NCBI GenBank assembly: GCA_009692005.1
Contig: SHZZ01000002.1
Location: forward strand, 1 to 64,000
DNA from: Gemmataceae bacterium
GTDB lineage: Bacteria > Planctomycetota > Planctomycetia > Gemmatales > Gemmataceae
DNA: 64,000 nt
Direction of reading: 5' to 3'
Positions 1 through 64,000 of this stretch are shown here, one piece after another. The stretch's first letter is position 1; each line of letters starts with the position of its first letter. The notes under the pieces are model-generated. The model was given only the letters and a program-made list of their open reading frames with translations. It was not told the origin of the DNA and did no database searches. The position numbers were made by a program, and so were the translations under genes.

Positions 1-447
1 TTTCCAAACGATTTTTCCGGAATTGGCATCCGCGCAAACGAGGATTCCCTGGCTCCCAAGTCCATAGACCAAGTTGCCATCGACGGTTGGAGTGGAATTC
101 GGCCCGGCGCTGAAGGAATTGCCGTTAAAATCAAAGGATGGCCCCAAAGGCGCGGTCCAAGCTGTTTTTCCTTTTGCATCCAACTTAAAGAGAAATTCCT
201 GGCCATCTTGCAGCCCAAGTAGAAAAACCTGATTGCCAACCACAGCCGGGCCGGAGTACCCTGCCCCGCAGGTTTTTGCCACCCAGGAGGCTTTCAATCC
301 ATCCTTGGGCCATACAGCCTTGAACCCTTTTTCCGAGGAAACCCCGGAGCGGTCTGCGCCACGAAAACCAGGCCAATCTCCAGCCATCAAGGTGGCGGAC
401 AGCATGAGTCCCGAAAGAAAGGTCAGGGAAATGTGCCGAGATTCCAT
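1..447 (-). CDS. PQQ-binding-like beta-propeller protein, exported (3' part outside window)
   Basis: An open frame runs from an ATG at 447 to the window edge (149 codons, no stop seen). The start follows GAGGAA with good spacing. Residues 1-20 form a signal peptide, and the mature protein begins GDWPGFRGADRSG. The repeated blade patterns AGYSGPAVVGNQVFLLG and STPTVDGNLVYGLG, with alternating Gly/Trp, are typical of PQQ-like/outer-membrane beta-propeller repeats (PF13360 type), so the protein probably lies in the periplasm. It is a paralogue of the gene ending at 487, 39 bases upstream in the same orientation, and the two probably form one transcript. Such propellers are very common in Planctomycetota and many lack a proven enzyme activity, so no substrate is assigned. 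Confidence 0.85.
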   Translation of the reverse strand, partial: MESRHISLTFLSGLMLSATLMAGDWPGFRGADRSGVSSEKGFKAVWPKDGLKASWVAKTCGAGYSGPAVVGNQVFLLGLQDGQEFLFKLDAKGKTAWTAPLGPSFDFNGNSFSAGPNSTPTVDGNLVYGLGSQGILVCADANSGKIVWK

Positions 448-486
448 TTTCAGTTCCTCGTGATTGTCCTGCCGGGGTTTCCAAGG

Positions 487-1758
487 TTACTTGGCGCTGA
501 CATCAAAACAGAATACCAAGTCAAGGTCCCGGAGGAATAGTTTCCCATTGCTGACCACCGGGTGGGTCCAGATTTTTCCTGACTTACGCGGGAGTTTGGT
601 CATTTCGGGCAGGGTTAACCGCCCTTTCTCCGTCCAGGCTTTTTGATTGGGCTCGACCAGCGTAACGGTTCCATCATTTTGACCATAGCAGTAAAGGCGG
701 TTCCCTGCGAAAGTAATCGAACCCGACTGAGTGAAATTATCACTTTCCCAAACTGCGTCCCCTGTTTCCAGGTTTTGGCAAATCCACTTGGCGCGCCCAT
801 TGGAATTACCCGTGCACCCATAAATCATGCCATCCAAAAGCACCACGCCGCCATGATGGTTTTGCATCACCTTCTTTTCATAGAGGACCTTGCTGGCCAG
901 GCGCCCGCTGGAGGATGTCAATTCCACCAAGGCGCATCCCGTGCCGTAATCCGAGGTGACATAGACTTTGTTGCCTGACACCACCGGGGTGGGAATAATG
1001 GCGATGCCATTCACGCCCACTTTTTCAGCAAAGAGTTTTTTCCCCGTGGCAGGGTCGACGCCAATCAGCCCGGCTGCCGACATTTGAATGTATATTTCCT
1101 GCTCCCCTATTTTCCCCTTCACCATGGAAGCGTAGGAGGCCTCGTCGGTGATTTCTGTCGACCGCCAGAGGACTTTTCCCGTTTTTTTGTCCAGCGCCGC
1201 CAGAGTGCCTTTTGGCCCGCCTGGACTGCAAACCACTTTGTCTCCATCAATGAGTGGAGATTCCGTGAACCCCCAGATTTTCATCACTTTGCCTTCCAGG
1301 TCTTTGGCCAGGCTAACTTTCCAGTTTTCCTTGCCATTGGCCGCATTCAGGCAAACTAAATCCCCTGATCCGCTGATGCCGTAAACCATGCCGCCATCTA
1401 CCGTGGGGGTGCCACGCGGGCCATCGCCCCAATTGTTGCCAAAAAGTTTGCCCAGGGGTGCGGCCCAAACTTGCTTCCCGCTTTCGATATCCAGAGCGAT
1501 CATGGCCTCGGCACCATTTTGCACTCCCATGATAAAGGCCCGGTTGCCCACCACTGCCGGGCCGGAATACCCAGCTCCAGTGTCGCGGTAGGTCCACAAA
1601 AGCTTTGGCTTAAATGATTCCCATGACTGTAAGAGGTTTTGTTCCGTGGAAATGTTGTTCCTGGCCTGCCCCTGCCATTGCGGCCAATCAGCGGCCAAGG
1701 AAATGGACACATAAAAATACAAAGCGCTAACCAGGACCAGAGCCAAGCATTTTCGCAT
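487..1758 (-). CDS. PQQ-binding-like beta-propeller repeat protein, exported
   Basis: This is a 423-residue protein. An upstream in-frame start at 1800 exists, but the ATG at 1758 is preferred: it follows GAGGAAA with 6-base spacing and opens directly on a signal peptide (MRKCLALVLVSALYFYVSIS, then LAADWPQW). The mature part has repeated propeller blades (YSGPAVVGNRAFIMG, GTPTVDGGMVYGISG, ESPLIDGDKVVCSPGG, THPVVSNGKLFLRD), matching the PQQ-like domain (PF13360 type). It is probably periplasmic, either a binding scaffold or a cofactor-free propeller. No catalytic residues can be assigned. A good promoter lies upstream (1842-1870), and the paralogue at 1-447 follows. Confidence 0.9.
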   Translation of the reverse strand: MRKCLALVLVSALYFYVSISLAADWPQWQGQARNNISTEQNLLQSWESFKPKLLWTYRDTGAGYSGPAVVGNRAFIMGVQNGAEAMIALDIESGKQVWAAPLGKLFGNNWGDGPRGTPTVDGGMVYGISGSGDLVCLNAANGKENWKVSLAKDLEGKVMKIWGFTESPLIDGDKVVCSPGGPKGTLAALDKKTGKVLWRSTEITDEASYASMVKGKIGEQEIYIQMSAAGLIGVDPATGKKLFAEKVGVNGIAIIPTPVVSGNKVYVTSDYGTGCALVELTSSSGRLASKVLYEKKVMQNHHGGVVLLDGMIYGCTGNSNGRAKWICQNLETGDAVWESDNFTQSGSITFAGNRLYCYGQNDGTVTLVEPNQKAWTEKGRLTLPEMTKLPRKSGKIWTHPVVSNGKLFLRDLDLVFCFDVSAK

Positions 1759-1841
1759 TTGGGATTTCCTCAATCCATGGAGGGATACTAAATGAAACAT
1801 TCACCAAGGAAAAATGTTTCGATTCGCCAACTTATCTTGAG

Positions 1842-1870
1842 AATATAATTAGAGGGAAAGAAATTGCCAA
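1842..1870 (-). promoter_or_regulatory. Candidate sigma70-type promoter for the beta-propeller pair
   Basis: Read on the minus strand: TTGGCA (1870-1865), a 17-base spacer, then TATATT (1847-1842). Each hexamer matches the consensus at five of six positions. Transcription would begin near 1835, about 75 bases before the ATG at 1758. This rests on sequence match only. Confidence 0.55.
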
Positions 1871-1915
1871 GAAGCGGGTGGTTTTTCCAAAAGGGAAGCT
1901 GCCCGGAAAGTGAAT

Positions 1916-3274
1916 TTATGCATTCACGGTTCCAGATGCTCGCCGAGTGTCTTTTTCCAGAAATGGTGCGCCGGCTATCCACAACAGTCCACTTAATAAT
2001 ACCATCCCCGAAACCGCATAGAAGCCAGCATCCAAATTCCCAATGTGCACTTCCTGCGCCATGCCATTTACCACTTGCATTTGCTTGACAGGAAAGGCAT
2101 CCGCAATTCCGCCGATGACCCAGGGGCTAATGGCATCCCCAAATGCATGAATCATGAAAATATTGATTGCGAAACTCACCGTCCGGAGTTTGGGGGGCGC
2201 CACATTGAGAAGAATGGCGTTGGTCGGCCCAGTGTTGAAAAACAAGCAAAAACAAGCCAGGAATATAAGGAACCAAGCCAGGGGAAACGGTGCATAAATC
2301 ACGGAAAGGAAAAGCGGAAAGCCAACCAGCATGGATATTCCTGAAACCAAAAAGTAGGAACCCGAATGGTATTTCTTGAAATAATCTCCGGCCATTCCCC
2401 CAAGTAGCGTGGCCAGCAATCCCGCGGAAACGATGATCAAGCCCATCCAGGTCCCAGCTTCTTTCTCAGTTCCTGCCTGGCGAAACACCGACACATAATA
2501 AGGGAACCAGTAGGCGATTCCGCCTATTGCAAAAGTGCTGGCAATCATTCCCAAACAATTAAAAATGTAGGAAGGCGTGCGGATTAAATAGCTAACCGGC
2601 ATCGACGGGGTGTCCGCTTTGACTTCATCTTTTTGGCCAACCTGCGGTTCTTTCATGAAAAAGCAAGCGAGACCCAGGAGCAATCCCGGGGGGATAACCC
2701 AATAAAAGGCATTTGGCCAACCGGCGATTCCGCCAAAGGTGTAACCCAAAGCGCTGCCCACCGGAATAGCCGCGTAAAAAATTGACATGATCCAGCCACG
2801 GGATTTTTCCGGGAAATGATCGGACAAAATGGTTGGGGCCGTGGGGCCATAGGCTGCTTCCCCGATTCCAACCATGCAGCGGGTCAGAACCAGGAATCCA
2901 TAGGAGCCAATCAATGCATAAACCCAGGGAACCTGGTTGCCAAAGGTTTTGGCGTTCCATTGGGCCATGGAACCAGAAACGCCACTTAAACCGCTGGCCA
3001 GTGACCAGAAGAGGATTGCAAAACCGATCATATGCCAGCGTTTGATTTTCAAGGCTAACCAGCCAAAAACCGGGGCAAAAACCATGAAACTGACCATGAA
3101 ACAGGTTGCCAGCAACCCAAGCCAGGTTTTTTTGCTACCAGCGGGAGCGTTTTGAAGCAGGTCGGATTCGATTCCGGCAATAGTGGAAGATAAAATGTAC
3201 CGGTCAATGTAGTTAAACAAGTTGATCGTCAAAAGGAGAACCAGAGCAGGAATGGCTTTGTCTGCAAATTTCAC
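1916..3274 (-). CDS. MFS transporter, spinster-like
   Basis: This is a 452-residue polytopic membrane protein with about twelve hydrophobic segments. The first segment carries NLFNYIDRYILSS, a signature of spinster-like/organic-anion MFS members. The loop after TM2 (FGWLALKIKRWHMIGF) and the TM4-5 region (GIGEAAYGPTAPTILSDHFP) also fit the major facilitator fold, and the latter is the GEA.(Y/F)..(A/P) motif common in this clade. The start is GTG at 3274 with GCAGGAG upstream. The substrate cannot be read from sequence; relatives carry sphingolipids, organic anions or sugars acids. The 157-base gap and the promoter at 1842-1870 argue that the downstream propeller genes are transcribed separately. 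Confidence 0.88.
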   Translation of the reverse strand: MKFADKAIPALVLLLTINLFNYIDRYILSSTIAGIESDLLQNAPAGSKKTWLGLLATCFMVSFMVFAPVFGWLALKIKRWHMIGFAILFWSLASGLSGVSGSMAQWNAKTFGNQVPWVYALIGSYGFLVLTRCMVGIGEAAYGPTAPTILSDHFPEKSRGWIMSIFYAAIPVGSALGYTFGGIAGWPNAFYWVIPPGLLLGLACFFMKEPQVGQKDEVKADTPSMPVSYLIRTPSYIFNCLGMIASTFAIGGIAYWFPYYVSVFRQAGTEKEAGTWMGLIIVSAGLLATLLGGMAGDYFKKYHSGSYFLVSGISMLVGFPLFLSVIYAPFPLAWFLIFLACFCLFFNTGPTNAILLNVAPPKLRTVSFAINIFMIHAFGDAISPWVIGGIADAFPVKQMQVVNGMAQEVHIGNLDAGFYAVSGMVLLSGLLWIAGAPFLEKDTRRASGTVNA

Positions 3275-3460
3275 TTTAAAGTAGTCTCCTGCCGGTAAAA
3301 TTCGCTTTACTAATTACCCCAAACTCCAAAACCCGGCCAGCCCTAACTCCCTTGGGCTACCTGGTTTATTTGGTCTTTTCCATCGCGGGTGTAATGGTCT
3401 GGCAGGGAATCCAGGGATACCCTATTTTTCTCTCCCGAACAATTGCCCTTGGGATTTCTC

Positions 3461-4729
3461 ATGCAAATTCCTTTATGCCTTTTTGAAGACCCTGCCGTAA
3501 TGGAATTTGGTCCCCTGGTCCAAACCAGACCATTTTTTAATCTATTGTGCGGGGCCTTTCCGTTAATTGAAAAAATCCAAAAGCGGTTGGCTTGCCCAGT
3601 TGCAGCCGCTTGGGTCCGGCCCGAATTAGAAAACCTGGTGGCCCGAGATTTTCCCTCCCTCCAAGTAAATCAAATTTCCTGGAAGGACCATCCACTTTGG
3701 TTACTGGTGAATTCTCGGTGGCTACCCCCGCGGTCTTGGGCGCCCCCGGTGCAGCCCCAAATCGGCCTACTTAAAGGCTCGGTAGTTTATCTGGTGGCCC
3801 AGCCTCAACAAATTTCCCATTTGGAAAACCCGTGTTTCCCTACTGGGATGAAATTTTCGGATAGTCTGCTGAAGGAGCAAGCTCCCGGGGAATTGCTGCA
3901 ATACCCCTGGGACCTGGTGGAGAAAAATGGCCTGGAAATCAGCGAAGATGCCAAAGAATTTGACCCTCCGCCAATGGCGCCGGGGAAATACCAAATTCAA
4001 GGAAACCCCCGCAACCTCCTTTTATTCCCTGGCGCCTCGGTGGAACCGTATGTGTTTTTTGATTGCACCTCAGGGCCCATAATTATTGAGCCTGGGGTGA
4101 AAATCAAAGCTTTTTCCCGTATTGATGGCCCTTGTTTTATTGGCCAGGGGACCCATTTAGATGGGTGCAAAATTAAAGGGGGCGCTTCCATTGGCAGGCA
4201 TTGCCGGGTGGGCGGGGAAATTGAGAATTCCATTCTGCATGGGTTTACCAACAAATATCATGAAGGTTTTTTGGGACACTCCGTGATTGGGGAATGGGTG
4301 AATTTCGGCGCAGGCACGAATAACAGCGATTTGCGAATCGACTATAAGCCGGTCAAAGTGCAAATGGAAACGGGGCTGGTGGATTCGGGGAAGTTGAAAG
4401 TCGGCTGTTTTTGCGGTGATCACACAAAAACCGCGATCGGAGTGCAAATCAATACCGGCTCCAATATCGGGGCCTTTTGCCAATTACTCCCCGGGGGTTT
4501 GCTGCCCAGGTTTATTCCTTCTTTTTCCATGGTCGATGGCCAAAACATCAGTCTTCGTCAAGATTTGCCGGGAATATTGCGTTCCGCGGCGATTGCCATG
4601 GGCCGGCGGGGTGTCGGTTGTGATGAAGCTCGGGTGGGGAATTATTCCCGGTTGTTTGACCAAGCGCTCAAGAACTGTGGAAAAAGTTCCCCTGCGGCCG
4701 GTTTTTTCTTGCGCCGCCAATCAGCTTGA
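3461..4729 (+). CDS. GlmU-like putative sugar nucleotidyltransferase
   Basis: This 422-residue protein begins MQIPLCLFEDPAV. The LFEDP start and the following FGPLVQTRPFFNLLCG are hallmarks of the NTP_transf_4/alternative GlmU-like family. The N-terminal half (about 1-150) would be the nucleotidyltransferase-like domain. Residues 200-340 contain hexapeptide left-handed beta-helix turns (VFFDCTSGPIIIEPGVKIKA, CKIKGGASIGRHCRVGGEIE, SVIGEWVNFGAGTNNSDLR), as in acyl/nucleotidyl transferases acting on sugar phosphates. The ATG at 3461 is preferred to the upstream TTG at 3443 because the family begins right before LFEDP. The gene diverges from the MFS gene. Its likely role is amino-sugar nucleotide synthesis for the envelope, but substrate and activity are inferred. 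Confidence 0.82.
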   Translation: MQIPLCLFEDPAVMEFGPLVQTRPFFNLLCGAFPLIEKIQKRLACPVAAAWVRPELENLVARDFPSLQVNQISWKDHPLWLLVNSRWLPPRSWAPPVQPQIGLLKGSVVYLVAQPQQISHLENPCFPTGMKFSDSLLKEQAPGELLQYPWDLVEKNGLEISEDAKEFDPPPMAPGKYQIQGNPRNLLLFPGASVEPYVFFDCTSGPIIIEPGVKIKAFSRIDGPCFIGQGTHLDGCKIKGGASIGRHCRVGGEIENSILHGFTNKYHEGFLGHSVIGEWVNFGAGTNNSDLRIDYKPVKVQMETGLVDSGKLKVGCFCGDHTKTAIGVQINTGSNIGAFCQLLPGGLLPRFIPSFSMVDGQNISLRQDLPGILRSAAIAMGRRGVGCDEARVGNYSRLFDQALKNCGKSSPAAGFFLRRQSA

Positions 4730-4790
4730 TTATTTAAGAAACCAGAAATGTGTTGGGTTTCCCGCCAAAAGCTCTTTTGTGGAGTGAACC

Positions 4791-6281
4791 ATGGAATTTT
4801 TTGACAGGCGACAAGCCCTGGCAGCCGGGGTAGTTTCCGCTGGCACCGCCGCGCATTCCCTGAATCGTGATGGAAAAAATCCCATCCAGGCGGAAAACCA
4901 GTTTCCAGGTACCAAGGATTGGCAACTGACTTACACCAAAACCGATCCCAAGGACAAATTCCGCTCACCCATTGTTGAAGGGTATTGCTCCAAGGCTAGC
5001 GTGTTTCCCGGGGAAACTATGCAGTTTTATGTCAGCACCAGGGAACCTTCTGATTGCAAAATACTTCTTTATCGGCTGGGGTATTACCAGGGGCATGGCG
5101 GAAGATACATGGCCTCCGTGGGGCCGTTTTCTTCGGGGCCGCAACCGGTTCCTCCAGTGGGGAAAGAACGCTTGAGGGAATGTTCTTGGAAAGAATCCGC
5201 CAAGCTGGAGATCCCTGCCACCTGGACCAGTGGAGTTTACTTGGGAAAGATTGTTTCATCCCAAACAAGATATCAAAGCTATGTTATTTTCTTGGTCAAG
5301 GATCGCAGAAAAGCCGATTTCCTTTTCCAGTGCAGCGACAATACCTGGCAAGCGTACAACCAGTGGCCCGACGGCTACTCGCTTTACACCAATGACAGGC
5401 CGGACAAAAAACCTTTGGTGTCCGGCGTCAAAGTCAGTTTCGATCGGCCCTACGGGAAATATGTGCAAATCATGGATAATCCCTTGTCCCAGGGATCGGG
5501 CGAATTCCTTTTGTGGGAATTTCCGTTAGCCTTTTGGATGGAACAACAGGGTTTTGATGCCACCTATTGTTCCAATGTGGATATTCACACTAGCCCGGAG
5601 AATTTAACCCGGGTGAAGGCTTTTCTTTCGGTGGGGCATGATGAATATTGGAGCCTGGAACAATTTAAGCATGTGAAAAACGCGGTTGCTTCCGGCTTGA
5701 ATGCCGTCTTTTTGTCAGGCAATACCTGCTGTTTCGTGACACCTTTTTCTCCCGCGACAGGCGGAGCGGCCAACCGAATCCTCACTCGGGCCGGGCGCTA
5801 TGGCGGGGTGCGCCCCAAGGAAGAAAGGCTCATGGCCGACTTGCATTTGGATGGCCCCAACGAGTCGACCCTGATCGGCGCGCAAACGGTTTCTCCCTTT
5901 AATGGCTCGGGCGATTGGATAGTTACCAAGGCCAGCCATTGGCTATTTGAAGGAACGGGAATGAAAAACGGAGACCGCATTCCTGGTCTTGTAGGGTGGG
6001 AGTTTCATGGTGAACCAGCGGCAATTCCGGGTTTGGAGATTGTCGCGGAGGGGCCAACCTGGACGGCATCCGAGGCCCCCTCGCATTACACGGCCACGAT
6101 TTACCCTGGACCCAAGGGGAATTGGGTTTTTAATGCTTCAACCATCTTTTGGGCTCAGGGATTGTCGCAACCTCCCGGCCATATGCCGCCCATTTCCCAC
6201 CATGGCAGGCCGCATGGGCCGGATGCCAGGGTCCAAAAGATCACTGCCAACCTGTTCCAGAAAATTCTCAAAAGCGGCTGA
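4791..6281 (+). CDS. N,N-dimethylformamidase beta-subunit-like protein, probably Tat-exported
   Basis: This is a 496-residue protein. The first residues, DRRQALAAGVVSAGTAAHS, resemble a planctomycete twin-arginine signal. The mature part resembles the large-subunit C-terminal domain of N,N-dimethylformamidase: VEGYCSKASVFPGE, ILLYRLGYYQGHGGR, QCSDNTWQAYNQWPDG, DFPLAFWMEQQG-like segments, LSVGHDEYWSLEQ, GNTCCF and WEFHG. In characterised DMFase the large subunit binds iron and works with a small subunit. No small-subunit gene is seen here, and the protein is predicted to be exported, so the substrate may well differ. It is followed after 77 bases by a Gfo/Idh/MocA gene, with a strong inverted repeat across its stop codon. 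The family call is fairly sure and the reaction is not. Confidence 0.78.
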   Translation: MEFFDRRQALAAGVVSAGTAAHSLNRDGKNPIQAENQFPGTKDWQLTYTKTDPKDKFRSPIVEGYCSKASVFPGETMQFYVSTREPSDCKILLYRLGYYQGHGGRYMASVGPFSSGPQPVPPVGKERLRECSWKESAKLEIPATWTSGVYLGKIVSSQTRYQSYVIFLVKDRRKADFLFQCSDNTWQAYNQWPDGYSLYTNDRPDKKPLVSGVKVSFDRPYGKYVQIMDNPLSQGSGEFLLWEFPLAFWMEQQGFDATYCSNVDIHTSPENLTRVKAFLSVGHDEYWSLEQFKHVKNAVASGLNAVFLSGNTCCFVTPFSPATGGAANRILTRAGRYGGVRPKEERLMADLHLDGPNESTLIGAQTVSPFNGSGDWIVTKASHWLFEGTGMKNGDRIPGLVGWEFHGEPAAIPGLEIVAEGPTWTASEAPSHYTATIYPGPKGNWVFNASTIFWAQGLSQPPGHMPPISHHGRPHGPDARVQKITANLFQKILKSG

Positions 6282-6302
6282 AGCAGGTTGCAACCTGTTC
6301 AG
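6278..6302. repeat. 25-base inverted repeat across a stop codon
   Basis: The arms are CTGAA-g-CAGGTTG and CAACCTG-TTCAG. The central 14 bases are a perfect palindrome, and the outer 5-base arms pair after a single bulged G. It includes the TGA of the upstream gene (6279-6281) and lies about 57 bases before the next start. It could be a dimeric-regulator site or an intercistronic mRNA hairpin. There is no strong T-run after it, so it is not a classic terminator. Confidence 0.6.
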
Positions 6303-6358
6303 TTTCTCCCGAAGATAATTGCCACAGAATCCGTAATCCCCTTTCCGAGGAAACCACC

Positions 6359-7555
6359 ATGGGAATCAACGCGCCATTAAACAGGAAACTTCGAATGGGT
6401 CTTGTAGGAGGCGGGCAAGGCGCCTTCATAGGAAAAGTGCATAGTATCGCTGGAATATTGGATAACCGAGCCGCTTTGACTGCGGGGGCGCTTTCCTCCA
6501 ACCCTGTTCGCGCCAAGGAGTCCGCGCCGGATTACGATATTCCCACTGAACGGGCTTATGGCTCCCACAAGGAAATGATAACCATCGAGTTGGCGCTCCC
6601 TGCTGAAAAACGGATTGATTTTGTTTCCATCGCCACTCCCAACCATACCCACTTTGAAATTGCTCGGGATTTCGCTCAGGCGGGATTCAATGTCATCTGC
6701 GATAAACCGATGACCTTTAACCTGGAGCAGGCGGAAGAGTTGGTTCGCGTGGTGGAAAAATCAAAGGTGGTTTTCGCCTTGACTCACAATTACACCGGCT
6801 ACCCTCTGGTAAGAAAAGCACGGGAGATGATTGCCGCTGGTGAACTGGGAGAAATCAACGCCATCCGCACCTTTTACATTCAAGGCTGGCTTAGAACCCG
6901 GTTGGAAGATTCCGGGCAGAAACAGGCTGGTTGGCGGACCGACCCGACCAAATCCGGGGCGGCCGGTTGCTTTGGCGACATCGCTACCCATGCCTACAAT
7001 CTGGCACGCTATATCACTGGGTTGATTCCCTCGCAGATTTCCTGCCATTTGAAATCCTTTGAAGCGGGTCGGGCTTTGGACGATTATGGCACCGCGGTCA
7101 TTCGTTTTGAAAATGGGGCTTTGGGAACCGTCACCGCTTCGCAAATTTCCCATGGCAGGGAAAATGACATTTGGATTGAGGTTGATGGCACCAAGGCTTC
7201 CCTGGAATGGCATCAGGAGGAACCGAACAAAATGTGGGTAAAAACGAATGGGGAAGCGCACCGCCTGTTCACGCGTGACCCCAACGCCGGGTTTATGGGA
7301 AGTGCCGGGAAAGGCGCCTGCCGGATTCCCAGCGGCCACCCGGAAGGCTTCTTGGAAGCCTTTGCCAATGTTTACACGGCGAGTTACGAGGACATTATCC
7401 GAAGGCAAATAGGGCAAGAATATGGCGGAAAAAACACGGTTTACCCCAATGTTTACGATGGAGTGGACGGCATGAACTTCATCACCCGCTGCGTCTCAAG
7501 TTCGCATGAAAACGGGGCCTGGGTGAAATTGCAACACCCTTTTTGCCGGAAATAG
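6359..7555 (+). CDS. Gfo/Idh/MocA family oxidoreductase
   Basis: This is a 398-residue NAD(P)-dependent oxidoreductase. The ATG at 6359 follows CCGAGGAAA with good spacing; the frame is open further upstream, but only across the end of the preceding gene. The N-terminal Rossmann fold carries [14 protein letters not shown], followed by [13 protein letters not shown] and [16 protein letters not shown], the family's (E/D)KP substrate and nicotinamide site. The C-terminal half has [14 protein letters not shown] and the [15 protein letters not shown] stretch that holds the catalytic Asp/His pair. The family oxidises or reduces sugars, inositols and related polyols. The upstream exported DMFase-like gene suggests a shared catabolic theme, but no specific substrate can be named. 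Confidence 0.9.
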
Positions 7556-7613
7556 GAGTGTTGCCAAAGGGCGCTTCGCATTCTGGCAATATAAAGTTAG
7601 GTGGAAGGCGGAA

Positions 7614-7642
7614 TTGAAATTGGCCTTTTTCTGCAATATGAT
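7614..7642 (+). promoter_or_regulatory. Candidate sigma70-type promoter of the hpf-pts operon
   Basis: TTGAAA (7614-7619), a 17-base spacer, then TATGAT (7637-7642); each hexamer is close to consensus. The predicted start of transcription near 7649 leaves an 80-base leader before hpf. Sequence match only. Confidence 0.55.
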
Positions 7643-7729
7643 TGCATTGCCTGATTTGGCGGGCGGTATTGGGCATTTCCCCTTAAACCCCAGCCCGGGT
7701 TAGGTCTTTAAATAGTTGGGAGGTTGCTC

Positions 7730-8056
7730 GTGCAAATCAAGATTGCCACGCGGCATGGACATCTCGCAGAGGAAACGCAAAATAAGATCAGAGAGAAAGC
7801 GGAAAAACTCCTTCATTACTTTGAACGAATCACCATGATTGAAATCACGGTCGATTTGCAAAAGGAAATCAAGGTGGTGGAATTGCTTGTTAACACGGAA
7901 CATAAACATGATTTTGTCGGGAAAGAGGAGCATGCGGATTTGTTTTCCGCTTTGGATATTGCCTTGGCCAAGTTGGAAGGCCAAATCCGCAAATATAAGG
8001 AAAAAATCCAAAACCACCGTCGCACCCCCCCCATGGGTGACCTGCCACCCGAGTAA
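7730..8056 (+). CDS. hpf: Ribosome hibernation-promoting factor, short form
   Basis: This 108-residue protein begins MQIKIATRHGHLAEETQNKI, the beta-alpha start of the HPF/RaiA (sigma-54 modulation) family. It continues with KAEKLLHYFERITMIEITVD, a segment typical of the fold, and EEHADLFSALDIALAKLEGQ. Its length matches short HPF, with no long-form C-terminal dimerisation domain. It binds the 30S decoding region and stabilises idle ribosomes during starvation. GTG at 7730 is chosen because GGGAGG lies 6 bases upstream; the TTG at 7724 overlaps that spacing. It is the first gene of a run with EIIA, HPr and EI, an arrangement reminiscent of the hpf-ptsN neighbourhoods of other bacteria. Confidence 0.92.
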   Translation: MQIKIATRHGHLAEETQNKIREKAEKLLHYFERITMIEITVDLQKEIKVVELLVNTEHKHDFVGKEEHADLFSALDIALAKLEGQIRKYKEKIQNHRRTPPMGDLPPE

Positions 8057-8095
8057 AACGCAATCCGTTCCTTTCGAAAGTGCTGGTGAAGCGGA

Positions 8096-8551
8096 ATGAG
8101 GATGTCCGATTTTATATTTCGGGAAGCGATTATCCCCGAATTGAAGTCCAAGGATAAGGAAGGGGTAGTCCGGGAGTTGGTCGAAAGTCTTTCCCGGGCC
8201 GGCTGCTTCAAAGAATCAGAAACCGAAGATATTATCCGTGCGGTTCTTAAAAGAGAATTGCTGGGTTCGACCGGCATTTGGCCAGGCATTGCCATTCCCC
8301 ATTCCAAGCATCCCGGGGTGGGCAAATTGGTTGGCACCATGGGGATTTCCTCCAAGGGTGTGGATTTTGGCAGCCGCGACGGAACTCCCGCTTTTGTTTT
8401 TATTTTGATTATTTCCCCTGTGGATCAACCGGTGGTTCACTTGCGAGCGCTGGAAGCCGTTTCTCGGGTATTAAAAGAGCCGGCCTATGTGCAAAACTTA
8501 AAAAGCGCGGGCACAGGACCTGCCTTATTTGAACTTTTGGGCAAGGGGTAA
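8096..8551 (+). CDS. PTS EIIA domain protein (PtsN-like)
   Basis: This is a 151-residue single-domain EIIA of the fructose/nitrogen-PTS type. The phosphorylatable histidine is His69 in GIAIPHSKHPGV, the conserved AIPH motif. FVFILIISPVDQPVVHLRALEAV matches the later conserved strand and helix. It would accept phosphate from HPr (8610) and, with no EIIB/EIIC nearby, is more likely regulatory than a sugar transporter part. An alternative ATG lies at 8102. It sits 39 bases after hpf and just ahead of HPr. The clear PtsN-like context supports a role like PTS-Ntr, but the regulated target is unknown. Confidence 0.9.
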   Translation: MRMSDFIFREAIIPELKSKDKEGVVRELVESLSRAGCFKESETEDIIRAVLKRELLGSTGIWPGIAIPHSKHPGVGKLVGTMGISSKGVDFGSRDGTPAFVFILIISPVDQPVVHLRALEAVSRVLKEPAYVQNLKSAGTGPALFELLGKG

Positions 8552-8609
8552 TGAGTTTTTTCTTCGGGAATGGCTGTTATTTAGTGGAGAAGGCATAGGG
8601 GGATTTCTG

Positions 8610-8894
8610 GTGGCGACTGAAGGCGGCAATACTTTGCAAAGAGTGGTTTCGATTGTGAACCCAAATGGTTTTCACATGAGGCCAAAATCTGCCTTTACGG
8701 AGGCCGCGGCCAAGTACGACGCCGAGGTGAGGGTGATTTGGAATGGGGCAGCTTATAATGGCAAAAGCATCATGGAATTGATGTTGGTTGCCGCCCCGGA
8801 AGGCAGCGAGATCATTATCGAAGCCCAAGGGCCGGATGCCCAGGATGCGATTAATCACCTGGAGAAAATCCTTCAGCAAGTGGAAGCTGCCTGA
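8610..8894 (+). CDS. ptsH: PTS phosphocarrier HPr
   Basis: This is a 94-residue HPr. The active-site histidine is His22 in NPNGFHMRPKSAF (GLHARP in most homologues). The serine corresponding to Ser46 is Ser53 in NGKSIMELM, and the spacing of 31 between the two residues equals that in E. coli. GTG at 8610 follows AGGGGGA with 6-base spacing; an upstream TTG/ATG extension would add unrelated residues. HPr carries phosphate from EI (8938) to EIIA (8096). No hprK is seen in this window, so serine phosphorylation cannot be confirmed. The FHMRP variant keeps His and Arg and should be functional. Confidence 0.92.
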   Translation: MATEGGNTLQRVVSIVNPNGFHMRPKSAFTEAAAKYDAEVRVIWNGAAYNGKSIMELMLVAAPEGSEIIIEAQGPDAQDAINHLEKILQQVEAA

Positions 8895-8937
8895 AGATTG
8901 TCATTCAACCGCAAGCAAATGGGAATCATTTTTCCTG

Positions 8938-10695
8938 ATGGAAACTTTTCAAGGAATTGCTGTTTATCCCGGTGTGGTGATTGGTTCGGCCTTGGTCTAT
9001 GACACCGAAGGTTACCTGATCCCCAAAAAAAAGGTAGAGGTTTCCCGGTTGGAGGAGGAAGTGGGCCGTCTGAAAACGGCTTTGCGCGAGGCTTCTGCCG
9101 AGGCCAGAAAAAACCAGGAAATCATCAATGCCAAAATCGGATCGCAGTATGGCGCCATCTTGGGTGCTCATGCTCAAATGATTGAGGACCCGGTCCTCTT
9201 TTCGGAAATCAAGGGGTTTGTCGAGAAAAACCGTTGCACACCCGAGTTTGCTGTCTGCCAGATTTTGCGAAAACTAATCCAGGAATTGAAAGCGATTGCC
9301 GATAGCCACATGGCTTCCCGGGCACTGGATCTAAAGGACATTGAAAAACAAATCTTGTCCAAATTGGTAGGGTTGCGCAAACAGGAACTTTCGAGCCTTT
9401 CCGAACCAGTTATCATTCTCGCCCACGATTTGTCTCCCAGCGAGACGGCGAATTTGAATCCACGAATGGTTCAGGCCTTCGCCACGGAAGTGGGCGGCCG
9501 GACCAGCCATACATCCATCCTGGCTGGCGCCTTGGAAATTCCGGCCCTGGTTGGGCTAGGAAAATTCATCGACAAGGTTGCCGATGGCGACATGTTGATC
9601 GTCGATGGAAATGCCGGCCTGCTGATTGTCAACCCGGACCAGGATACTTTGGCCCGGTACCGCGGATATGAAACGCGAAACCGTTCTTTGGAAATTTCCC
9701 TGGAGGCTTTGAAGGAACTTCCGGCAGTTACGCTCGATGGCCATTCCATTGCTCTTTTGGGAAACATTGAATTTCCCCACGAGTCGGGTCATTGCCTGGA
9801 TAAAGGAGCGGATGGAATTGGCCTCTACCGCACCGAGTTTCTTTTCATTGGCAAGGAGCAAATTCCCTCAGAAGAAGAGCAGTTCCAAGCCTACCGTGAA
9901 GTGGTTGAGGCGGTGGGTTCCAACCGGCCGGTAGTGATTCGGACCTTGGACCTGGGTGGAGATAAATTTGGGCCCTACGCCTTGACGCACAATCCCGAAA
10001 AAAATCCCTTCCTTGGTGTGCGTAGCATCCGGTTGTGTTTGCGGAATATTGAACTGTTTAAGACGCAAATGCGCGCCATTCTACGGGCGAGTGTTTACGG
10101 GGATGTGCGCATCCTTTTTCCGATGATTTCCACCATATTGGAATTGCGCCAGGCCAAAATGGTTTTGGCGGAAGTTAAAGAGGATTTGCACGATGAGGGA
10201 CTGGCTTTCCGTGGGGATATTCCCGTGGGAACCATGATCGAGGTGCCTTCGGCGGCCCTGCTTGCGGAGATTTTGGCCAAAGAGGTTTCTTTCTTTTCCA
10301 TTGGCACAAACGACCTTGTCCAGTACACTTTAGCTGCGGATAGGTCAAACGAGGATGTAGCCTCGTTGTACAACCCTGGGGATCCCGCAGTGTTGCGGTT
10401 GATCGACATGATTGTAAAGGCCGCGGGGCCTGCTCAGGTAGCCGTGAATGTTTGCGGGGAAATGAGCGGAGACCCCATTTACACGATTTTGCTTCTTGGT
10501 TTGGGAGTGAATACCCTCAGCTTGTCGCCACATGCAATCCCCGAGATCAAACGAGTCGTCCGGGGAATATCCATGGAAGAGGCGAGGCGAGTTGCGCAAG
10601 AGGCCATGCGCCAGCAGTCGGCGCGTGATGTGAACAATTATTTGCGGGAGCAGACCCGGAAGGTTTTACCGGACCCCGACGGATTGGCTTTTTGA
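8938..10695 (+). CDS. ptsI: PTS enzyme I (phosphoenolpyruvate-protein phosphotransferase)
   Basis: This is a 585-residue enzyme I, normal length, without an added GAF domain. It begins METFQGIAVYPGVVIGSA, typical of the N-terminus. The phosphohistidine is His191 in GGRTSHTSILA. The PEP/Mg site has VVIRTLDLGGDK and NPFLGVRSIRL, and the C-terminal domain has the active Cys506 in VCGEMSGDP. It takes phosphate from PEP and passes it to HPr 43 bases upstream. The operon therefore holds the full EI-HPr-EIIA phosphorelay and no permease. A longer frame opens upstream inside ptsH, but the ATG at 8938 fits the family. Confidence 0.95.
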   Translation: METFQGIAVYPGVVIGSALVYDTEGYLIPKKKVEVSRLEEEVGRLKTALREASAEARKNQEIINAKIGSQYGAILGAHAQMIEDPVLFSEIKGFVEKNRCTPEFAVCQILRKLIQELKAIADSHMASRALDLKDIEKQILSKLVGLRKQELSSLSEPVIILAHDLSPSETANLNPRMVQAFATEVGGRTSHTSILAGALEIPALVGLGKFIDKVADGDMLIVDGNAGLLIVNPDQDTLARYRGYETRNRSLEISLEALKELPAVTLDGHSIALLGNIEFPHESGHCLDKGADGIGLYRTEFLFIGKEQIPSEEEQFQAYREVVEAVGSNRPVVIRTLDLGGDKFGPYALTHNPEKNPFLGVRSIRLCLRNIELFKTQMRAILRASVYGDVRILFPMISTILELRQAKMVLAEVKEDLHDEGLAFRGDIPVGTMIEVPSAALLAEILAKEVSFFSIGTNDLVQYTLAADRSNEDVASLYNPGDPAVLRLIDMIVKAAGPAQVAVNVCGEMSGDPIYTILLLGLGVNTLSLSPHAIPEIKRVVRGISMEEARRVAQEAMRQQSARDVNNYLREQTRKVLPDPDGLAF

Positions 10696-10859
10696 ATAAG
10701 CCTGATGGAATAACGCGAGAGGAACGCTGTTGCCAATTTGATTCAAAAATCTAGTGCACACCAGGGCAACTGGCGTTTCTTTTCGAGTTATTTTGGGGAT
10801 GGTATTCCGGAAATTGGGCTGAAGAAGCCCCTGCGACCCGCTTTACGCGGAACGCTTTC

Positions 10860-11567
10860 ATGAATTCTCAAGTAGGGGTTTTACCCCGGACCAGAGCGGA
10901 ACCCAGGATTATATTTAAAGTTCGGGTTCGCTTCCATAAAACCGCTGCACTGCGGTTTATTGGCCACCAAGACCTTGTTCGCCTTTTTGAACGCGCCTGC
11001 CGCAGGTCCCAAATCCCTGTGGCCAGCACCTTGGGTTTTCACCCAAAACTCCGTCTGGTATTTGCCCTTTCCCTGCCCTTGGGGGTCGTGGGCCGAAATG
11101 AAATTGTTGAGATCGATTTAACCAGTCCCCCAGACTGCCTTACCCTTCACAAACAACTCCAGGAACAAATTGGTCCAGGGATGGACATCCTTTCGGTCGA
11201 GCCCTCGCCCGGAAAGCACGCTCCCAAAGTTATTTCCTTGTTTTACAAGTTCCCTTTTTCGAGGGAACTCCTTGCTCTTATTGCCCTGAGGGTTGAAGCC
11301 ATCCAGTCAACCCCGCATTCCCCATGCCCTGTATTTCGGGAAGGTAAAAAGTATTGGGATATCCGCCCCTTCATCCGGTTTTTGCAAATCGATGAGGGAG
11401 CTCTCGTCGCCGGGTTGTGGTTCACCCCTGAGGGTACCGCGAAACCCATGGAAATTTTTTCACTATTGGGCCTTGAAGGTCCCCTGCCTCCGGAAACCGT
11501 TATTGAACGCCTCGGTTTGGAACTGGAGGAGGAACACAATTCTTTGAAAGGAATGGTTTTGGAATGA
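10860..11567 (+). CDS. DUF2344 / TIGR03936 family protein
   Basis: This is a 235-residue protein with the signature opening KVRVRFHKTAALRFIGHQDLV, followed by FERACRRSQIPVA and STLGFHPKLRLVFALSLPLGV. These are characteristic of the radical-SAM-linked DUF2344 family found upstream of RNase E/G genes. In most genomes a radical SAM gene precedes or is fused to it; here the upstream 160 bases are non-coding and ptsI comes before them. It overlaps the RNase E/G start as ATGA (11564-11567), which implies translational coupling. The biochemical role is unknown, possibly RNA modification linked to RNase E/G. The start codon is uncertain, since the first 20 residues are poorly conserved. Confidence 0.85.
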   Translation: MNSQVGVLPRTRAEPRIIFKVRVRFHKTAALRFIGHQDLVRLFERACRRSQIPVASTLGFHPKLRLVFALSLPLGVVGRNEIVEIDLTSPPDCLTLHKQLQEQIGPGMDILSVEPSPGKHAPKVISLFYKFPFSRELLALIALRVEAIQSTPHSPCPVFREGKKYWDIRPFIRFLQIDEGALVAGLWFTPEGTAKPMEIFSLLGLEGPLPPETVIERLGLELEEEHNSLKGMVLE

Positions 11568-13948
11568 AGAAAGTAATGTTGATTAATGTGCTTCAACCCG
11601 AGGAATGTCGCATTGCGATCCTCGAAAATGGAGTTCTGGAAGAACTTTATGTGGAGCGCACGAGTCACGAAAGTTATGTCGGCAACATTTATAAGGGTAA
11701 AATTGTCAACATTGAGCCGAGTATCCAGGCAGCTTTTGTCGATTTTGGTGTTGGCCGAAACGGCTTTCTCCATGTCTCTGATGTGGAACCTTCCTATTAC
11801 AAGCACCTGGAATACGGCCGCGACGAGGGAGATTCTGGCCGGGGAAGGCGGAACAGTGGTGACGAGGGAGATTCTGGCCGGGGAAGGCGGAGCAGTGGCG
11901 GTGGGGGAAGTGGTGGTGGCAGTGGCGGTGGAAGAGACCGAGGCCGCCCTCGCCAGGAACACGAAGCCCAGCCGATGGTTCAAAGGGAGCAAAACCTACC
12001 GCCTGAACCATTTGTCCAAGAGGAAATAATTGAGAAGATTACAGCTCTCGATATGCCTGTTGATTTGGGTTTTGGCGCCAATTTAGACTTTGATGAACCA
12101 AACCAGGGCAACCTCAGGCCGGGGGAAGATCGCGAGAATCCGCCATCCATGCCCTCTGCACCCAGGATCACTGGCGAAGGGGAGGATGATTTCGAGCCTT
12201 CCTCGCCAGCGCCGTTTGCGGATGAGGATCTGGTTTTTTCCAAGCCTTTTCCGTCAGGGTCGGCCCCGGTGGAAAGCACCCCCCAAGAGGATCGGGGTGG
12301 TCGGGAAGTATTTGCTCAATCGGAGGAAAATCCTCCTCAGTTTGACGATGCGGTCCAACCCATTTCTAGTCCGGAAGGTTCGCCACCCGCTTCGCAGGAA
12401 GGCCCCGGGCGGGGCAATCAAGAAGGTCGGGAACCGGGGCGGCGGCATGAAGAACGAAGTCGCGGCGGAGACCGGGACCGTGGCCGCGATGGCGGCCGCG
12501 ACCGTGGGCGAGATCGTGGGCGCGATGGTGACCGGGATGGTGGGCGAGACCGTGGCCGCGATGGTGGTCGAAGGCAAGGCCCCCGCGAAGGATCTCGTGA
12601 TCAAGGTCGATCTGGTGCCTGGGGGATGTCCAATGGCCGTATCGGCCGTCCAAAGCCACTCATTCAAAATGTTTTCCGCAAAGGCCAGGAAGTCCTGGTG
12701 CAAGTAATCAAGGAAGGGATTGGCACCAAGGGGCCAACCCTGAGCACCTATATCAGCATTCCGGGCCGATACCTGGTGTTGATGCCTGGATTGAATCGCG
12801 TTGGGGTATCCAGGAAAATCACCGATGAAGATCAAAGGCGCCGTTTGCGCGATATTTTTGTCGACCTCAAGCCCCCCAAGGGCATTGGCTTTATCATTCG
12901 CACTGCGGGAATTGATCGGAATAAGCGTGAACTACAGCGAGATTTGGCTTACCTGTGCCGACTGTGGCAAGTGGTTGCCAAGCGTATTATGAGCGTCAAG
13001 GGACCGGCGGAGATTTACCAGGAAAGCGACATGATTACCCGGACCATCCGGGACACTTTCACAAGCGACATCAACGAAATTGTCGTGGATGAAAGTAGAT
13101 CATACGAACAGGCGCGGGAATTTCTCCAGTTTGTCATGCCGCGTTACGCGGACCGGATCAAATTCCATGAAGGCACCATGCCACTTTTCCACCAATACCG
13201 GTTGGAAGAGGAAATTGCCAAGATTCACATGAAAAAGATCCCGCTACCCATGGGGGGATCGATTGTGATTGAACAAACCGAAGCGCTGGTGGCCATCGAT
13301 GTCAACAGTGGCAATTTCCGGGGTGAAAATAATGCCGAGGACACTGCCTTCAAGATGAACCTTCAGGCGGCCAGGGAAATTGCCCGCCAACTCCGCTTGC
13401 GCGACCTTGGCGGGGTCATTGTCAACGATTTCATTGATATGCGGGAAGATAAACATCGCCGCGCAGTGGAAAAAGCCATGCGTGACGCGGTCGCCAGGGA
13501 TAGGGCCCGCACCAAAATCCTGCGGATTTCCGCTTTTGGCATTATCGAAATGACCCGGCAGAGAATCCGCCCTTCTCTCAAGCGCAGCGTCTTTCACGAT
13601 TGCCCCTATTGCAAGGGCATGGCTCAGGTGAAAACTCCGGAAAGCATGGTCATCGAAGCAATGCGATTAATGCAAGTGGCGGCATTCCGCGAGGGAATTG
13701 CGCAAGTTGATGTGCGGGTAGCTAACGAAACGGCGGACCATCTGCTCAACAAGAAAAAAGGCGACCTGTGGAAATTGGAAGAGGGGAGCGGCGTGACCAT
13801 CGTGGTTCGCGGCGAGGCCGGGGTTCCGCCCGAATTATTGGAAGTGGTGGGTCGGGATAAATCCGGCGCTGAAGCCTTTGTTTTCCCGGTGCAAGAGCCT
13901 TCCCGAAAAAGCGATTTCCAAAGAAAAGGTCGCTGGTCAGGCAGGTAA
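11564..13948 (+). CDS. rng: Ribonuclease E/G with a large low-complexity insertion in the S1 domain
   Basis: This is a 794-residue endoribonuclease for rRNA maturation and mRNA decay. The S1 domain begins as usual (YVGNIYKGKIVNIEPSIQAA, FLHVSDVEP) but is broken at about residue 86. Roughly 270 residues rich in Arg, Gly, Asp, Glu and Pro follow, and S1 resumes near 358 with FRKGQEVLVQVIKEGIGTKG. The catalytic aspartates are Asp579 (AIDVNSG) and Asp622 (VNDFID), spaced 43 as in E. coli RNase E. The Zn-link is CPYC at 680-683. No C-terminal degradosome scaffold is present. The insertion holds RGG-like and RDRG repeats that may bind RNA. A clear terminator follows. Confidence 0.93.
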   Translation: MKKVMLINVLQPEECRIAILENGVLEELYVERTSHESYVGNIYKGKIVNIEPSIQAAFVDFGVGRNGFLHVSDVEPSYYKHLEYGRDEGDSGRGRRNSGDEGDSGRGRRSSGGGGSGGGSGGGRDRGRPRQEHEAQPMVQREQNLPPEPFVQEEIIEKITALDMPVDLGFGANLDFDEPNQGNLRPGEDRENPPSMPSAPRITGEGEDDFEPSSPAPFADEDLVFSKPFPSGSAPVESTPQEDRGGREVFAQSEENPPQFDDAVQPISSPEGSPPASQEGPGRGNQEGREPGRRHEERSRGGDRDRGRDGGRDRGRDRGRDGDRDGGRDRGRDGGRRQGPREGSRDQGRSGAWGMSNGRIGRPKPLIQNVFRKGQEVLVQVIKEGIGTKGPTLSTYISIPGRYLVLMPGLNRVGVSRKITDEDQRRRLRDIFVDLKPPKGIGFIIRTAGIDRNKRELQRDLAYLCRLWQVVAKRIMSVKGPAEIYQESDMITRTIRDTFTSDINEIVVDESRSYEQAREFLQFVMPRYADRIKFHEGTMPLFHQYRLEEEIAKIHMKKIPLPMGGSIVIEQTEALVAIDVNSGNFRGENNAEDTAFKMNLQAAREIARQLRLRDLGGVIVNDFIDMREDKHRRAVEKAMRDAVARDRARTKILRISAFGIIEMTRQRIRPSLKRSVFHDCPYCKGMAQVKTPESMVIEAMRLMQVAAFREGIAQVDVRVANETADHLLNKKKGDLWKLEEGSGVTIVVRGEAGVPPELLEVVGRDKSGAEAFVFPVQEPSRKSDFQRKGRWSGR
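11822..11899 (+). repeat. Two tandem 39-base copies inside the RNase E/G insertion
   Basis: The unit at 11822-11860 is followed directly by a second copy at 11861-11899 with only two visible differences. Each encodes DEGDSGRGRR plus (N/S)SG. The length is a multiple of three, so copy number can change without shifting the frame. Confidence 0.85.
12463..12576 (+). repeat. Degenerate tandem repeats encoding RDRGRDGG-type sequence
   Basis: Short related units built on cgtgggcgagat / cgtggccgcgatggt code for a run of Arg-Asp-Arg-Gly and Asp-Gly-Gly elements. They lie in the second half of the RNase E/G insertion. Boundaries are approximate because the units are imperfect. Confidence 0.7.
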
Positions 13949-13972
13949 ACAGATTGGGCTGAATGTTCAAAT

Positions 13973-14010
13973 GGGGCAAAATTCCCTTTCTGGGTTTTTT
14001 GCCCCGTTTT
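13973..14010 (+). terminator. Rho-independent terminator after RNase E/G
   Basis: Stem GGGGCAAAA (13973-13981) pairs with TTTTGCCCC (13997-14005) around a 15-base loop and is followed by GTTTTA. It lies 25 bases after the stop of the RNase E/G gene and separates it from the lptD-like gene. Confidence 0.8.
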
Positions 14011-14124
14011 ATTTCCTTTGCACTTGTCAAACTCTAACAGGCAGGCTATTCACCTCCCCCGCTCCAGGGTTAATTCGCCGCGGTTCCGCTGCGGCTGCGG
14101 CTGGGGTTGGGTTGGAGGATTCAA

Positions 14125-17100
14125 GTGTCGTCGTTTTCCAAAATGCTGAGACTGGCATTTTGCTTCCTGGCCACGGCGGGCGGCATAAAATCCGGTTCGG
14201 CCCTGGCCTTCCAGACCCCCAAGATCAATGCCCCTCCCAATTCTGAAGTGGTTTCCTTCCAAAGGACTATTCCGGGCGATTCTAAGCCCTTGCGCGTGGA
14301 TGCCGACCAGATTGCCACCTGGTCAGACGGGCAGAACTATTTTCTTAGCTTAAACGGGAAAGTATTGATTGAGCAAAGCGTGTTGCAAGTGCGGGCGGAT
14401 CGGGCCATTTTGTGCGCGGACTTGGCCGGGTACAGGGCTACAGGGATTTGGAATGTCAAAATTTATGGCGAGGGCAATTGCAAAGCCGACAGCAGTTCCG
14501 AAATTCAAATGGGCAAAAAGGCCTTTGGCGAAGTCGCCACCCGGGGTGAATTTCGTTTCAACGCGGTAAAAAGCAAAGTTGAGCAGCGGGACGATTCCAA
14601 AAGCACTTTGTTCCTCGGGTATGTGGAAGCCAGAAATAAAAGCATCAAGCTTCAGGAAAAGCCTGAAGAGAAGGTTGAGAGCAAAGTAAAAAGTCCGGCG
14701 ATTCAAAAAACCGGGTATCAGCCCCCTCCTGTTCCACCGGGGGAAGGGCTAACGCCGGGAAACAATGGACCAGTCCCTCCAGGGCCTCCCGCCAGCGCCA
14801 TTCCAGCCCAGAATTTGCCCGGCTCAAACGCATTGCCGCCCGCCCCTTCTGCCGGGCCGCCGGTTGCCATTCCTCAACCTTTGCAAAACCTCCAACCGGG
14901 TGCGAACCCGGTTTTCCCTGCTCCAGGGGGATTTGGACAGGAATCCAACCCGCGACAGTATAGCGTTTCTCCTCGCGGAGCATCGGGATTCAATATTCGC
15001 ATGGAACCCCTGGGGAACGGCGAGCAAGTTATTTTGGTAACGGGTGGAGTGATTTTGAATGTCAAGGATGTACAGGGCATTGGCTTGTTGGATATTGAGG
15101 CGGACAGGTTGGTGATTTGGACCAAGGGAAATAACCCTGGGGAAATACTTGGTAATTTGCAAAAGCAAAGCACACAAACCGGCAAGGATTTGGAGTTTTA
15201 TCTCTCGGGCCATGTGGAAATCCGCCAGCAAGACCCTGCCCGGCCCAAGACCCAAGGGAAAACTCCCGGCGATTCCCGGATTCTTCGCTCCGACGAGGTT
15301 TATTATGACCTCGGCCGAAACACCGCAATTGCCATGAATGCTGAGCTGGAATTTTACCAGCCGAAACTCCCAGACCCGATTTTTGTCCGCGCCAAGGAAA
15401 TCCAGCAACTCGCGGCCAATCAGTACAAAGTTGTGGAAGCCGATATATTCTCCAGCAAACTTCCCTCCGATCCTGGTTTGAAAGTTTATGTCGCGGAAGC
15501 TTTGATCGAAGAACGAACTGTTCCCAAGTTTTCCCTTTTTGGGAAAAGATTTGCCGACCGCGCTTCCGGGCAGGAACTGGATCAGAAAGAGACCTATGTT
15601 CGCGGCCGAAACATGTTCATTGAAATCGAGGATATCCCCATATTTTACCTGCCCTACCTGCAGGGCGATGCCCGGGATCCTCTCGGCCCCATTGAAGGGA
15701 TGAACCTGGGGTTCAGTAACATTTTTGGCGGCCAGTTTGGCCTTAGCCTGAACACTTACGACTTGCTCGGTATTCAGCCTTTTGAAAACACCCGCTGGCG
15801 GTTTAATGTCGATTATATGACCAAGCGAGGCCCGGGCCTGGGGACCGATTTCGATTACATGGCGCCAGACTTTTTTGGCATCCCGGGAAGGGTGGATGGC
15901 CTGGTTAAGGCTTATGGTATTCGCGACATTGGGCCCGATATCCTGGGCGGCAATCGCCAGGAAGGGGAACCGCATCCCTTGTACCGCGGCCGCGTCTTAT
16001 GGCGGCAAGGGATTTCCAACATGCCGTACGGCCTCACTTTCTTGGGCCAGGGGAACGGCCTTTCCGATCGCAACTTCCTGGAACAATTCTTCAAACCGGA
16101 ATTTGATAATGACATCAACCCGACCACCTTCGTTTACCTGAGGCAAACCCAAGAAAACATGGGCTGGTATATCCTGGGAGAACCAAGGGTAAGGCAATTC
16201 ATTAATGAAGCGGAATGGCTGCCTCGGGTGGAGGGTTTTATTTATGGGCAACCTTTATTTGACCTGTTCACCTTGAATGCCTGGGGCGGCGCCGGATATG
16301 GCCGGTTGGAACTGACTGACGATGGCACGCCCATGGTCAGCCCCACCGATGTCAATGACAGCACCGGCCGTTTTAATATCAGCAAGGAAATCAGCGCGCC
16401 TTTCAGCCTGGGCGCCCTCCGCTTCGACCCCTATGGAAAATTCGACTTGGCCTATTACACATCTGATATCAGTGATCAAGGTTTGGGGCGGGCCTGGGGT
16501 GGCGGCGGGTTAAGGGCCAGTTTGCCCTTCACCGGTTTATTCCCCGAGCTCAAGTCCGACCTGTTTAACCTCAATGGCATCAACCACAAAGTGATACTAG
16601 GTGCGAATTACTCGTACACCGCCTCTTCCACGAGTTACACCAACTTTCCTCAACTTGACCGTTTGAATGACGATGCTTCCGATCAGGCCTTGCGCGACAT
16701 CCGCAACCAGACCAACCCGAATATCTATCCGAACCAGGCCAACGGGCAGTTTCTCATGACCTCGCCCTTGTTTGACCCCCAGGTCTACGCCATCCGCAGG
16801 GCCATTGATACTCGCATCGACACTTTGGAAGAACTCAATGTCTTACAGTTGGACCTTCGCCAACGGTGGCAGACGAAACGAGGATTTCCGGGCAATCAGC
16901 ACATTGTCGATTGGATGACCTTGGATTTGTCCGGGTCGGTCTTCCCGCAAATGGACCGGGATAACTTTGGCAACCTGCTGGCGTTCCTGCAGTACGATTA
17001 TGTCTGGAATGTCGGCGACCGCACCGCATTGACAAGCACTGGTTGGGTTGACCCCATTGAAAATGGCGCTCGTGTGTTTACCTTTGGTTCTTATGTGAAC

Positions 17101-17433
17101 CGCCCGGACCGTACCAACTTTTACTTGGGCTACCGGCAGATCGATCCGGTGGATAGCAAGGCTTTGACAGCCGCAGTCACTTATATCTTCAGCCCCAAGT
17201 ATGCCTTTACCGGCAGCACCTCTTATGATTTTGGGTCCAATGAAAGTTTGAGCAATTCCCTGGTGTTGACGCGTGTTGGTTCCGATCTGCAAGTCAGCTT
17301 GGGCCTGAGTTACAATGCCATGCAGGATAATTTCGGCTTCACCTTTGAAATTCTGCCTACCTTGGTCTCTTCCAGCGCTCGTTTCCTTGGGCCAATGAGC
17401 GGATTTGCCAATGGGGGAATCTTGGCCAGATAG
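14125..17433 (+). CDS. LptD-like outer-membrane LPS-assembly protein (OstA family)
   Basis: This is a 1102-residue exported protein, larger than E. coli LptD (784). GTG at 14125 follows TTGGAGG with 6-base spacing, then a signal peptide (MLRLAFCFLATAGG region). Residues about 55-190 form an OstA/LptA-like beta-jellyroll (LRVDADQIATWSDGQNYF, LSLNGKVLIEQ). A Pro-rich linker follows (about 199-270), then a second OstA-like stretch (ILVTGGVILNVKDVQGIG). The C-terminal 600 residues look like a beta-barrel with aromatic alternating strands and the LptD-type IPIFYLPYL segment. The expected role is inserting LPS-like glycolipid in the outer membrane. LptE and other Lpt genes are not nearby. The family call is good, and function in this lineage is inferred. 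Confidence 0.82.
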   Translation: MSSFSKMLRLAFCFLATAGGIKSGSALAFQTPKINAPPNSEVVSFQRTIPGDSKPLRVDADQIATWSDGQNYFLSLNGKVLIEQSVLQVRADRAILCADLAGYRATGIWNVKIYGEGNCKADSSSEIQMGKKAFGEVATRGEFRFNAVKSKVEQRDDSKSTLFLGYVEARNKSIKLQEKPEEKVESKVKSPAIQKTGYQPPPVPPGEGLTPGNNGPVPPGPPASAIPAQNLPGSNALPPAPSAGPPVAIPQPLQNLQPGANPVFPAPGGFGQESNPRQYSVSPRGASGFNIRMEPLGNGEQVILVTGGVILNVKDVQGIGLLDIEADRLVIWTKGNNPGEILGNLQKQSTQTGKDLEFYLSGHVEIRQQDPARPKTQGKTPGDSRILRSDEVYYDLGRNTAIAMNAELEFYQPKLPDPIFVRAKEIQQLAANQYKVVEADIFSSKLPSDPGLKVYVAEALIEERTVPKFSLFGKRFADRASGQELDQKETYVRGRNMFIEIEDIPIFYLPYLQGDARDPLGPIEGMNLGFSNIFGGQFGLSLNTYDLLGIQPFENTRWRFNVDYMTKRGPGLGTDFDYMAPDFFGIPGRVDGLVKAYGIRDIGPDILGGNRQEGEPHPLYRGRVLWRQGISNMPYGLTFLGQGNGLSDRNFLEQFFKPEFDNDINPTTFVYLRQTQENMGWYILGEPRVRQFINEAEWLPRVEGFIYGQPLFDLFTLNAWGGAGYGRLELTDDGTPMVSPTDVNDSTGRFNISKEISAPFSLGALRFDPYGKFDLAYYTSDISDQGLGRAWGGGGLRASLPFTGLFPELKSDLFNLNGINHKVILGANYSYTASSTSYTNFPQLDRLNDDASDQALRDIRNQTNPNIYPNQANGQFLMTSPLFDPQVYAIRRAIDTRIDTLEELNVLQLDLRQRWQTKRGFPGNQHIVDWMTLDLSGSVFPQMDRDNFGNLLAFLQYDYVWNVGDRTALTSTGWVDPIENGARVFTFGSYVNRPDRTNFYLGYRQIDPVDSKALTAAVTYIFSPKYAFTGSTSYDFGSNESLSNSLVLTRVGSDLQVSLGLSYNAMQDNFGFTFEILPTLVSSSARFLGPMSGFANGGILAR

Positions 17434-17476
17434 GCCGACGCTGCCTGAGCAACTCCGAATGAAATTGGGATTATTC

Positions 17477-17872
17477 ATGATGGACAAGACCCCGCCGCAG
17501 CCAAGAACAAAAAGGCCTTGGCGGGAAAAATTCCGTTGTGCTTTCCGCGGAATCAAGTTGGGAATCCGCGGGCAATCAAGCTTTTCCGCTCACTTCTTCG
17601 TCTCGGCCCTGGTCCTTGCCAGTGCTTTGGTAATGCGTTGCGAAATTCTGGAATGGGCCGTATTACTTGGGTGCATTGGCGCGGTATTAACGGTAGAATT
17701 GCTCAATAGTTGCGTGGAAAAAATCTACGCGCGCCTTCCCGAGGAGATCCGGCAAGGGGATTTTCAGGTTTTGGATATTGCCGCCGGCGCTGTTCTTCTT
17801 GCCAGTATTTTCGCGGGGATAATCGGCGCCGTTATTTTTCTCCCAAAGGCCATTGCTCTGTTTGCCCGCTAA
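17477..17872 (+). CDS. dgkA: Diacylglycerol kinase, DgkA family
   Basis: This 131-residue integral membrane protein has three hydrophobic segments. The family motif is intact in slightly altered form: VLTVELLNSCVEKIYARL (ELLNSAIE in most). KFRCAFRGIKLGIRGQSSFSAH matches the N-terminal amphipathic helix and first loop, and DIAAGAVLLASIFAGIIG matches the K-D-xAxAAV region with Lys replaced. It phosphorylates diacylglycerol or undecaprenol using ATP. ATG at 17477 is chosen for GGGA spacing; an ATG directly after it (17480) and further upstream starts within the lptD-like end are alternatives. The M20 peptidase gene starts 11 bases later. Confidence 0.85.
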   Translation: MMDKTPPQPRTKRPWREKFRCAFRGIKLGIRGQSSFSAHFFVSALVLASALVMRCEILEWAVLLGCIGAVLTVELLNSCVEKIYARLPEEIRQGDFQVLDIAAGAVLLASIFAGIIGAVIFLPKAIALFAR

Positions 17873-17883
17873 GGGACCAATTC

Positions 17884-19290
17884 ATGTTTGACAAGCAAGT
17901 GGAAAAAGCTTTTGCCTGGCTGGATGAAAACCTTTCTGGCATGGTTGCGGATTTAAAATCCCTGGTTAGCATTCCCAGCATTAGCACGGATGGCGAACAC
18001 CCGCGGGAACTTGAAACTTGCGCCGAGGCGGTTTGCGGCCTGATGAAAAAGGCCGGCTTAAATAACATTCAAATCATTCGCACCGGGGATTCCAATCCTT
18101 TTGCTTACGGGGAATGGCTGGGCGCCCCAGGGCAGCCCACCTTGTTCCTTTATTCCCATCATGATGTGCAACCGGTGAATTTCGCCTCGCATTGGTTAAG
18201 CCCGCCTTGGGAGCTAACCTCCCGGGAAGGCAGGCTTTTCGGCCGGGGTTCGGCCGACGATAAAGGCGCCATCATTGCCCAACTGGGGGCTATTGCCGCC
18301 TGGACGAAAACTTACGGATCCCTTCCCGTGAATGTCAAAGTTCTGGTGGAGGGGGAGGAGGAAGTGGGATCGAAAAACCTGATGCAGTTTTTCCAGGAGA
18401 ACCGGGAAAGAATTCAAGCCGATACCATTGTGGTTTGCGACACCGAAAACATTCGTGTTGGCACCCCGTCAATCACCTACTCCCTCAGGGGAATTGTCAC
18501 CTTGCAAGTGGAAGCGCGCTCGGCCAAGATCCCGGTGCATAGTGGCATGGCGGGCGGGGCGGTTGCCGATTCCGCTTTGGCTTTATGTCAAGTGCTTTCT
18601 CGGTTGTTTTGGGGCCGAGGTCCTTTGCCTATACCGGGCTACTACGACTCCGTCAGGCCGCTGACACCGGCTGAGAAAAAAACGATTGGCGAAATGCCCG
18701 ATGAATCCGCGGGACTGAAAAACACTTTAGGAATCCCAGCGGGCGTGGATTGGGTGACGGAAAAAGGCTGTTCCATTTTGGAGCAAACCTGGCGAAAACC
18801 CGCGGTCACTGTCATCGCCATGGAAGCCAGTTCTATCAAAGGAGCATCGAACCAGGTGTTGCCTTCGGCAACGGCGCTCGTCAGTTGCAGAATCGTTCCT
18901 GATCAAGATCCCAAACAGGTGTTCAAGCAATTGAACGACTTCCTTTCCAGTAATCCCCCATGGGGGATTGAAATTGATGTCAAACCTCATGGCAATTTTG
19001 TCGATTGGTGGATTACCGACCCGCGGGGGCCTGCATTTGAAGCCGCCATGAGAGCACTGAGTAAAGGCTTTGGCACCAACCCGGTCTCCATTGGTTGTGG
19101 CGGCACGATTGGATTTGTTCGGCCCTTGGTGGAATTGCTCGGCGGCGCCCCGGCGCTTTTGCTCGGCATCGAAGACCCCGACAGCAATGCTCATGCGCCC
19201 AATGAAAGCCTACACCAGGGCGATTGGCTGAAATTGATGAAATCACTAGCTTGCTTGTTTGCCGAAACCGCCAAGGGGAAGTCTAATTAG
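17884..19290 (+). CDS. M20/M25/M40 family metallopeptidase (dipeptidase)
   Basis: This is a 468-residue enzyme whose ATG at 17884 follows TAAGGGA. Metal ligands and catalytic residues are in the usual order: LYSHHDVQPV (His, Asp), GRGSADDKGAIIAQ (bridging Asp), VEGEEEVGS (catalytic Glu and ligand), CDTENIRVG, and a C-terminal HAPNESL (last His). The lid domain between carries HSGMAGGAV. The family hydrolyses dipeptides or acyl-amino acids with two zinc ions in the cytoplasm. It follows dgkA closely and converges with the SDR gene, overlapping it by four bases at the 3' ends. Confidence 0.93.
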   Translation: MFDKQVEKAFAWLDENLSGMVADLKSLVSIPSISTDGEHPRELETCAEAVCGLMKKAGLNNIQIIRTGDSNPFAYGEWLGAPGQPTLFLYSHHDVQPVNFASHWLSPPWELTSREGRLFGRGSADDKGAIIAQLGAIAAWTKTYGSLPVNVKVLVEGEEEVGSKNLMQFFQENRERIQADTIVVCDTENIRVGTPSITYSLRGIVTLQVEARSAKIPVHSGMAGGAVADSALALCQVLSRLFWGRGPLPIPGYYDSVRPLTPAEKKTIGEMPDESAGLKNTLGIPAGVDWVTEKGCSILEQTWRKPAVTVIAMEASSIKGASNQVLPSATALVSCRIVPDQDPKQVFKQLNDFLSSNPPWGIEIDVKPHGNFVDWWITDPRGPAFEAAMRALSKGFGTNPVSIGCGGTIGFVRPLVELLGGAPALLLGIEDPDSNAHAPNESLHQGDWLKLMKSLACLFAETAKGKSN

Positions 19291-20081
19291 GTCAGCGGGG
19301 ATTTGGGCATGGGTGGATTTTGATTGTAATCCCTCATGACCTTTTCCACCACCCAGTCGGGCAACCACGAAATCAAACGCATCAAAAGAGAAGTCTGCCA
19401 GGGAAACCTCAAGACTTTCACATTCCTCTGGATGCCTTTCAGAATGCGGCGAGCCGCCTCGTCCGCTTCCATAACCCAAGGCATTTTAAAATCATTTACC
19501 GCCGTCATGGGAGTTTTAACAAACCCAGGGCAAATCGTGTTCACCTTGATGTTTTTTGGCCTTAGTTGAATGCGCAATCCTTCCATGAAAGTATTTAAGC
19601 CTGATTTGGATGCGGTGTAACCCGATTCACCCGGCAGCCCCTTGAAACCTGCCAGGCTGGAAACCGCGGCGATTTGACCGTGCCCCTGATTTACCATCGC
19701 TGGTAAAACTGCTTCTATGCTGTAAATAACGCCCAGCAAATTCACGCGAATCATCGCTTCTTGGTCCGCAACATTAAAGGGGTCGATTAGGGTCGGGGCG
19801 CCCAGGCCGGCATTGGCAATCAGCAAATCGATCCCGCCTAGTTCCTCCATCAAGGATTTCATGGAGGCCAGGGCATTTTCCCGGTCCTTGACATCGCCCC
19901 TGGCCCAATAGGCAGTTCCCCCCTCGGCCCGGATTTCTAGGGCCAGGGTTTCCAACAGTTGAGAATTCCTGGCTAAAAGGCCTACTTGGAATCCTTCCCT
20001 GGCCATCAAAACGGCCAGAGCCCGCCCAATTCCCGTCGAGGCTCCCGTGATAATTGCTTTCTTCCCGACTTTTCCACTCAT
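19287..20081 (-). CDS. Short-chain dehydrogenase/reductase (SDR)
   Basis: This is a 264-residue classical SDR. The cofactor site is TGASTGIG (12-19), the NAG motif is in LLIANAGLGAP, the catalytic Ser is in AAVSSLAGF, and Tyr/Lys are in SGYTASKSG. The later part (NTICPGFVKTPMT) is the usual PG motif. ARGDVKDR after beta4 suggests an NADPH/NADH-binding acidic step. The C-terminal 50 residues are hydrophobic and basic (SLLMRLISWLPDWVVEKVM), suggesting membrane contact, as in SDRs acting on lipids. The substrate is unknown. It diverges from the gene at 20186. Confidence 0.92.
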   Translation of the reverse strand: MSGKVGKKAIITGASTGIGRALAVLMAREGFQVGLLARNSQLLETLALEIRAEGGTAYWARGDVKDRENALASMKSLMEELGGIDLLIANAGLGAPTLIDPFNVADQEAMIRVNLLGVIYSIEAVLPAMVNQGHGQIAAVSSLAGFKGLPGESGYTASKSGLNTFMEGLRIQLRPKNIKVNTICPGFVKTPMTAVNDFKMPWVMEADEAARRILKGIQRNVKVLRFPWQTSLLMRLISWLPDWVVEKVMRDYNQNPPMPKSPLT

Positions 20082-20185
20082 CGTTTTTGATTCCAGCGGG
20101 ATTTGCCAATACCACGGGCCAAATTAGCCGATTCCGTGTCATAATAGAACGGGTTTGTGTTTCCAACAATGGCGGTGAACCTGTA

Positions 20186-22405
20186 ATGATCAGGAAACTT
20201 TTTACGGTTGCGGGAACTTTGTGCCTGCTTGCGGGTTTTTCCGCCTTGGGCTTCACCTTCCAGGAACAACCAAAGGTGAATCTTCGCGCCAATTTCCGAA
20301 TTCAGGTCTTCGGGGTAGAGCGGCTCAAGCAAGTCAACGAAATGTTGATTTTTCTCAAGAATGCCGGTTTTACTCCCGCTTCAAGCGAAGTCTTTGATGA
20401 GTTGCAAGACGAAAAAATTGCCTTCTTGGATGGGACCATTTCCAAAGGAAAAGAACCCGGTTGTTTAAACCCCAGGTGGATTCATTCGGTCATCTCCTGG
20501 CCCGAGGGAATTGAACCACCTTTCAAGGAAGAAAAACAGGTCCGGTTGGAGTTGGTTTTTCCGCAACCTTTTCCCATTTCCAAACAGAGAGAATTTTACC
20601 AGTTAATGCAACTTGAAATGAAAGCCAACGGGTTTCAGGATGGCCTTGGCTATTCCCACCAGGGGTTTTCCAGACTAACCGGAAACCTTCCGGGTATTAG
20701 CTTGAATTTGATCGACAATCAAAGCGTCCCGCGCGCTTTGGGATCTTTGCCAGGTGGCCGCAAAGAATTGGGGAGAGTCCTGCGAGTTCTGGGTGAGGAC
20801 TTCATGGTGAAACCACGCCCGATGCCGTTGGTCGCCATGGAAGAGCTGGCGAAGTTCCCTCCTACATCTCGGGAGTGGCTAGGGAAAAACGGCGAAGGAA
20901 ATAACCAGGTCTTATGGAATTTGGTTTTGAATCCTCATCCGCCTTCCGAGCAAGTGGTTGATCAATTCAAGGATGCGATTCCTGGAGTGGAGTTGGAGGG
21001 GCATTCAGGCGCCCTATTGCAAATTCGTTCCAATGCCCAGGGCATTCAAACCCTGGCCAGACATCCAGCCGTGCTTTTCGTTTCTCAAGCGGAAAATCCC
21101 CCTCCTTCAAAGACTCAATTTTTGCCCGGGGATTTCCAACCTTTATTTACACCAGGATCCACCGATTTATCATTCAAGTTTAATTTTTTGCAAGGGGTTG
21201 CCCCAATTGCAGTGCTGGGCGCTGATTTCACTGGGTGGAAAACTGCCCTGCCCAAGGACAAATACCCCGTTCGTTTTGTTGATTACCTTCAACCCCGGTC
21301 CAAGGATTTCTTGGGAACCCCTTTTGATGAAACTAGCGCAAATCCGAGCCGGGATTCCCTACTGGCCAAGGGGGTGGCTGATGGCTGCCCTGGAAGGGAA
21401 ATTATCTTGGTGCGGGTCGAACCAACCGCCAGTTCCATGCTGGATGAAATCGGCGAAATGGCCAGGACAGGAAGGTTCGAATTCCCCAGTTTTATCAGGG
21501 GAATGGAAGGTTCCCGCGAGGGGGGGAAAGCCCTGGACCATTCCTACCAGCTTTTGCTCGAGGAAAGAAAAAAGTTATTTGAGGAATTCAGCGATAACGA
21601 GGAATCGGAAAAGAGGCGCAAGGATTTTAAAGTCAAGATGGATTCCTGGCAAAAAGATTACCGGCAGTTGCATGAGAAAATCCAACGGATGTTGCAATTT
21701 AGGGAAACCCTTCTGGCCCTAAAAAAGGCCAGGACTTTCCTGCTTTGCTTCAATCCTCCTGAGATTCTTCCCCACCGGTTGGATAGCCCGCTGGGGTTGT
21801 TTTCTGACATTGCTAATTTCAAAACCACCTTGTGGTTCATTCCGCCAAAACCCGCGTCCAGGCCGGGGTATTGGAAAGGCCCCGTCCTCGATGCCGATTC
21901 CAATTCCGTGCTTGAATTCCAACCCGGCGGCGCCCAAACCGCCTGGGAAAATGAAAGGTTGCAAATTGTCCTGCGGGAAGGGGCCAAGAAAGAGTTGGTC
22001 CCGGATCAAAAAAGAATACGGGTCCGGTTACGCTGGCGGGAACCCGTAGATTCCCTTGTTTTTGCCGCCAGCGGGGGGAAGGTGACAACACCTCAAGCCA
22101 GCTTCAACCTGGTTTTGTTGAAAAAAGGGGACAAACTCCCATTCAGCCGCGACGATGAATTCGCCCCGATTGGGGAAACTGGAACTGTCCCTTTTTGCAT
22201 TTACCATTCAAAAACCCTGGCGGTGTTCGAGCACTGGCTGGACCTTCAACTCCCCGGGGAAGGGAAGTATTATCTTTCAATTCTGGGGCAGGACAAAGGT
22301 GGGGAGTTTCATGGATCCCTTTTACGCCAAAGGCAGACTGAAATTTACCCGGAGGTTTTTCTGGACAATCAGGACTTGGCCCTGCAGGGGCTGGGGTCAA
22401 AGTAA
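20186..22405 (+). CDS. Large exported protein of unknown function, possible degenerate subtilase
   Basis: This is a 739-residue protein with a signal peptide (1-22: LCLLAGFSALGFTFQ). I do not recognise a named family with certainty. Residues about 235-310 look like a peptidase-inhibitor-I9 style prodomain (VLNPHPPSEQVVDQF, LARHPAVLFVSQAE). IAVLGADFTGW (Asp347) then resembles the Asp motif of subtilase-like planctomycete proteins, followed by FVDYLQ and IILVRVEP. The expected GHGT and GTSxA motifs are not visible, so a protease activity is doubtful. Residues about 455-515 are highly charged and likely coiled coil. ATG at 20186 follows GGTGAACC. It stands alone between an SDR gene and a phosphoesterase. 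Confidence 0.7.
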   Translation: MIRKLFTVAGTLCLLAGFSALGFTFQEQPKVNLRANFRIQVFGVERLKQVNEMLIFLKNAGFTPASSEVFDELQDEKIAFLDGTISKGKEPGCLNPRWIHSVISWPEGIEPPFKEEKQVRLELVFPQPFPISKQREFYQLMQLEMKANGFQDGLGYSHQGFSRLTGNLPGISLNLIDNQSVPRALGSLPGGRKELGRVLRVLGEDFMVKPRPMPLVAMEELAKFPPTSREWLGKNGEGNNQVLWNLVLNPHPPSEQVVDQFKDAIPGVELEGHSGALLQIRSNAQGIQTLARHPAVLFVSQAENPPPSKTQFLPGDFQPLFTPGSTDLSFKFNFLQGVAPIAVLGADFTGWKTALPKDKYPVRFVDYLQPRSKDFLGTPFDETSANPSRDSLLAKGVADGCPGREIILVRVEPTASSMLDEIGEMARTGRFEFPSFIRGMEGSREGGKALDHSYQLLLEERKKLFEEFSDNEESEKRRKDFKVKMDSWQKDYRQLHEKIQRMLQFRETLLALKKARTFLLCFNPPEILPHRLDSPLGLFSDIANFKTTLWFIPPKPASRPGYWKGPVLDADSNSVLEFQPGGAQTAWENERLQIVLREGAKKELVPDQKRIRVRLRWREPVDSLVFAASGGKVTTPQASFNLVLLKKGDKLPFSRDDEFAPIGETGTVPFCIYHSKTLAVFEHWLDLQLPGEGKYYLSILGQDKGGEFHGSLLRQRQTEIYPEVFLDNQDLALQGLGSK

Positions 22406-22535
22406 ATCCAATTTTTTCAGCAGGCAAAATTCTTCCCTGTTATTCCCCAATGAAGCGGGGAGAATAGTATAAGGGAATGTTTGAAAAGGCTTGAATGCCT
22501 TAAGGCGATGCCTTGGGACACTGACGGGAAATTAT

Positions 22536-23297
22536 GTGATAGCCATCATCAGCGATATTCATGGAAACCTGGAAGCCCTTCAGGCGGTATTAAAGGATAT
22601 CGAATCCCAGGGGGTCAAAAACATATTTTGCCTGGGTGATATTGTTGGGTATGGTCCCAATCCTTGTGAATGCCTGGACTTGGTGGAAAAAAACTGTTCC
22701 ATGACCTTGCTCGGGAATCACGATAATGGGGCCCTGTTTGATCCCGATGGGTTCAACCCGTCCGCGGAAAAAGCTATTTTCTGGACCAGGGCCCAGTTGG
22801 AAAAAACCGGCTCTCAGGAAGACCGCGAACGAAGGCACAAATTCCTCTCCACTCGGCCGCGAATGCACCGGCAGGAGGAATTCCTGTTTGTTCATGGTTC
22901 CGCGCGCAATCCTCTCAACGAATATGTTTTTCCCGAAGATATTTACAACCAGCGAAAGATGGAAAGGATTTTTGCCGTCGTGGAGCGCTACTGTTTCCAG
23001 GGCCATACCCATGTTCCTGGGGTTTTTGTCCAGCAGGAAGGGAGTGATTTTTACAATTTCGCCGCCCCGGATGAGCTGAATTTCTCCTACGAATTGGACC
23101 AGAAAAAAACCCTGTGCAATGTGGGGAGTGTAGGGCAGCCTCGAGACGGGAATTGGCGGTCCTGTTATATCATTCTGAAGGGTTCAACCATAAAATACCG
23201 CCGGGTAGAGTATGAAATTGATGCCACAGTCCATAAAATATACGGTGTCCCGGACTTGGAGAACTTCCTGGGCGACCGATTGCGGGAAGGGCGTTAA
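22536..23297 (+). CDS. Metallophosphoesterase (calcineurin-like)
   Basis: This is a 253-residue soluble phosphoesterase. GTG at 22536 gives the family start (M)[14 protein letters not shown]. All metal motifs are present in order: [31 protein letters not shown] and GHTHVPG, and a late [11 protein letters not shown] motif is typical of the YfcE/PrpE-like group. Expected activity is on phosphodiesters or phosphoproteins/diadenosine polyphosphates with two divalent metals; the substrate is not determined. An alternative start upstream (22491) would add 15 residues unlike the family. Confidence 0.9.
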
Positions 23298-23344
23298 AAA
23301 GCTCCCGCTACTTTGTGAAATGATGGGTGAAATAATACTGGCTC

Positions 23345-25690
23345 ATGAAAAGTAACAAGAACTTTTTGCTTTTTTTTACGGCATCTTTCATTTTGTTTGC
23401 GGCCTGGATGGAAATCAAACGAGCCTTGTGGCCCCCGCCTGCCCCAAAAAAAAACCTTGTCGAAGCCGTAGAGAAAAAAATTGATGATGGCCCCCTGAAG
23501 GGCAAGGCCATGGATGCGCCCACACTCCCTAATCTACCGGCCAACCAGGCCCTTTTGTCCATGGGAAGCAAGGATGCCAGTTCCCCATACCACTTGGGAG
23601 TGGAGGTCGATCCGGTTGGCGCTTGCATTCGCCAGGTCTACTTGAACAAGTTTCAGCAATCCAACCGCCTGGGTTTGCCGATTTGGGCTGACCCCGCAAA
23701 AAAAACTCCCCAGCCATTGAACCTCATGCCCCTGGAACGGCGTTGGTCTGCCGGCGCCAATTTCCTGTTCCTGTTTGACCCCAAGGACCATCTTTCCTCC
23801 CAACCTGCCGATACCTTGGGGAATGCCTCGTGGAAAGTGGTGGAAGGCCCGGTGGAGCTGAAAACCCCCCATGGGAAAAATGTGCAGAGGATTTCCTTTC
23901 AAACCAAAGCCGGCAATGTCCTGGTCACAAAAACCTTTACGCTTGCGCCGAATGAATATCACCTTGGATTGGAATTGAGTTTTCTTAACGAAGGTTCGGA
24001 AACTTTGCCTTCCTTCCGCTACCAATTAACCGCCGGGCGAGACCTGCCTATTGAAGGCGATTGGTTTACCAACACTTTTCGCAATGCCTTGATCGCCCAG
24101 GTGGATGACAAGCGTAATGTCTACCGGGAATTGCAGGATGCCCGGCAAATGGCGCATTGGCAGGGCGGGTCCGAAGTCCTTGCCAACCAAAGCAACGGCC
24201 TTTGGTTTCGGTATGCAGGAATCGCGGTGCAGTACTTTGCCTCCGTGGTTGCCATTGACGATGACCAGATTGATCAGAAATTCATCCAAAGTGTGCGGCC
24301 CACTTTGGAGGCGGGATATGCCCGCGGCGTGATTGCCCGCGTGGATACCGAGGCCAAGGCCCTGGTTTTGCGCGGCCCAAATGGCGGTGAAAGCCCCTAC
24401 TGGTTTGCCTCCAAACAGGAAATGGATGAGGTGCCTTTTCCCCTTGTCCCGGGCAGGCAGGTGGCGGTTTATTACCGGCATGTCCCCTCCTCGGAAAAAA
24501 CCCCAATTCATGTCGTGGTGGGCGTCAAGCCCGATAACCTTGCCCAGCCATTGTTTGAAAATGATTACACGGTGCGCCTCAATTCGCGCCCAGTTCTCCT
24601 TACTGCAGGGAAGACAGTTTCCCACAAGTTCCTTTTGTACAATGGGCCGGTCAAACCGAGTTTGTTGGGCGATTTCTCGGGCAATTCCGCCGTTAATCCC
24701 GATACCCTGGAAAAGTATGTTTCCCGCCTTGGCTTGAACACCTTGACTGATTACCAATCCCCCGGGTGGATTGGCTCCTTTTGCAGTTCCATCTTTTGGA
24801 CCGATCTGGTGATTAAATGCACCAATCTCATGCATTGGGTGCTTTGGAAACTGTATTTGGTCATACCAAATTTCGGTTTGGTGATTATTTTCCTCACGAT
24901 TCTGGTGCGCGGCATGATGTTTCCTCTGAGCAAGAAACAGGCCGTGATGAGCATCAAGATGCAGGAACTGGCGCCAGAACTTAAAAAAATCCAGGAGAAG
25001 TTTCGAGGCGACCGCCAAGGCTTGGGTGTGGCCCAAATGGAGCTTTACCGCAAGCACAATGTCAATCCGCTGGGAACCTGCTGGGTCATCCTAATTCAAA
25101 TGCCGGTCTTTATGGGCCTCTATTTCGCCTTGCAAGAAAGTATTCACTTCCGGCTGGCAATTTTTTGGCCCTTGTGGATGCCAAACCTTGCCGCCCCCGA
25201 CATGCTGATCAACTGGGGAGAGTCGATTCCCTTCCTCAGCCGCCCCGAGGATTATGGCGGGTTCCTCTACCTGGGGCCCTATTTCAACATCATGCCCATA
25301 TGTGCCATCTTTTTAATGGTAGTTCAGCAGAAGATGTTCACGCCCCCTCCAACGGATGAACAGCAGGAAACCCAGCAGAAAATGATGACTTACATGATGA
25401 TCTTCATGGGCTTCATGTTCTACAAGGTTGCGGCCGGCTTGTGCATCTACTTTATTGCCAGCAGCCTATGGGGTCTGGCGGAAAGAAAATTACTGCCCAA
25501 GAAGCACGGCTCCAACCCGGCCTTTGCAGGGGCGGGTGATGTTGCAATAAAGAAGGACCTGGCCTTGCCCATAAAGAATTCTCGCAATGGCAAGAAGGAA
25601 GCGACGGGGACCAACCCCGCGGAAAAATCCACCTTGGCAAAGTTGAAAGGGTGGTGGCAAGAAATCCAGCGGAAGGCCGAAAAGAAATAG
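23345..25690 (+). CDS. yidC: Membrane protein insertase YidC
   Basis: This is a 781-residue insertase. An N-terminal anchor (MKSNKNFLLFFTASFILFAA) is followed by a large periplasmic beta-supersandwich domain (about 50-470). The conserved 60KD_IMP core follows with five membrane helices: LVIPNFGLVIIFLTILVRG, a cytoplasmic hairpin (MQELAPELKKIQEKFRGD), PLGTCWVILIQMPVFMGLY, and FYKVAAGLCIYFIAS. The core Arg in LVRGMMF corresponds to the positive charge in the hydrophilic groove. The Gram-negative type periplasmic domain fits a diderm cell. mnmE follows after 20 bases, a common pairing, but rnpA and rpmH are not upstream. Confidence 0.95.
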   Translation: MKSNKNFLLFFTASFILFAAWMEIKRALWPPPAPKKNLVEAVEKKIDDGPLKGKAMDAPTLPNLPANQALLSMGSKDASSPYHLGVEVDPVGACIRQVYLNKFQQSNRLGLPIWADPAKKTPQPLNLMPLERRWSAGANFLFLFDPKDHLSSQPADTLGNASWKVVEGPVELKTPHGKNVQRISFQTKAGNVLVTKTFTLAPNEYHLGLELSFLNEGSETLPSFRYQLTAGRDLPIEGDWFTNTFRNALIAQVDDKRNVYRELQDARQMAHWQGGSEVLANQSNGLWFRYAGIAVQYFASVVAIDDDQIDQKFIQSVRPTLEAGYARGVIARVDTEAKALVLRGPNGGESPYWFASKQEMDEVPFPLVPGRQVAVYYRHVPSSEKTPIHVVVGVKPDNLAQPLFENDYTVRLNSRPVLLTAGKTVSHKFLLYNGPVKPSLLGDFSGNSAVNPDTLEKYVSRLGLNTLTDYQSPGWIGSFCSSIFWTDLVIKCTNLMHWVLWKLYLVIPNFGLVIIFLTILVRGMMFPLSKKQAVMSIKMQELAPELKKIQEKFRGDRQGLGVAQMELYRKHNVNPLGTCWVILIQMPVFMGLYFALQESIHFRLAIFWPLWMPNLAAPDMLINWGESIPFLSRPEDYGGFLYLGPYFNIMPICAIFLMVVQQKMFTPPPTDEQQETQQKMMTYMMIFMGFMFYKVAAGLCIYFIASSLWGLAERKLLPKKHGSNPAFAGAGDVAIKKDLALPIKNSRNGKKEATGTNPAEKSTLAKLKGWWQEIQRKAEKK

Positions 25691-25710
25691 TTCCCCACGG
25701 GGAGTTTGCC

Positions 25711-27051
25711 ATGCGCTACCAAATTGAGGCGCTTGAGGACGACATTGCCGCTCTGGCCACTCCCCCCGGACCCGCCCTGGAAGCTGTGATCCGCGTCACC
25801 GGATTGAGCGTATTTCAACACTTGTCAAAAATCATTTCCTTGAATGACCCAAACCCCTTTGAAAAGAAAAAGGGTTTCCATTTGGGCAGCTATCAATCGA
25901 GCGACGGACTTAGTTTTGCACTAAGGATCTACCATTGGAGGGCGCCTAATTCCTATTCGGGCCAGGATCTAGCGGAAATCCACTTTCCAGCTTCCAGCGT
26001 TTTTTCCAACTCGCTTCTGGACTCCCTCGTTCAACAGGGCGTTCGCCTGGCCAGAAGGGGTGAGTTTACTCTGCGCGGATTCCTCAATGGTAAATTGGAC
26101 ATTTCCCAGGTGGATGCCATTCACCAGGTCATTGAGGCCACCGATGCCCATATTCTGGAAAACGCCCTTTCGCGCCTCGCGGGTGGGTTGTTAACCCCTT
26201 TGAAAGAATCGCGGGAAGATTTACTCAACCTGCTTGCGGATGTCGAAGCCAATCTCGATTTCGCTCACGAAGACATCTCGTTCATAGCCGAAGAGGACTT
26301 GCTTCGCCGGATAACCCATGCATTGGCAAAGGTCACGCTGACAATCAGAAAAATGGAGAACCGCTCCTTGACAGGGCAAAGCCCGAGGGTGGTCCTGGCC
26401 GGTCCGCCGAACGCTGGCAAATCCACTTTGTTCAATTCCCTTTTGGGTGCGAAAAGCGCCCTTGTCAGTCCCATTCCTGGTTCCACCAGGGATTTCCTTC
26501 AAAGCACTTTGGTTGTGGATGGAATTACCATGGTTCTGGTCGATACTCCAGGGGTGGAATCGGCTAAAGGCGGCTTGGAGAAAACCGCCCAAGAACTGGC
26601 TTCAAGGGAATGGGAAATGGCTTCCGTGATTGTTTTTTGCGCGGAGGATAATCACCAGCCCTGGCTAGATAGGTTTAGCAAACGCTTTACTGATAAAGTT
26701 TTCTTGCCTGTAGCCACGAAATCCGACTTGTCCCAAGGCCCGCCCCATTGGATTGCAGTCAGTTCCCTGACCCAAGCGGGGTTGGGCAAAGTGCGGGCCG
26801 AAATCGTTTCCTTGTTTTACGAAAGTTCGAATTCCCCTCTGGGAGAGGAGTTGGAGAAAACCCAGGGGTCCTGTAAAAAGGCCCTGGAAAACCTGAGGCG
26901 GGCTCACCACTTGGCGCTTTTCAACGAACCGATGGAGTTGTTGGCCCTAGAATTGCGCGAAGCCGTTGAGAACCTTGGCATGGTTCTGGGCCATGTTTTT
27001 ACTGACGATTTGCTTGACCGCATGTTTAGCAGGTTTTGTGTTGGAAAATAA
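25711..27051 (+). CDS. mnmE: tRNA uridine-5-carboxymethylaminomethyl GTPase MnmE
   Basis: This 446-residue GTPase modifies U34 of tRNAs together with MnmG (not in this window). The N-terminal folate-binding domain contains the MnmE pattern RRGEFTLRGFLNGKLDISQVD. The G domain has GPPNAGKST (231-239), the potassium-dependent GSTRDF switch, LVDTPGVE and TKSD. The C-terminus DRMFSRFCVGK keeps the conserved FCxGK motif with catalytic Cys443. The ATG at 25711 has GGGGAG at 6 bases; an upstream extension would overlap yidC. Confidence 0.95.
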   Translation: MRYQIEALEDDIAALATPPGPALEAVIRVTGLSVFQHLSKIISLNDPNPFEKKKGFHLGSYQSSDGLSFALRIYHWRAPNSYSGQDLAEIHFPASSVFSNSLLDSLVQQGVRLARRGEFTLRGFLNGKLDISQVDAIHQVIEATDAHILENALSRLAGGLLTPLKESREDLLNLLADVEANLDFAHEDISFIAEEDLLRRITHALAKVTLTIRKMENRSLTGQSPRVVLAGPPNAGKSTLFNSLLGAKSALVSPIPGSTRDFLQSTLVVDGITMVLVDTPGVESAKGGLEKTAQELASREWEMASVIVFCAEDNHQPWLDRFSKRFTDKVFLPVATKSDLSQGPPHWIAVSSLTQAGLGKVRAEIVSLFYESSNSPLGEELEKTQGSCKKALENLRRAHHLALFNEPMELLALELREAVENLGMVLGHVFTDDLLDRMFSRFCVGK

Positions 27052-27057
27052 TCTTCC

Positions 27058-27091
27058 CCCAAGTCTGGCGGAGTCCTCTTTTGGGTTTTTT
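27058..27091 (+). terminator. Possible rho-independent terminator after mnmE
   Basis: CCCAA (27058-27062) can pair with TTGGG (27081-27085), followed by six T. The stem is short and the loop long (18 bases), so strength is doubtful. It sits 7 bases after the mnmE stop, and the ispG -10 box comes just behind it. Confidence 0.45.
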
Positions 27092-27101
27092 GAAGTTCGC
27101 A

Positions 27102-27107
27102 TATAAT
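27102..27107 (+). promoter_or_regulatory. Candidate -10 box of the ispG promoter
   Basis: A perfect TATAAT at 27102-27107. The best -35 is TTGGGT at 27081 with a short 15-base spacer. Transcription starting near 27114 would favour translation from 27153 rather than from the ATG at 27117. Confidence 0.45.
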
Positions 27108-27152
27108 TGATTCTTCATGAAGCGTTTTGCTTCCATTTTCCGGGGAGAGAGT

Positions 27153-28310
27153 ATGTCCTATAAGCATCCATTTCAAAGACACAAAACCAGGGAAGTAGCC
27201 ATTGGCAACCGGGTGGTTGGCGGCACCAACCCCATCCTGGTCCAAAGCATGACCACGCCCGATACGCATTTTGTTGAAGAAGTGGTGAAGCAAATTCACC
27301 TGCTCGAGGAGGCCGGGTGTGAGTTGGTCCGCGTGACAGTGCCAAAGGCCGAGGATGCCGGCGCCTTGGGCGAAATCAAAAAACAAATCCATATCCCCCT
27401 CATTTGCGACATCCACTTCGATTACCGCATGGCCCTCATGGCCATGGACCACCCGATTGACAAGATCCGAATTAATCCGGGGAATATTGGCGGATTTGAT
27501 CGCTATCGCCAGGTTTTGCGGAAAGCCAAGTCCAAAGGTTTGCCCATTCGTATTGGTGTGAATGCCGGCAGTTTGGAAAAAGACTTGGTAGAAAAATACG
27601 GCTTTCCCTGTCCCCCTGCCATGGTCGAAAGCGCCTTGCGCTATCTGGAAATTGCCGAGGAAGAAGGGCTGCGCGATATTGTAGTTTCGTTGAAGTCAAG
27701 TGATGTGCTAACTGCGGTGGAAGCCTACCGCTTGTTTGCTAAACAAGCGGATTATCCCACCCACATTGGCATTACTGAGGCTGGAAAACCTCCTTACGCG
27801 GTTACCAAATCCGCCTGTGGACTGGCTCCCTTGCTGCTTGATGGGATCGGCGACACCATCCGCATCAGTTTGCTCGGCGATCCCGTGCCCGAGATCATAG
27901 CCGCCTTCGACATTCTTCAAGCCACCCAGCGGCGAGTGAGAAAACCCGAGTTAATTGCCTGTCCGACCTGCGGGCGGCTGGAAATTGACCTGGAAGGAAT
28001 CATCGCGCAGGTTGAAAAACGGCTGGAAGGGAAGAAAACCCCTGTTAAAATCAGCATCTTGGGCTGCGTGGTAAATGGTCCGGGGGAAGCGCGCGAAGCC
28101 GACCTGGGCATTGCCGCTGGCAAAGGCAAAGGAGTGATTTTTCGTCGCGGGGAAATTGTCCGCCATGTCCTGGAAAGCGAAATGGTTGATGCGTTGATGG
28201 AAGAAGTCGATCGTTGGGAATTGGAAGAGAAAATGAATGGCACCTTGAAAGAAGAAATAGGGCTTGGAAGCCCTGAGAAAAGGGTTGCCCTTCCATTGGC
28301 GCGCGGCTGA
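27153..28310 (+). CDS. ispG: 4-hydroxy-3-methylbut-2-enyl diphosphate synthase (IspG/GcpE)
   Basis: This 385-residue iron-sulphur enzyme of the MEP isoprenoid pathway converts ME-cPP to HMBPP. The TIM-barrel half has the NPILVQSMTTPDT start, DIHFDYR and KIRINPGNIG, and ITEAGKPPYAVTKSA follows. The [4Fe-4S] ligands are Cys270, Cys273 (ACPTCGR) and Cys305 (LGCVVNGPGEA), the same numbering as in E. coli. It is the compact bacterial form without a central insertion. The ATG at 27153 follows CGGGGAGAG; a longer version from 27117 is possible but would be almost leaderless. The product feeds isoprenoid and carrier-lipid synthesis. Confidence 0.95.
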   Translation: MSYKHPFQRHKTREVAIGNRVVGGTNPILVQSMTTPDTHFVEEVVKQIHLLEEAGCELVRVTVPKAEDAGALGEIKKQIHIPLICDIHFDYRMALMAMDHPIDKIRINPGNIGGFDRYRQVLRKAKSKGLPIRIGVNAGSLEKDLVEKYGFPCPPAMVESALRYLEIAEEEGLRDIVVSLKSSDVLTAVEAYRLFAKQADYPTHIGITEAGKPPYAVTKSACGLAPLLLDGIGDTIRISLLGDPVPEIIAAFDILQATQRRVRKPELIACPTCGRLEIDLEGIIAQVEKRLEGKKTPVKISILGCVVNGPGEAREADLGIAAGKGKGVIFRRGEIVRHVLESEMVDALMEEVDRWELEEKMNGTLKEEIGLGSPEKRVALPLARG

Positions 28311-28340
28311 AACCTGGGTTGAAAGGCGGAGGCCCGATTG

Positions 28341-30218
28341 ATGGCAATCCATTTTGCCTGCAAGGCCTGTAAGAAAAAGTTCAAGGCAGCGGATAAATTC
28401 GCGGGCAAGTCCGTACCCTGTCCGAATTGCAAAGTTCCTGTTGTTATTCCAGGATTGGCGGTTCCTTCCGGAAGTGAGAGAAATGGCTCAACCCCTCGTC
28501 TTGTTTTATCGGCCGAGGACATAGCCGCCAAAGCCCTGGCCAATGAAGAACAACCGCAAGCCCCTGCCGGACCCGCCACCATTGAATTCCCCTGCCCTTT
28601 TTGCGACGAAAAACAATCGTTTGCACCGGCCATGGGTGGGAAACGCGCCCCCTGCACTTCTTGCCGCAGAATTATCAAGATCCCCCTCCATGAGAACAAA
28701 ACCGGGCCGGAGTGGAAACAGCAGCAGACAAATAGGCCGGCGGGCGCTGTTTTGCCAAAAGTTCTCCAGTTGGAAGGGGCCTGGGATTCCTCTCTGGAAA
28801 GGGTGTCCGAGGAAGCTCTGCTCGAATCCGGTGCCATTGTCGAAGACTACGAGCCACTTACCCTTGGGCAGAAACTCTCTCGTGCGGCCTTCGTTCTGAT
28901 TTTCCTGGCCCTGGGGGGATTGACAACTTTGTTTTTCCTGTCCAAGCGCGAGCAGGCCTTTGATGATTCCAAGGTTGCTCTCATCGAGGGAAAAATCTCC
29001 AAGGATTCTTACAAAGAACTTTCCCCCGCGGGAAAAGCCTTCTTGGCCAGCGACATCTCCAGGTGCAAAGTCCGAAACACTGCCGATCCCTCTGCCGCCA
29101 AATCCCGGAGGCTTCTTTTGGGCAGCCTGCAAGGGATGAAAGAAAAGCCGCAAGCCCAGTCGGTTGTGGACCGGGATTTCGCCTATTTGGCGATATGCCA
29201 TGCCGCTTTGGCGCTTGGCGGGGCGGAACCGCAAGCCCGCGAAGGTGTGCGTTTAAAGTGGGACGATGTCCAAAAGATTCTCCGGCAGGCGGTCGATGAA
29301 ATATCCCTTTTTGAAATTCGCGTTCTGGCGGTGCGGGATATTTCCCGCGGCTTGGTGCAAGGGGGCCAGTCCGAGCGAGTCTTTTCATTAGTTTCCCAAA
29401 TCCAATCGGGCTTGCCCGACGGCCGTGATAAAAAAATGGACGAAACCGCGGAACTGTTCGCCATTGCCGGCCTGGAATTGTTCCAGGCCAAACAAGCCGA
29501 TCAGGCCAAACAAGTGCTGGACACCGTGTTAAGCCGCTATAAAACCGCTCCGGAGAAACTCCCTTCCGTGGCCACGGTTCTGCTGGCCATGGTTCTCGCC
29601 AGGGAAAAGGATCTCCCCAAGTTTCAGCCCAAAGCTGGTGATGAAATGGAAAATTTTGTCATGAACCTTTGCGTGTTTTTGCAAGGGGGTAAAGTGGAAG
29701 ATGGGCTCCAGGCCAAGGCCCTGCCCAGGGACCCACCGGGCCTATTTACCTGCCTGGCGCGTGCCGGGTTTTACTCCACCCTGTTGCGCAAGGAATCTCC
29801 CGCTTTGAATCAGAAAATTGCCGAAATCCTGGCGGAAAAAAATGTATTCGCGGGAGAGGAGCCGATGCGCTGGGCCCTCTTATTATCCGCCCTTTCCAGC
29901 GAATTGAAGTTGCCCCCTGAAAAGTGGAGCAAGGCTTCTGACAATCTAATCCCGGCCATTCCCTCCAGTAAATTCCTTAAACCGAGGATGGTCCTGGCTT
30001 CGCTCCCGGAATCCAAAGGAAAAGGGCCGGAGGCCCTGGAAAATGCCTCGAAAATTGACAAGGGAACTGTGGCCCGGCTAACCGCTTACCGTGACATTGG
30101 TTTGCTTTCTCCTGGGGGCTTTCCCGCCTTGCTCAAAGATGCCGAAAAATACGGAGAAGTGGAATTCGCCGCCCTGACCCTTGGCCTGTTGCTCGCCAAG
30201 CCGGAAAAATCAAAATAG
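28341..30218 (+). CDS. Zinc-ribbon membrane protein of unknown function
   Basis: This is a 625-residue protein. Two treble-clef/MJ0042-like zinc ribbons lie at the start: Cys7, Cys10, Cys27 and Cys30 (FACKACKKKF, PCPNCK), and Cys85, Cys88, Cys105 and Cys108 (PCPFCDEK, PCTSCRR). A single transmembrane helix follows near 180-200 (AAFVLIFLALGGLTTLFFL). The remaining 420 residues look alpha-helical and repeat-like. The layout would put the ribbons in the cytoplasm and the helical part outside. Such ribbon-plus-TM proteins are frequent in Planctomycetota with no known role. GGAGG 8 bases ahead supports ATG 28341 over the adjacent TTG. It is followed by two exported TPR-like proteins. Confidence 0.8.
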   Translation: MAIHFACKACKKKFKAADKFAGKSVPCPNCKVPVVIPGLAVPSGSERNGSTPRLVLSAEDIAAKALANEEQPQAPAGPATIEFPCPFCDEKQSFAPAMGGKRAPCTSCRRIIKIPLHENKTGPEWKQQQTNRPAGAVLPKVLQLEGAWDSSLERVSEEALLESGAIVEDYEPLTLGQKLSRAAFVLIFLALGGLTTLFFLSKREQAFDDSKVALIEGKISKDSYKELSPAGKAFLASDISRCKVRNTADPSAAKSRRLLLGSLQGMKEKPQAQSVVDRDFAYLAICHAALALGGAEPQAREGVRLKWDDVQKILRQAVDEISLFEIRVLAVRDISRGLVQGGQSERVFSLVSQIQSGLPDGRDKKMDETAELFAIAGLELFQAKQADQAKQVLDTVLSRYKTAPEKLPSVATVLLAMVLAREKDLPKFQPKAGDEMENFVMNLCVFLQGGKVEDGLQAKALPRDPPGLFTCLARAGFYSTLLRKESPALNQKIAEILAEKNVFAGEEPMRWALLLSALSSELKLPPEKWSKASDNLIPAIPSSKFLKPRMVLASLPESKGKGPEALENASKIDKGTVARLTAYRDIGLLSPGGFPALLKDAEKYGEVEFAALTLGLLLAKPEKSK

Positions 30219-30246
30219 GCATGCCCCTGGGAACCTTTCTTATCCT

Positions 30247-30275
30247 TTGACATCTAATCTGAAATGATTCATAGT
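30247..30275 (+). promoter_or_regulatory. Candidate sigma70-type promoter before the TPR pair
   Basis: TTGACA (30247-30252), a 17-base spacer, and CATAGT (30270-30275, 4 of 6). It lies 55 bases ahead of the ATG at 30331. Sequence match only. Confidence 0.45.
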
Positions 30276-30330
30276 GTCATGCAGATCGGCGGACCGGTTC
30301 CCTTTAAAGTTTGTTCTTCCTTGGTGCAAC

Positions 30331-33300
30331 ATGAAGAGAACGATTGCGTTATTCCTCACAGCTTCCCTGTTGGTTCCTTTGCTAGCATGGTCTCAGGATC
30401 CCGGCGAGCAGGTGGAACTGCAATTTGTTGATGGCCTTCGTATCCGGGGAGATATCGACCTTGCCCTGGAATACCTGAAAATCCTGGAAAAAACCGGTTC
30501 GCCCGCTTTCAAAAAAGACATCCCACTGGAATTGGCCAAAACCCAATTGGTGAAAGCCGCTTTGGAAAAGGATTTAAGAAGGCGCCAGGCCTTGTACCAA
30601 AATGTCTTGGGTGACCTGAACCGTTTTCTTTCCGCCAATCCGGGTAGCCCTCGGGCGCCTGAAGCCAGTTTCGAAATTGCCAGCCTTTCCCTGCAAATGG
30701 CCAAGACAAAAATGTCCGAAGCCCAGGCCCAAAGGAAAGTGGATGACAAGGTGGCTCGCGCCCTCGAAGCCAGGAAATTAATTGGCGATGCTCGGGTGCA
30801 AATGCAAAAAGCCCTGGCGGCCATGAAAACCAAGCAAGGCCAATTGGTTGCCACGACGCCAATTGAAAAGGCCGAGCTCAAGTTCCTCAGCGACAAAATC
30901 ACCCGCGGGGAAATGGACCTGGCCCTTACTTTCTACGATGAGGCCAAAACTTTTATTGACACTGGCAAGGATAAGGATCGCATCGACAGAGGACTCAAAA
31001 TTCTGGAAGCCTCCAAGCAAATGGAAAAACTCTCCGATTTGGGCGAGACCAATCCGCAAACCTGGCGCGCCAGGGCTTGGATTGCTCTGTTTCACATGGA
31101 GAACGGGGAACCGAAAAAGGCCCGACCGGTACTGGGTGAAATCATTGCCAAGGGGGCTGCCAGCAAAGCCGCCGCTGATGCCCGCAGGCTGGCCAAATAT
31201 TTCCTCATTCAGGTCAAGAAGGATTCCCCCGAACCTGCCGAGGCGAAGAATATTGAACTGGTTGTCCGCCAGGATTGCGATGCCTGGCTGAGTGAATTCA
31301 AATCCTATTTAAAAACTCCTGAAGCTTATGGCGTGCGTATGCTTTTGGCCAAAAGTTACATTAATTTGTACGGGAGCAAATCAGCTACTCCCGTGACTAA
31401 AGCGGATTACCTGGCCAAGGCCCGCGTGCAACTCCGCGAGGTCGAACAGGCGGACAATGAATTCACCGAGGAAGCCAAGGCCATCAAACTAAATTTGATG
31501 AAGGAGCAAGGCGCCTTTTCGAAAAAGGTCGCCGACTTGAAATCTTTCGAGGATTGCTTCACCCGGGCCCAGTTCGAAATCATCCAGCTTCAAGAAGCCG
31601 AGAACAAAGAAACCAACCCCGAAAAGCTGGAGCAAAAAAGGAAGGGTCATACTGCTGATCTTTTACAAGCTTTGAAAAAGGCATTGGAAACCAAAGAAGC
31701 TGTTGACACCATGAAAAAAGGCTCTGGCGATATTCACTTTACCGTGAATAATGCCCGGTCCATGCTCACCTTCTTTTACCTTCATGAAAAGAAACTTGCG
31801 GAAGCCATCCAAACGGGAAAACAATTCGTCCAGGATGAACCCCGGTCTCCTCAGGCCGAACAAGCTTCCATTTATACTCTCAGCGCCCTGGTGCAAAAAA
31901 GCGCGGAGATGGAAAAATCTCGCGCCCCAGAAGAAAATATCGCCAAGGTTCGCGCCGAAATGGCTCAATTTGCCAAAATCATGGTTGACCGCTGGCCCTC
32001 CGACACCCCTGGCGATACTGCCCGGCACCAACTCGGTTTGACACTCGCCCGGGATAAGAAAATTCCCGAGGCCCTGGCTCTTTTTGAGAAAGTGAACCCC
32101 TCCTACCCCGGGTACGGATTCTGCATGTTTGAATTGGGGAATAACGCCATGATCGAGGAGCAAAATAAAAAGGACGGGTCCTATAAGGCCAAGGCGATAA
32201 AAGCCTTTGAGGCGATTTCCTTACCCCCACCTGGGGCTGAACCAGCCATGTCCAAAGTTTATTTCTCCGCCAAGGCCAGGCTCGGTGGCGAATATTATGC
32301 CGCCAAGAAATATCAGGAATTGCAAAACCTGGCCGTCGCGCTCGATGAGCAGCTTCCCAATTATCAGTTCGACCTCGACCAGACCAAGGATGATGAGGTC
32401 CGCGCACTCCTAAAAAACAACATTAACTCTCTCGGTTTGTTTGCTCTTTATGGACTGGCCAATGGCAGCTACAACAAGGGAAATTACATCGGGGCTGCCA
32501 AGACCCTCGATCCTTTGGTGGACAAAGCCAGCAAAGGCAACCTCCCTGAAATCAAGCAAAACATCCAGTTGGGCTCCGCGCTTTTTGGCATGGCCTTGCA
32601 AGCCAATATCCATGCCGGCGCCTTGGAAAACGCTCGCAAGGTAGTCAAGGCTTTGCAATACCTTTCCAGCGATGAGGAATCCGGCGGGAATGCCAACACC
32701 CTGTTGCTGCAATTGAACGCCCTCATTCGCGACCAGATAAACGAAGTGCGAAACAAGAAGGATAAACAAGGCGAGGAAGCAGCCATCAAAGGTTTTACCG
32801 CCATCCTCGACGATGTCACATCAAAACAGAAAAAGCTTCCCAATGACCTCGTGCGCTTGGTGGCGATGAATTACTCCTCCATGAAACTCCACGATAAATC
32901 ACTTAAGCTCCTGAAGGAGGCGGAAAAACCCAAGGAAGATGGCGATGCCAAGGCTCAGGGCGCCTTTAAGGGGATCCAACTTCAAATGGTCAGGGAAATG
33001 CGCGCCTTGCAAAAATTCACTGATGCCACAACAGCCCTGGACGAGATCATCGGCACCAAGGCCAAACCAGGCTGGGGAATGCGCGATATTGATTCCTTGA
33101 TGGAGCGGATTTTCCTCTTGGAAGACGAGAAAAAATTTGGCGCCTCCTCTTCCCAGGCCAGCCTCATAGTCAAACAGCTCGTGAGCAAGACCGGCGACAA
33201 CCACATCAAAGAAAAGTATTTCCTCGCTTATTTCCACATGGTTCTGGGCATTTACCGCTACGCCCAGGCGCAAACCGACGGGGCCAAAAAGACCAAGGGC

Positions 33301-33462
33301 ATACAAGAAGCCGCTGGGCTGTTGGGAAAACTCGATGGATCCTGGCCGGATTTCGGCAGCGTTGATTCAAAAAAACGCGTGGAGGGTTTTCTGGCCGTTG
33401 AAATCGATTTAAAAACTGCGTTTGAAGCTGCAAAAGGGAAGCGCCCCGCTGCCATCAATTAA
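30331..33462 (+). CDS. Large exported TPR-type helical repeat protein
   Basis: This is a 1043-residue protein with a signal peptide (MKRTIALFLTASLLVPLLAW, then SQDPGEQ). The rest is helical, Ala/Lys/Leu-rich and in TPR-like units, for example ARAWIALFHMENGEPKKARP, QLGLTLARDKKIPEALALFE and FAKIMVDRWPSDTPGDTARH. Such solenoids act as protein-protein scaffolds; the location would be periplasmic. The ATG at 30331 is chosen because it opens on the signal peptide, although its Shine-Dalgarno is weak. A second exported TPR protein follows after 12 bases. No specific partner is visible. It may belong to an envelope complex with the zinc-ribbon protein upstream. Confidence 0.82.
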   Translation: MKRTIALFLTASLLVPLLAWSQDPGEQVELQFVDGLRIRGDIDLALEYLKILEKTGSPAFKKDIPLELAKTQLVKAALEKDLRRRQALYQNVLGDLNRFLSANPGSPRAPEASFEIASLSLQMAKTKMSEAQAQRKVDDKVARALEARKLIGDARVQMQKALAAMKTKQGQLVATTPIEKAELKFLSDKITRGEMDLALTFYDEAKTFIDTGKDKDRIDRGLKILEASKQMEKLSDLGETNPQTWRARAWIALFHMENGEPKKARPVLGEIIAKGAASKAAADARRLAKYFLIQVKKDSPEPAEAKNIELVVRQDCDAWLSEFKSYLKTPEAYGVRMLLAKSYINLYGSKSATPVTKADYLAKARVQLREVEQADNEFTEEAKAIKLNLMKEQGAFSKKVADLKSFEDCFTRAQFEIIQLQEAENKETNPEKLEQKRKGHTADLLQALKKALETKEAVDTMKKGSGDIHFTVNNARSMLTFFYLHEKKLAEAIQTGKQFVQDEPRSPQAEQASIYTLSALVQKSAEMEKSRAPEENIAKVRAEMAQFAKIMVDRWPSDTPGDTARHQLGLTLARDKKIPEALALFEKVNPSYPGYGFCMFELGNNAMIEEQNKKDGSYKAKAIKAFEAISLPPPGAEPAMSKVYFSAKARLGGEYYAAKKYQELQNLAVALDEQLPNYQFDLDQTKDDEVRALLKNNINSLGLFALYGLANGSYNKGNYIGAAKTLDPLVDKASKGNLPEIKQNIQLGSALFGMALQANIHAGALENARKVVKALQYLSSDEESGGNANTLLLQLNALIRDQINEVRNKKDKQGEEAAIKGFTAILDDVTSKQKKLPNDLVRLVAMNYSSMKLHDKSLKLLKEAEKPKEDGDAKAQGAFKGIQLQMVREMRALQKFTDATTALDEIIGTKAKPGWGMRDIDSLMERIFLLEDEKKFGASSSQASLIVKQLVSKTGDNHIKEKYFLAYFHMVLGIYRYAQAQTDGAKKTKGIQEAAGLLGKLDGSWPDFGSVDSKKRVEGFLAVEIDLKTAFEAAKGKRPAAIN

Positions 33463-33474
33463 GGGAGTCAAGCA

Positions 33475-34608
33475 ATGAACCGGTTTATTTTTCCCAGGGC
33501 CGCTGCCGGAGTGCTCTTTTGCCTTTTTGTCTCTTGCATGGCTCTACAGGCCCAGGATTCGGTCAAGTACAACGACCGCGCTAAAAAAGGCATATCCGAA
33601 GTCAATGGGGCCATAATCGGGGATAGTGTCAAAGGCCTAGTGTTTAAAAAAACCGGCGTCAAGGAACCCCTAGAAATTCCCGCGATTGACATTATTTCGG
33701 TTTTTTATAATCCCTCGTCGGGCATCACTTCCATCGATGTGAAAAGCGCCCTGGGGAACGAAGTGAAAGCCATGCTTCCTTCAACCAAGCAGGAGGATAA
33801 ATTAAAACTGTTGGAGAGTGGGGAAAAGGACATTAATGCCCTCATCGCCAAGATAGGGGGCGATAAACGGTTGAAAAATTATCTGAGTTTCCGCGTTGCC
33901 AAAATTAAGGCGGAAATTGCCCTGGATAAACCCGAGACCGCCAAGGACGCGATCAAAAGCCTGGCTAACTTTCGCCTCGACAACCCGAATTCCTGGATGA
34001 CCTTTCACGCCATTAAAACTCAGGCCGAACTGTTGGAAAGATCGGGAAAAACCGACGAGGCCGTTTTGGCTTATGCCAGTATTGCCAGGTTGCCGGGTGT
34101 TCCTACGGAGGCCCGCGCAGATGCGGATTTCCTGGCTATTCGCCTGATGGTTCGCGCCGGCCAGATTGCCAATGCAGATGCCAAAATCAAGGAATTGGAC
34201 GCCTACATCTCGCCCAATGATTCCCGCAAAGCTCAGGTGGGGGCATTTAAGCTGGAATCCGACTTTCTGCAAAAAAAACTCGATAATTTCGATAAAGCCG
34301 CCAGGGAGGTTTTTAATAGTTCCGATGAACCTGCGGTCCGGGGAAAGGCGTTAAACTTGCTTGGCGAATATTTATTAGGGAAAGGGAATGTCGAGGGGGC
34401 TTTTTGGAATTTCCTCAAGGTTGACACTCTGTACAACCAGGATGCCGGAGAGCACGCCCGCGCCCTTTACAATTTGTCTCTGTTATTTGACAGTGTTAAG
34501 AAAGATCCGATCCGGGCCAGGCAATCGCGGGAAAAACTTCTCGACCCGGCTTTTGATGGAAATGAATTCCAAAAAAAGGTGAAAACGGCCGTTGATTTAC
34601 CCAAATAA
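33475..34608 (+). CDS. Exported TPR-type protein
   Basis: This 377-residue protein begins with a signal peptide (FPRAAAGVLFCLFVSCMALQ, cleavage near AQDS). A beta-rich stretch of 90 residues follows (KGLVFKKTGVKEPLEIPAID), with a pattern suggestive of a small SH3-like or LSM-like fold. Helical TPR-like repeats follow (IKTQAELLERSGKTDEAVLA, LLGEYLLGKGNVEGAFWNFL). AAGGGAG precedes the ATG at 33475. It is closely linked to the larger TPR protein and probably cotranscribed and functionally paired with it. The function is unknown. Confidence 0.82.
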   Translation: MNRFIFPRAAAGVLFCLFVSCMALQAQDSVKYNDRAKKGISEVNGAIIGDSVKGLVFKKTGVKEPLEIPAIDIISVFYNPSSGITSIDVKSALGNEVKAMLPSTKQEDKLKLLESGEKDINALIAKIGGDKRLKNYLSFRVAKIKAEIALDKPETAKDAIKSLANFRLDNPNSWMTFHAIKTQAELLERSGKTDEAVLAYASIARLPGVPTEARADADFLAIRLMVRAGQIANADAKIKELDAYISPNDSRKAQVGAFKLESDFLQKKLDNFDKAAREVFNSSDEPAVRGKALNLLGEYLLGKGNVEGAFWNFLKVDTLYNQDAGEHARALYNLSLLFDSVKKDPIRARQSREKLLDPAFDGNEFQKKVKTAVDLPK

Positions 34609-34750
34609 AATGGGTTGTCATCTCAATAAAATTGTGAAAAACGAAGGCGATGCCGTCGGAGGCCCCAAGGGGCCAATCTCAGAGCGCGAGCGAAGTTTTT
34701 TTCACCATGGCATGGCCAGGGCATACTGGGATTCGTAACCTTGGCTTCAC

Positions 34751-34823
<73 letters not shown>

Positions 34824-34836
34824 TTCCCCTCCCCGG

Positions 34837-34855
34837 ACCGGTTTTTCAAACTGGT
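34837..34855 (+). terminator. Hairpin after the tRNA, possible terminator
   Basis: ACCGGTTT pairs with AAACTGGT across a 3-base loop (one G-T), 13 bases after the tRNA. The following TAATCTGTTCTT is only partly T-rich. The rest of the stretch from 34856 to 35066 shows no gene or RNA that I can support. Confidence 0.45.
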
Positions 34856-35066
34856 TAATCTGTTCTTGGATTAAAAACTAAAAATAATCAAAAGTGGTTC
34901 AAAAACCTGTCAATGGCATTCAAAATGCAGGCGATTTCAAGGAAGACCAAAAACATCCAGGGTTGAGTGATAACTATTTGGCAAACCGGAACCCAACCCG
35001 GAAAAGGACTTCTTCGAATTGCTTCCAGGTTGCGGTGGAAAAGAAAGCGCACTAAATTAAACGGGT

Positions 35067-35447
35067 TTACCCCGGGCCGGGGGTTTCTTTTCTCCCGGGG
35101 GAAATGGGCCGGTTGTTTCCATCCACAAACACCACCCTGGGCTCGGGAATGGTTTCTGTGTCCGATATAAGGCAGTAGGTGGCAATGATAATCAGGTCGC
35201 CCGGAGCGGCCAGGTGCGCTGCCGCACCATTCACGCACACCAGCCCCGATCCCGCTTTTCCCTCCAAGGCATAAGTGCGGAAACGCGTCCCCCGCGTGAC
35301 ATTCCAAATATGAACTTCCTCATGAGGAAGAATGTCCGCCAGGCGCAGCAAGTCCGCATCCAAGGTCAAACTGCCTTCGTATTCCAAATCCGCGTGCGTC
35401 ACCGTGGCTCGGTGAACCTTGGACTTCAGCATGCTGCGCATTGGCAT
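35067..35447 (-). CDS. panD: Aspartate 1-decarboxylase (pyruvoyl enzyme)
   Basis: This 126-residue proenzyme makes beta-alanine for pantothenate and CoA. The N-terminus ([20 protein letters not shown]) is diagnostic, and self-cleavage between Gly25 and Ser26 in YEGSLTLD would create the pyruvoyl group. The active-site Arg and Tyr regions ([15 protein letters not shown]) and [13 protein letters not shown] are intact. The start at 35447 follows TGGGAA; the internal ATG two codons later is an alternative. It lies 77 bases after the DUF1559 gene on the same strand, with no strong terminator between. It may therefore be cotranscribed with it under the cobalamin riboswitch. Confidence 0.95.
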
Positions 35448-35524
35448 GAAATTCCCATTCTTGTCGGCCGATGAATCCCTGCTGAAAAAATAGTGAAAAT
35501 CTGGGTGAAAGGCAGCGATAAATC

Positions 35525-36337
35525 TTATTTCCCGTCGTAGGGGATGTTGCTGTCGGCCAGGTAGCCGATGCGCAAATCCTGCTTAACCTTGTTGGCCGAG
35601 GCCGGCCACCAGGAAGGGTTGGCTACAGCCACTTCTGTTCTGGTTTCCACATGGCCATCTAAAAAAGAAACCAGGGAGGTGCCCGAGGCATGGCGAAAAT
35701 GCGTGGTGGGTTGAGGAGTGGACCCAGGAAAAGTGGCCCCTGGCGCCGCCAGGCTATACGATTCCTGCGCTTCGGGCGGATTGGTCCACGAGGCGATCAG
35801 GGCTGAATCGGAAAAAACAAAGGTGCTGGAGGTGGCAAATTCCCCAATCCGCCGTTCCAATTTTAGGGCGGTGGTCCAGTTTCCGGTGTTCCAATAAGTG
35901 GAACCAAGGCAGCGGTTGTAGCCATACCCTCCGGTGGAACTGTTGTAAACACCCTTGACCTGATCGGTCATCAGGCCGGGGCATAAAGCGACCTTCTTAT
36001 TGTTTTCGTAATACGGGGTCAACAGGCCCTTGCTGGTGTCCACATTGTTAGCTGGGTCGACCAGTCCAAACCAGTAGGTGGTTGAATAGGGCCAGTTCGA
36101 GGGATTGGGCGTGGTGAAACTCAAAGGCAATTTCTGGTGAGTGATTTCAAATTGCATTACTGCCAGGGTAAGCTGGCGAATGTTGTTGGCGCATTGAATT
36201 CGCACTGCAGCCTCGCGGACTTTTTGCACCGAGGGAAGTAGCAAACCGATCAGGATAGCGATGATGGCGATCACCACCAGAAGTTCAATCAAGGTAAAAG
36301 CCCTGCTGGAATAACCGGGGATTGCGCGCGCCGGCAT
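35525..36337 (-). CDS. DUF1559 prepilin-like protein (type IV pilin N-terminal motif)
   Basis: This 270-residue protein has a prepilin-type start: a short basic leader, then [19 protein letters not shown] and [13 protein letters not shown], giving cleavage before Phe and a hydrophobic N-terminal helix. The DUF1559 body follows ([29 protein letters not shown]). Near the C-terminus is [14 protein letters not shown], the H-Xn-DG signature of this planctomycete family, with ten rather than the usual nine residues between His and Asp. It is probably exported and assembled by pseudopilin machinery; the role is unknown. ATG 36337 (AGAGG at 6 bases) is preferred to an upstream TTG. A cobalamin riboswitch lies just upstream on the same strand. 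Confidence 0.9.
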
Positions 36338-36377
36338 GAAACACCTCTTCAATCAACTATAAGACGCATTAATAAAC

Positions 36378-36398
36378 CGGGCAGGAGAGAAAAGCCCG
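36378..36398 (-). terminator. Hairpin between riboswitch and DUF1559 gene, possible expression platform
   Basis: On the minus strand CGGGC pairs with GCCCG over an 11-base loop and is followed by GTTTATT. It sits between the riboswitch aptamer and the ribosome binding site of the DUF1559 gene, where a ligand-controlled terminator would be expected. The stem is only 5 base pairs, and a competing antiterminator was not worked out. Confidence 0.4.
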
Positions 36399-36440
36399 AC
36401 TCCGCGTGCAAGCGTCCGAAGCACAAGGATTAGCGAAATT

Positions 36441-36622
36441 GCAGGCAGGTCTTCTGGCTTCCAACCTGCCAAGGCGATTGCCTTGGCCCCCTGGCGCCTT
36501 CCCGGAAAAATTCCAGTGGCTTTGCCAGGGCTCGGCTGGTTACAGCGGCGGCCCCGCGACGGATTTGCACCGTCTTCCCTATTCTCCCAAGGTCGAAAAC
36601 GACCCCAGGCACCCGCAAGCCA
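36441..36622 (-). ncRNA. Cobalamin riboswitch
   Basis: On the minus strand the conserved elements appear in the right order: GGGTGCC at the 5' end, GAGAATAGGGAA, GGTGCAAATCC, CGCCGCTGTAACC, the B12-box region AAGCCACTGG, GGGAAGGCG, and the closing AAGCCAGAAGACCTGCC. Variable arms can pair (GCCAAGGC with GCCTTGGC). These match the adenosylcobalamin/cobalamin aptamer (RF00174 type). The first gene downstream is the DUF1559 protein at 36337, then panD; no B12 transport or synthesis gene is in the window. The aptamer call is firm, and the ligand-controlled output is inferred. Confidence 0.95.
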
Positions 36623-36800
36623 TTAAGTTAGAGCTTTAGAAAGAAATGTCTACGGATGCTTGATCTTGAATGTGGGTCAGGTTTTAGGCTGACAGGAAAT
36701 TTATCTTTGCTTGAGGCAACCAGCCAGTTTCCGAGGTTGTTCCCTGATCCGGTTATCCTTCGAATCGGGCTCTTTTCCCGGCCTAAAGTGCTGGGTCAAC

Positions 36801-38090
36801 TTACCCCAGCGGGCTTTTCTCCTGTTTGATTTCGCCAGCGACAAAAACCATCTCCGCCCGGCCTTGAACCGCCCAGCCCGCAAAGGGGCAGTTCCGGCTC
36901 TTGGATTGAAACTTCGTTGGATCGATGACCCACTTCACTTCAGGGTCGATGAGGGTAATATCCGCGATGGCTCCTGGCTTAAGGGTCCCGCGGTCGATGC
37001 CAAGCACCTTGGCGGGCTCGATGGTCATTTTGCCAATCATTTGCGGCCAGGTGAGAATGCCGGTGTGAATCAGGGCCTGAACGCAAATAGGAAGGAAAGT
37101 TTCCAGCCCGATGATGCCGTTAGGGGCCTGGTCGAATTCGCGCATCTTTTTTTCAGGCGAATGCGGGGCGTGGTCCGTGGCAAGGACCTCAAGTGTGTTA
37201 TCCCGCAAGCCTTCCAAGATGGCCTCGACATCTTCCTGGGTTCTCAATGGCGGCGCCATTTTGAAATTGCTATCGAAGGTGCCCAGGCATTTGTCGGTAA
37301 GAGTGAAATGGTGGGGACAGGCTTCTCCGCTGATTTGCACCCCCCGCTTTTTCCCCTGACGAATCAGGTCAACCCCTCCCCTGGTGGAAACATGGAGAAT
37401 GTGCGCCCGTGCGCCGGTCAGCTCCGCCAGGGCGATCTCGCGGAAAATCATTACTTCCTCAGCGGCTGCAGGCATGCCGCGCAGCCCCAGGCGCATGCTT
37501 TCAAACCCTTCGTTCATAACCCCGCCGCGGGTTAAATCGAGGTCTTCTGGATGGCTGAGAACCGTTTTGCCGAAGCCTTTGCAATATTCCATGGCCCGGC
37601 GCATGATCTCGGCGCTGACCACAGGCGATCCATCGTCGGTAAAGGCCACCGCTCCGCCGTTCACCAGTCCGCCGATCTCCGCCAGTTCCTTTCCATCCCT
37701 GCCCTTGCTGATTGCCCCAATGGGAAAGACATTGGCATAGCCCGCCCGCTTGGCTTGCAGAATAACGAATTCAGCGGCCGCTTGGGAATCGATGGCCGGC
37801 TCGGTGTTCGGCATGCAGGCCACGGAGGTGACTCCGCCGGCAATGGCCGACCGCGCTCCGGTGGCAATCGTCTCATCTTCCTCGCGCCCCGGCTCACGCA
37901 AATGAACATGCATGTCGATCAATCCAGGGGAAACGATTTTTCCCTGGGCATCGTAAATCTTGGCTGGTTTCTCGCCAGGCCCGGCGCCGATCGAATGAAT
38001 GTGCTGGTCTTTGACCCAAACATCATCGACCCGGTCGATGCCTTGGGAAGGATCGATCACTCTGCCGCCGCGGATGACAAAAGTCCCCAT
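36801..38090 (-). CDS. pyrC: Dihydroorotase
   Basis: This 429-residue amidohydrolase closes carbamoyl-aspartate to dihydroorotate in pyrimidine synthesis. Zinc ligands are in DMHVHLREPG (His61, His63). KTVLSHPEDLDL and ARAHILHVST carry the next histidines, and LEVLATDHAPHSPEKK carries the catalytic Asp. CMPNTEPAID and GLRGMPAAAEE are typical of the class I bacterial enzyme that often pairs with PyrB. pyrB is not adjacent. It is separated from the upstream FAD oxidoreductase gene by 57 bases, so the two may share a transcript. Confidence 0.95.
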   Translation of the reverse strand: MGTFVIRGGRVIDPSQGIDRVDDVWVKDQHIHSIGAGPGEKPAKIYDAQGKIVSPGLIDMHVHLREPGREEDETIATGARSAIAGGVTSVACMPNTEPAIDSQAAAEFVILQAKRAGYANVFPIGAISKGRDGKELAEIGGLVNGGAVAFTDDGSPVVSAEIMRRAMEYCKGFGKTVLSHPEDLDLTRGGVMNEGFESMRLGLRGMPAAAEEVMIFREIALAELTGARAHILHVSTRGGVDLIRQGKKRGVQISGEACPHHFTLTDKCLGTFDSNFKMAPPLRTQEDVEAILEGLRDNTLEVLATDHAPHSPEKKMREFDQAPNGIIGLETFLPICVQALIHTGILTWPQMIGKMTIEPAKVLGIDRGTLKPGAIADITLIDPEVKWVIDPTKFQSKSRNCPFAGWAVQGRAEMVFVAGEIKQEKSPLG

Positions 38091-38147
38091 GCATCACTCC
38101 CAGGTGAGGAAAAAATGCTGCTTCACCCAGAGAACTTTATAGGGAGG

Positions 38148-39731
38148 CTACCACTTGCCGAGTATTTCCTTGGCGCAATTCCACCCGGGAATTCCGGTGA
38201 CCCCGCCTCCCGGATGGGCTGCCGCGCCGCAAAGGAATAACCCTTGAATTGGCGTCCGGTAGGAATACCCAAGCGTCGGGCGCATGAAAAAGAGCTGGTT
38301 CATGATCATGGACCCCTGAAAAATGTTCCCCCCGGTAAGGGAGTATTCTCTTTCGAAATCGAGCGGGGTCAAAACTTGGCGGTCGATCACCGAGGATCGG
38401 AAATTGGGGGCGTAAGTGTTTAACAAATCAAAACAGCGGTCAGCAAAGGCATCCTTGAGCTGGTCCCAATTGCCGTTTTTCAGCTTATACGGGGCATATT
38501 GAATAAACATCGACATCAAATGTTTCCCCTCGGGCGCCACGGTAGGGTCAACCGCGGAGGGAATGGTGCATTCCAGGATGGGAACCCTGGAAGGTTCGCC
38601 ATACTTGGCATCGTCATAACCTCGTTCAATGGTGTCCAGATCCTTGCAAATGTGGATAGTTCCGCGGTGCTGCGGTCCGGCGATTTTTCCAGGCAGGGCT
38701 ATAAAATCGGGGAGTTCCGACAAAGCCACATTGATTTTCAGCGAGGCGCTGTCGTAGTTGATCCGGTCGATTCCCCGCTTGAAATCCTCGGGCAAGCAAT
38801 CCGGAGACATGAGTTTGTTGAAGGTGACATTGCAATCGGCGTTGCTGGCCACGATCGGCGCGGTGAACTCTTTTCCCTCGGTGGTGACCACTCCGATGGC
38901 CCGGTTATTCTTCACCAGGATTTTTTGCACCGGGGTTTCGCAGAGGATCGTGGAGCCAAGGTCGGTGGCGATTTTCGCCAAGACCTTTGTCAGCGTGCCC
39001 ATTCCGCCTTGAACATATCCCCACACGCCCCTTTTTCCGTTGGTCTCACCCATGACATGGTGAAAGAGGACATAGCCCGTGCCCGGCATGGAAGGGGCGG
39101 CCATGGCGCCAATGACGGCGTCGGTGGCCAGGGTGGAAAGCAGCGGCTCCGATTCAAACCAGCGTTCCAAAATGGGCCGGGCCGATCCGGTGAGGAACTC
39201 AATCGCCTCTTGTAAATCTGGCCCCAGCGAGCGGAAGGAACTCGACAGTTTCCACATATTCCACAAATCTTTTAACCCGGGTTTGAGTACATTGGGCGGC
39301 TTGCCCGAAAGAATGGGTTCGATCACTTTCGCCAGGTGTTCCAGCTTTTGGTTGTACTTGGGATAATTCTCCGCGTCGCGTTTGGAGAATTTGGAAATCT
39401 CGCTTTGGTTCAAACGATCATCGGGGCCTAGGAAAAGGTGTTTTCCCTCTTCGGTGGGTGTGAAGGATGACGGGTTGCGCTCGAGGACCTTGTAGCCGTA
39501 GTCCCGGAGGCGCAGATCCTTTTCAATTTGTTTGTGGAAGAGGCTGTTGACATAGGCTGCGTTGGAAACTTTGAACCCGGTGAAAGTGGATTCATCCGTG
39601 ACGCAGGCACCGCCAACCAAGTGCCGCCGTTCCAGGAGTAAAACTTTTTTTCCTGCCTTGGCCAGGTAGCACGCGGTCACTAGTCCGTTGTGGCCAGCGC
39701 CAATGATAATAGCATCGAAATGAGAGTTCAT
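38148..39731 (-). CDS. FAD-dependent oxidoreductase, PYROXD2/phytoene-desaturase-like
   Basis: This is a 527-residue flavoprotein. The N-terminal ADP-binding motif is AIIIGAGHNGLVTACYLAKA, followed by VLLLERRHLVGGACVTDE, the second FAD motif of the phytoene-desaturase/PYROXD2 group. Further family features are FSKRDAENYPKYNQ and the C-terminal GLFLCGAAAHPGGGVTGIPG. A central GYVQGGMGTLTKVLAKIA segment holds the Gly-rich domain. Members act on carotenoids or unknown polyprenyl or lipid substrates; PYROXD2 itself is not fully defined. No crt genes are nearby, so it should not be read as carotenoid synthesis. Confidence 0.88.
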   Translation of the reverse strand: MNSHFDAIIIGAGHNGLVTACYLAKAGKKVLLLERRHLVGGACVTDESTFTGFKVSNAAYVNSLFHKQIEKDLRLRDYGYKVLERNPSSFTPTEEGKHLFLGPDDRLNQSEISKFSKRDAENYPKYNQKLEHLAKVIEPILSGKPPNVLKPGLKDLWNMWKLSSSFRSLGPDLQEAIEFLTGSARPILERWFESEPLLSTLATDAVIGAMAAPSMPGTGYVLFHHVMGETNGKRGVWGYVQGGMGTLTKVLAKIATDLGSTILCETPVQKILVKNNRAIGVVTTEGKEFTAPIVASNADCNVTFNKLMSPDCLPEDFKRGIDRINYDSASLKINVALSELPDFIALPGKIAGPQHRGTIHICKDLDTIERGYDDAKYGEPSRVPILECTIPSAVDPTVAPEGKHLMSMFIQYAPYKLKNGNWDQLKDAFADRCFDLLNTYAPNFRSSVIDRQVLTPLDFEREYSLTGGNIFQGSMIMNQLFFMRPTLGYSYRTPIQGLFLCGAAAHPGGGVTGIPGWNCAKEILGKW

Positions 39732-39835
39732 TATGCCCTTCCGTGGTTTAAAAGGTTCGCGGGGTAGGATTGTAAAGGGGAAGGAACTCTAAGCCAACCC
39801 AGGATTTAGGGGGAAAATGCCGCCTGGCCTTTGTA

Positions 39836-39851
39836 GTGTAAATATGTACAC
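39836..39851. promoter_or_regulatory. Inverted repeat GTGTA-N6-TACAC, possible LexA-like operator of dnaE2
   Basis: A perfect 5-base inverted repeat with a 6-base spacer lies 7 bases before the favoured dnaE2 start. In many bacteria dnaE2 belongs to the SOS regulon, so a LexA-type site is expected about here. The motif does not equal the best-known LexA boxes, so this is inference. Confidence 0.4.
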
Positions 39852-39858
39852 AATAAGA

Positions 39859-42800
39859 ATGCGGGTCTCTCTCCTCAACCATTCCTGGTATTCGCTACTC
39901 GAAGGCGTTTCCTCTCCCGAGGAATTGCTCGATCATGCGGCCCGTCTCGGCTACCGCGCCTTTGCTTTGACCGATACCAACAATCTCTTCGGCGCTGTCC
40001 CGTTCATTGACTTGGCCCGCCAATTTGGCATCAAGCCCATCCTGGGCGCGGTGCTGCGCTCGCCCTCGTGCCATTGCTTGGCTCTGACGGCAGACCATAC
40101 CGGCTACCGCAATCTGTGCAAAACACTCAGCCGACTGCTGCTTTCGAAAGACCCAGAGTTGCCTGAAATTATGCTGGAGTGCGCCGAGGGGTTGCATGTG
40201 CTGGCCGACCGCATCGACCTGCTGGAGAAACTGCGACCAGTGTTCGGCGAGCGGTTGTGGATCGCGCTGGAGCGGTCGGGCCTGGGCCTGGGCTTGCCGG
40301 TGCGGCAGCGGGAGTTGCTGGAGTTTGGGGAACGGTCCGGGATTCTGCCCGTGGCGCTGCATGCCTGTTACTTTTCTCACTCCGCGCGTTTCGAATTGTT
40401 TGAAGTCGCCCGGGCGATTGGCCGTCGCGAGTTGCTGGAAAGGGCCGGTGTAGGGGCGGCGTGGCGTGCGAAGCATCTGCCGCCTCTCGATTATTGGCCG
40501 CGGCAGTTCGCCGATTTTCCTTCCGCCCTTGAGAATGCCGAACTACTGGCCGACCGCCTGGAAGAAGATGTTTTGCCCAGGAAAATCATCTTACCCGAGC
40601 CGCTCGAATCGCACGGGATGGAGTCGGCGGCGTTTCTGCGTCTGGCGTGCGTCGAGGGAATGTCACGGCGTGGAATGCACGACGACGGGGCGGCGAAGCA
40701 GCGGTTGCAAGAAGAGTTGCATGTCATTGGCGCCCGGGGCTTGCCGGGCTATTTTCTCACCGTTGATGAAATCACGCGGCTGGCCCGTTCGCGGGGCTAC
40801 TCCCCTGCCCTGCGCGGTTCCGCCGGCAATTCCCTGGTCTGCTATCTCCTGGGGATCACCGATGTCGACCCGTTGCGGCATGGTTTGCCGTTCGAACGCT
40901 TCCTCCACCTGGAACGGCCGGACCTTCCCGACATCGACCTGGATTTTGACTGGAAGGTGCGTGACGCGCTGATTGATGAGGTTTTAGAGAAGCGCGGTCG
41001 GCATTTGGCGGCGCGGATCAGCACGCACCTTTTTTTGCAGCCGAAGTCGGCCTTGCGGGAAGCGGGGCGGATTCATGGGTTGTCGGATGAGCAGATCTCG
41101 CGCTTGGGCCCGGAGATCGAAACGCGGCTGGCGCCCTTTGTCTCGGGCGCCGATGCGGGGGAACTGCCGTCGCCTCCGCGCTCCTGGCCGCTGGCCCGGG
41201 AGAGCTGGGGGAAAATGTTTCACCATGCCCGGCTGGCTGTTGGGCTGCCGCGCCATCTTTCCATTCACCCCGGCGGCATTGTCATCACGCCAACTCCGCT
41301 GGAGGAGTATGTGCCGTTACAGTGGTCGAAAAAAGGCGTGGTGGTCACTCAATTTGAAAAGGAGGCCGTGGAGCGAATCGGCCTGGTGAAGATCGATTTG
41401 CTGGGCAATCGCGCCCTGGCCACGGTGGACGAGGCGTGGCGTCTGTCGGGCGGGGCGGGTGGAATGAAAATGGCACGCCTGGAGGAGGATTTGGCGGCGC
41501 GTGAGATGGTGTTGCGTGGCGATACGTTGGGAGTTAACCAGTTGGAATCTCCCGGCATGCGCCATCTGCTGGCGCAAATGCGCGCCGACGGGATCGATGA
41601 TGTCATCCGCGCTCTGGCCCTGATCCGCCCCGGCGCTGCCTCCATTGGCATGAAAGAGAGATTTATTCGCAGGCGGCGAGGGAAATACGCCGGCCACGAG
41701 CCCGAAGCGGAGTTGAAACATCTGCTGGGCGATACCGAGTGCATGCTGCTTTACGAGGACGATTCGCTTCGGGTGCTTCAGGCCTTGGGAGGAATGACTG
41801 CTTCCGAGGCGGATGCGTTTCGCAAGCGCCTGGGCAAATGGAAAACCCCGAGCGAGAAAGATTTACTTGAGAAGGAGTATCATTCCTTGTGCGCCGGTTC
41901 CGGGTTGTCTGTAGAAACCTTGGCCGACCTGTGGACGCAACTTTCCAAATTCAACCAGTATTCGTTTTGCAAAAGCCATGCGGTCAGCTACGGCCTGATC
42001 GCCTGGCGGGCCGTGTGGCTCAAGGCCCGTTTTCCCCGGGAGTTCTGGGTGGCGGCGCTCAACAATAATCAGGGGGTCTATCCCAAGCGGGTTTATGTGG
42101 AGGCGGCCAGGCGCGCCGGCATCCCTTTTTTCCGCCCCTGTGTCAATTTCTCCACGACAGGGTTTTCTCCGGAGAAAAACGGCATCCGCGTTGGACTGGG
42201 TTCGATCGCTGGCTTGCCCGATTCTGTCAAGGAATCTGTGTTGCGTGAGCGCGAGGGCTCCGGACCATTCGTCAATCTGGCGGATCTGGTTTCTCGCGCT
42301 GCCACGGGGCCCGAGGCCTTGGCCTTGCTGATCTGTTCCGGCGCCTGCGACGGCTTTGGCGCGCCCAGGCCGCTCCTGAACCTGCAAGCAGAGTCGGAAT
42401 TGGGCCGCGCTGGCAGGGAATTGTTCGGCTTCCGCGCTCCGGGGGAATGGAACCCCGTGGACTTTTCTCGCCTGGGAAAAGCCCTGGAAGAATGGCGCCT
42501 CTTGGGCTTCACTACAGACATGCCCCTGCTGCAAATGTTCCGCCGGGTGGAAAAAGAAAGCGTGCGGGTGGATGGGCTGCCCTGCGTGCCCGGCGCCAGC
42601 CTGCCTGCCAGGATTGGCGAAGAGGTTTGCGTGGAGGGGCTGGTCGCCACCGCGCGGCGGACCACGACGGAGTCGGGCAAGCCCATGCACTTCATTTCCC
42701 TGGAGGATGAATCCGGCCTGGCTGATATCGTGGTCTTTGCGGGATCGTGCGCCCCGGTTCCCCATTTGACCGCCGGACCCTATATTGCTTGTGGCACGGT

Positions 42801-42897
42801 GGAAGACCACCACGGAGTGGCGGTGCTGCGCGCGGCGTCCCTGAGCAGGGGACTGGCGGACCGCCGCGAATCATCGGTTGTAAAACGACGGCTGTGA
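39859..42897 (+). CDS. dnaE2: Error-prone DNA polymerase III alpha (DnaE2)
   Basis: This is a 1012-residue C-family polymerase of the damage-tolerance type. The PHP domain starts LLNHSWYSLLEGVSSPEELL. The palm carries the catalytic pair in LPDIDLDFDW (Asp358 and Asp360). Further conserved blocks are LRGSAGNSLVCYLLGITDVD, FHHARLAVGLPRH-like HIGIV equivalents, FNQYSFCKSHAVSYGLIAW, and an OB fold (EEVCVEGLVATARRTTTE). It lacks the long C-terminal tail of DnaE1. Start 39859 aligns with relatives; 39817 (strong AGGGGGA) or 39844 are alternatives. imuA and imuB are not adjacent. The gene looks richer in G+C (about 65% in a sampled 60 bases) than its neighbours (about 50%). Confidence 0.93.
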   Translation: MRVSLLNHSWYSLLEGVSSPEELLDHAARLGYRAFALTDTNNLFGAVPFIDLARQFGIKPILGAVLRSPSCHCLALTADHTGYRNLCKTLSRLLLSKDPELPEIMLECAEGLHVLADRIDLLEKLRPVFGERLWIALERSGLGLGLPVRQRELLEFGERSGILPVALHACYFSHSARFELFEVARAIGRRELLERAGVGAAWRAKHLPPLDYWPRQFADFPSALENAELLADRLEEDVLPRKIILPEPLESHGMESAAFLRLACVEGMSRRGMHDDGAAKQRLQEELHVIGARGLPGYFLTVDEITRLARSRGYSPALRGSAGNSLVCYLLGITDVDPLRHGLPFERFLHLERPDLPDIDLDFDWKVRDALIDEVLEKRGRHLAARISTHLFLQPKSALREAGRIHGLSDEQISRLGPEIETRLAPFVSGADAGELPSPPRSWPLARESWGKMFHHARLAVGLPRHLSIHPGGIVITPTPLEEYVPLQWSKKGVVVTQFEKEAVERIGLVKIDLLGNRALATVDEAWRLSGGAGGMKMARLEEDLAAREMVLRGDTLGVNQLESPGMRHLLAQMRADGIDDVIRALALIRPGAASIGMKERFIRRRRGKYAGHEPEAELKHLLGDTECMLLYEDDSLRVLQALGGMTASEADAFRKRLGKWKTPSEKDLLEKEYHSLCAGSGLSVETLADLWTQLSKFNQYSFCKSHAVSYGLIAWRAVWLKARFPREFWVAALNNNQGVYPKRVYVEAARRAGIPFFRPCVNFSTTGFSPEKNGIRVGLGSIAGLPDSVKESVLREREGSGPFVNLADLVSRAATGPEALALLICSGACDGFGAPRPLLNLQAESELGRAGRELFGFRAPGEWNPVDFSRLGKALEEWRLLGFTTDMPLLQMFRRVEKESVRVDGLPCVPGASLPARIGEEVCVEGLVATARRTTTESGKPMHFISLEDESGLADIVVFAGSCAPVPHLTAGPYIACGTVEDHHGVAVLRAASLSRGLADRRESSVVKRRL

Positions 42898-42901
42898 ACC
42901 A

Positions 42902-44116
42902 ATGAATGCACCAAGTCCAAACGCCCGCCGGCTGACCGCAAGGTGGGTTATCCCCGTGGAAGGCGACCCCATTCCGTGGGGCGTGGTGAAGATCCAGAAT
43001 GGCCGGATCGAGGCGGTTGAAACGGAAGGGGCAGCCCAGGCTGAGGAAAACCTGGGCCAGACTATTTTGTTGCCGGGACTGGTCAATGTTCACACCCACC
43101 TGGATCTCAGCGATTACCCCGCCAGCCAAAACGGCATCATAGACTTTATCCCCTGGCTGGATTCGGTTATTGCTCATCGGCTTTCGCAATCTCCTGAACA
43201 AAAACGGTTGGCAATCCAAAAGGGAATTGAGGAATCCCTCCGAGGAGGTGTGGCGCTGGTGGGGGATATTTCTTCCCATGGGGATTCCTTTCCCCTCCTT
43301 CAGAATTCTCCCCTTTATTCCCGAGTCTATTTTGAATTGATTGGCCTGACTCGTTCAAGGAGCGAGGAGTGCTGGAAACAATTTGCATCCTGGATTCACT
43401 CCAACCAGGGAACGGAAAAAACGGGACATGGAATCAGTCCCCATGCCCCCTACAGTGTTCACAAGGAGGCATTCCTTCGAGCTGGGAAGACTGGTTTGCC
43501 GACTCAAGTCCACTTGGGAGAATCCCTTGTGGAAATGGAATTGTTGGCAAAACAGGTCGGCCTTTTGGAAAAATGGCTGGCGCAAAAGGGTTTGCTCGAC
43601 AAAGAAGCGCTGTGCGATTCCATGTCGGGTATACTGCGCGATTTATCTGGGAGCAGGTTATTGGTGGTGGTTCATGGAACGCGCCTGGATTTTGAATTGC
43701 TTCCGTCGGGCTATCTTGCAATTTGCCCCAGGACGCAGGCGAGATTTGAGCAAGGAGAACTGCCCCTCCTGGCTGCCTGCAGGAACGGCTGGAAGGTGGC
43801 CTTGGGAACGGATGGGCTCTCTTCTGCCCCGGATCTTAATGTGCTTAATGAAGCCCGCTTGGTTCGAAAAAATTTTCCCGAGTTTCCTGTGCAAGATTTA
43901 CTTCGAGCCATTACTCTAAACGGCGCGGAGCAATTAGGGTTTGCGGAAAAGTTGGGCAGCATCACCCCGGGAAAAACCGCGACCTTCAGTTGTTTTCCCA
44001 TTCCTCCAGACACGCATCCTGGACCATTGGAATTCTTGTTTGGTTCCAGTGTTCCATGCTCAGGGCTCATGATCGATGGGAAATGGATTTTTCAAAACAG
44101 CTTTCCCAATGAATAA
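42902..44116 (+). CDS. Amidohydrolase family protein (deaminase-like)
   Basis: This is a 404-residue metal-dependent hydrolase. Metal ligands appear in LVNVHTHLDLSD, QVHLGES and VVHGTRLD, and the final Asp is in LGTDGLSSAPDLNV. SPHAPYSVH is characteristic of the chlorohydrolase/ATZ-TRZ subgroup that includes S-adenosylhomocysteine, guanine and aminodeoxyfutalosine deaminases. The last (MqnF) is a plausible but unproven identity; no other menaquinone genes are here. It starts 4 bases after dnaE2 but returns to normal base composition. The GH57 gene follows. Confidence 0.85.
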   Translation: MNAPSPNARRLTARWVIPVEGDPIPWGVVKIQNGRIEAVETEGAAQAEENLGQTILLPGLVNVHTHLDLSDYPASQNGIIDFIPWLDSVIAHRLSQSPEQKRLAIQKGIEESLRGGVALVGDISSHGDSFPLLQNSPLYSRVYFELIGLTRSRSEECWKQFASWIHSNQGTEKTGHGISPHAPYSVHKEAFLRAGKTGLPTQVHLGESLVEMELLAKQVGLLEKWLAQKGLLDKEALCDSMSGILRDLSGSRLLVVVHGTRLDFELLPSGYLAICPRTQARFEQGELPLLAACRNGWKVALGTDGLSSAPDLNVLNEARLVRKNFPEFPVQDLLRAITLNGAEQLGFAEKLGSITPGKTATFSCFPIPPDTHPGPLEFLFGSSVPCSGLMIDGKWIFQNSFPNE

Positions 44117-44199
44117 TGTTCTTTATTAACTTCTTGCATTTATACTTCTTGGGGAGTATCAACTATGGAATTCATTTCCCTTTCATGGAAGGAGCTCCC

Positions 44200-45798
44200 A
44201 TGCCCTTAGGTTATCTGGCGATGGTTCTCCATGCGCACTTACCTTATGTCCGGCATCCGGAATACGAAGACTTTCTGGAAGAGGACTGGTTGTACGAAGC
44301 TATCACCGAAACCTACATCCCACTTTTGGACATTTTTGATTCGTTGGAAAAAGACGGCGTGGACTGGCGGTTGACCATGTCCATCAGCCCGACCTTGGCC
44401 GCCATGCTGAACGATCCTTTGTTGCAATGTCGCTATGTGAGGCACATAGAAAATTTAATTGCCCTGGCGGAAAAAGAAGTGGAGAGGACGCGTTGGGAAC
44501 CAGATTTCCGCCCCTTGGCGGAAATGTACTTGGAGCGTTTTCAAAAAGCCCGGGAAGTTTTTGTCAACCGTTACCGGAATCACTTGCTCGAAGGATTCAA
44601 GCGTTTTTTCCAGACGGGAAAGTTGGAGCTGATCACATGCGCCGCCACGCATGGGTTCCTGCCTTTGATGGTTAAGAATAAAGCGGCTCGGAAAGCGCAG
44701 ATCGAGATCGGGGCGCGTGAGTTCGAAAAAAATTTCGGCAAAAGGCCGCAAGGGATCTGGCTGCCCGAGTGCGGTTATTTCGAAGGCCTGGAGGAGGAAT
44801 TGCAATCCTCAGGGATCCGTTATTTTTTTACCGATACGCACGGCGTTTTGTACGCCGAACCCAGGCCCCGCTTCGGGGTTTATGCCCCCTTGCAATGCGC
44901 CAATTCCAGCGTTTTTGCCCTGGCTCGTGACACCGAATCGAGCAAACAGGTCTGGAGTTCAATTGAAGGTTACCCGGGGGATTCTTGCTACCGTGATTTC
45001 TACCGCGACATCGGTTTCGACCTTGATCTCGATTATTTAAAACCCCACCTTCATGCTTCTAACATCCGCTCGATGACGGGAATTAAGTATTTCAAGATTA
45101 CGGGCCGCACGAAACACAAGCAACCCTACGACCACAGGGCTGCCTTGGAACGGGCCGCCGAGCATGCCGCAAATTTCATGTTCAACCGGGAAAAACAGGT
45201 GGAATGGCTGAGCGGATCGATGGCGGGAAGACCCGCCCTGATTGTCGCCCCTTATGATGCCGAACTGTTTGGCCACTGGTGGTTTGAAGGGCCGGAATGG
45301 ATCAACCTCCTCCTGCGGAAAATCCATTTTGACCAGGACACTGTCAAATGCATTACTCTCCCAGAGTATTTGCAAAAATACCCAAGCAACCAACGCTCCC
45401 AGCCGGCCATGTCGAGTTGGGGTTACAAAGGCTATTGCGAAGTTTGGCTGGATGAGTCCAATGAATGGGTTTACCCCCACTTGCATGAAGGAGCCGATCG
45501 CATGGTTGAGTTGGCCCAGGCGAATAAAAGCCCCGATGCTTTGACCCGTCGGGCCTTGAACCAGGCGGCCAGGGAATTATTGCTGGCTCAGTCGAGTGAC
45601 TGGGCCTTCATTCTCAAGGCCGGCACCATGACTGAGTATGCCATTAACCGGACAAAAACCCATGTTTTGAATTTCAATCATCTCTATGAGCAAATCCGGC
45701 AGAATGAAATCGATAGCGAATGGCTGGGAGAAATTGAAAGAAGGCACAACCTTTTCCCGGATTTGGATTACCAAATCTACGACGGCGTAGCCGAGTAA
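44200..45798 (+). CDS. GH57 family glucan branching enzyme-like protein
   Basis: This is a 532-residue glycoside hydrolase family 57 protein with a C-terminal DUF1957-type domain. The start GYLAMVLHAHLPYVRHPE is the family's first conserved region. The nucleophile is Glu190 (GIWLPECGYFEGLEEE) and the acid/base Asp353 (VAPYDAELFGHWWFEG). SSWGYKGYCEVWLDES and the helical C-terminus match 1,4-alpha-glucan branching enzymes of this family. It would form alpha-1,6 branches in glycogen-like glucan in the cytoplasm. ATG 44200 follows AAGGAG; the longer frame from 44116 adds non-conserved residues. No glycogen synthase is nearby. Confidence 0.9.
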   Translation: MPLGYLAMVLHAHLPYVRHPEYEDFLEEDWLYEAITETYIPLLDIFDSLEKDGVDWRLTMSISPTLAAMLNDPLLQCRYVRHIENLIALAEKEVERTRWEPDFRPLAEMYLERFQKAREVFVNRYRNHLLEGFKRFFQTGKLELITCAATHGFLPLMVKNKAARKAQIEIGAREFEKNFGKRPQGIWLPECGYFEGLEEELQSSGIRYFFTDTHGVLYAEPRPRFGVYAPLQCANSSVFALARDTESSKQVWSSIEGYPGDSCYRDFYRDIGFDLDLDYLKPHLHASNIRSMTGIKYFKITGRTKHKQPYDHRAALERAAEHAANFMFNREKQVEWLSGSMAGRPALIVAPYDAELFGHWWFEGPEWINLLLRKIHFDQDTVKCITLPEYLQKYPSNQRSQPAMSSWGYKGYCEVWLDESNEWVYPHLHEGADRMVELAQANKSPDALTRRALNQAARELLLAQSSDWAFILKAGTMTEYAINRTKTHVLNFNHLYEQIRQNEIDSEWLGEIERRHNLFPDLDYQIYDGVAE

Positions 45799-45801
45799 TC
45801 C

Positions 45802-47148
45802 CTACAGCGTTTTTAAGTATTCAAGAATTGCGTAGCGCTGGGCATCATTGAGGATTTCACCGAACAGATGTCCTTGGTTGGACCTTCCTGGCAAAGTGGT
45901 ATCGTATATTTTTCTCGATTCCAAGGGGTCTAGGCCTGGATTGGCTTGACCCGGTGGTTGAGTAAAACCCCATCCCAGGTTTTTCCTGTCGTATTGGTCC
46001 AAACGGTTTTCAAAATCCCTTTGAAAACGCTTTGGCCTCGCCTGGGGTTTTAAAACGGCTAACAGTGAGGGAACGGAACCGTTATGGAAATACGGGGCGG
46101 TTGCCCAGATTCCGTCTAGGGGGGGAGCTTGGTAGCCTTCCGTGTCGCGCGCCTTGTATTCATCTCCGGCCCACCCCTGCTTTTCCTTGGAAAACCAGGA
46201 AGAGTTGTAAAACAGGGCAAATTCCCGGGAGATCCCCAGGAATCGGGCCGGGTCAGTTCCTATCTCTTTGAGCGCTACAATTTTGTTTGGATAAACGCCA
46301 TTGGGCCCGTAGGTGCCATGGCATTTTGAACAATGATCCTTGAATAAGCTATTTCCAAGAAGCGCCAGAGATTGATCAATGGGGAAGGGATATTTTGGCG
46401 GCGTTAATGTGTGCATAAATTGCTGCAGCTTGGCAAAATTAACCTCGTTTTTCTCAAAGTGGGCCGGCGGGTTGATTGGGCTCATCATGAATTGCATGAT
46501 CGACCGGACCGAACGAGCATCCGCCCCGCCTGTGAAATACATGGTCTTTTTCTTTTTCAAATTCCACCAGGGGGGGACATCCTCGCAAAGGACATCCCTC
46601 AGTCCAAGGTTTTCCCATTTTGGCTTCAGGGACAAATCAGGGTTCCTAAAGCCGGCTAGGAAAACGGAAACCGCTCCTGCCTCGTTAGTTCCCTTGGTGT
46701 TGCTAAAGCGAAACCGCATGGGCCCTTTGTTTCCTTCAGCCCGGTGAAAGTCCTCGAAGAATGTTTGCAGGTCCAACGAGTTGTTTCCCAGGCCAATCAC
46801 CGGCTTGCCATCCAGGAGTCCTCCATGGCAGATCAGGCAGTCCATGGCTATCCCCTGGACCGTTCCCAAGGTTAAGGGGAACGATGCCATTTTCAGCCCC
46901 ATGGGCAAACCATGATTTTCATAAGGGGCACGGTGAAGGCCATACCGGGAGGAAAGAATATTGGAAAATTCCTCAGGCGAGGGAGGTTTCGCCAACCCCC
47001 AGCTTTTCCAAAGTGATTGGTAAGCGCCAAGTGTGAAAGAGGGTGTGGTGAACTCGGAGCTCAAGAGGAATTTTTTCCCCGGGTGGGTTTGGTCCATTCC
47101 CGGGCTGGATAATAGGGCTGCAAGAAATGAACCAATTAATAAGGTCAT
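45802..47148 (-). CDS. Two-haem c-type cytochrome, exported
   Basis: This is a 448-residue protein with a hydrophobic N-terminus (MTLLIGSFLAALLSSPG) as export signal. Haem c sites are CLICH (104-108) and CSKCH (273-277), and APPLDGIWATAPYFHNGSVP resembles the C-terminal methionine-free loop of planctomycete cytochromes and MauG/peroxidase-like proteins. It is probably a periplasmic electron-transfer protein or peroxidase relative; the substrate is unknown. The start at 47148 overlaps the rsmH stop as ATGA, which fixes both and implies translational coupling. Confidence 0.88.
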   Translation of the reverse strand: MTLLIGSFLAALLSSPGMDQTHPGKKFLLSSEFTTPSFTLGAYQSLWKSWGLAKPPSPEEFSNILSSRYGLHRAPYENHGLPMGLKMASFPLTLGTVQGIAMDCLICHGGLLDGKPVIGLGNNSLDLQTFFEDFHRAEGNKGPMRFRFSNTKGTNEAGAVSVFLAGFRNPDLSLKPKWENLGLRDVLCEDVPPWWNLKKKKTMYFTGGADARSVRSIMQFMMSPINPPAHFEKNEVNFAKLQQFMHTLTPPKYPFPIDQSLALLGNSLFKDHCSKCHGTYGPNGVYPNKIVALKEIGTDPARFLGISREFALFYNSSWFSKEKQGWAGDEYKARDTEGYQAPPLDGIWATAPYFHNGSVPSLLAVLKPQARPKRFQRDFENRLDQYDRKNLGWGFTQPPGQANPGLDPLESRKIYDTTLPGRSNQGHLFGEILNDAQRYAILEYLKTL

Positions 47149-48149
47149 GTGCTGGATTTTCCGCCTGGGTAAGTTATGGCCTCTCCTGGCAGGATATCCC
47201 CTTTCCGTGCCCAACGCAATTTGGCCGAGCGGGAGCGAGGGTTGTCGATTTTTTCCTGGAAAGAAGTTCTCACCGGGTCTCGAGAAAACTCCTGAAACAC
47301 ACCTAACTGGAATAAGCGGGAAAAATTGCTTTTCACCAGCCGGTCCTCGCCGCTGTGGAAAGAAATAATCGCGACAATGCCGCCAGGTTTTAAAAGGAAT
47401 GGAACCACGCGCAACAAGGCTTTCAGATTCTCCATTTCCCTATTGACCAGGATGCGAAAGGCCTGAAAGACCTGTGCGAATAGGTTGGCTGGGCGGACCT
47501 TTCCCTGGGCGGAGTTAGGATTCTTTGGCGGTTTGGGGAGAAATCTGGCCAACACTTTGGAGAGGTCTACGGTATTTTGGATCTGGCCTGCGGTGAATTC
47601 GGTTTTTATGGCCAGGGCGACTTCGTCCGCTTTTTGCACATCCCCGAATTCACGCAAAGTCTCGGCGATTTCCTCTACCGGAAGTTTTTCCAGTTGCGCA
47701 GCCAGGGATAATCCTCGGCTGGGATCCATGCGCATATCCAAGGGGCCTGGCCGGACATAGGAAAAACCCCGTTCGGGGTCATCAATCTGGGGGCTGGAAA
47801 CTCCCAGGTCGGCGATTACGGCATCGACTTCCTGAATATCGAGTCCTTGCAACCTTGTTTGCAACCCGGCGAAATTGCCATGGATAAACCGGAACCCCAA
47901 GGGTTCCTGGCCTAACTTGCTTTGCACCCGCGCCTCTGCTGAGGCATCCAGATCGAAACCAAACAGGGTTCCCCCGGGTTGAATAAGGGGAAGGATAGCG
48001 GCGCTGTGGCCCCCGGTTCCAACCGTGCAATCGACAAGGATTTTCCCCGGGTAGGGTTGAATTAAACCTAAAATTTCCTTAAGCAAAACTGGCCAGTGGT
48101 CTCCCTGGGAAGTAGTTCGTACAGACAGGCCTTTGCGGAATTTTCGCAT
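47145..48149 (-). CDS. rsmH: 16S rRNA (cytosine(1402)-N4)-methyltransferase
   Basis: This is a 334-residue SAM-dependent methyltransferase (MraW) acting on C1402 of 16S rRNA. Motif I is DCTVGTGGHSAAIL, with VIADLGVSSPQIDDPERGFS (the RsmH signature) and GPLDMRMDPSRG. The C-terminal substrate region contains RPANLFAQVFQAFRILVNRE and IISFHSGEDRLVK. It normally opens the dcw cell-division cluster; here no fts or mur gene follows, in line with the loss of FtsZ-type division genes in Planctomycetota. The 3' end overlaps a cytochrome gene by ATGA. Confidence 0.95.
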   Translation of the reverse strand: MRKFRKGLSVRTTSQGDHWPVLLKEILGLIQPYPGKILVDCTVGTGGHSAAILPLIQPGGTLFGFDLDASAEARVQSKLGQEPLGFRFIHGNFAGLQTRLQGLDIQEVDAVIADLGVSSPQIDDPERGFSYVRPGPLDMRMDPSRGLSLAAQLEKLPVEEIAETLREFGDVQKADEVALAIKTEFTAGQIQNTVDLSKVLARFLPKPPKNPNSAQGKVRPANLFAQVFQAFRILVNREMENLKALLRVVPFLLKPGGIVAIISFHSGEDRLVKSNFSRLFQLGVFQEFSRDPVRTSFQEKIDNPRSRSAKLRWARKGDILPGEAITYPGGKSST

Positions 48150-48212
48150 GCAACACCCTTGGGATTACTCTTATGTTATTCCCAGACCAGTCGGGCGGAA
48201 AAGGGATTTTTC

Positions 48213-48827
48213 ATGATTCTAATTGAATGTGTGCTATTTGACTTTGACGGCACCTTGGCCGACAGCTTCGATGCCATTGCCGCGAGTGTCAATCATGTTC
48301 GGTTCGTGAACCGCCTTTCCCCCCTTTCTTTGGCTGAAGTAATTACCCGGGTTGGGCATGGCCTGGATAGTTTGATGCAGGCAACCGCTCCAGGGGTTCC
48401 CCTGGAAATGGCCAAAGATTCCTATCGAAACCACCACGAAGCGCACATGGAATCCCTAACGCGGCTCTATCCAGGTGCCAGGGAATTCTTGACCACCCTT
48501 TCTACCCTAGGCGTGCGCATGGCTGTTTGTAGCAATAAGCCGGTGGCCTTTACCAAGAGGCTTTTAGTTTATTTGCAAATTGCGGGGTTTTTTCAGGAAG
48601 TCTTGGGGCCGGAAGATGTCGCTGAACGCAAGCCGGGCCCGGAAATGCTAATCGAAGGAATGAAAAGGCTCGGTGCGGACCGGGAAAAAACCTTGTATCT
48701 TGGTGACATGCAAATTGACTTGGAGGCTGCGCAACGCGCCGGGGTGCGGGTGCGGATTCTCGATCATGAACGGGACATCGGGTTTTTCAGTTTGATGAAG
48801 GGGGACCTGGCGTTTGGCCCAGGTTGA
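48213..48827 (+). CDS. HAD family hydrolase, phosphoglycolate phosphatase-like
   Basis: This is a 204-residue HAD phosphatase. The motifs are: I, LFDFDGTLADSFDAI (nucleophile Asp); II, VCSNKPVAF; III, ERKPGPEML (Lys); IV, LGDMQIDLEAA. A helical cap of Gph type lies between I and II. It is expected to dephosphorylate small phosphates such as 2-phosphoglycolate, but specificity in this family is broad. The ATG at 48213 follows AAAAGGGA with 6-base spacing. It diverges from rsmH, and the histidine kinase follows after 24 bases. Confidence 0.9.
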   Translation: MILIECVLFDFDGTLADSFDAIAASVNHVRFVNRLSPLSLAEVITRVGHGLDSLMQATAPGVPLEMAKDSYRNHHEAHMESLTRLYPGAREFLTTLSTLGVRMAVCSNKPVAFTKRLLVYLQIAGFFQEVLGPEDVAERKPGPEMLIEGMKRLGADREKTLYLGDMQIDLEAAQRAGVRVRILDHERDIGFFSLMKGDLAFGPG

Positions 48828-48851
48828 TATTTGTCCAGGGGAGTCCTATCT

Positions 48852-50552
48852 GTGGCGGACCTGGTGGTTGTAAAAGGAATTGATGAGGGGAGAAAATTCA
48901 CCCTTGGCCCTGGCGCCTCTCCCATTGGGCGCGACCCAACCGCCTTGATCCGCCTCAACGACACCGAAGTATCCCGCAATCATGCCGAGATCTTATTTAC
49001 CCAGGACGGTTTCCGTCTGAGGGATTTGGCCAGCGTCAATGGCTCGTTTGTCAATTGCAAGTCCATTCAGGATGTTCTCCTTCGGACAGGCGACCAGGTT
49101 CAGGTCGGCCAAACCGTCTTCCTCTTTCTTTGCCATGAAGACCATGCAGGGGATGGGGTGAACAAAGAGGACCTTTTCCCCGAAGCGGTTCAAGGTGAGG
49201 AGTTCTTTAGAACTTTTTCGCTTTTGGAAAAAGTCCCCGATTCAGTGGGAAGCATGGTCCTTTCCGACCCAGAAAAAGTCCAGGGGCCATGGCTCCGAAG
49301 CGCCCTGGTCCGGTTGGGGGCTATTTACGAAACCATTCAGGCCAGCAGCCAGATTCTCGATGTCAATTTGCTTTTGGAAAGAATTCTGCAACTGATGGTC
49401 AAAACGATAGCGGCGGAAAGAGGTTGTTTCCTCATTAAAAAGGAAAGCGAGTTAAGCGCCGAACGGCACGAAGACCAGGGGATCCTGACCACCACTTTTG
49501 AAAACCTGGAAGAAGCTTGCCATTTGGACGGCGAGGAATCCTTGGCGCCTTTGATAGTTAGTCGAACGGTAGTCGACCATGTGCTGAGGGAAAAAATTGG
49601 CGTACTGGTCACGGATGCTCCGAAGGACCTGCGGTTTGCCTCGGCACAAAGCATCATTTCCACGGGGGTCAGGGAAATTATTTGCGTACCGGTCCGTGGC
49701 AGGCATATCACATTGGGCGTTCTCTACTTGGATTCGCGGAGGGGCCCCGAGGGTAAGCAAGCAGCCAATCTGAAGACTGGTTTCACTCGGGATCATCTGA
49801 CCCTGGCCATTGCCATCGCTCATCAGGCGGCTCTGGCCGTGGAAGATACCATTCATTACCGGGCCCGGATTCAAAATGAACGGCTGGCAGGCGTGGGGGA
49901 AACCGTTGCTTACCTGTCGCACCACATCAAGAATATCTTGCAAGGATTAAAGAGCGGCGGGGAAATTTTGAAATTGGGGTTAAAAGACCGTGATGATGCC
50001 ATGCTATCTCAAGGAATTCGCCTGATTGAAAAAAACCATGCCCGGATATTTGATCTGGTCATGGAAATGCTGAATTATTCCAAGGAGCGCACGCCGGTGA
50101 AAACCCGGGTGGATGTGGGCGAATTGTGCCAGGAAGTGGTGGAATTGACCACCCAATTGGCCAAGGATAAAAATGTAGAATTGGAATTTCAGCCCAGTCA
50201 AGAGCCGATTTTCGCGGATTTGGATTCCGAGGCAATTCATCGGGCGCTCTTGAACCTGGTGAATAATGCCATTGATGCTTTGGAGGAAAAAGGCTATGGA
50301 AAAGTCTGGGTGAAAGTGGAACGGCAACAAAATCTGGTTGTGATTCGTGTGTTGGATGACGGTCCTGGCATTCCGGAAGGAATGGGCGGAAAAATGTTTC
50401 AACCCTTTCAAAGTTCCAAAGGGGGAAAGGGGACCGGGTTGGGGCTGGCAGTAACGAAAAAAATCATTACCGAGCACAAGGGTTGGATCCGAATTGAGAG
50501 TCAGCCAGGTAAAGGGGCCGAGTTTTGCCTGGGATTACCCTTGTCGCAATGA
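48852..50552 (+). CDS. Soluble sensor histidine kinase with FHA and GAF domains
   Basis: This is a 566-residue cytoplasmic kinase with no membrane segment. An N-terminal FHA domain (GRDPTALIRLNDTEVSRNHA, DLASVNGSFV) would read phosphothreonine. A GAF domain (about 170-340: NLLLERILQLMVKTIAAERG, REIICVPVRG) is followed by a HisKA-like helix with the phosphorylated His in AYLSHHIKNILQGL. The ATPase domain has NLVNNAIDALEE (N box), DDGPGIPEG (G1) and GKGTGLGLAV (G2). GTG 48852 follows GGGGAG; a TTG at 48831 is the longer alternative. No response regulator gene is adjacent. The partner and signal are unknown. Confidence 0.88.
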   Translation: MADLVVVKGIDEGRKFTLGPGASPIGRDPTALIRLNDTEVSRNHAEILFTQDGFRLRDLASVNGSFVNCKSIQDVLLRTGDQVQVGQTVFLFLCHEDHAGDGVNKEDLFPEAVQGEEFFRTFSLLEKVPDSVGSMVLSDPEKVQGPWLRSALVRLGAIYETIQASSQILDVNLLLERILQLMVKTIAAERGCFLIKKESELSAERHEDQGILTTTFENLEEACHLDGEESLAPLIVSRTVVDHVLREKIGVLVTDAPKDLRFASAQSIISTGVREIICVPVRGRHITLGVLYLDSRRGPEGKQAANLKTGFTRDHLTLAIAIAHQAALAVEDTIHYRARIQNERLAGVGETVAYLSHHIKNILQGLKSGGEILKLGLKDRDDAMLSQGIRLIEKNHARIFDLVMEMLNYSKERTPVKTRVDVGELCQEVVELTTQLAKDKNVELEFQPSQEPIFADLDSEAIHRALLNLVNNAIDALEEKGYGKVWVKVERQQNLVVIRVLDDGPGIPEGMGGKMFQPFQSSKGGKGTGLGLAVTKKIITEHKGWIRIESQPGKGAEFCLGLPLSQ

Positions 50553-50719
50553 TGGAATGGGTTGAAAACCTTTGCGATAAATGCTTGGGAGTAGGATACT
50601 AGGGGATATTGGCATGCGGATTTAATAGTCGGCTGACCTATACTTTCAGTTGGTTAATTAGTTCGCGTTTGCCTGCCCGCTTGGGGAAAATTTCCCGAAA
50701 TGGGCTAAAATAGATTGTG

Positions 50720-50740
50720 GCCAACGAATTGGGCGTTGGC
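50720..50740 (+). promoter_or_regulatory. Stem-loop in the sucA leader
   Basis: GCCAACG (50720-50726) pairs perfectly with CGTTGGC (50734-50740) over a 7-base loop, 36 bases before the sucA start. No T-run follows. A possible -10 box TAAAAT lies just upstream at about 50706. Function is unknown; it may stabilise the mRNA or bind a regulator. Confidence 0.45.
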
Positions 50741-50775
50741 TTGCCACCTTGGGGAGGTAGGTTTGGGAGAAAGTT

Positions 50776-53589
50776 ATGTCCAGCGGGGCGCTAGGTTTCC
50801 GGCCAAATTTACAAGCAATTGAAGTCATGTTCCTGGCTTGGAAGAATGATCCTTCCAGCGTGGATGAGTCCTGGCGGATTTTCTTTGAGGGCTTCGAGAT
50901 TGGCTTGCAGCAATCCTCGCAAAACCGCCTCAATATCGAAACCACTGATTCCATTGGCAGCTTGGCGGAAAAAGTGATCGCCGCTTATCGCGATTATGGC
51001 CACCTGCAGGCCGACTTGGACCCGCTCGGAATGCAAAAGGTTGAATACCAGGTCCTTAATAAATCGCTGCAAGGCCTGGTGAAAGATAATTTTGGCAAAA
51101 GGTTTCATATTCCCAGCTTTGCACCCTGCCCGTCCGGGTCGATTGAAGATTTACTGCAAACCCTTACCGCTATTTATTGTGGCGGGCTTGGCGTGGAAAT
51201 CACCCACCTTCATGATGGCGAGGCTCGCGATTGGGTGCTGGAAAAAGTGGAAGAAAATGTTGGGAAATGGACCTTTGCCTCGGCGGAAAAAAAAGGCATT
51301 CTGGAATCCTTATTCAGAGCCGAGGTCTTCGAGCGCTTTTTGCACACCAAGTTTGTCGGCCAAAAAAGATTTTCTCTCGAAGGGGCAGATTCTCTAATAC
51401 CCTTGTTGGAGACTTTGGTGGAAAGGGCCCCGGATTTGGGCTGCAAGCAAATTGTTGTTGGCATGGCGCACAGGGGCAGGTTGAATGTTTTGGCCAATAT
51501 CATGGGCAAGCGCTATTCGGAAATCTTCGCAGAGTTTGAGGAAAATTACCTGGGTACCACCATTGGTGGCGATGGCGATGTGAAATACCATCTTGGATTT
51601 TCCAGCGACCGGCAGAATTCACGGGGGAAAAACATTCACCTTTCCCTGACCCCCAATCCAAGCCACCTGGAGTTTGTCAATCCCGTGGTGGAAGGCAGGG
51701 TGCGCGCCAAGCAAGACCGCTATCAGGATGCCAGCCGCCGTATGTGTTTGCCTTTATTAATCCATGGCGATGCGGCCTTTGCGGGGCAAGGGATTGTCCC
51801 GGAAACGCTAAACCTCGCAGGTCTGGAAGGCTATTCCACTGGCGGAACCATTCATGTAATCATCAATAATCAGGTTGGTTTCACCACGAATCCCCAAGAT
51901 TCACGGTCCACGACATATTGCACCGATGTGGCCAAAATTATTTTGGCTCCAATTTTCCATGTGAATGGCGACGATCCTGAAGCCGTGGTTGGAATTACCA
52001 AACTGGCTTTGGAATACCGGCAACGCTTTGGCAAGGATGTGGTGATCGACCTGGTTTGCTACAGGAAACATGGCCACAACGAAGGCGATGAGCCCTCGTT
52101 CACTCAACCGGTAATGTACCAAAAGATCCGTTCGCATCCGTCGCCCGCGGCGATTTACGCAGCGAAGTTGATTCAAGATGGAGTCCTTACTGCCGAGGAA
52201 TCGGCGGGCTTATCCCAGAGTTTTGAAAACCTGCTGCAAAGCAATCTCGAAGAAATGCGAGCCAATCCCGTTGCCTACCAGCGGATGTCCTGTTTCCAGG
52301 GGGAATGGAAAAAATATACCTCGCGCTATTCTCATGCCAGCGTTCCAACAGGGATGGGTGAGAAAAGGTTTGAGGAAGTTTCCAAAGGCCTGTTAAGGCT
52401 GCCAGATGGATTTACCCCTCATCCCAAGGTGGCGGCTCTGGTTCGCTCCAAGGCGCAGTCCTTGGCCGACAAAAAAATTCTGGATTGGGCCATGGGGGAA
52501 TTGATGGCTTACGGTTCCTTGCTTTGCGATGGGACCAAGGTTCGCCTGAGTGGCCAGGATTCTCGTCGAGGCACTTTTAGCCACCGCCATTCGGTGATTT
52601 TTGACGCAAATAACGGCAGCCCTTATGTTCCCCTGAACCACCTGTCGCCAAACCAGGAAAGGTTTGAGGCATTCGACAGCATGCTTTCGGAAGCGGCAGT
52701 GTTGGGGTTTGAATACGGTTATTCACTCGATAGCCCTGATTCTTTGGTGTTGTGGGAAGCGCAGTTCGGGGATTTTTCCAATGGCGCGCAGGTCCTGATC
52801 GACCAGTTTATTGCGGCAAGCGAAACCAAGTGGCGCCGGGAAAGCGGTTTGGTATTGCTGTTGCCACACGGGTATGAGGGCCAAGGCCCGGAACATTCCA
52901 GCGCCCGGCTGGAGCGATTTCTGCAACTTTGCGCGGAAAACAACCTTCAGATATGTTACCCGACATCACCTGCTCAGTTCTTCCATATGTTGAGGCGGCA
53001 AATTGCCAGGGATTTCCGCAAACCGCTGGTGGTCATGACTCCGAAAAGCCTTTTGCGCCATAAAAGCGTTGTTTCCCAGGCCGAGGATTTTATCTCCGGG
53101 TGCTTTTCGGAAGTGCTTGATGATTCAAGCGTCGACCCGGGGCGTGTCAAGCGCGTACTCCTTTGTTCGGGCAAAGTCTATTTCGATCTCGTCGATTACC
53201 GGGCGCATCAGGAAAAATTCGACACTGCAATTCTGCGCCTTGAGCAACTTTCACCTTTTCCCGAGGACCTTTTAAAGAAAACTCTCGACCGCTACGGCAA
53301 ATCCACCGAGTTTGTTTGGGTACAGGAAGAGTCTTCGAATATGGGCGCTTGGGCGTTTATTGAACCGCGTTTCCGCTCGCTTGGTTACTTGTTGGAATAT
53401 GTAGGCAGGGATGAAAGCGCCAGCCCAGCGGTCGGTTCAAAAAAGATTCATGAAAAGGAACAAAACATGCTCGTGGAGGCGGCCTTTGGAGCCAGTCTGC
53501 CCTATTATGTGAAGGCAGCGGTTGCCATCGCCAGTAAGTTAAAAAGCGACGCCACCGTCAGTTCCGAGGAAAAGGTTCCCGCTCGTTGA
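50776..53589 (+). CDS. sucA: 2-oxoglutarate dehydrogenase E1 component
   Basis: This 937-residue thiamine-diphosphate enzyme of the TCA cycle decarboxylates 2-oxoglutarate and transfers the succinyl group to the E2 lipoyl arm. The N-terminal helix segment (FLAWKNDPSSVDESWRIFFE) is the E2-binding region. The cores include VVGMAHRGRLNVLANIMGK, HGDAAFAGQGIVPETLNLA, CYRKHGHNEGDEPSFTQP and LPHGYEGQGPEHSSARLERF. Length and motifs are those of the homodimeric OdhA/SucA type, without a fused E2. GGGAGAA precedes the ATG. It heads a complete E1-E2-E3 operon. Confidence 0.97.
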   Translation: MSSGALGFRPNLQAIEVMFLAWKNDPSSVDESWRIFFEGFEIGLQQSSQNRLNIETTDSIGSLAEKVIAAYRDYGHLQADLDPLGMQKVEYQVLNKSLQGLVKDNFGKRFHIPSFAPCPSGSIEDLLQTLTAIYCGGLGVEITHLHDGEARDWVLEKVEENVGKWTFASAEKKGILESLFRAEVFERFLHTKFVGQKRFSLEGADSLIPLLETLVERAPDLGCKQIVVGMAHRGRLNVLANIMGKRYSEIFAEFEENYLGTTIGGDGDVKYHLGFSSDRQNSRGKNIHLSLTPNPSHLEFVNPVVEGRVRAKQDRYQDASRRMCLPLLIHGDAAFAGQGIVPETLNLAGLEGYSTGGTIHVIINNQVGFTTNPQDSRSTTYCTDVAKIILAPIFHVNGDDPEAVVGITKLALEYRQRFGKDVVIDLVCYRKHGHNEGDEPSFTQPVMYQKIRSHPSPAAIYAAKLIQDGVLTAEESAGLSQSFENLLQSNLEEMRANPVAYQRMSCFQGEWKKYTSRYSHASVPTGMGEKRFEEVSKGLLRLPDGFTPHPKVAALVRSKAQSLADKKILDWAMGELMAYGSLLCDGTKVRLSGQDSRRGTFSHRHSVIFDANNGSPYVPLNHLSPNQERFEAFDSMLSEAAVLGFEYGYSLDSPDSLVLWEAQFGDFSNGAQVLIDQFIAASETKWRRESGLVLLLPHGYEGQGPEHSSARLERFLQLCAENNLQICYPTSPAQFFHMLRRQIARDFRKPLVVMTPKSLLRHKSVVSQAEDFISGCFSEVLDDSSVDPGRVKRVLLCSGKVYFDLVDYRAHQEKFDTAILRLEQLSPFPEDLLKKTLDRYGKSTEFVWVQEESSNMGAWAFIEPRFRSLGYLLEYVGRDESASPAVGSKKIHEKEQNMLVEAAFGASLPYYVKAAVAIASKLKSDATVSSEEKVPAR

Positions 53590-53627
53590 CGCAAGGTTCT
53601 TCGAAGCATGTCCCTGGATGAAAAACA

Positions 53628-54806
53628 ATGAATATCGACATCAAAGTTCCGTCGGTTGGGGAATCGATAACGGAAGGAGTCATCACCCGCTGGTTCAAAA
53701 AAAACGGTGATGCAGTCAAGGCGAACGAGCCACTTTTTGAATTGGAAACGGAAAAAGCCACAACGGAAATTTCTGCCCCCGATTCGGGCAGCTTGACCGT
53801 TCTCAAAGGGGATGGTGAAAAGGTCCCGATTGGTTCTATCGTTGGGAGAATTCTTAAAACTGCTGGTGCAGGCGCTACCAACCCGACGAACCAACCACCC
53901 AATCAAGCCAATGGCCCAGGGGTAGCAGTTTCCCCGCCCTCCGGGCCTGCCGCCCGAAGTATTGCCGACAAGGAAGGGATTTCCCTTTCCGCGGTCGCCG
54001 GGTCAGGAAAGGAAGGTCGGATCTTGAAAGAAGATGTTTTAAAGCATTTGGAAAGCGCCGGCAGCAGCTCATCTGTCAAAGAGAATCTTCCAGCAGCCAA
54101 GCCGCAAGGGCGCGAATTCCGCCAGAAAATGACTCCGATCCGCCAACGCATTGCGGAGCGTTTGCTGGCGGCGCAACAAAACAGTGCCATCCTAACCACA
54201 TTCAATGAGGCGGATATGTCCGCTATTTCTCATATCCGCAGCAAATACAAGGAAGCTTTCCAAAAGAAACATGGAGTCGGTTTGGGCTACATGAGTTTCT
54301 TTGTCAAAGCCGTAATTGAAGGGTTGAAAAGTTACCCGGCAGTGAATGCCCGGATCGAAGGTTCCGATATTGTCTTCCACAATTTTTTCGACATTGGCGT
54401 GGCGGTCAGTACGGAAAAGGGGTTGATGGTTCCGGTTCTCAAAAATGCCGAGACCCTTTCTTTTGCTGAAATTGAAAAAAAGATCGTCGAACTGGCGACT
54501 AAAGCCCGGGATAACAAAATCGCTGTGTCTGATCTTCAAGGCGGGACTTTTACCATTACCAACGGCGGAGTGTTTGGTTCTCTCCTATCCACACCCATTT
54601 TAAATCCGCCTCAAAGCGGAATTTTGGGAATGCACACCATTCAAAAAAGGCCCGTGGTCGTGGACGACCAGATTGTTATTCGCCCCATGATGTACCTTGC
54701 CCTTTCGTACGATCACCGCAACATTGATGGCCGGGAGGCTGTTAGTTTCCTGGTTCGGGTCAAGGAATGCCTGGAAAATCCCGAAAGGCAATTCCTGGAT
54801 GTTTAG
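53628..54806 (+). CDS. sucB: Dihydrolipoamide succinyltransferase (E2 of 2-oxoglutarate dehydrogenase)
   Basis: This 392-residue E2 has one lipoyl domain (1-75, lipoylated Lys43 in LETEKATTE) and a Pro/Asn/Ala-rich hinge. The peripheral-subunit-binding domain ([20 protein letters not shown]) follows. The catalytic domain starts near 165 ([18 protein letters not shown]) and ends with the [18 protein letters not shown] active site (His and Asp). It passes succinyl to CoA. It lies 38 bases after sucA. Confidence 0.96.
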
Positions 54807-54857
54807 CCCTCGAATGCTGGCAATTTTCCAATTTAACAAAACACTAGGCGTGCCGGA

Positions 54858-56264
54858 ATGAACAACCAGTCTTATGATGTTGCCGTTCTCGGGGGCGGTC
54901 CCGGCGGTTATGTGGCCGCAATTCGCGCCGCCCAATTGGGATTGAAAACGGTTTGTGTCGAATCGCGACCGCTCCTTGGCGGAACCTGTTTGAATGTTGG
55001 GTGCATCCCCAGCAAGGCCTTATTGGAATCCAGCGAACTTTTTTTAATGGCTTCCAAATCCTTTGCCAGCCATGGCATCAAAGTGGGGGCCATTTCCTTG
55101 GACCTTCCAGCCATGATGGGCAGGAAGGGGAAAATCATCCAGGGCTTGGGGGATGGGATCTCTTCGCTTTTCAAGAAAAACAAGATCGACCTGATTCGGG
55201 GAAAAGGGCGATTGGAAGGCGCGGGGAAAATAAGCGTTACCGGGGAGAGCGGGGAAAAAAACATCCTTCAAGCCCACAATATCATTTTGGCCACGGGCAG
55301 CGAAACCGCCTCGCTGCCTTCCCTTCCCGTCGATGGGCAACAGGTCATTGGTTCCACTGAAGCTCTTTCCCTATCCGAACCGCCGAAAGACCTGTTGGTG
55401 ATCGGGGCCGGCTTTATTGGTTTGGAATTGGGATCGGTTTGGAAACGATTGGGAAGCAATGTGGTGGTCTTGGAATTTCTGCCCAAGGCATTACCCCAAT
55501 GTGATGGAGAAATGGCCCACCTTTTGCAAAGAAGTTTGGAAAAGCAAGGATTAAGTTTTTCCTTTGAAACTAGGGTGACGGGTGGAAGGAAATCTGGATC
55601 GCGCCTTGAAATCCAAGCGGAACGAAATGGAAAAAAGGTGGAGTTTCTCGCGGATAAAGCCCTGGTTTGCGTGGGAAGGAAAGCCAATTCCACCGGTATA
55701 GGGCTTGAGGAACTTGGGGTGCAAAAAGACCCGAAAACCGGACAGGTCTTGGTTGATGCTTACCTGCGGACCAATGTTTCTGGTGTTTATGCGATTGGCG
55801 ACTTGGTTCCCGGGCCCATGCTGGCCCATAAAGCCGAGGACGAAGGAATCGCGGCGGCGGAAAATATTGCCGGGGGCAAATCCAAAGTACACCACGAAAA
55901 CATCCCCAGCGTCGTTTACACTTGGCCAGAATTGGCCGGCGTCGGTAAAACCGAGGAGCAACTTCAAAACGAAGGCATCCCCTACCGTGCGGGAAAGTTT
56001 CCCTTTCTGGCCAATAGCCGGGCGAGAACCATGGGGGAAACGGAAGGCTGGGTGAAAATTCTAGCTCATGAAAAAACCGACAGGGTGCTGGGTGCGCATA
56101 TTTTTGGCCCCAGGGCTTCAGAAATGATTTCCGAGGCCGTTGCCTGGATCGAAACGCAATCGAGTTCCCAGGACATTGCCATGACCTGCCATGCTCACCC
56201 TTCGCTGTCCGAGGCCTTTCGGGAAGCTGCTCTGGCGGTGTCCAAAAAGGCCATCCATATTTGA
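54858..56264 (+). CDS. lpd: Dihydrolipoamide dehydrogenase (E3)
   Basis: This 468-residue flavoprotein reoxidises dihydrolipoamide with NAD+. The FAD motif is VAVLGGGPGGYVAAIRAAQ, the redox disulfide Cys44/Cys49 is in GGTCLNVGCIPSKAL, and the NAD motif is LVIGAGFIGLELGSVW. The C-terminal base His-Glu pair is in CHAHPSLSEAF. Its position directly after sucAB makes it the dedicated E3 of 2-oxoglutarate dehydrogenase, though it may also serve pyruvate dehydrogenase. Confidence 0.96.
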   Translation: MNNQSYDVAVLGGGPGGYVAAIRAAQLGLKTVCVESRPLLGGTCLNVGCIPSKALLESSELFLMASKSFASHGIKVGAISLDLPAMMGRKGKIIQGLGDGISSLFKKNKIDLIRGKGRLEGAGKISVTGESGEKNILQAHNIILATGSETASLPSLPVDGQQVIGSTEALSLSEPPKDLLVIGAGFIGLELGSVWKRLGSNVVVLEFLPKALPQCDGEMAHLLQRSLEKQGLSFSFETRVTGGRKSGSRLEIQAERNGKKVEFLADKALVCVGRKANSTGIGLEELGVQKDPKTGQVLVDAYLRTNVSGVYAIGDLVPGPMLAHKAEDEGIAAAENIAGGKSKVHHENIPSVVYTWPELAGVGKTEEQLQNEGIPYRAGKFPFLANSRARTMGETEGWVKILAHEKTDRVLGAHIFGPRASEMISEAVAWIETQSSSQDIAMTCHAHPSLSEAFREAALAVSKKAIHI

Positions 56265-56370
56265 TGGAAAAACCAATTTATCCCTTATTTCCCGCATTCA
56301 GAACCAGTTAATCCAATAAGCGTGAATGATTACAGGCGATTTTGCCCTGCCCAGGCATCACAATTAATAT

Positions 56371-56787
56371 GTGGGGAAAGTTTACAAACACTATTTGGGC
56401 CTGGCAGTCTTCTTGGTTGCCAGTTTTTCCCTGGCTTCCGGCCAGAATGGCCCCCTTTTATTTCCCAAAGAAGTAGACAAAAAACTCAACCCAGAAGTTG
56501 CCCCGAAAAACCGTTTTCGAGATTTAGAGTTGGTGTTAAAGGTCAGGAAATTACTGGCCGAGGACAAGGAATTAGCGCCCCTGAACATAGGGGTTTCCAT
56601 CAGGGAAGGCGTACTTTTTCTTTGGGGCCCTGTCCCCAATGCGAAAAAAATTCAGGCTGTGTTGAATAAAGTCACCAAGGTGAAATTGATTTTCGATGTA
56701 AAAAACGAAATGTACCTTGGGGTGGTGGAAGATATCCCCGTGGAATTGTTTAACCCCTCCGCCGTTGACAAAACCCAACCTCCATAA
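56371..56787 (+). CDS. BON domain protein, exported
   Basis: This is a 138-residue protein. GTG at 56371 opens on a signal peptide (LGLAVFLVASFSLASG, cleavage before QNGPL). Residues 55-115 form a BON domain: LELVLKVRKLLAEDKELAPL, then GVSIREGVLFLWGPVPNAKK with the typical V..G.V.L.G.V pattern. BON domains bind phospholipid or outer-membrane surfaces, so the protein is probably periplasmic or attached to the envelope. It stands alone between lpd and the glycan cassette, with about 120 bases to the next gene. Confidence 0.82.
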   Translation: MGKVYKHYLGLAVFLVASFSLASGQNGPLLFPKEVDKKLNPEVAPKNRFRDLELVLKVRKLLAEDKELAPLNIGVSIREGVLFLWGPVPNAKKIQAVLNKVTKVKLIFDVKNEMYLGVVEDIPVELFNPSAVDKTQPP

Positions 56788-56908
56788 AGCATTGAATGGG
56801 TTAGCCTTTAGTAGGCATATGGCAATGAATATGCCATATCGAGGTTCCCCTTTTCTTGAGCTTTTGGTATCCCATCCTCAGGGAAATTAGTACTTGGGGG
56901 AAACACCA

Positions 56909-57637
56909 ATGGATTTGCGTGGAGTGATTCTCGCGGGGGGCAAGGGGTCCCGGCTTGGGGACTTAACCAAAGTTACCAATAAGCATCTTTTGCCGGTTGG
57001 GCCTTACCCAATGGTTTATCATCCTTTGAAGAAAATGACGGGGATTGGCATCGAGGACATCCTCCTGGTATCGGGTACGGAGCATATGGGGGATTTTGTG
57101 GAATTGCTGGGGTCTGGAAAAGATCACCGGTGCCAGCTGACCTACCGCGTCCAGGACGAGGCCGGTGGCATCGCCCAAGCCCTTTCACTCGCGGAAGGAT
57201 TTTCAAATGGCGCCAGAAGCCTGGTTATCCTTGGCGACAATATCTTTGAAGACCAATTGAATGACTTCATTCAAGAAGCCAACCGCTTCCCCGATTGTGC
57301 TTTTGTCATGCTGAAGCAGGTGCACGATCCCCAAAGGTACGGCGTGGCGGAAATGCAAGATGGAAAAATCCTGAGTATTGAGGAAAAGCCAAAGGCTCCA
57401 AAAAGTGATTTTGCCGTCGCTGGCATCTATCTTTATCCCCCGGATGTTTTTACGGTAATCAAAACCCTGCGCCCGAGTAAACGCGGTGAGTTGGAAATTA
57501 CCGATGTAAACCAGCATTACCTGAAAGTAGGCCGCCTCCGCTACCAATCCTTTCAAGGGTATTGGACTGATGCCGGGACTTTTGAATCCTTGGGAGTGGC
57601 AAATAAACTTGTAACCGCGAATCCACCGGCCTTTTAA
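56909..57637 (+). CDS. Sugar-1-phosphate nucleotidyltransferase (RmlA-like, short form)
   Basis: This is a 242-residue transferase. The pyrophosphorylase signature is GVILAGGKGSRLGDLTKVTN, followed by KHLLPVGPYPMVYHPL. The later motifs (VILGDNIFE, VAEMQDGKILSIEEKPKAPK, ITDVNQHYL, GYWTDAGTFESL) match glucose-1-phosphate thymidylyltransferase, short form. It would make dTDP-glucose or another NDP-sugar. rmlB, C and D are not here. ATG at 56909 follows GGGGGA; the TTG at 56894 is a weaker choice. It is the first gene of the glycan cassette. Confidence 0.88.
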   Translation: MDLRGVILAGGKGSRLGDLTKVTNKHLLPVGPYPMVYHPLKKMTGIGIEDILLVSGTEHMGDFVELLGSGKDHRCQLTYRVQDEAGGIAQALSLAEGFSNGARSLVILGDNIFEDQLNDFIQEANRFPDCAFVMLKQVHDPQRYGVAEMQDGKILSIEEKPKAPKSDFAVAGIYLYPPDVFTVIKTLRPSKRGELEITDVNQHYLKVGRLRYQSFQGYWTDAGTFESLGVANKLVTANPPAF

Positions 57638-57645
57638 ATTTTGTA

Positions 57646-58800
57646 ATGAGCAATCCCTGCTGGTTTGTCCTGCTCCTCCTGGCAGCCTGGCTGGGTCATT
57701 TCGCCATGATGGTTGCTTCGCATAATTGGTTTTATGCCAAGCCCTTTCCCAGGCTTGTTGGCGATCTGGTGCAACTCTTCCATGTTATCTTGGGGTTTCT
57801 GGGCCTTGGTTGGGTCTTTCAAGGGGTCTGGATTCTTTCTTTTCACCAGGGGAATTCCTGGCCGGATTCCTTGGCAGAAACCTATTCCCTGCTTGCCATC
57901 CTGACAGCCCTAATCGGTGTGCCTTGGTTTGAATCCAAAAGATGGCGTTTGAAACATTCGGTATCAATCAACAAATTGGAAACTGAAAAGAAACATTGGC
58001 CCAGTTCCTGGGCCGGGGAAAAAATGGCCTGGCGACTTCCCGGTAATCAATCCTTATTTCTGGAAATCCGAACGATTGAGTTGCCGGTGGAGAACCTTCC
58101 CCTCTGGCTGCACGGATTGGAAATACTCCATTTTTCGGATACCCACTTTGGTGGGAATGATAAACGCAGCTATTTTGAAAACCTCTTTAACGAGGCAAGT
58201 AAACGAACTCCGGATTTTATTTTTTTTACCGGTGACCTGGTGGATGCGCCCGAATATTTGTCCTGGGTGGTTCCCCTGTTGGGAAGGTTGAGGGCGCGCA
58301 GAGGTAAATTTGCGATTCGTGGTAACCATGATTTTTGGAACCTGCCTGAAGAAGTGGCAAAGTCGCTTCGCCGGGCAGGGTTTTGTTGTCTGGGAAATGG
58401 CCAGGTGGAGTTGGATTTTGGGAATGGGAATATGGGTTCCCTGCTGGGGAATGAAAGGCCTTGGAATAATCAGGTAAACCAGGTAGAGGCGGCGGGGAAC
58501 TCCCAATTCACAATTCTCTTGGCCCACACACCTGACCAGGCTGTTTTAGCAGCCAATCAAGGTGTAAACCTTGCTTTTTGCGGCCATGTCCATGGGGGCC
58601 AAGTTCGCATTCCTTTTATCGGGCCTTTGTTACTTCCCAGCATTCATGGGCGATTATTCGATCACGGCTTTTATAAAATTGCCAAATTGATTATGCATGT
58701 TAGCCGGGGAATTGCTGGTGGTTTTCCCTACCGCTTTAATTGTCTGCCGGAGATTGCTTGGGTTCGCCTGGTTGAAGGTAAAAAGGGAACTAATCCATGA
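57646..58800 (+). CDS. Membrane-anchored metallophosphoesterase
   Basis: This is a 384-residue protein. The N-terminal third has about three hydrophobic helices (CWFVLLLLAAWLGHFAMMV, VILGFLGLGWVFQGVWIL, YSLLAILTALIGV). The catalytic part has LEILHFSDTHFGG, FFTGDLVDAP, AIRGNHDFW, LLAHTPD and FCGHVHGGQV, all the calcineurin-like metal motifs. It may act on phospholipid or carrier-lipid phosphates, which would fit its neighbours (YdjC, GT87, GT2), but the substrate is unknown. It starts 8 bases after the nucleotidyltransferase and ends in an ATGA overlap with the 27-codon ORF. Confidence 0.87.
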   Translation: MSNPCWFVLLLLAAWLGHFAMMVASHNWFYAKPFPRLVGDLVQLFHVILGFLGLGWVFQGVWILSFHQGNSWPDSLAETYSLLAILTALIGVPWFESKRWRLKHSVSINKLETEKKHWPSSWAGEKMAWRLPGNQSLFLEIRTIELPVENLPLWLHGLEILHFSDTHFGGNDKRSYFENLFNEASKRTPDFIFFTGDLVDAPEYLSWVVPLLGRLRARRGKFAIRGNHDFWNLPEEVAKSLRRAGFCCLGNGQVELDFGNGNMGSLLGNERPWNNQVNQVEAAGNSQFTILLAHTPDQAVLAANQGVNLAFCGHVHGGQVRIPFIGPLLLPSIHGRLFDHGFYKIAKLIMHVSRGIAGGFPYRFNCLPEIAWVRLVEGKKGTNP

Positions 58801-58880
58801 TTGAATTTCTGACGAAATTGCACTACCTGCTGGCCACGAAAGGGCTCGGGATTCAAGAATCCGATTTTGGGAATATTTAA
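58797..58880 (+). CDS. 27-residue ORF tightly wedged between two genes
   Basis: ATG at 58797 overlaps the phosphoesterase stop (ATGA). The ORF ends with TAA at 58878-58880, and the next gene's ATG follows at once in the same frame. The peptide runs MIEFLTKLHYLLATK plus GLGIQESDFGNI. I do not recognise it. It could be a translational coupling leader, a small protein, or the stump of a lost gene whose stop and new start replaced the rest. The exact fit with both neighbours argues that ribosomes read it. Confidence 0.5.
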   Translation: MIEFLTKLHYLLATKGLGIQESDFGNI

Positions 58881-59765
58881 ATGGCCCTGAAAAAAAACCT
58901 CGTGGTGATTGCCGATGACTTTGGTATCGGTCCAAAAACCAGCGAGGGCATCCTTCAAGCCTTCCGTGCCGGTTCCATTACTGCAACTGTCCTAATCGTG
59001 ACCAGCCCTTTTGCCCAGGAATCCATTGAGTGTTGGCGACAGGAAGGCCTTGGCGAGTCCCTTGGATGGCACCCAAATTTAACCCTCGATTCTCCCGTGC
59101 TGCCCCCCGGTGAAGTGCCTTCTTTGGTCGATGAAAAAGGAAAGTTCCATTCTTTGGGGAAATTCCTTTGGCTTTCGTTTACTGGGAAAATCAGGACCGA
59201 TGAAGTCAATCGGGAATTACGAGCGCAATTGGCCAGGTTCAAGGAATGGACCGGCTATTACCCTGTTGTCGTCAATTCGCACCAGCACATCGCCGCATTT
59301 TCCGCTGCAGGGAAGTGCCTAATTGAAATTTTTCAGGAAATAAATCAACGGCCATTTTTCCGCCGAGTGCGCGAACCCTGGGAAACTATCCTTTGCTCCA
59401 AAGGAGCCAGGATAAAAAGAGCGTTCCTCTCCTGGCAGGGAAAGAAAAACGCCCTCCTTTTGAAAAAAAATGGCTTTCCTGGTGCCGACTGCCTGCTGGG
59501 GATTTGCGATTACCGTCAGGTTGGTGCCAGGGGATTTCTTGAAGGCAGGCTAAATGGGATAAGTGGCCCCTTGGTGGAATGGATGGCTCACCCTGGGTTG
59601 CCTGATTGTACCTTGGAGGGGCGGGATGCCCCAAAAGGGCATTCTGCTCTTGCCATGAGGTACCAAGAATTGCGATATTTTTGCACAGGCGAGTTCCAGG
59701 AAACAGCGGAAGGGCTGGGATTCAACCTGTTGAAACCCGGGGAAATTAAAAAACTCGTTGCCTAA
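58881..59765 (+). CDS. ChbG/YdjC-like carbohydrate deacetylase
   Basis: This is a 294-residue YdjC/ChbG family protein with a metal-dependent barrel. NLVVIADDFGIGPKTSEGIL holds the two Asp and LGWHPNLTL the His, NSHQHIAAF gives the second His, and EWMAHPGLPD gives the last pair. Members deacetylate N-acetylated oligosaccharides such as chitobiose, and the genomic setting suggests polysaccharide or glycolipid deacetylation. It has no signal peptide. Its ATG follows a one-codon TAA from the 27-residue ORF in the same frame, so an extended product is excluded unless readthrough occurs. Confidence 0.88.
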   Translation: MALKKNLVVIADDFGIGPKTSEGILQAFRAGSITATVLIVTSPFAQESIECWRQEGLGESLGWHPNLTLDSPVLPPGEVPSLVDEKGKFHSLGKFLWLSFTGKIRTDEVNRELRAQLARFKEWTGYYPVVVNSHQHIAAFSAAGKCLIEIFQEINQRPFFRRVREPWETILCSKGARIKRAFLSWQGKKNALLLKKNGFPGADCLLGICDYRQVGARGFLEGRLNGISGPLVEWMAHPGLPDCTLEGRDAPKGHSALAMRYQELRYFCTGEFQETAEGLGFNLLKPGEIKKLVA

Positions 59766-59776
59766 AGGAAGTGGGA

Positions 59777-61012
59777 ATGGAATCCGCGGAAAACATCAGG
59801 GAATCCCGTTTGGGGAAATGGTGTTTAATTTGCACCCTGGGATTGGTTGTTGTTTGCCTGGCAGTTGTCTCCACCAGGGTTTATTTAAAACCCTTTTCCC
59901 ATTCCGTATTTCCTATTTACTCCTTTGCTGCTTCCAATTGGCAGGACGGGAAAAGCTGCTATTTCACCAAGAACGCCGAGCGAGAGATGGATGTTTACCG
60001 CTATTCCCCCGCGGTAACACCCTTGTTTCTCCCCTTCCATTTTCTTGGGGAAAAATGGGGTGGAATCCTTTGGCGGTTTGTTAATTTTGGCTTGTATCTC
60101 CATGCCTTGTCATTGGTTTACCAGATCTTTTTGTCCAAGCAGCCAGGGTGGGTGGGATTATCCGCGTTTATCCTTCTTTCTCTTCCGCTTGGCTTAACCA
60201 ACCTGAATAACGGCCAGGTGAATTTGTTAATGGCGGCCTTAATAATGCATGGGGTTTCCCTGGCTGCACTTGGCCGTATTTCTTTAAGCGGCTTTGTCTT
60301 TGCCCTGGCGACTTGCTTGAAAATTTATCCCCTGGCAATTGCCCTAATGATTGGGATGGCGTTCCCGCTCCGGTTTTTCGCTTCCTTTATAGGATCGGTG
60401 GTTTTGATTTTCCTTACACCCTTCCTTTTTCAAACTCCCGACTATGTTGCCAGCCAATATTCCGAGTGGTTTTCTTCTTTGGCTAAAGATGACCGCTCTC
60501 AAAGGCCCTTGGCAGATTCTTTCAGGGATTTCTGGTTGCTAATCCGTTTGACAGGCGCTCCGATTTTCTTTGAAAGCTATCGCTGGATTCAGTTGGCTGC
60601 AGCCGGTTTTGTAGGTATGGCTTCCCTGTTCGCCTTGTGGAAAAGAGGTTTTTCCCAAACCTGGATTACCCGGACAACCGCTTTGGGCTGTTCCTGGGTT
60701 CTCCTCTTTGGTCCATCCTCGGAATCCAGCACTTTCGTTTTAATTGCACCCTGGTTGGCCATGTCGCTAATCCAGGTGTTTCGCGGTGAAATCGGAAAGG
60801 AAAAAACCTTACTTCTGGCGGGCACCGGGTTGCTGGTGCTAACCGTGCTGGCGGGAATTCTTCCGGCCACCAGGCGAATTCATTCGTTTGGGTTTCACCC
60901 GGTGGCGGCCGTTTGCTTATTCTTCTTTTATTTTTTAACTATTACGTGGTGTAACCTGCCAGCCAAGAATAGTTTGGGGGAAATTGCCCCTGGAGTTCGC
61001 ACGGGAGCTTGA
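59777..61012 (+). CDS. GT87 family polyprenyl-phosphate-sugar transferase (DUF2029)
   Basis: This is a 411-residue polytopic membrane protein with about ten hydrophobic helices. VYRYSPAVTPLFLPFHFL contains the periplasmic loop motif of GT-C enzymes, and LTNLNNGQVNLLMAALIMHG with GFVFALATCLKIYPLAI is the GT87 (DUF2029) signature. Family members use polyprenyl-phosphate mannose or related donors on the periplasmic side. The ATG at 59777 follows TAAAGGA; a GTG at 59771 is an alternative. It overlaps the frame before the GT2 gene and is paired with the GT87 at 62062. Confidence 0.87.
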   Translation: MESAENIRESRLGKWCLICTLGLVVVCLAVVSTRVYLKPFSHSVFPIYSFAASNWQDGKSCYFTKNAEREMDVYRYSPAVTPLFLPFHFLGEKWGGILWRFVNFGLYLHALSLVYQIFLSKQPGWVGLSAFILLSLPLGLTNLNNGQVNLLMAALIMHGVSLAALGRISLSGFVFALATCLKIYPLAIALMIGMAFPLRFFASFIGSVVLIFLTPFLFQTPDYVASQYSEWFSSLAKDDRSQRPLADSFRDFWLLIRLTGAPIFFESYRWIQLAAAGFVGMASLFALWKRGFSQTWITRTTALGCSWVLLFGPSSESSTFVLIAPWLAMSLIQVFRGEIGKEKTLLLAGTGLLVLTVLAGILPATRRIHSFGFHPVAAVCLFFFYFLTITWCNLPAKNSLGEIAPGVRTGA

Positions 61013-61038
61013 GGCTTTACCCGCGGAAGGAGGAAAAA

Positions 61039-62037
61039 ATGTTGGGTCAAAGGAAAAAAATAAGCGTGGTTTGTCCCGCCTTCAATGAAGAGGAAGTCTT
61101 GGCACGGTTCCACGCCGAGGTATCCCAAGTATTCGAGGAATTAGGTCAAGAGCATGAGTTGGAACTGCTGGTTGTGGACGATGGCTCGCGGGATCGCACC
61201 TTGTTAGTTTTACGGGAGCTGGCCGACCTGGACCCACGGGTTCATTATGTTTCATTGAGCCGGAATTTTGGCCATCAAGCCGCCGGTGCCGCCGGTTTGC
61301 AGTATGCCACCGGGGATGTGGTTATCAACATGGACGCGGATTTACAGCACCCCCCGGCCCTGATTCCTCAAATGCTGGAATTATGGCGGGGAGGGTACGA
61401 TTTAGTACTGACATCCCGGGATGAAAAATCCGGGTTTGGAATCAAGCCATTTGCCCGCAAAGTGTTTTTCTGGTTAATGAACCACTGGAGCAAAGGAAAA
61501 CTCAACGCGAATTACTCGGATTTCCGTTTGCTTTCCAGGCGCGTGGTCGATTCCTTGCTGCAGTTTCCGGAACGGCACCAGTTCATTCGCGGGTTGGTTG
61601 CCTATGTGGGGTTCCCTACAGCAGTTCTGGCTTTTAAACCGGTGGATCGCCTGGCGGGTGTTTCCAAATTCAGCTTTTTGAAGTTACTGTCCTATGGCAT
61701 GGATGCTTTATTCTCCTTCTCTAGGGGCCCTTTGCAAATAACCTATTTCTTGAGTTTTGTTTTGTTGGCTTTCACTTTGGTTCTTTGGACCTTGCCTTGG
61801 ATTTTAAGTGAAAACCTGGGCGCACTGTTGCCGGGCCAGATGTTGCTTGGCGGATTGGTTTGCCTTTGCGGTGCCTTCATCCTTTGCAGCCAAGGCATTT
61901 CCAATGAATACCTGGTGCGAATATTTGAACAGGTCCAAGGGCGCCCCTTATTTTTCATTAAGGAATCCCGCCTGCCCGGGGAATGTCGCCAAGAAAAACT
62001 GGCCTTGTACGAATCCCGTGAGATAGGTTCTCCTTAG
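61039..62037 (+). CDS. GT2 glycosyltransferase, polyprenyl-phosphate sugar synthase-like
   Basis: This 332-residue GT2 enzyme begins ISVVCPAFNEEEVLARFH, with LLVVDDGSRDRTLL and VINMDADLQHPPALIPQML (donor and metal motif). QFIRGLVAYVGFPTAVLAF and FKPVDRLAGVSKFSFLKLL resemble GtrB/DPM-like synthases that load a sugar from NDP onto polyprenyl phosphate. Two C-terminal membrane helices follow (ITYFLSFVLLAFTLVLWTLP, MLLGGLVCLCGAFILCSQG). A near-perfect Shine-Dalgarno AAGGAGGAAAAA precedes the ATG at 61039, which decides the start over upstream choices. The product would be the donor for the two neighbouring GT87 enzymes. Confidence 0.9.
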   Translation: MLGQRKKISVVCPAFNEEEVLARFHAEVSQVFEELGQEHELELLVVDDGSRDRTLLVLRELADLDPRVHYVSLSRNFGHQAAGAAGLQYATGDVVINMDADLQHPPALIPQMLELWRGGYDLVLTSRDEKSGFGIKPFARKVFFWLMNHWSKGKLNANYSDFRLLSRRVVDSLLQFPERHQFIRGLVAYVGFPTAVLAFKPVDRLAGVSKFSFLKLLSYGMDALFSFSRGPLQITYFLSFVLLAFTLVLWTLPWILSENLGALLPGQMLLGGLVCLCGAFILCSQGISNEYLVRIFEQVQGRPLFFIKESRLPGECRQEKLALYESREIGSP

Positions 62038-62061
62038 AGAAATTCCTTGGGTGGGTAAAGA

Positions 62062-63417
62062 ATGGATGCTCCAATTAACCAGATGATGGACCGGAATTTG
62101 AAGACCTGGGAAAAATGGGGCCTGGGTTTCTTACTGGTATTCTTTCTTTTTTTCGCGGATGTGGTGTTGATCCGCTCAGCGTTCCTTTCTCGAGTCATGG
62201 GGGACGCCGATGTTTTTTTTCGCGCCGGCTGGGCCGTCCGGGCCGGGAAAAACATTTACGAAGTCACCGATCCCAATGGCTGGCACTATAACTATCCGCC
62301 CCTATTTGCCATATCCATGGCACCCTTGGGCGACCCGCCGACTGGGGAAAGCCGGGTTGGATTTTTACCCTACCCGGTGTCCGTGGGGATTTTGTACAAA
62401 ATCAGTTTCCTGTCGCTAATATTGGCTCTATTTGCTCTTTCCCGCGCCCTGGAAGTCACTCAACACGAAGCATTCAAAGATTTGACAAAGCGGAAATGGT
62501 ATTATCTTCGAGTTTTGGCCTTGGTTGCTTGCCTGGCACCTATTGCCCACACCTTGATGCGTGGTCAGGTGAATTTATTCCTCCTTTGCCTGGTTTGTTT
62601 GGGTTTGTCGTGCCAGATACTGGGGCAGAGAATATCCAGCGGCTTTTTCATTGCCCTGGCCATTTGCTTGAAAATTATTCCAGCCTTCCTGCTGATCGTA
62701 CCTATGTGGCGAAAGGATGCCAGGCAACTCTCTGGGTGTCTTGTTGGATTGGTGATTGGTTTGGGGCTAATTCCCGCCTCGGTTTTGGGGGTTGAAAAAA
62801 CCAAGGATGCCTATTTCGACCTCTACCGGGTTCTCATTGCCCCAGCCCTGGGAATTTCCAACGATTCTTCCCGAGGAGTGGAATTAAATGACTTTAATTC
62901 CACCGATAACCACAGCATCCTGGCTTTTCTCCATGGTGTGGAAAACCCAGACCTTTCCAAAAAACCTCCCAAGCCAGCCAAAGTCATTAAAATTATTTAC
63001 TTGCTCATGAGCTTGGTTCTTTTGGGCTGGTTACTGTGGACCAAGGGACAACCAGGCGCTGGAACCGCCCTGGAGGATGCCTATTTTTATTCCTTGGCTT
63101 TGCTCCTCATGGTCATGGTTTGCCCCACTAGCCACTCCTCGTATTTCCTTTTGGCAGTTCCGTTGATCATGACTACCTTGGTGTTTCATTGGCAGCAAAA
63201 CCCGGGCTCCCTTATATCCGGAGGGTTGCTACTTGGAATCCTTGCTTATGGCCTGGCGAATGCAATTCCTCTTTTGCCACAGATGGAAGTGTTAAAAAGA
63301 ATGGGTTTTTGTCTGATCCCGAATTTTGTTTTGTTCGTTTATGGCATGATCTGTCTGGGAAAAATGCGCGCTCTGGCAGCGGACCAAAATCAACCATTGT
63401 TGTCAAAGGCTGCTTGA
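62062..63417 (+). CDS. GT87 family polyprenyl-phosphate-sugar transferase (DUF2029)
   Basis: This is a 451-residue polytopic membrane protein, second GT87 in the cassette. The first helix is FLLVFFLFFADVVLI, with the loop DVFFRAGWAVRAGKNIYEVT and WHYNYPPLFAISMAPLG (the GT-C acidic/Y-PP loop). MRGQVNLFLLCLVCLGLSCQ and GFFIALAICLKIIPAFLLI match the same helical core as the other GT87. The two may act in turn or on different acceptors. It starts 25 bases after the GT2 stop and is the last gene of the cassette. Confidence 0.87.
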   Translation: MDAPINQMMDRNLKTWEKWGLGFLLVFFLFFADVVLIRSAFLSRVMGDADVFFRAGWAVRAGKNIYEVTDPNGWHYNYPPLFAISMAPLGDPPTGESRVGFLPYPVSVGILYKISFLSLILALFALSRALEVTQHEAFKDLTKRKWYYLRVLALVACLAPIAHTLMRGQVNLFLLCLVCLGLSCQILGQRISSGFFIALAICLKIIPAFLLIVPMWRKDARQLSGCLVGLVIGLGLIPASVLGVEKTKDAYFDLYRVLIAPALGISNDSSRGVELNDFNSTDNHSILAFLHGVENPDLSKKPPKPAKVIKIIYLLMSLVLLGWLLWTKGQPGAGTALEDAYFYSLALLLMVMVCPTSHSSYFLLAVPLIMTTLVFHWQQNPGSLISGGLLLGILAYGLANAIPLLPQMEVLKRMGFCLIPNFVLFVYGMICLGKMRALAADQNQPLLSKAA

Positions 63418-63509
63418 TACTTTTCTTTTTCAACATTCCCTTTGCATCAGTGCATCATTGAATGCAAACTGAAAGCGTTATTACATAGAAAACCTTTGGG
63501 AGGTTTCCC

Positions 63510-64000
63510 ATGGAAATGGATCGGGTTGGAGTTTGTAGCTGGTCGCTTCAGGTAAAGTCCATCGGGGAATTACAATCCTTGATGACGCTTACCGGCGCGA
63601 CTCAAGTGCAAATCGCCTGCGGGGATCCGCATCATGCCTCCTGGGAGGAAGGGGAGGATATGCCCGCGAAAGCATTGGATGCCGGGTTGCATATGACCGG
63701 GACCATGCTGGGTTTTCCTGGAGAGGATTACACCACCCCGCAAACCATTCAAAAAACCGGGGGATTTGGCGATCCGGACACTCGGTCAGAAAGGTTGGAA
63801 CGGTTTCAATGGGCTATTAAACGCACCAAGGCGCTGGGCTTGAAGGACATGATGCTTCACGCCGGTTTTATCCCTGAGCCTGGCGACCCTGGCCGCAAAG
63901 GGTTTCTGGAAGTGCTTGCCCAAGTAGGCGGGTTAGGCGCTGCCGCTGGTTTAACCATTGCCTTCGAGACCGGGCAGGAAACGGCGCGGTTATTGAGCGC
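63510..64000 (+). CDS. Sugar phosphate isomerase/epimerase-like TIM barrel (5' part)
   Basis: ATG at 63510 follows TTTGGGAGG with 7-base spacing, and the frame is open to the window end (163 codons). The start VGVCSWSLQVKSIGELQSLM, the central TGTMLGFPGEDYTTP, and later MMLHAGFIPEPGD and IAFETGQETA match the xylose-isomerase-like (AP endonuclease 2) family used for sugar isomerases, epimerases and inosose dehydratases. It is apart from the glycan cassette by 93 bases. The specific substrate cannot be told. Confidence 0.85.
   Translation, partial: MEMDRVGVCSWSLQVKSIGELQSLMTLTGATQVQIACGDPHHASWEEGEDMPAKALDAGLHMTGTMLGFPGEDYTTPQTIQKTGGFGDPDTRSERLERFQWAIKRTKALGLKDMMLHAGFIPEPGDPGRKGFLEVLAQVGGLGAAAGLTIAFETGQETARLLS

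Follow-up and report, generated by a model that had tools for sequence, protein, structure and literature searches.

A long R/G-armed insertion in the S1 domain of RNase E/G from Gemmataceae and other planctomycetes, a candidate degradosome scaffold

Introduction

In a 64,000-nucleotide stretch of Gemmataceae DNA (the window), one gene encodes an RNase E/G whose S1 RNA-binding domain breaks off midway and resumes 282 residues later. What is this intervening segment, how widely is it kept, and could it do the work that Arg-rich regions do in other RNases E? In Pseudomonas aeruginosa RNase E, according to the part of PMC11964227 available to us, Arg-rich motifs bind RNA and form foci, and other short motifs serve as docking sites for PNPase and RhlB. 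For planctomycetes, a 2011 survey gave RNase E/G lengths of 509–588 aa and, from protein size, predicted no degradosome (PMC3071783, available in part). Inserts of 50–150 aa at this S1 site are known in alpha-proteobacteria and plants, and in Caulobacter a helix of the insert protrudes into the RNA-binding site (accessible portion of PMC4245959). Hence the insertion site is already known; what is new is the size (to 933 aa), the R/G-rich ends, the lack of a C-terminal tail, the conserved motifs and the peptides common to other RNA proteins. A planctomycete S1 insert with R/G arms and shared peptides was not found in the open literature, a scope that leaves aside preprints and most subscription journals. 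Within that literature, articles on RNase E and Gemmata concern other subjects by title, and the combination of RNase E, Planctomycetota and intrinsically disordered returned nothing.

Results

An in-frame insertion splits the S1 domain

The reading frame runs from 11564 to 13948 without an internal stop; a DUF2344 gene and a PEP-utilising enzyme gene lie upstream. Its product is the only PF10150 match in the 4.19-Mb genome (the window is on contig C87), and it belongs to the RNase E/G family by both PF10150 (341.2 bits, cut-off 25.5) and TIGR00757 (492.8 bits, cut-off 325.95). It falls short of the E. coli-type RNase E equivalog NF008074 (427.4 bits versus 908), and a C-terminal tail is absent, with only 49 aa beyond the RNase E core. 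When aligned to the solved E. coli enzyme (2bx2), the protein matches in two blocks, residues 3–80 and 363–745, between which E. coli has 6 residues (chain 86 to 93) and the window protein 282. The Pfam S1 match ends at residue 75, and the RNase_E_G match spans residues 398–667. The features of the gene are as follows.

11564–13948, plus strand: RNase E/G gene of 794 aa, with an ATG that overlaps the stop codon of the upstream DUF2344 gene
11564–11803, plus strand: N-terminal part and first half of S1, residues 1–80 (Pfam and 2bx2 alignment)
11804–12649, plus strand: S1 insert, residues 81–362, 282 aa (2bx2 alignment)
12650–13948, plus strand: second half of S1, 5' sensor, catalytic domain, zinc link, small domain and 49-aa C-terminus
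13298–13300, plus strand: catalytic Asp D579 (2bx2 alignment; invariant column)
13427–13429, plus strand: catalytic Asp D622 (2bx2 alignment; invariant column)
13601–13612, plus strand: zinc-link CPYC, C680–C683 (2bx2 alignment; invariant column)

Residues D579, D622, C680, C683 and the 5'-sensor pair R446 and T447 are invariant in 17 sequences at E. coli spacing. The two aspartates are 43 residues apart, and no gap versus E. coli occurs across the Asp pair and zinc link. From their aligned positions, we take D579 and D622 to be E. coli D303 and D346. An initial annotation of this DNA had described an S1 domain that is interrupted and then resumes, with the Asp pair and zinc link spaced as in E. 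coli, and the alignment bears out both points. It had placed the insert at 11822–12640 (about 270 residues); these boundaries hold to within 20 bases, although the insert is slightly wider.

The insert is kept across several planctomycete families

A phylum-wide search found RNase E matches in 235 of 244 genomes; from the matches listed with coordinates, genomes were picked for measurement so as to cover many families. Insert length, whose comparison across Planctomycetota the initial annotation had suggested, was measured in 138 genomes, close relatives included. Families are numbered here: f1 is the Gemmataceae, f2 is another family of the same order, and f4 is presumably Pirellulaceae-like.

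All 32 measurable genomes of the 37 in f1 carry an insert, of 230–774 aa (G006 and G027 have no RNase E match; G002, G009 and G029 lack a readable N-terminus or locus). The same is true of f2 (6/6 genomes, 150–414 aa; G042, in which RNase E is split, was left out), f3 (4/4, 556–933 aa) and f5 (3/3, 444–493 aa). Together these four families have the insert in 45 of 45 measured genomes, and where the C-terminal tail after the core is closed it comprises 31–107 aa. The loop is short in f4 (22–34 aa, 10/10 genomes), measures 41–79 aa in five f6 genomes, and is 14 aa, with a 238-aa C-terminal tail, in one f7 genome. Inserts of 150–305 aa also occur in f26, f37, f39, f40, f61 and one of six f30 genomes. 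Overall, 55 of the 138 genomes have an insert of at least 140 aa. On a tree of the conserved core, this distribution needs 7 changes, indicating that the insert is old in the lineage and has been gained or lost several times; f1, f2, f3 and f5 do not form one side of any branch, and a single origin is not evident from this tree.

The initial annotation had allowed that the insertion might be an assembly error or be missing from close relatives. Its presence throughout the measurable Gemmataceae, in the one-contig genomes G001, G008 and G031, and in 18 of 18 records of named relatives excludes both. A trade-off between insert and C-terminal tail was also considered and gave no clean rule: among 136 proteins, 54 have an insert of at least 140 aa, 6 have a tail of at least 140 aa, and 3 (f26) have both.

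Other RNases E in the phylum carry extensions elsewhere. C-terminal tails with repeated Arg/Lys blocks are seen in L145 (G249, f53) and in L122–L124 of f26, the family that combines insert and tail. In f30 (L127–L132), f58 (L148) and f27 (L125), 270–590 aa lie ahead of the RNase E core, measured stop to stop and hence an upper bound. Disordered extensions may thus sit at the N-terminus of RNase E in these further planctomycete families.

An acidic middle lies between R/G-rich ends

The initial annotation had called the insert low in complexity, with Arg-Gly and Arg-Asp repeats. This describes its R/G-rich ends but not the acidic, Pro-rich middle, which holds conserved motifs. The label RGD/RGG-rich does not fit, in that RGD is absent and RGG occurs twice; the repeating elements are RG (10), GR (21), GRD (8) and RDRG (5). 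In total the insert has 23 RG/GR and a net charge of −13. Its densest 60-aa stretch contains 39 R+G, compared to a maximum of 27 in other window frames of at least 100 aa.

11804–11953, plus strand: N-terminal R/G-rich arm, covering the insert's first 50 aa
11822–11898, plus strand: 39-bp tandem duplication, 97% matches, within the N-terminal arm
12472–12567, plus strand: 24/36-bp repeats encoding the RDRG/GRD repeats
12500–12649, plus strand: C-terminal R/G-rich arm, last 50 aa, adjoining the resumption of S1

The near-perfect 39-bp duplication at 11822–11898 is likely a product of slippage. R+G content is higher in the last 50 aa than in the middle in all 55 inserts of at least 140 aa. For the first 50 aa, this holds in 32/32 f1 inserts but only 1/6 f2 inserts.

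Disorder prediction, another suggested check, placed 54 of the 55 long inserts on the disordered side of the charge-hydropathy line. By this measure, which reflects composition only, the window insert has a value of −0.288 and the RNase E core +0.115. An AlphaFold model built with 17 sequences gives the insert no secondary structure; because the model is poor throughout (pLDDT 47), it cannot be taken as proof of disorder or of the S1 fold. Charge blocks are significant (z > 3) in 26 of 32 f1 inserts and not in the window insert (z 0.44; 576 of 2000 shuffles as high). A poly-Arg block, present in 4/4 f3 and 3/3 f26 inserts, was rejected as a common element, as the longest R/K run in the window insert is 2. 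Nor is a GC artefact supported, the window having a GC content of 0.52 and the insert a lower GC3 (0.51) than the core (0.59). Inserts of f3 (L056, L061–L063) have a conserved acidic, helix-like stretch, e.g. EIDPELEQEIRREIEEIEELEREMGLRG, near their C-terminal end.

Three short peptides are conserved within the insert

Alignment of 50 inserts (f1 and named relatives, partly redundant) revealed three conserved peptides, which were scored leave-one-out against residue shuffles.

12059–12097, plus strand: motif A, VDLGFGANLDFDE (family form FGAG[IL]); leave-one-out p 0.005
12137–12202, plus strand: motif B, NPPSMPSAPRITGEGEDDFEPS (family form PRxMxSAERRTxxxDE); leave-one-out p 0.005
12212–12253, plus strand: motif C, PFADEDLVFSKPFP (family forms DEDLxFPR or PNDRF); leave-one-out p 0.01; strict form

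Motif B reached a p value of 0.005 or lower in 29 of the 32 f1 inserts, compared to 16 for motif A and 13 for motif C. Motifs A and B also score in some f2 and f5 inserts and mostly not in other families. Motif A is found in 21 of 45 inserts, compared to ∼0.5 expected from residue shuffles; in the window genome it is degenerate (FGANL). These motifs, their matches in Rho, NYN-OST-HTH and SpoVG proteins, and the R/D/G tail of PNPase go beyond what the initial annotation had noted.

The same peptides recur in other RNA proteins

In the window genome, a DD..F peptide occurs as DEDLVFSK in RNase E, DEEIVFTPR at the N-terminus of Rho and LDDILFSRK at the C-terminus of a NYN protein (Rho and NYN loci L300 and L417, G000). 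All motif patterns used below were fixed after examples had been looked at. As a DNA pattern, [DE][DE]FGAG[IL] gave 18 matches in 41 Gemmataceae genomes versus 4 for the reversed control. Eight of the 18 fall in plausible disordered regions: three RNase E inserts, one Rho, and the C-termini of two NYN proteins, one SpoVG-like protein and one SF2-like helicase, the last named by inspection only. The others, judged by eye, lie in antisense or doubtful frames or in folded parts. For the NYN protein, Pfam confirmed the NYN domain, with OST-HTH under the cut-off; the SpoVG locus was matched by PF04026.

In SpoVG, FGx[GN]Phi lies within 9 aa of the end in 32 of 50 genomes, compared to ∼0.15 by shuffling (f1 19/30, f2 3/5, f3 4/4, f4 4/4 and f6 2/2; f5 0/3, f7 0/1 and f8 0/1; G005 not included). 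The SpoVG of the window genome is without the FG peptide. FGx[GN]Phi is present in 10 of 29 NYN tails (one tail open), and among 42 NYN C-termini a looser FG pattern is found in 16 (shuffle mean 0.04) and the DD..F type in 8 (shuffle mean 0.39). For Rho, FG[AE]G[IL] appears in 3/10 f1 and 2/2 f6 proteins, and the proteins of G000 and G019 have the DD..F motif. Rho-family matches number two to three per Gemmataceae genome. Rho had been fetched in 30 genomes (28 read) as a control for R/G content; few R/G occur in its extensions in either group (medians 2 and 1; n 16 and 8), which argues against R/G richness being common to RNA proteins at large.

Across 8,109 frames from the window and the loci, strict motif C matched 17 times: 10 in RNase E inserts, 3 at NYN C-termini, 2 at Rho N-termini, and 2 elsewhere (one in the window's PEP-utilising enzyme, the other in a frame close to RNase E in a different family). 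As the loci were chosen around these genes, this is a figure of specificity rather than a genome-wide count.

Do the motif classes of different proteins go together? Within f1 (n = 29), those of NYN and RNase E tended to match, for A (9/9 versus 7/20, p 0.0012) and for C (7/8 versus 6/21, p 0.0097). On the tree, this matching rests on 2–3 independent pairs and is not significant; common descent alone could therefore produce it. Across all families, no significant association was seen between motif A of RNase E and motif A of NYN (p 0.32) or SpoVG (p 0.76). In f4 the SpoVG peptide is kept without an RNase E insert and without an R/G tail on PNPase, from which it appears that the SpoVG FGxG[IL] peptide may be older than the insert. 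C-terminal FGxG[IL] of SpoVG is conserved in both f3 and f4 (L349, L356, L357, L351, L372).

PNPase carries a tail of similar composition

PNPase of the window genome (L182, G000:C48:271–2313, minus strand) ends in (GGDRGG)n, its tail running off the contig end. PNPase tails with at least three RG/GR are found in 22 of 31 f1 genomes versus 0 of 10 f4 genomes. Taken as yes/no traits, the R/G tail and the insert are associated when the tree is ignored (n 93, p 0.0007) and not significantly so on the tree, where 4 independent pairs gave 1.8 in the same direction and 0.3 in the opposite one, and contrasts gave r 0.10–0.12 (p 0.13–0.18). As graded R/G content, the contrast between PNPase tail and insert is significant (r 0.28–0.33, p 0.002–0.005). 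These contrasts used branch floors, as near-zero branches otherwise dominate (r 0.017). Seven PNPase tails reach contig ends and are lower bounds, and the analysis was made both with and without them. The partial rank correlation between insert R/G and PNPase R/G, given GC, is 0.42. A search of the window genome with the R/G segment of the insert yielded no other convincing match; this is a weak negative, since it also missed the PNPase tail. The DEAD-box helicase L184 has a K/Q/S tail.

Discussion

The insertion, its conservation and make-up, its motifs and their recurrence in other proteins are direct observations. We propose, at about even chances, that the insert is a lineage-conserved disordered degradosome scaffold within the S1 loop, its R/G arms serving RNA and its peptides a common putative partner. 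In other RNases E, Arg-rich stretches bind RNA and short motifs dock partners (PMC11964227, in its accessible part), and we read the arms and peptides here likewise. The R/G-rich ends beside S1 would most likely act as low-specificity RNA-binding arms, which may favour clustering, and the middle peptides FGxG[IL], MxSAERRT and DD[IL]xF[ST]xR most likely dock partners. FGxG and DD..F peptides recur in disordered ends of Rho, NYN-OST-HTH, SpoVG and one SF2-like helicase. Most simply, then, one shared putative receptor would gather these RNA-processing enzymes together with RNase E. RNase E would display the peptide from S1, up to four copies on a presumed tetramer, and PNPase may join through the arms via its R/D/G tail of like composition. 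Stated in full, for Gemmatales and relatives, the model has RNase E, Rho, NYN-OST-HTH, SpoVG and the SF2-like helicase gathered on one putative receptor via FGxG[IL] or DD[IL]xF[ST]xR, RNase E from a giant S1 loop, with the R/D/G tail bringing in PNPase; this fuller version is tentative, and we consider it possible rather than probable.

How does the insert compare with known systems? The closest in site is the alpha-proteobacterial and plant S1 insert (Caulobacter, PDB 4OXP), described in the portion of its source available to us as charged and predicted to be disordered. Aligning 4OXP to the window protein places its insertion at this same S1 loop. Size and make-up differ: in three alpha-proteobacterial enzymes the inserts measure 59, 130 and 161 aa, contain 0 RG/GR and are accompanied by C-terminal tails of 300–601 aa, whereas the window RNase E has 282 aa with 23 RG/GR and no such tail. 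The gamma-proteobacterial scaffold (E. coli, P. aeruginosa), as far as the available accounts go, is alike in its disorder, Arg-rich repeats and short linear motifs. It lies behind the catalytic domain, whereas the planctomycete scaffold would lie inside S1; the shift in site of the disordered part, which the initial annotation had pointed out, is evident from the S1 insert and the 49-aa C-terminus. None of the partner motifs quoted in the accessible part of PMC11964227 is seen in the window insert. BR-body RNase E tails (Caulobacter, Sinorhizobium), again from partly available sources, also constitute a long disordered region of an RNA-decay endonuclease. Their position in the protein differs. 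Their charge blocks have counterparts in 26 of 32 f1 inserts, the window insert having no significant ones, and RNA-dependent condensates, a mark of BR-bodies, would be hypothetical for the planctomycete insert. Thus, the likeness to condensate-forming tails first suggested for the insert extends to compositional disorder but not, in the window, to significant charge blocks (z 0.4). Finally, the C-termini of two NYN proteins, DDDIPF or EDSIPF, recall the C-terminal tip of SSB (DDDIPF in the excerpt available), in which acidic residues precede Phe at the protein end. Unlike that tip, these ends belong to proteins that are not SSB, and their receptor is only putative.

An alternative is a regulatory flap, as proposed for Caulobacter, in which the insert covers the RNA channel and controls substrate access, its arms and acidic middle competing with RNA, with no scaffold role. 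The Caulobacter insert occupies the same site and extends a helix into the RNA-binding site (PMC4245959, in part), and a net negative insert (−13) with R/G-rich arms would suit such gating. However, motifs common to Rho, NYN and SpoVG and lengths of 150–933 aa would both go unexplained, and we regard this reading as unlikely. Rather less likely still is mostly neutral low-complexity growth, with slippage-prone R/G/D repeats expanding in a length-tolerant surface loop to little functional effect. It is hard to reconcile with an insert kept in 45/45 f1, f2, f3 and f5 genomes, with an R/G-rich end in a fixed place and with conservation of motif B across genera, although it accounts for the tandem repeats at the DNA level and for lengths that range from 150 to 933 aa within the group, in a loop that is variable elsewhere too (PMC4245959). 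An arm for RNA alone, which would raise local RNA affinity and carry the motifs as by-products of acidic, Phe-containing disordered sequence, fits the universal C-terminal R/G-rich arm and the chance appearance of FG-like words in acidic disordered regions, yet it is improbable given that shuffles yield motif A in ∼0.5 of 45 inserts versus 21 observed, and ∼0.15 of 50 SpoVG tails versus 32.

Whole planctomycete families have RNase E frames of ∼650 to >1400 aa that hide a disordered region. Because this region sits in S1, counts of C-terminal tails alone miss such RNases E. The shared peptide offers a cheap, direct handle on the partners of RNA decay in a phylum whose cell plan is unusual, and raises the question of a physical link between RNA decay and Rho termination in Planctomycetota. 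If the fuller, more tentative version of the model is true, these bacteria would link a degradosome-like assembly to transcription termination, in an arrangement resembling the SSB hub but serving RNA.
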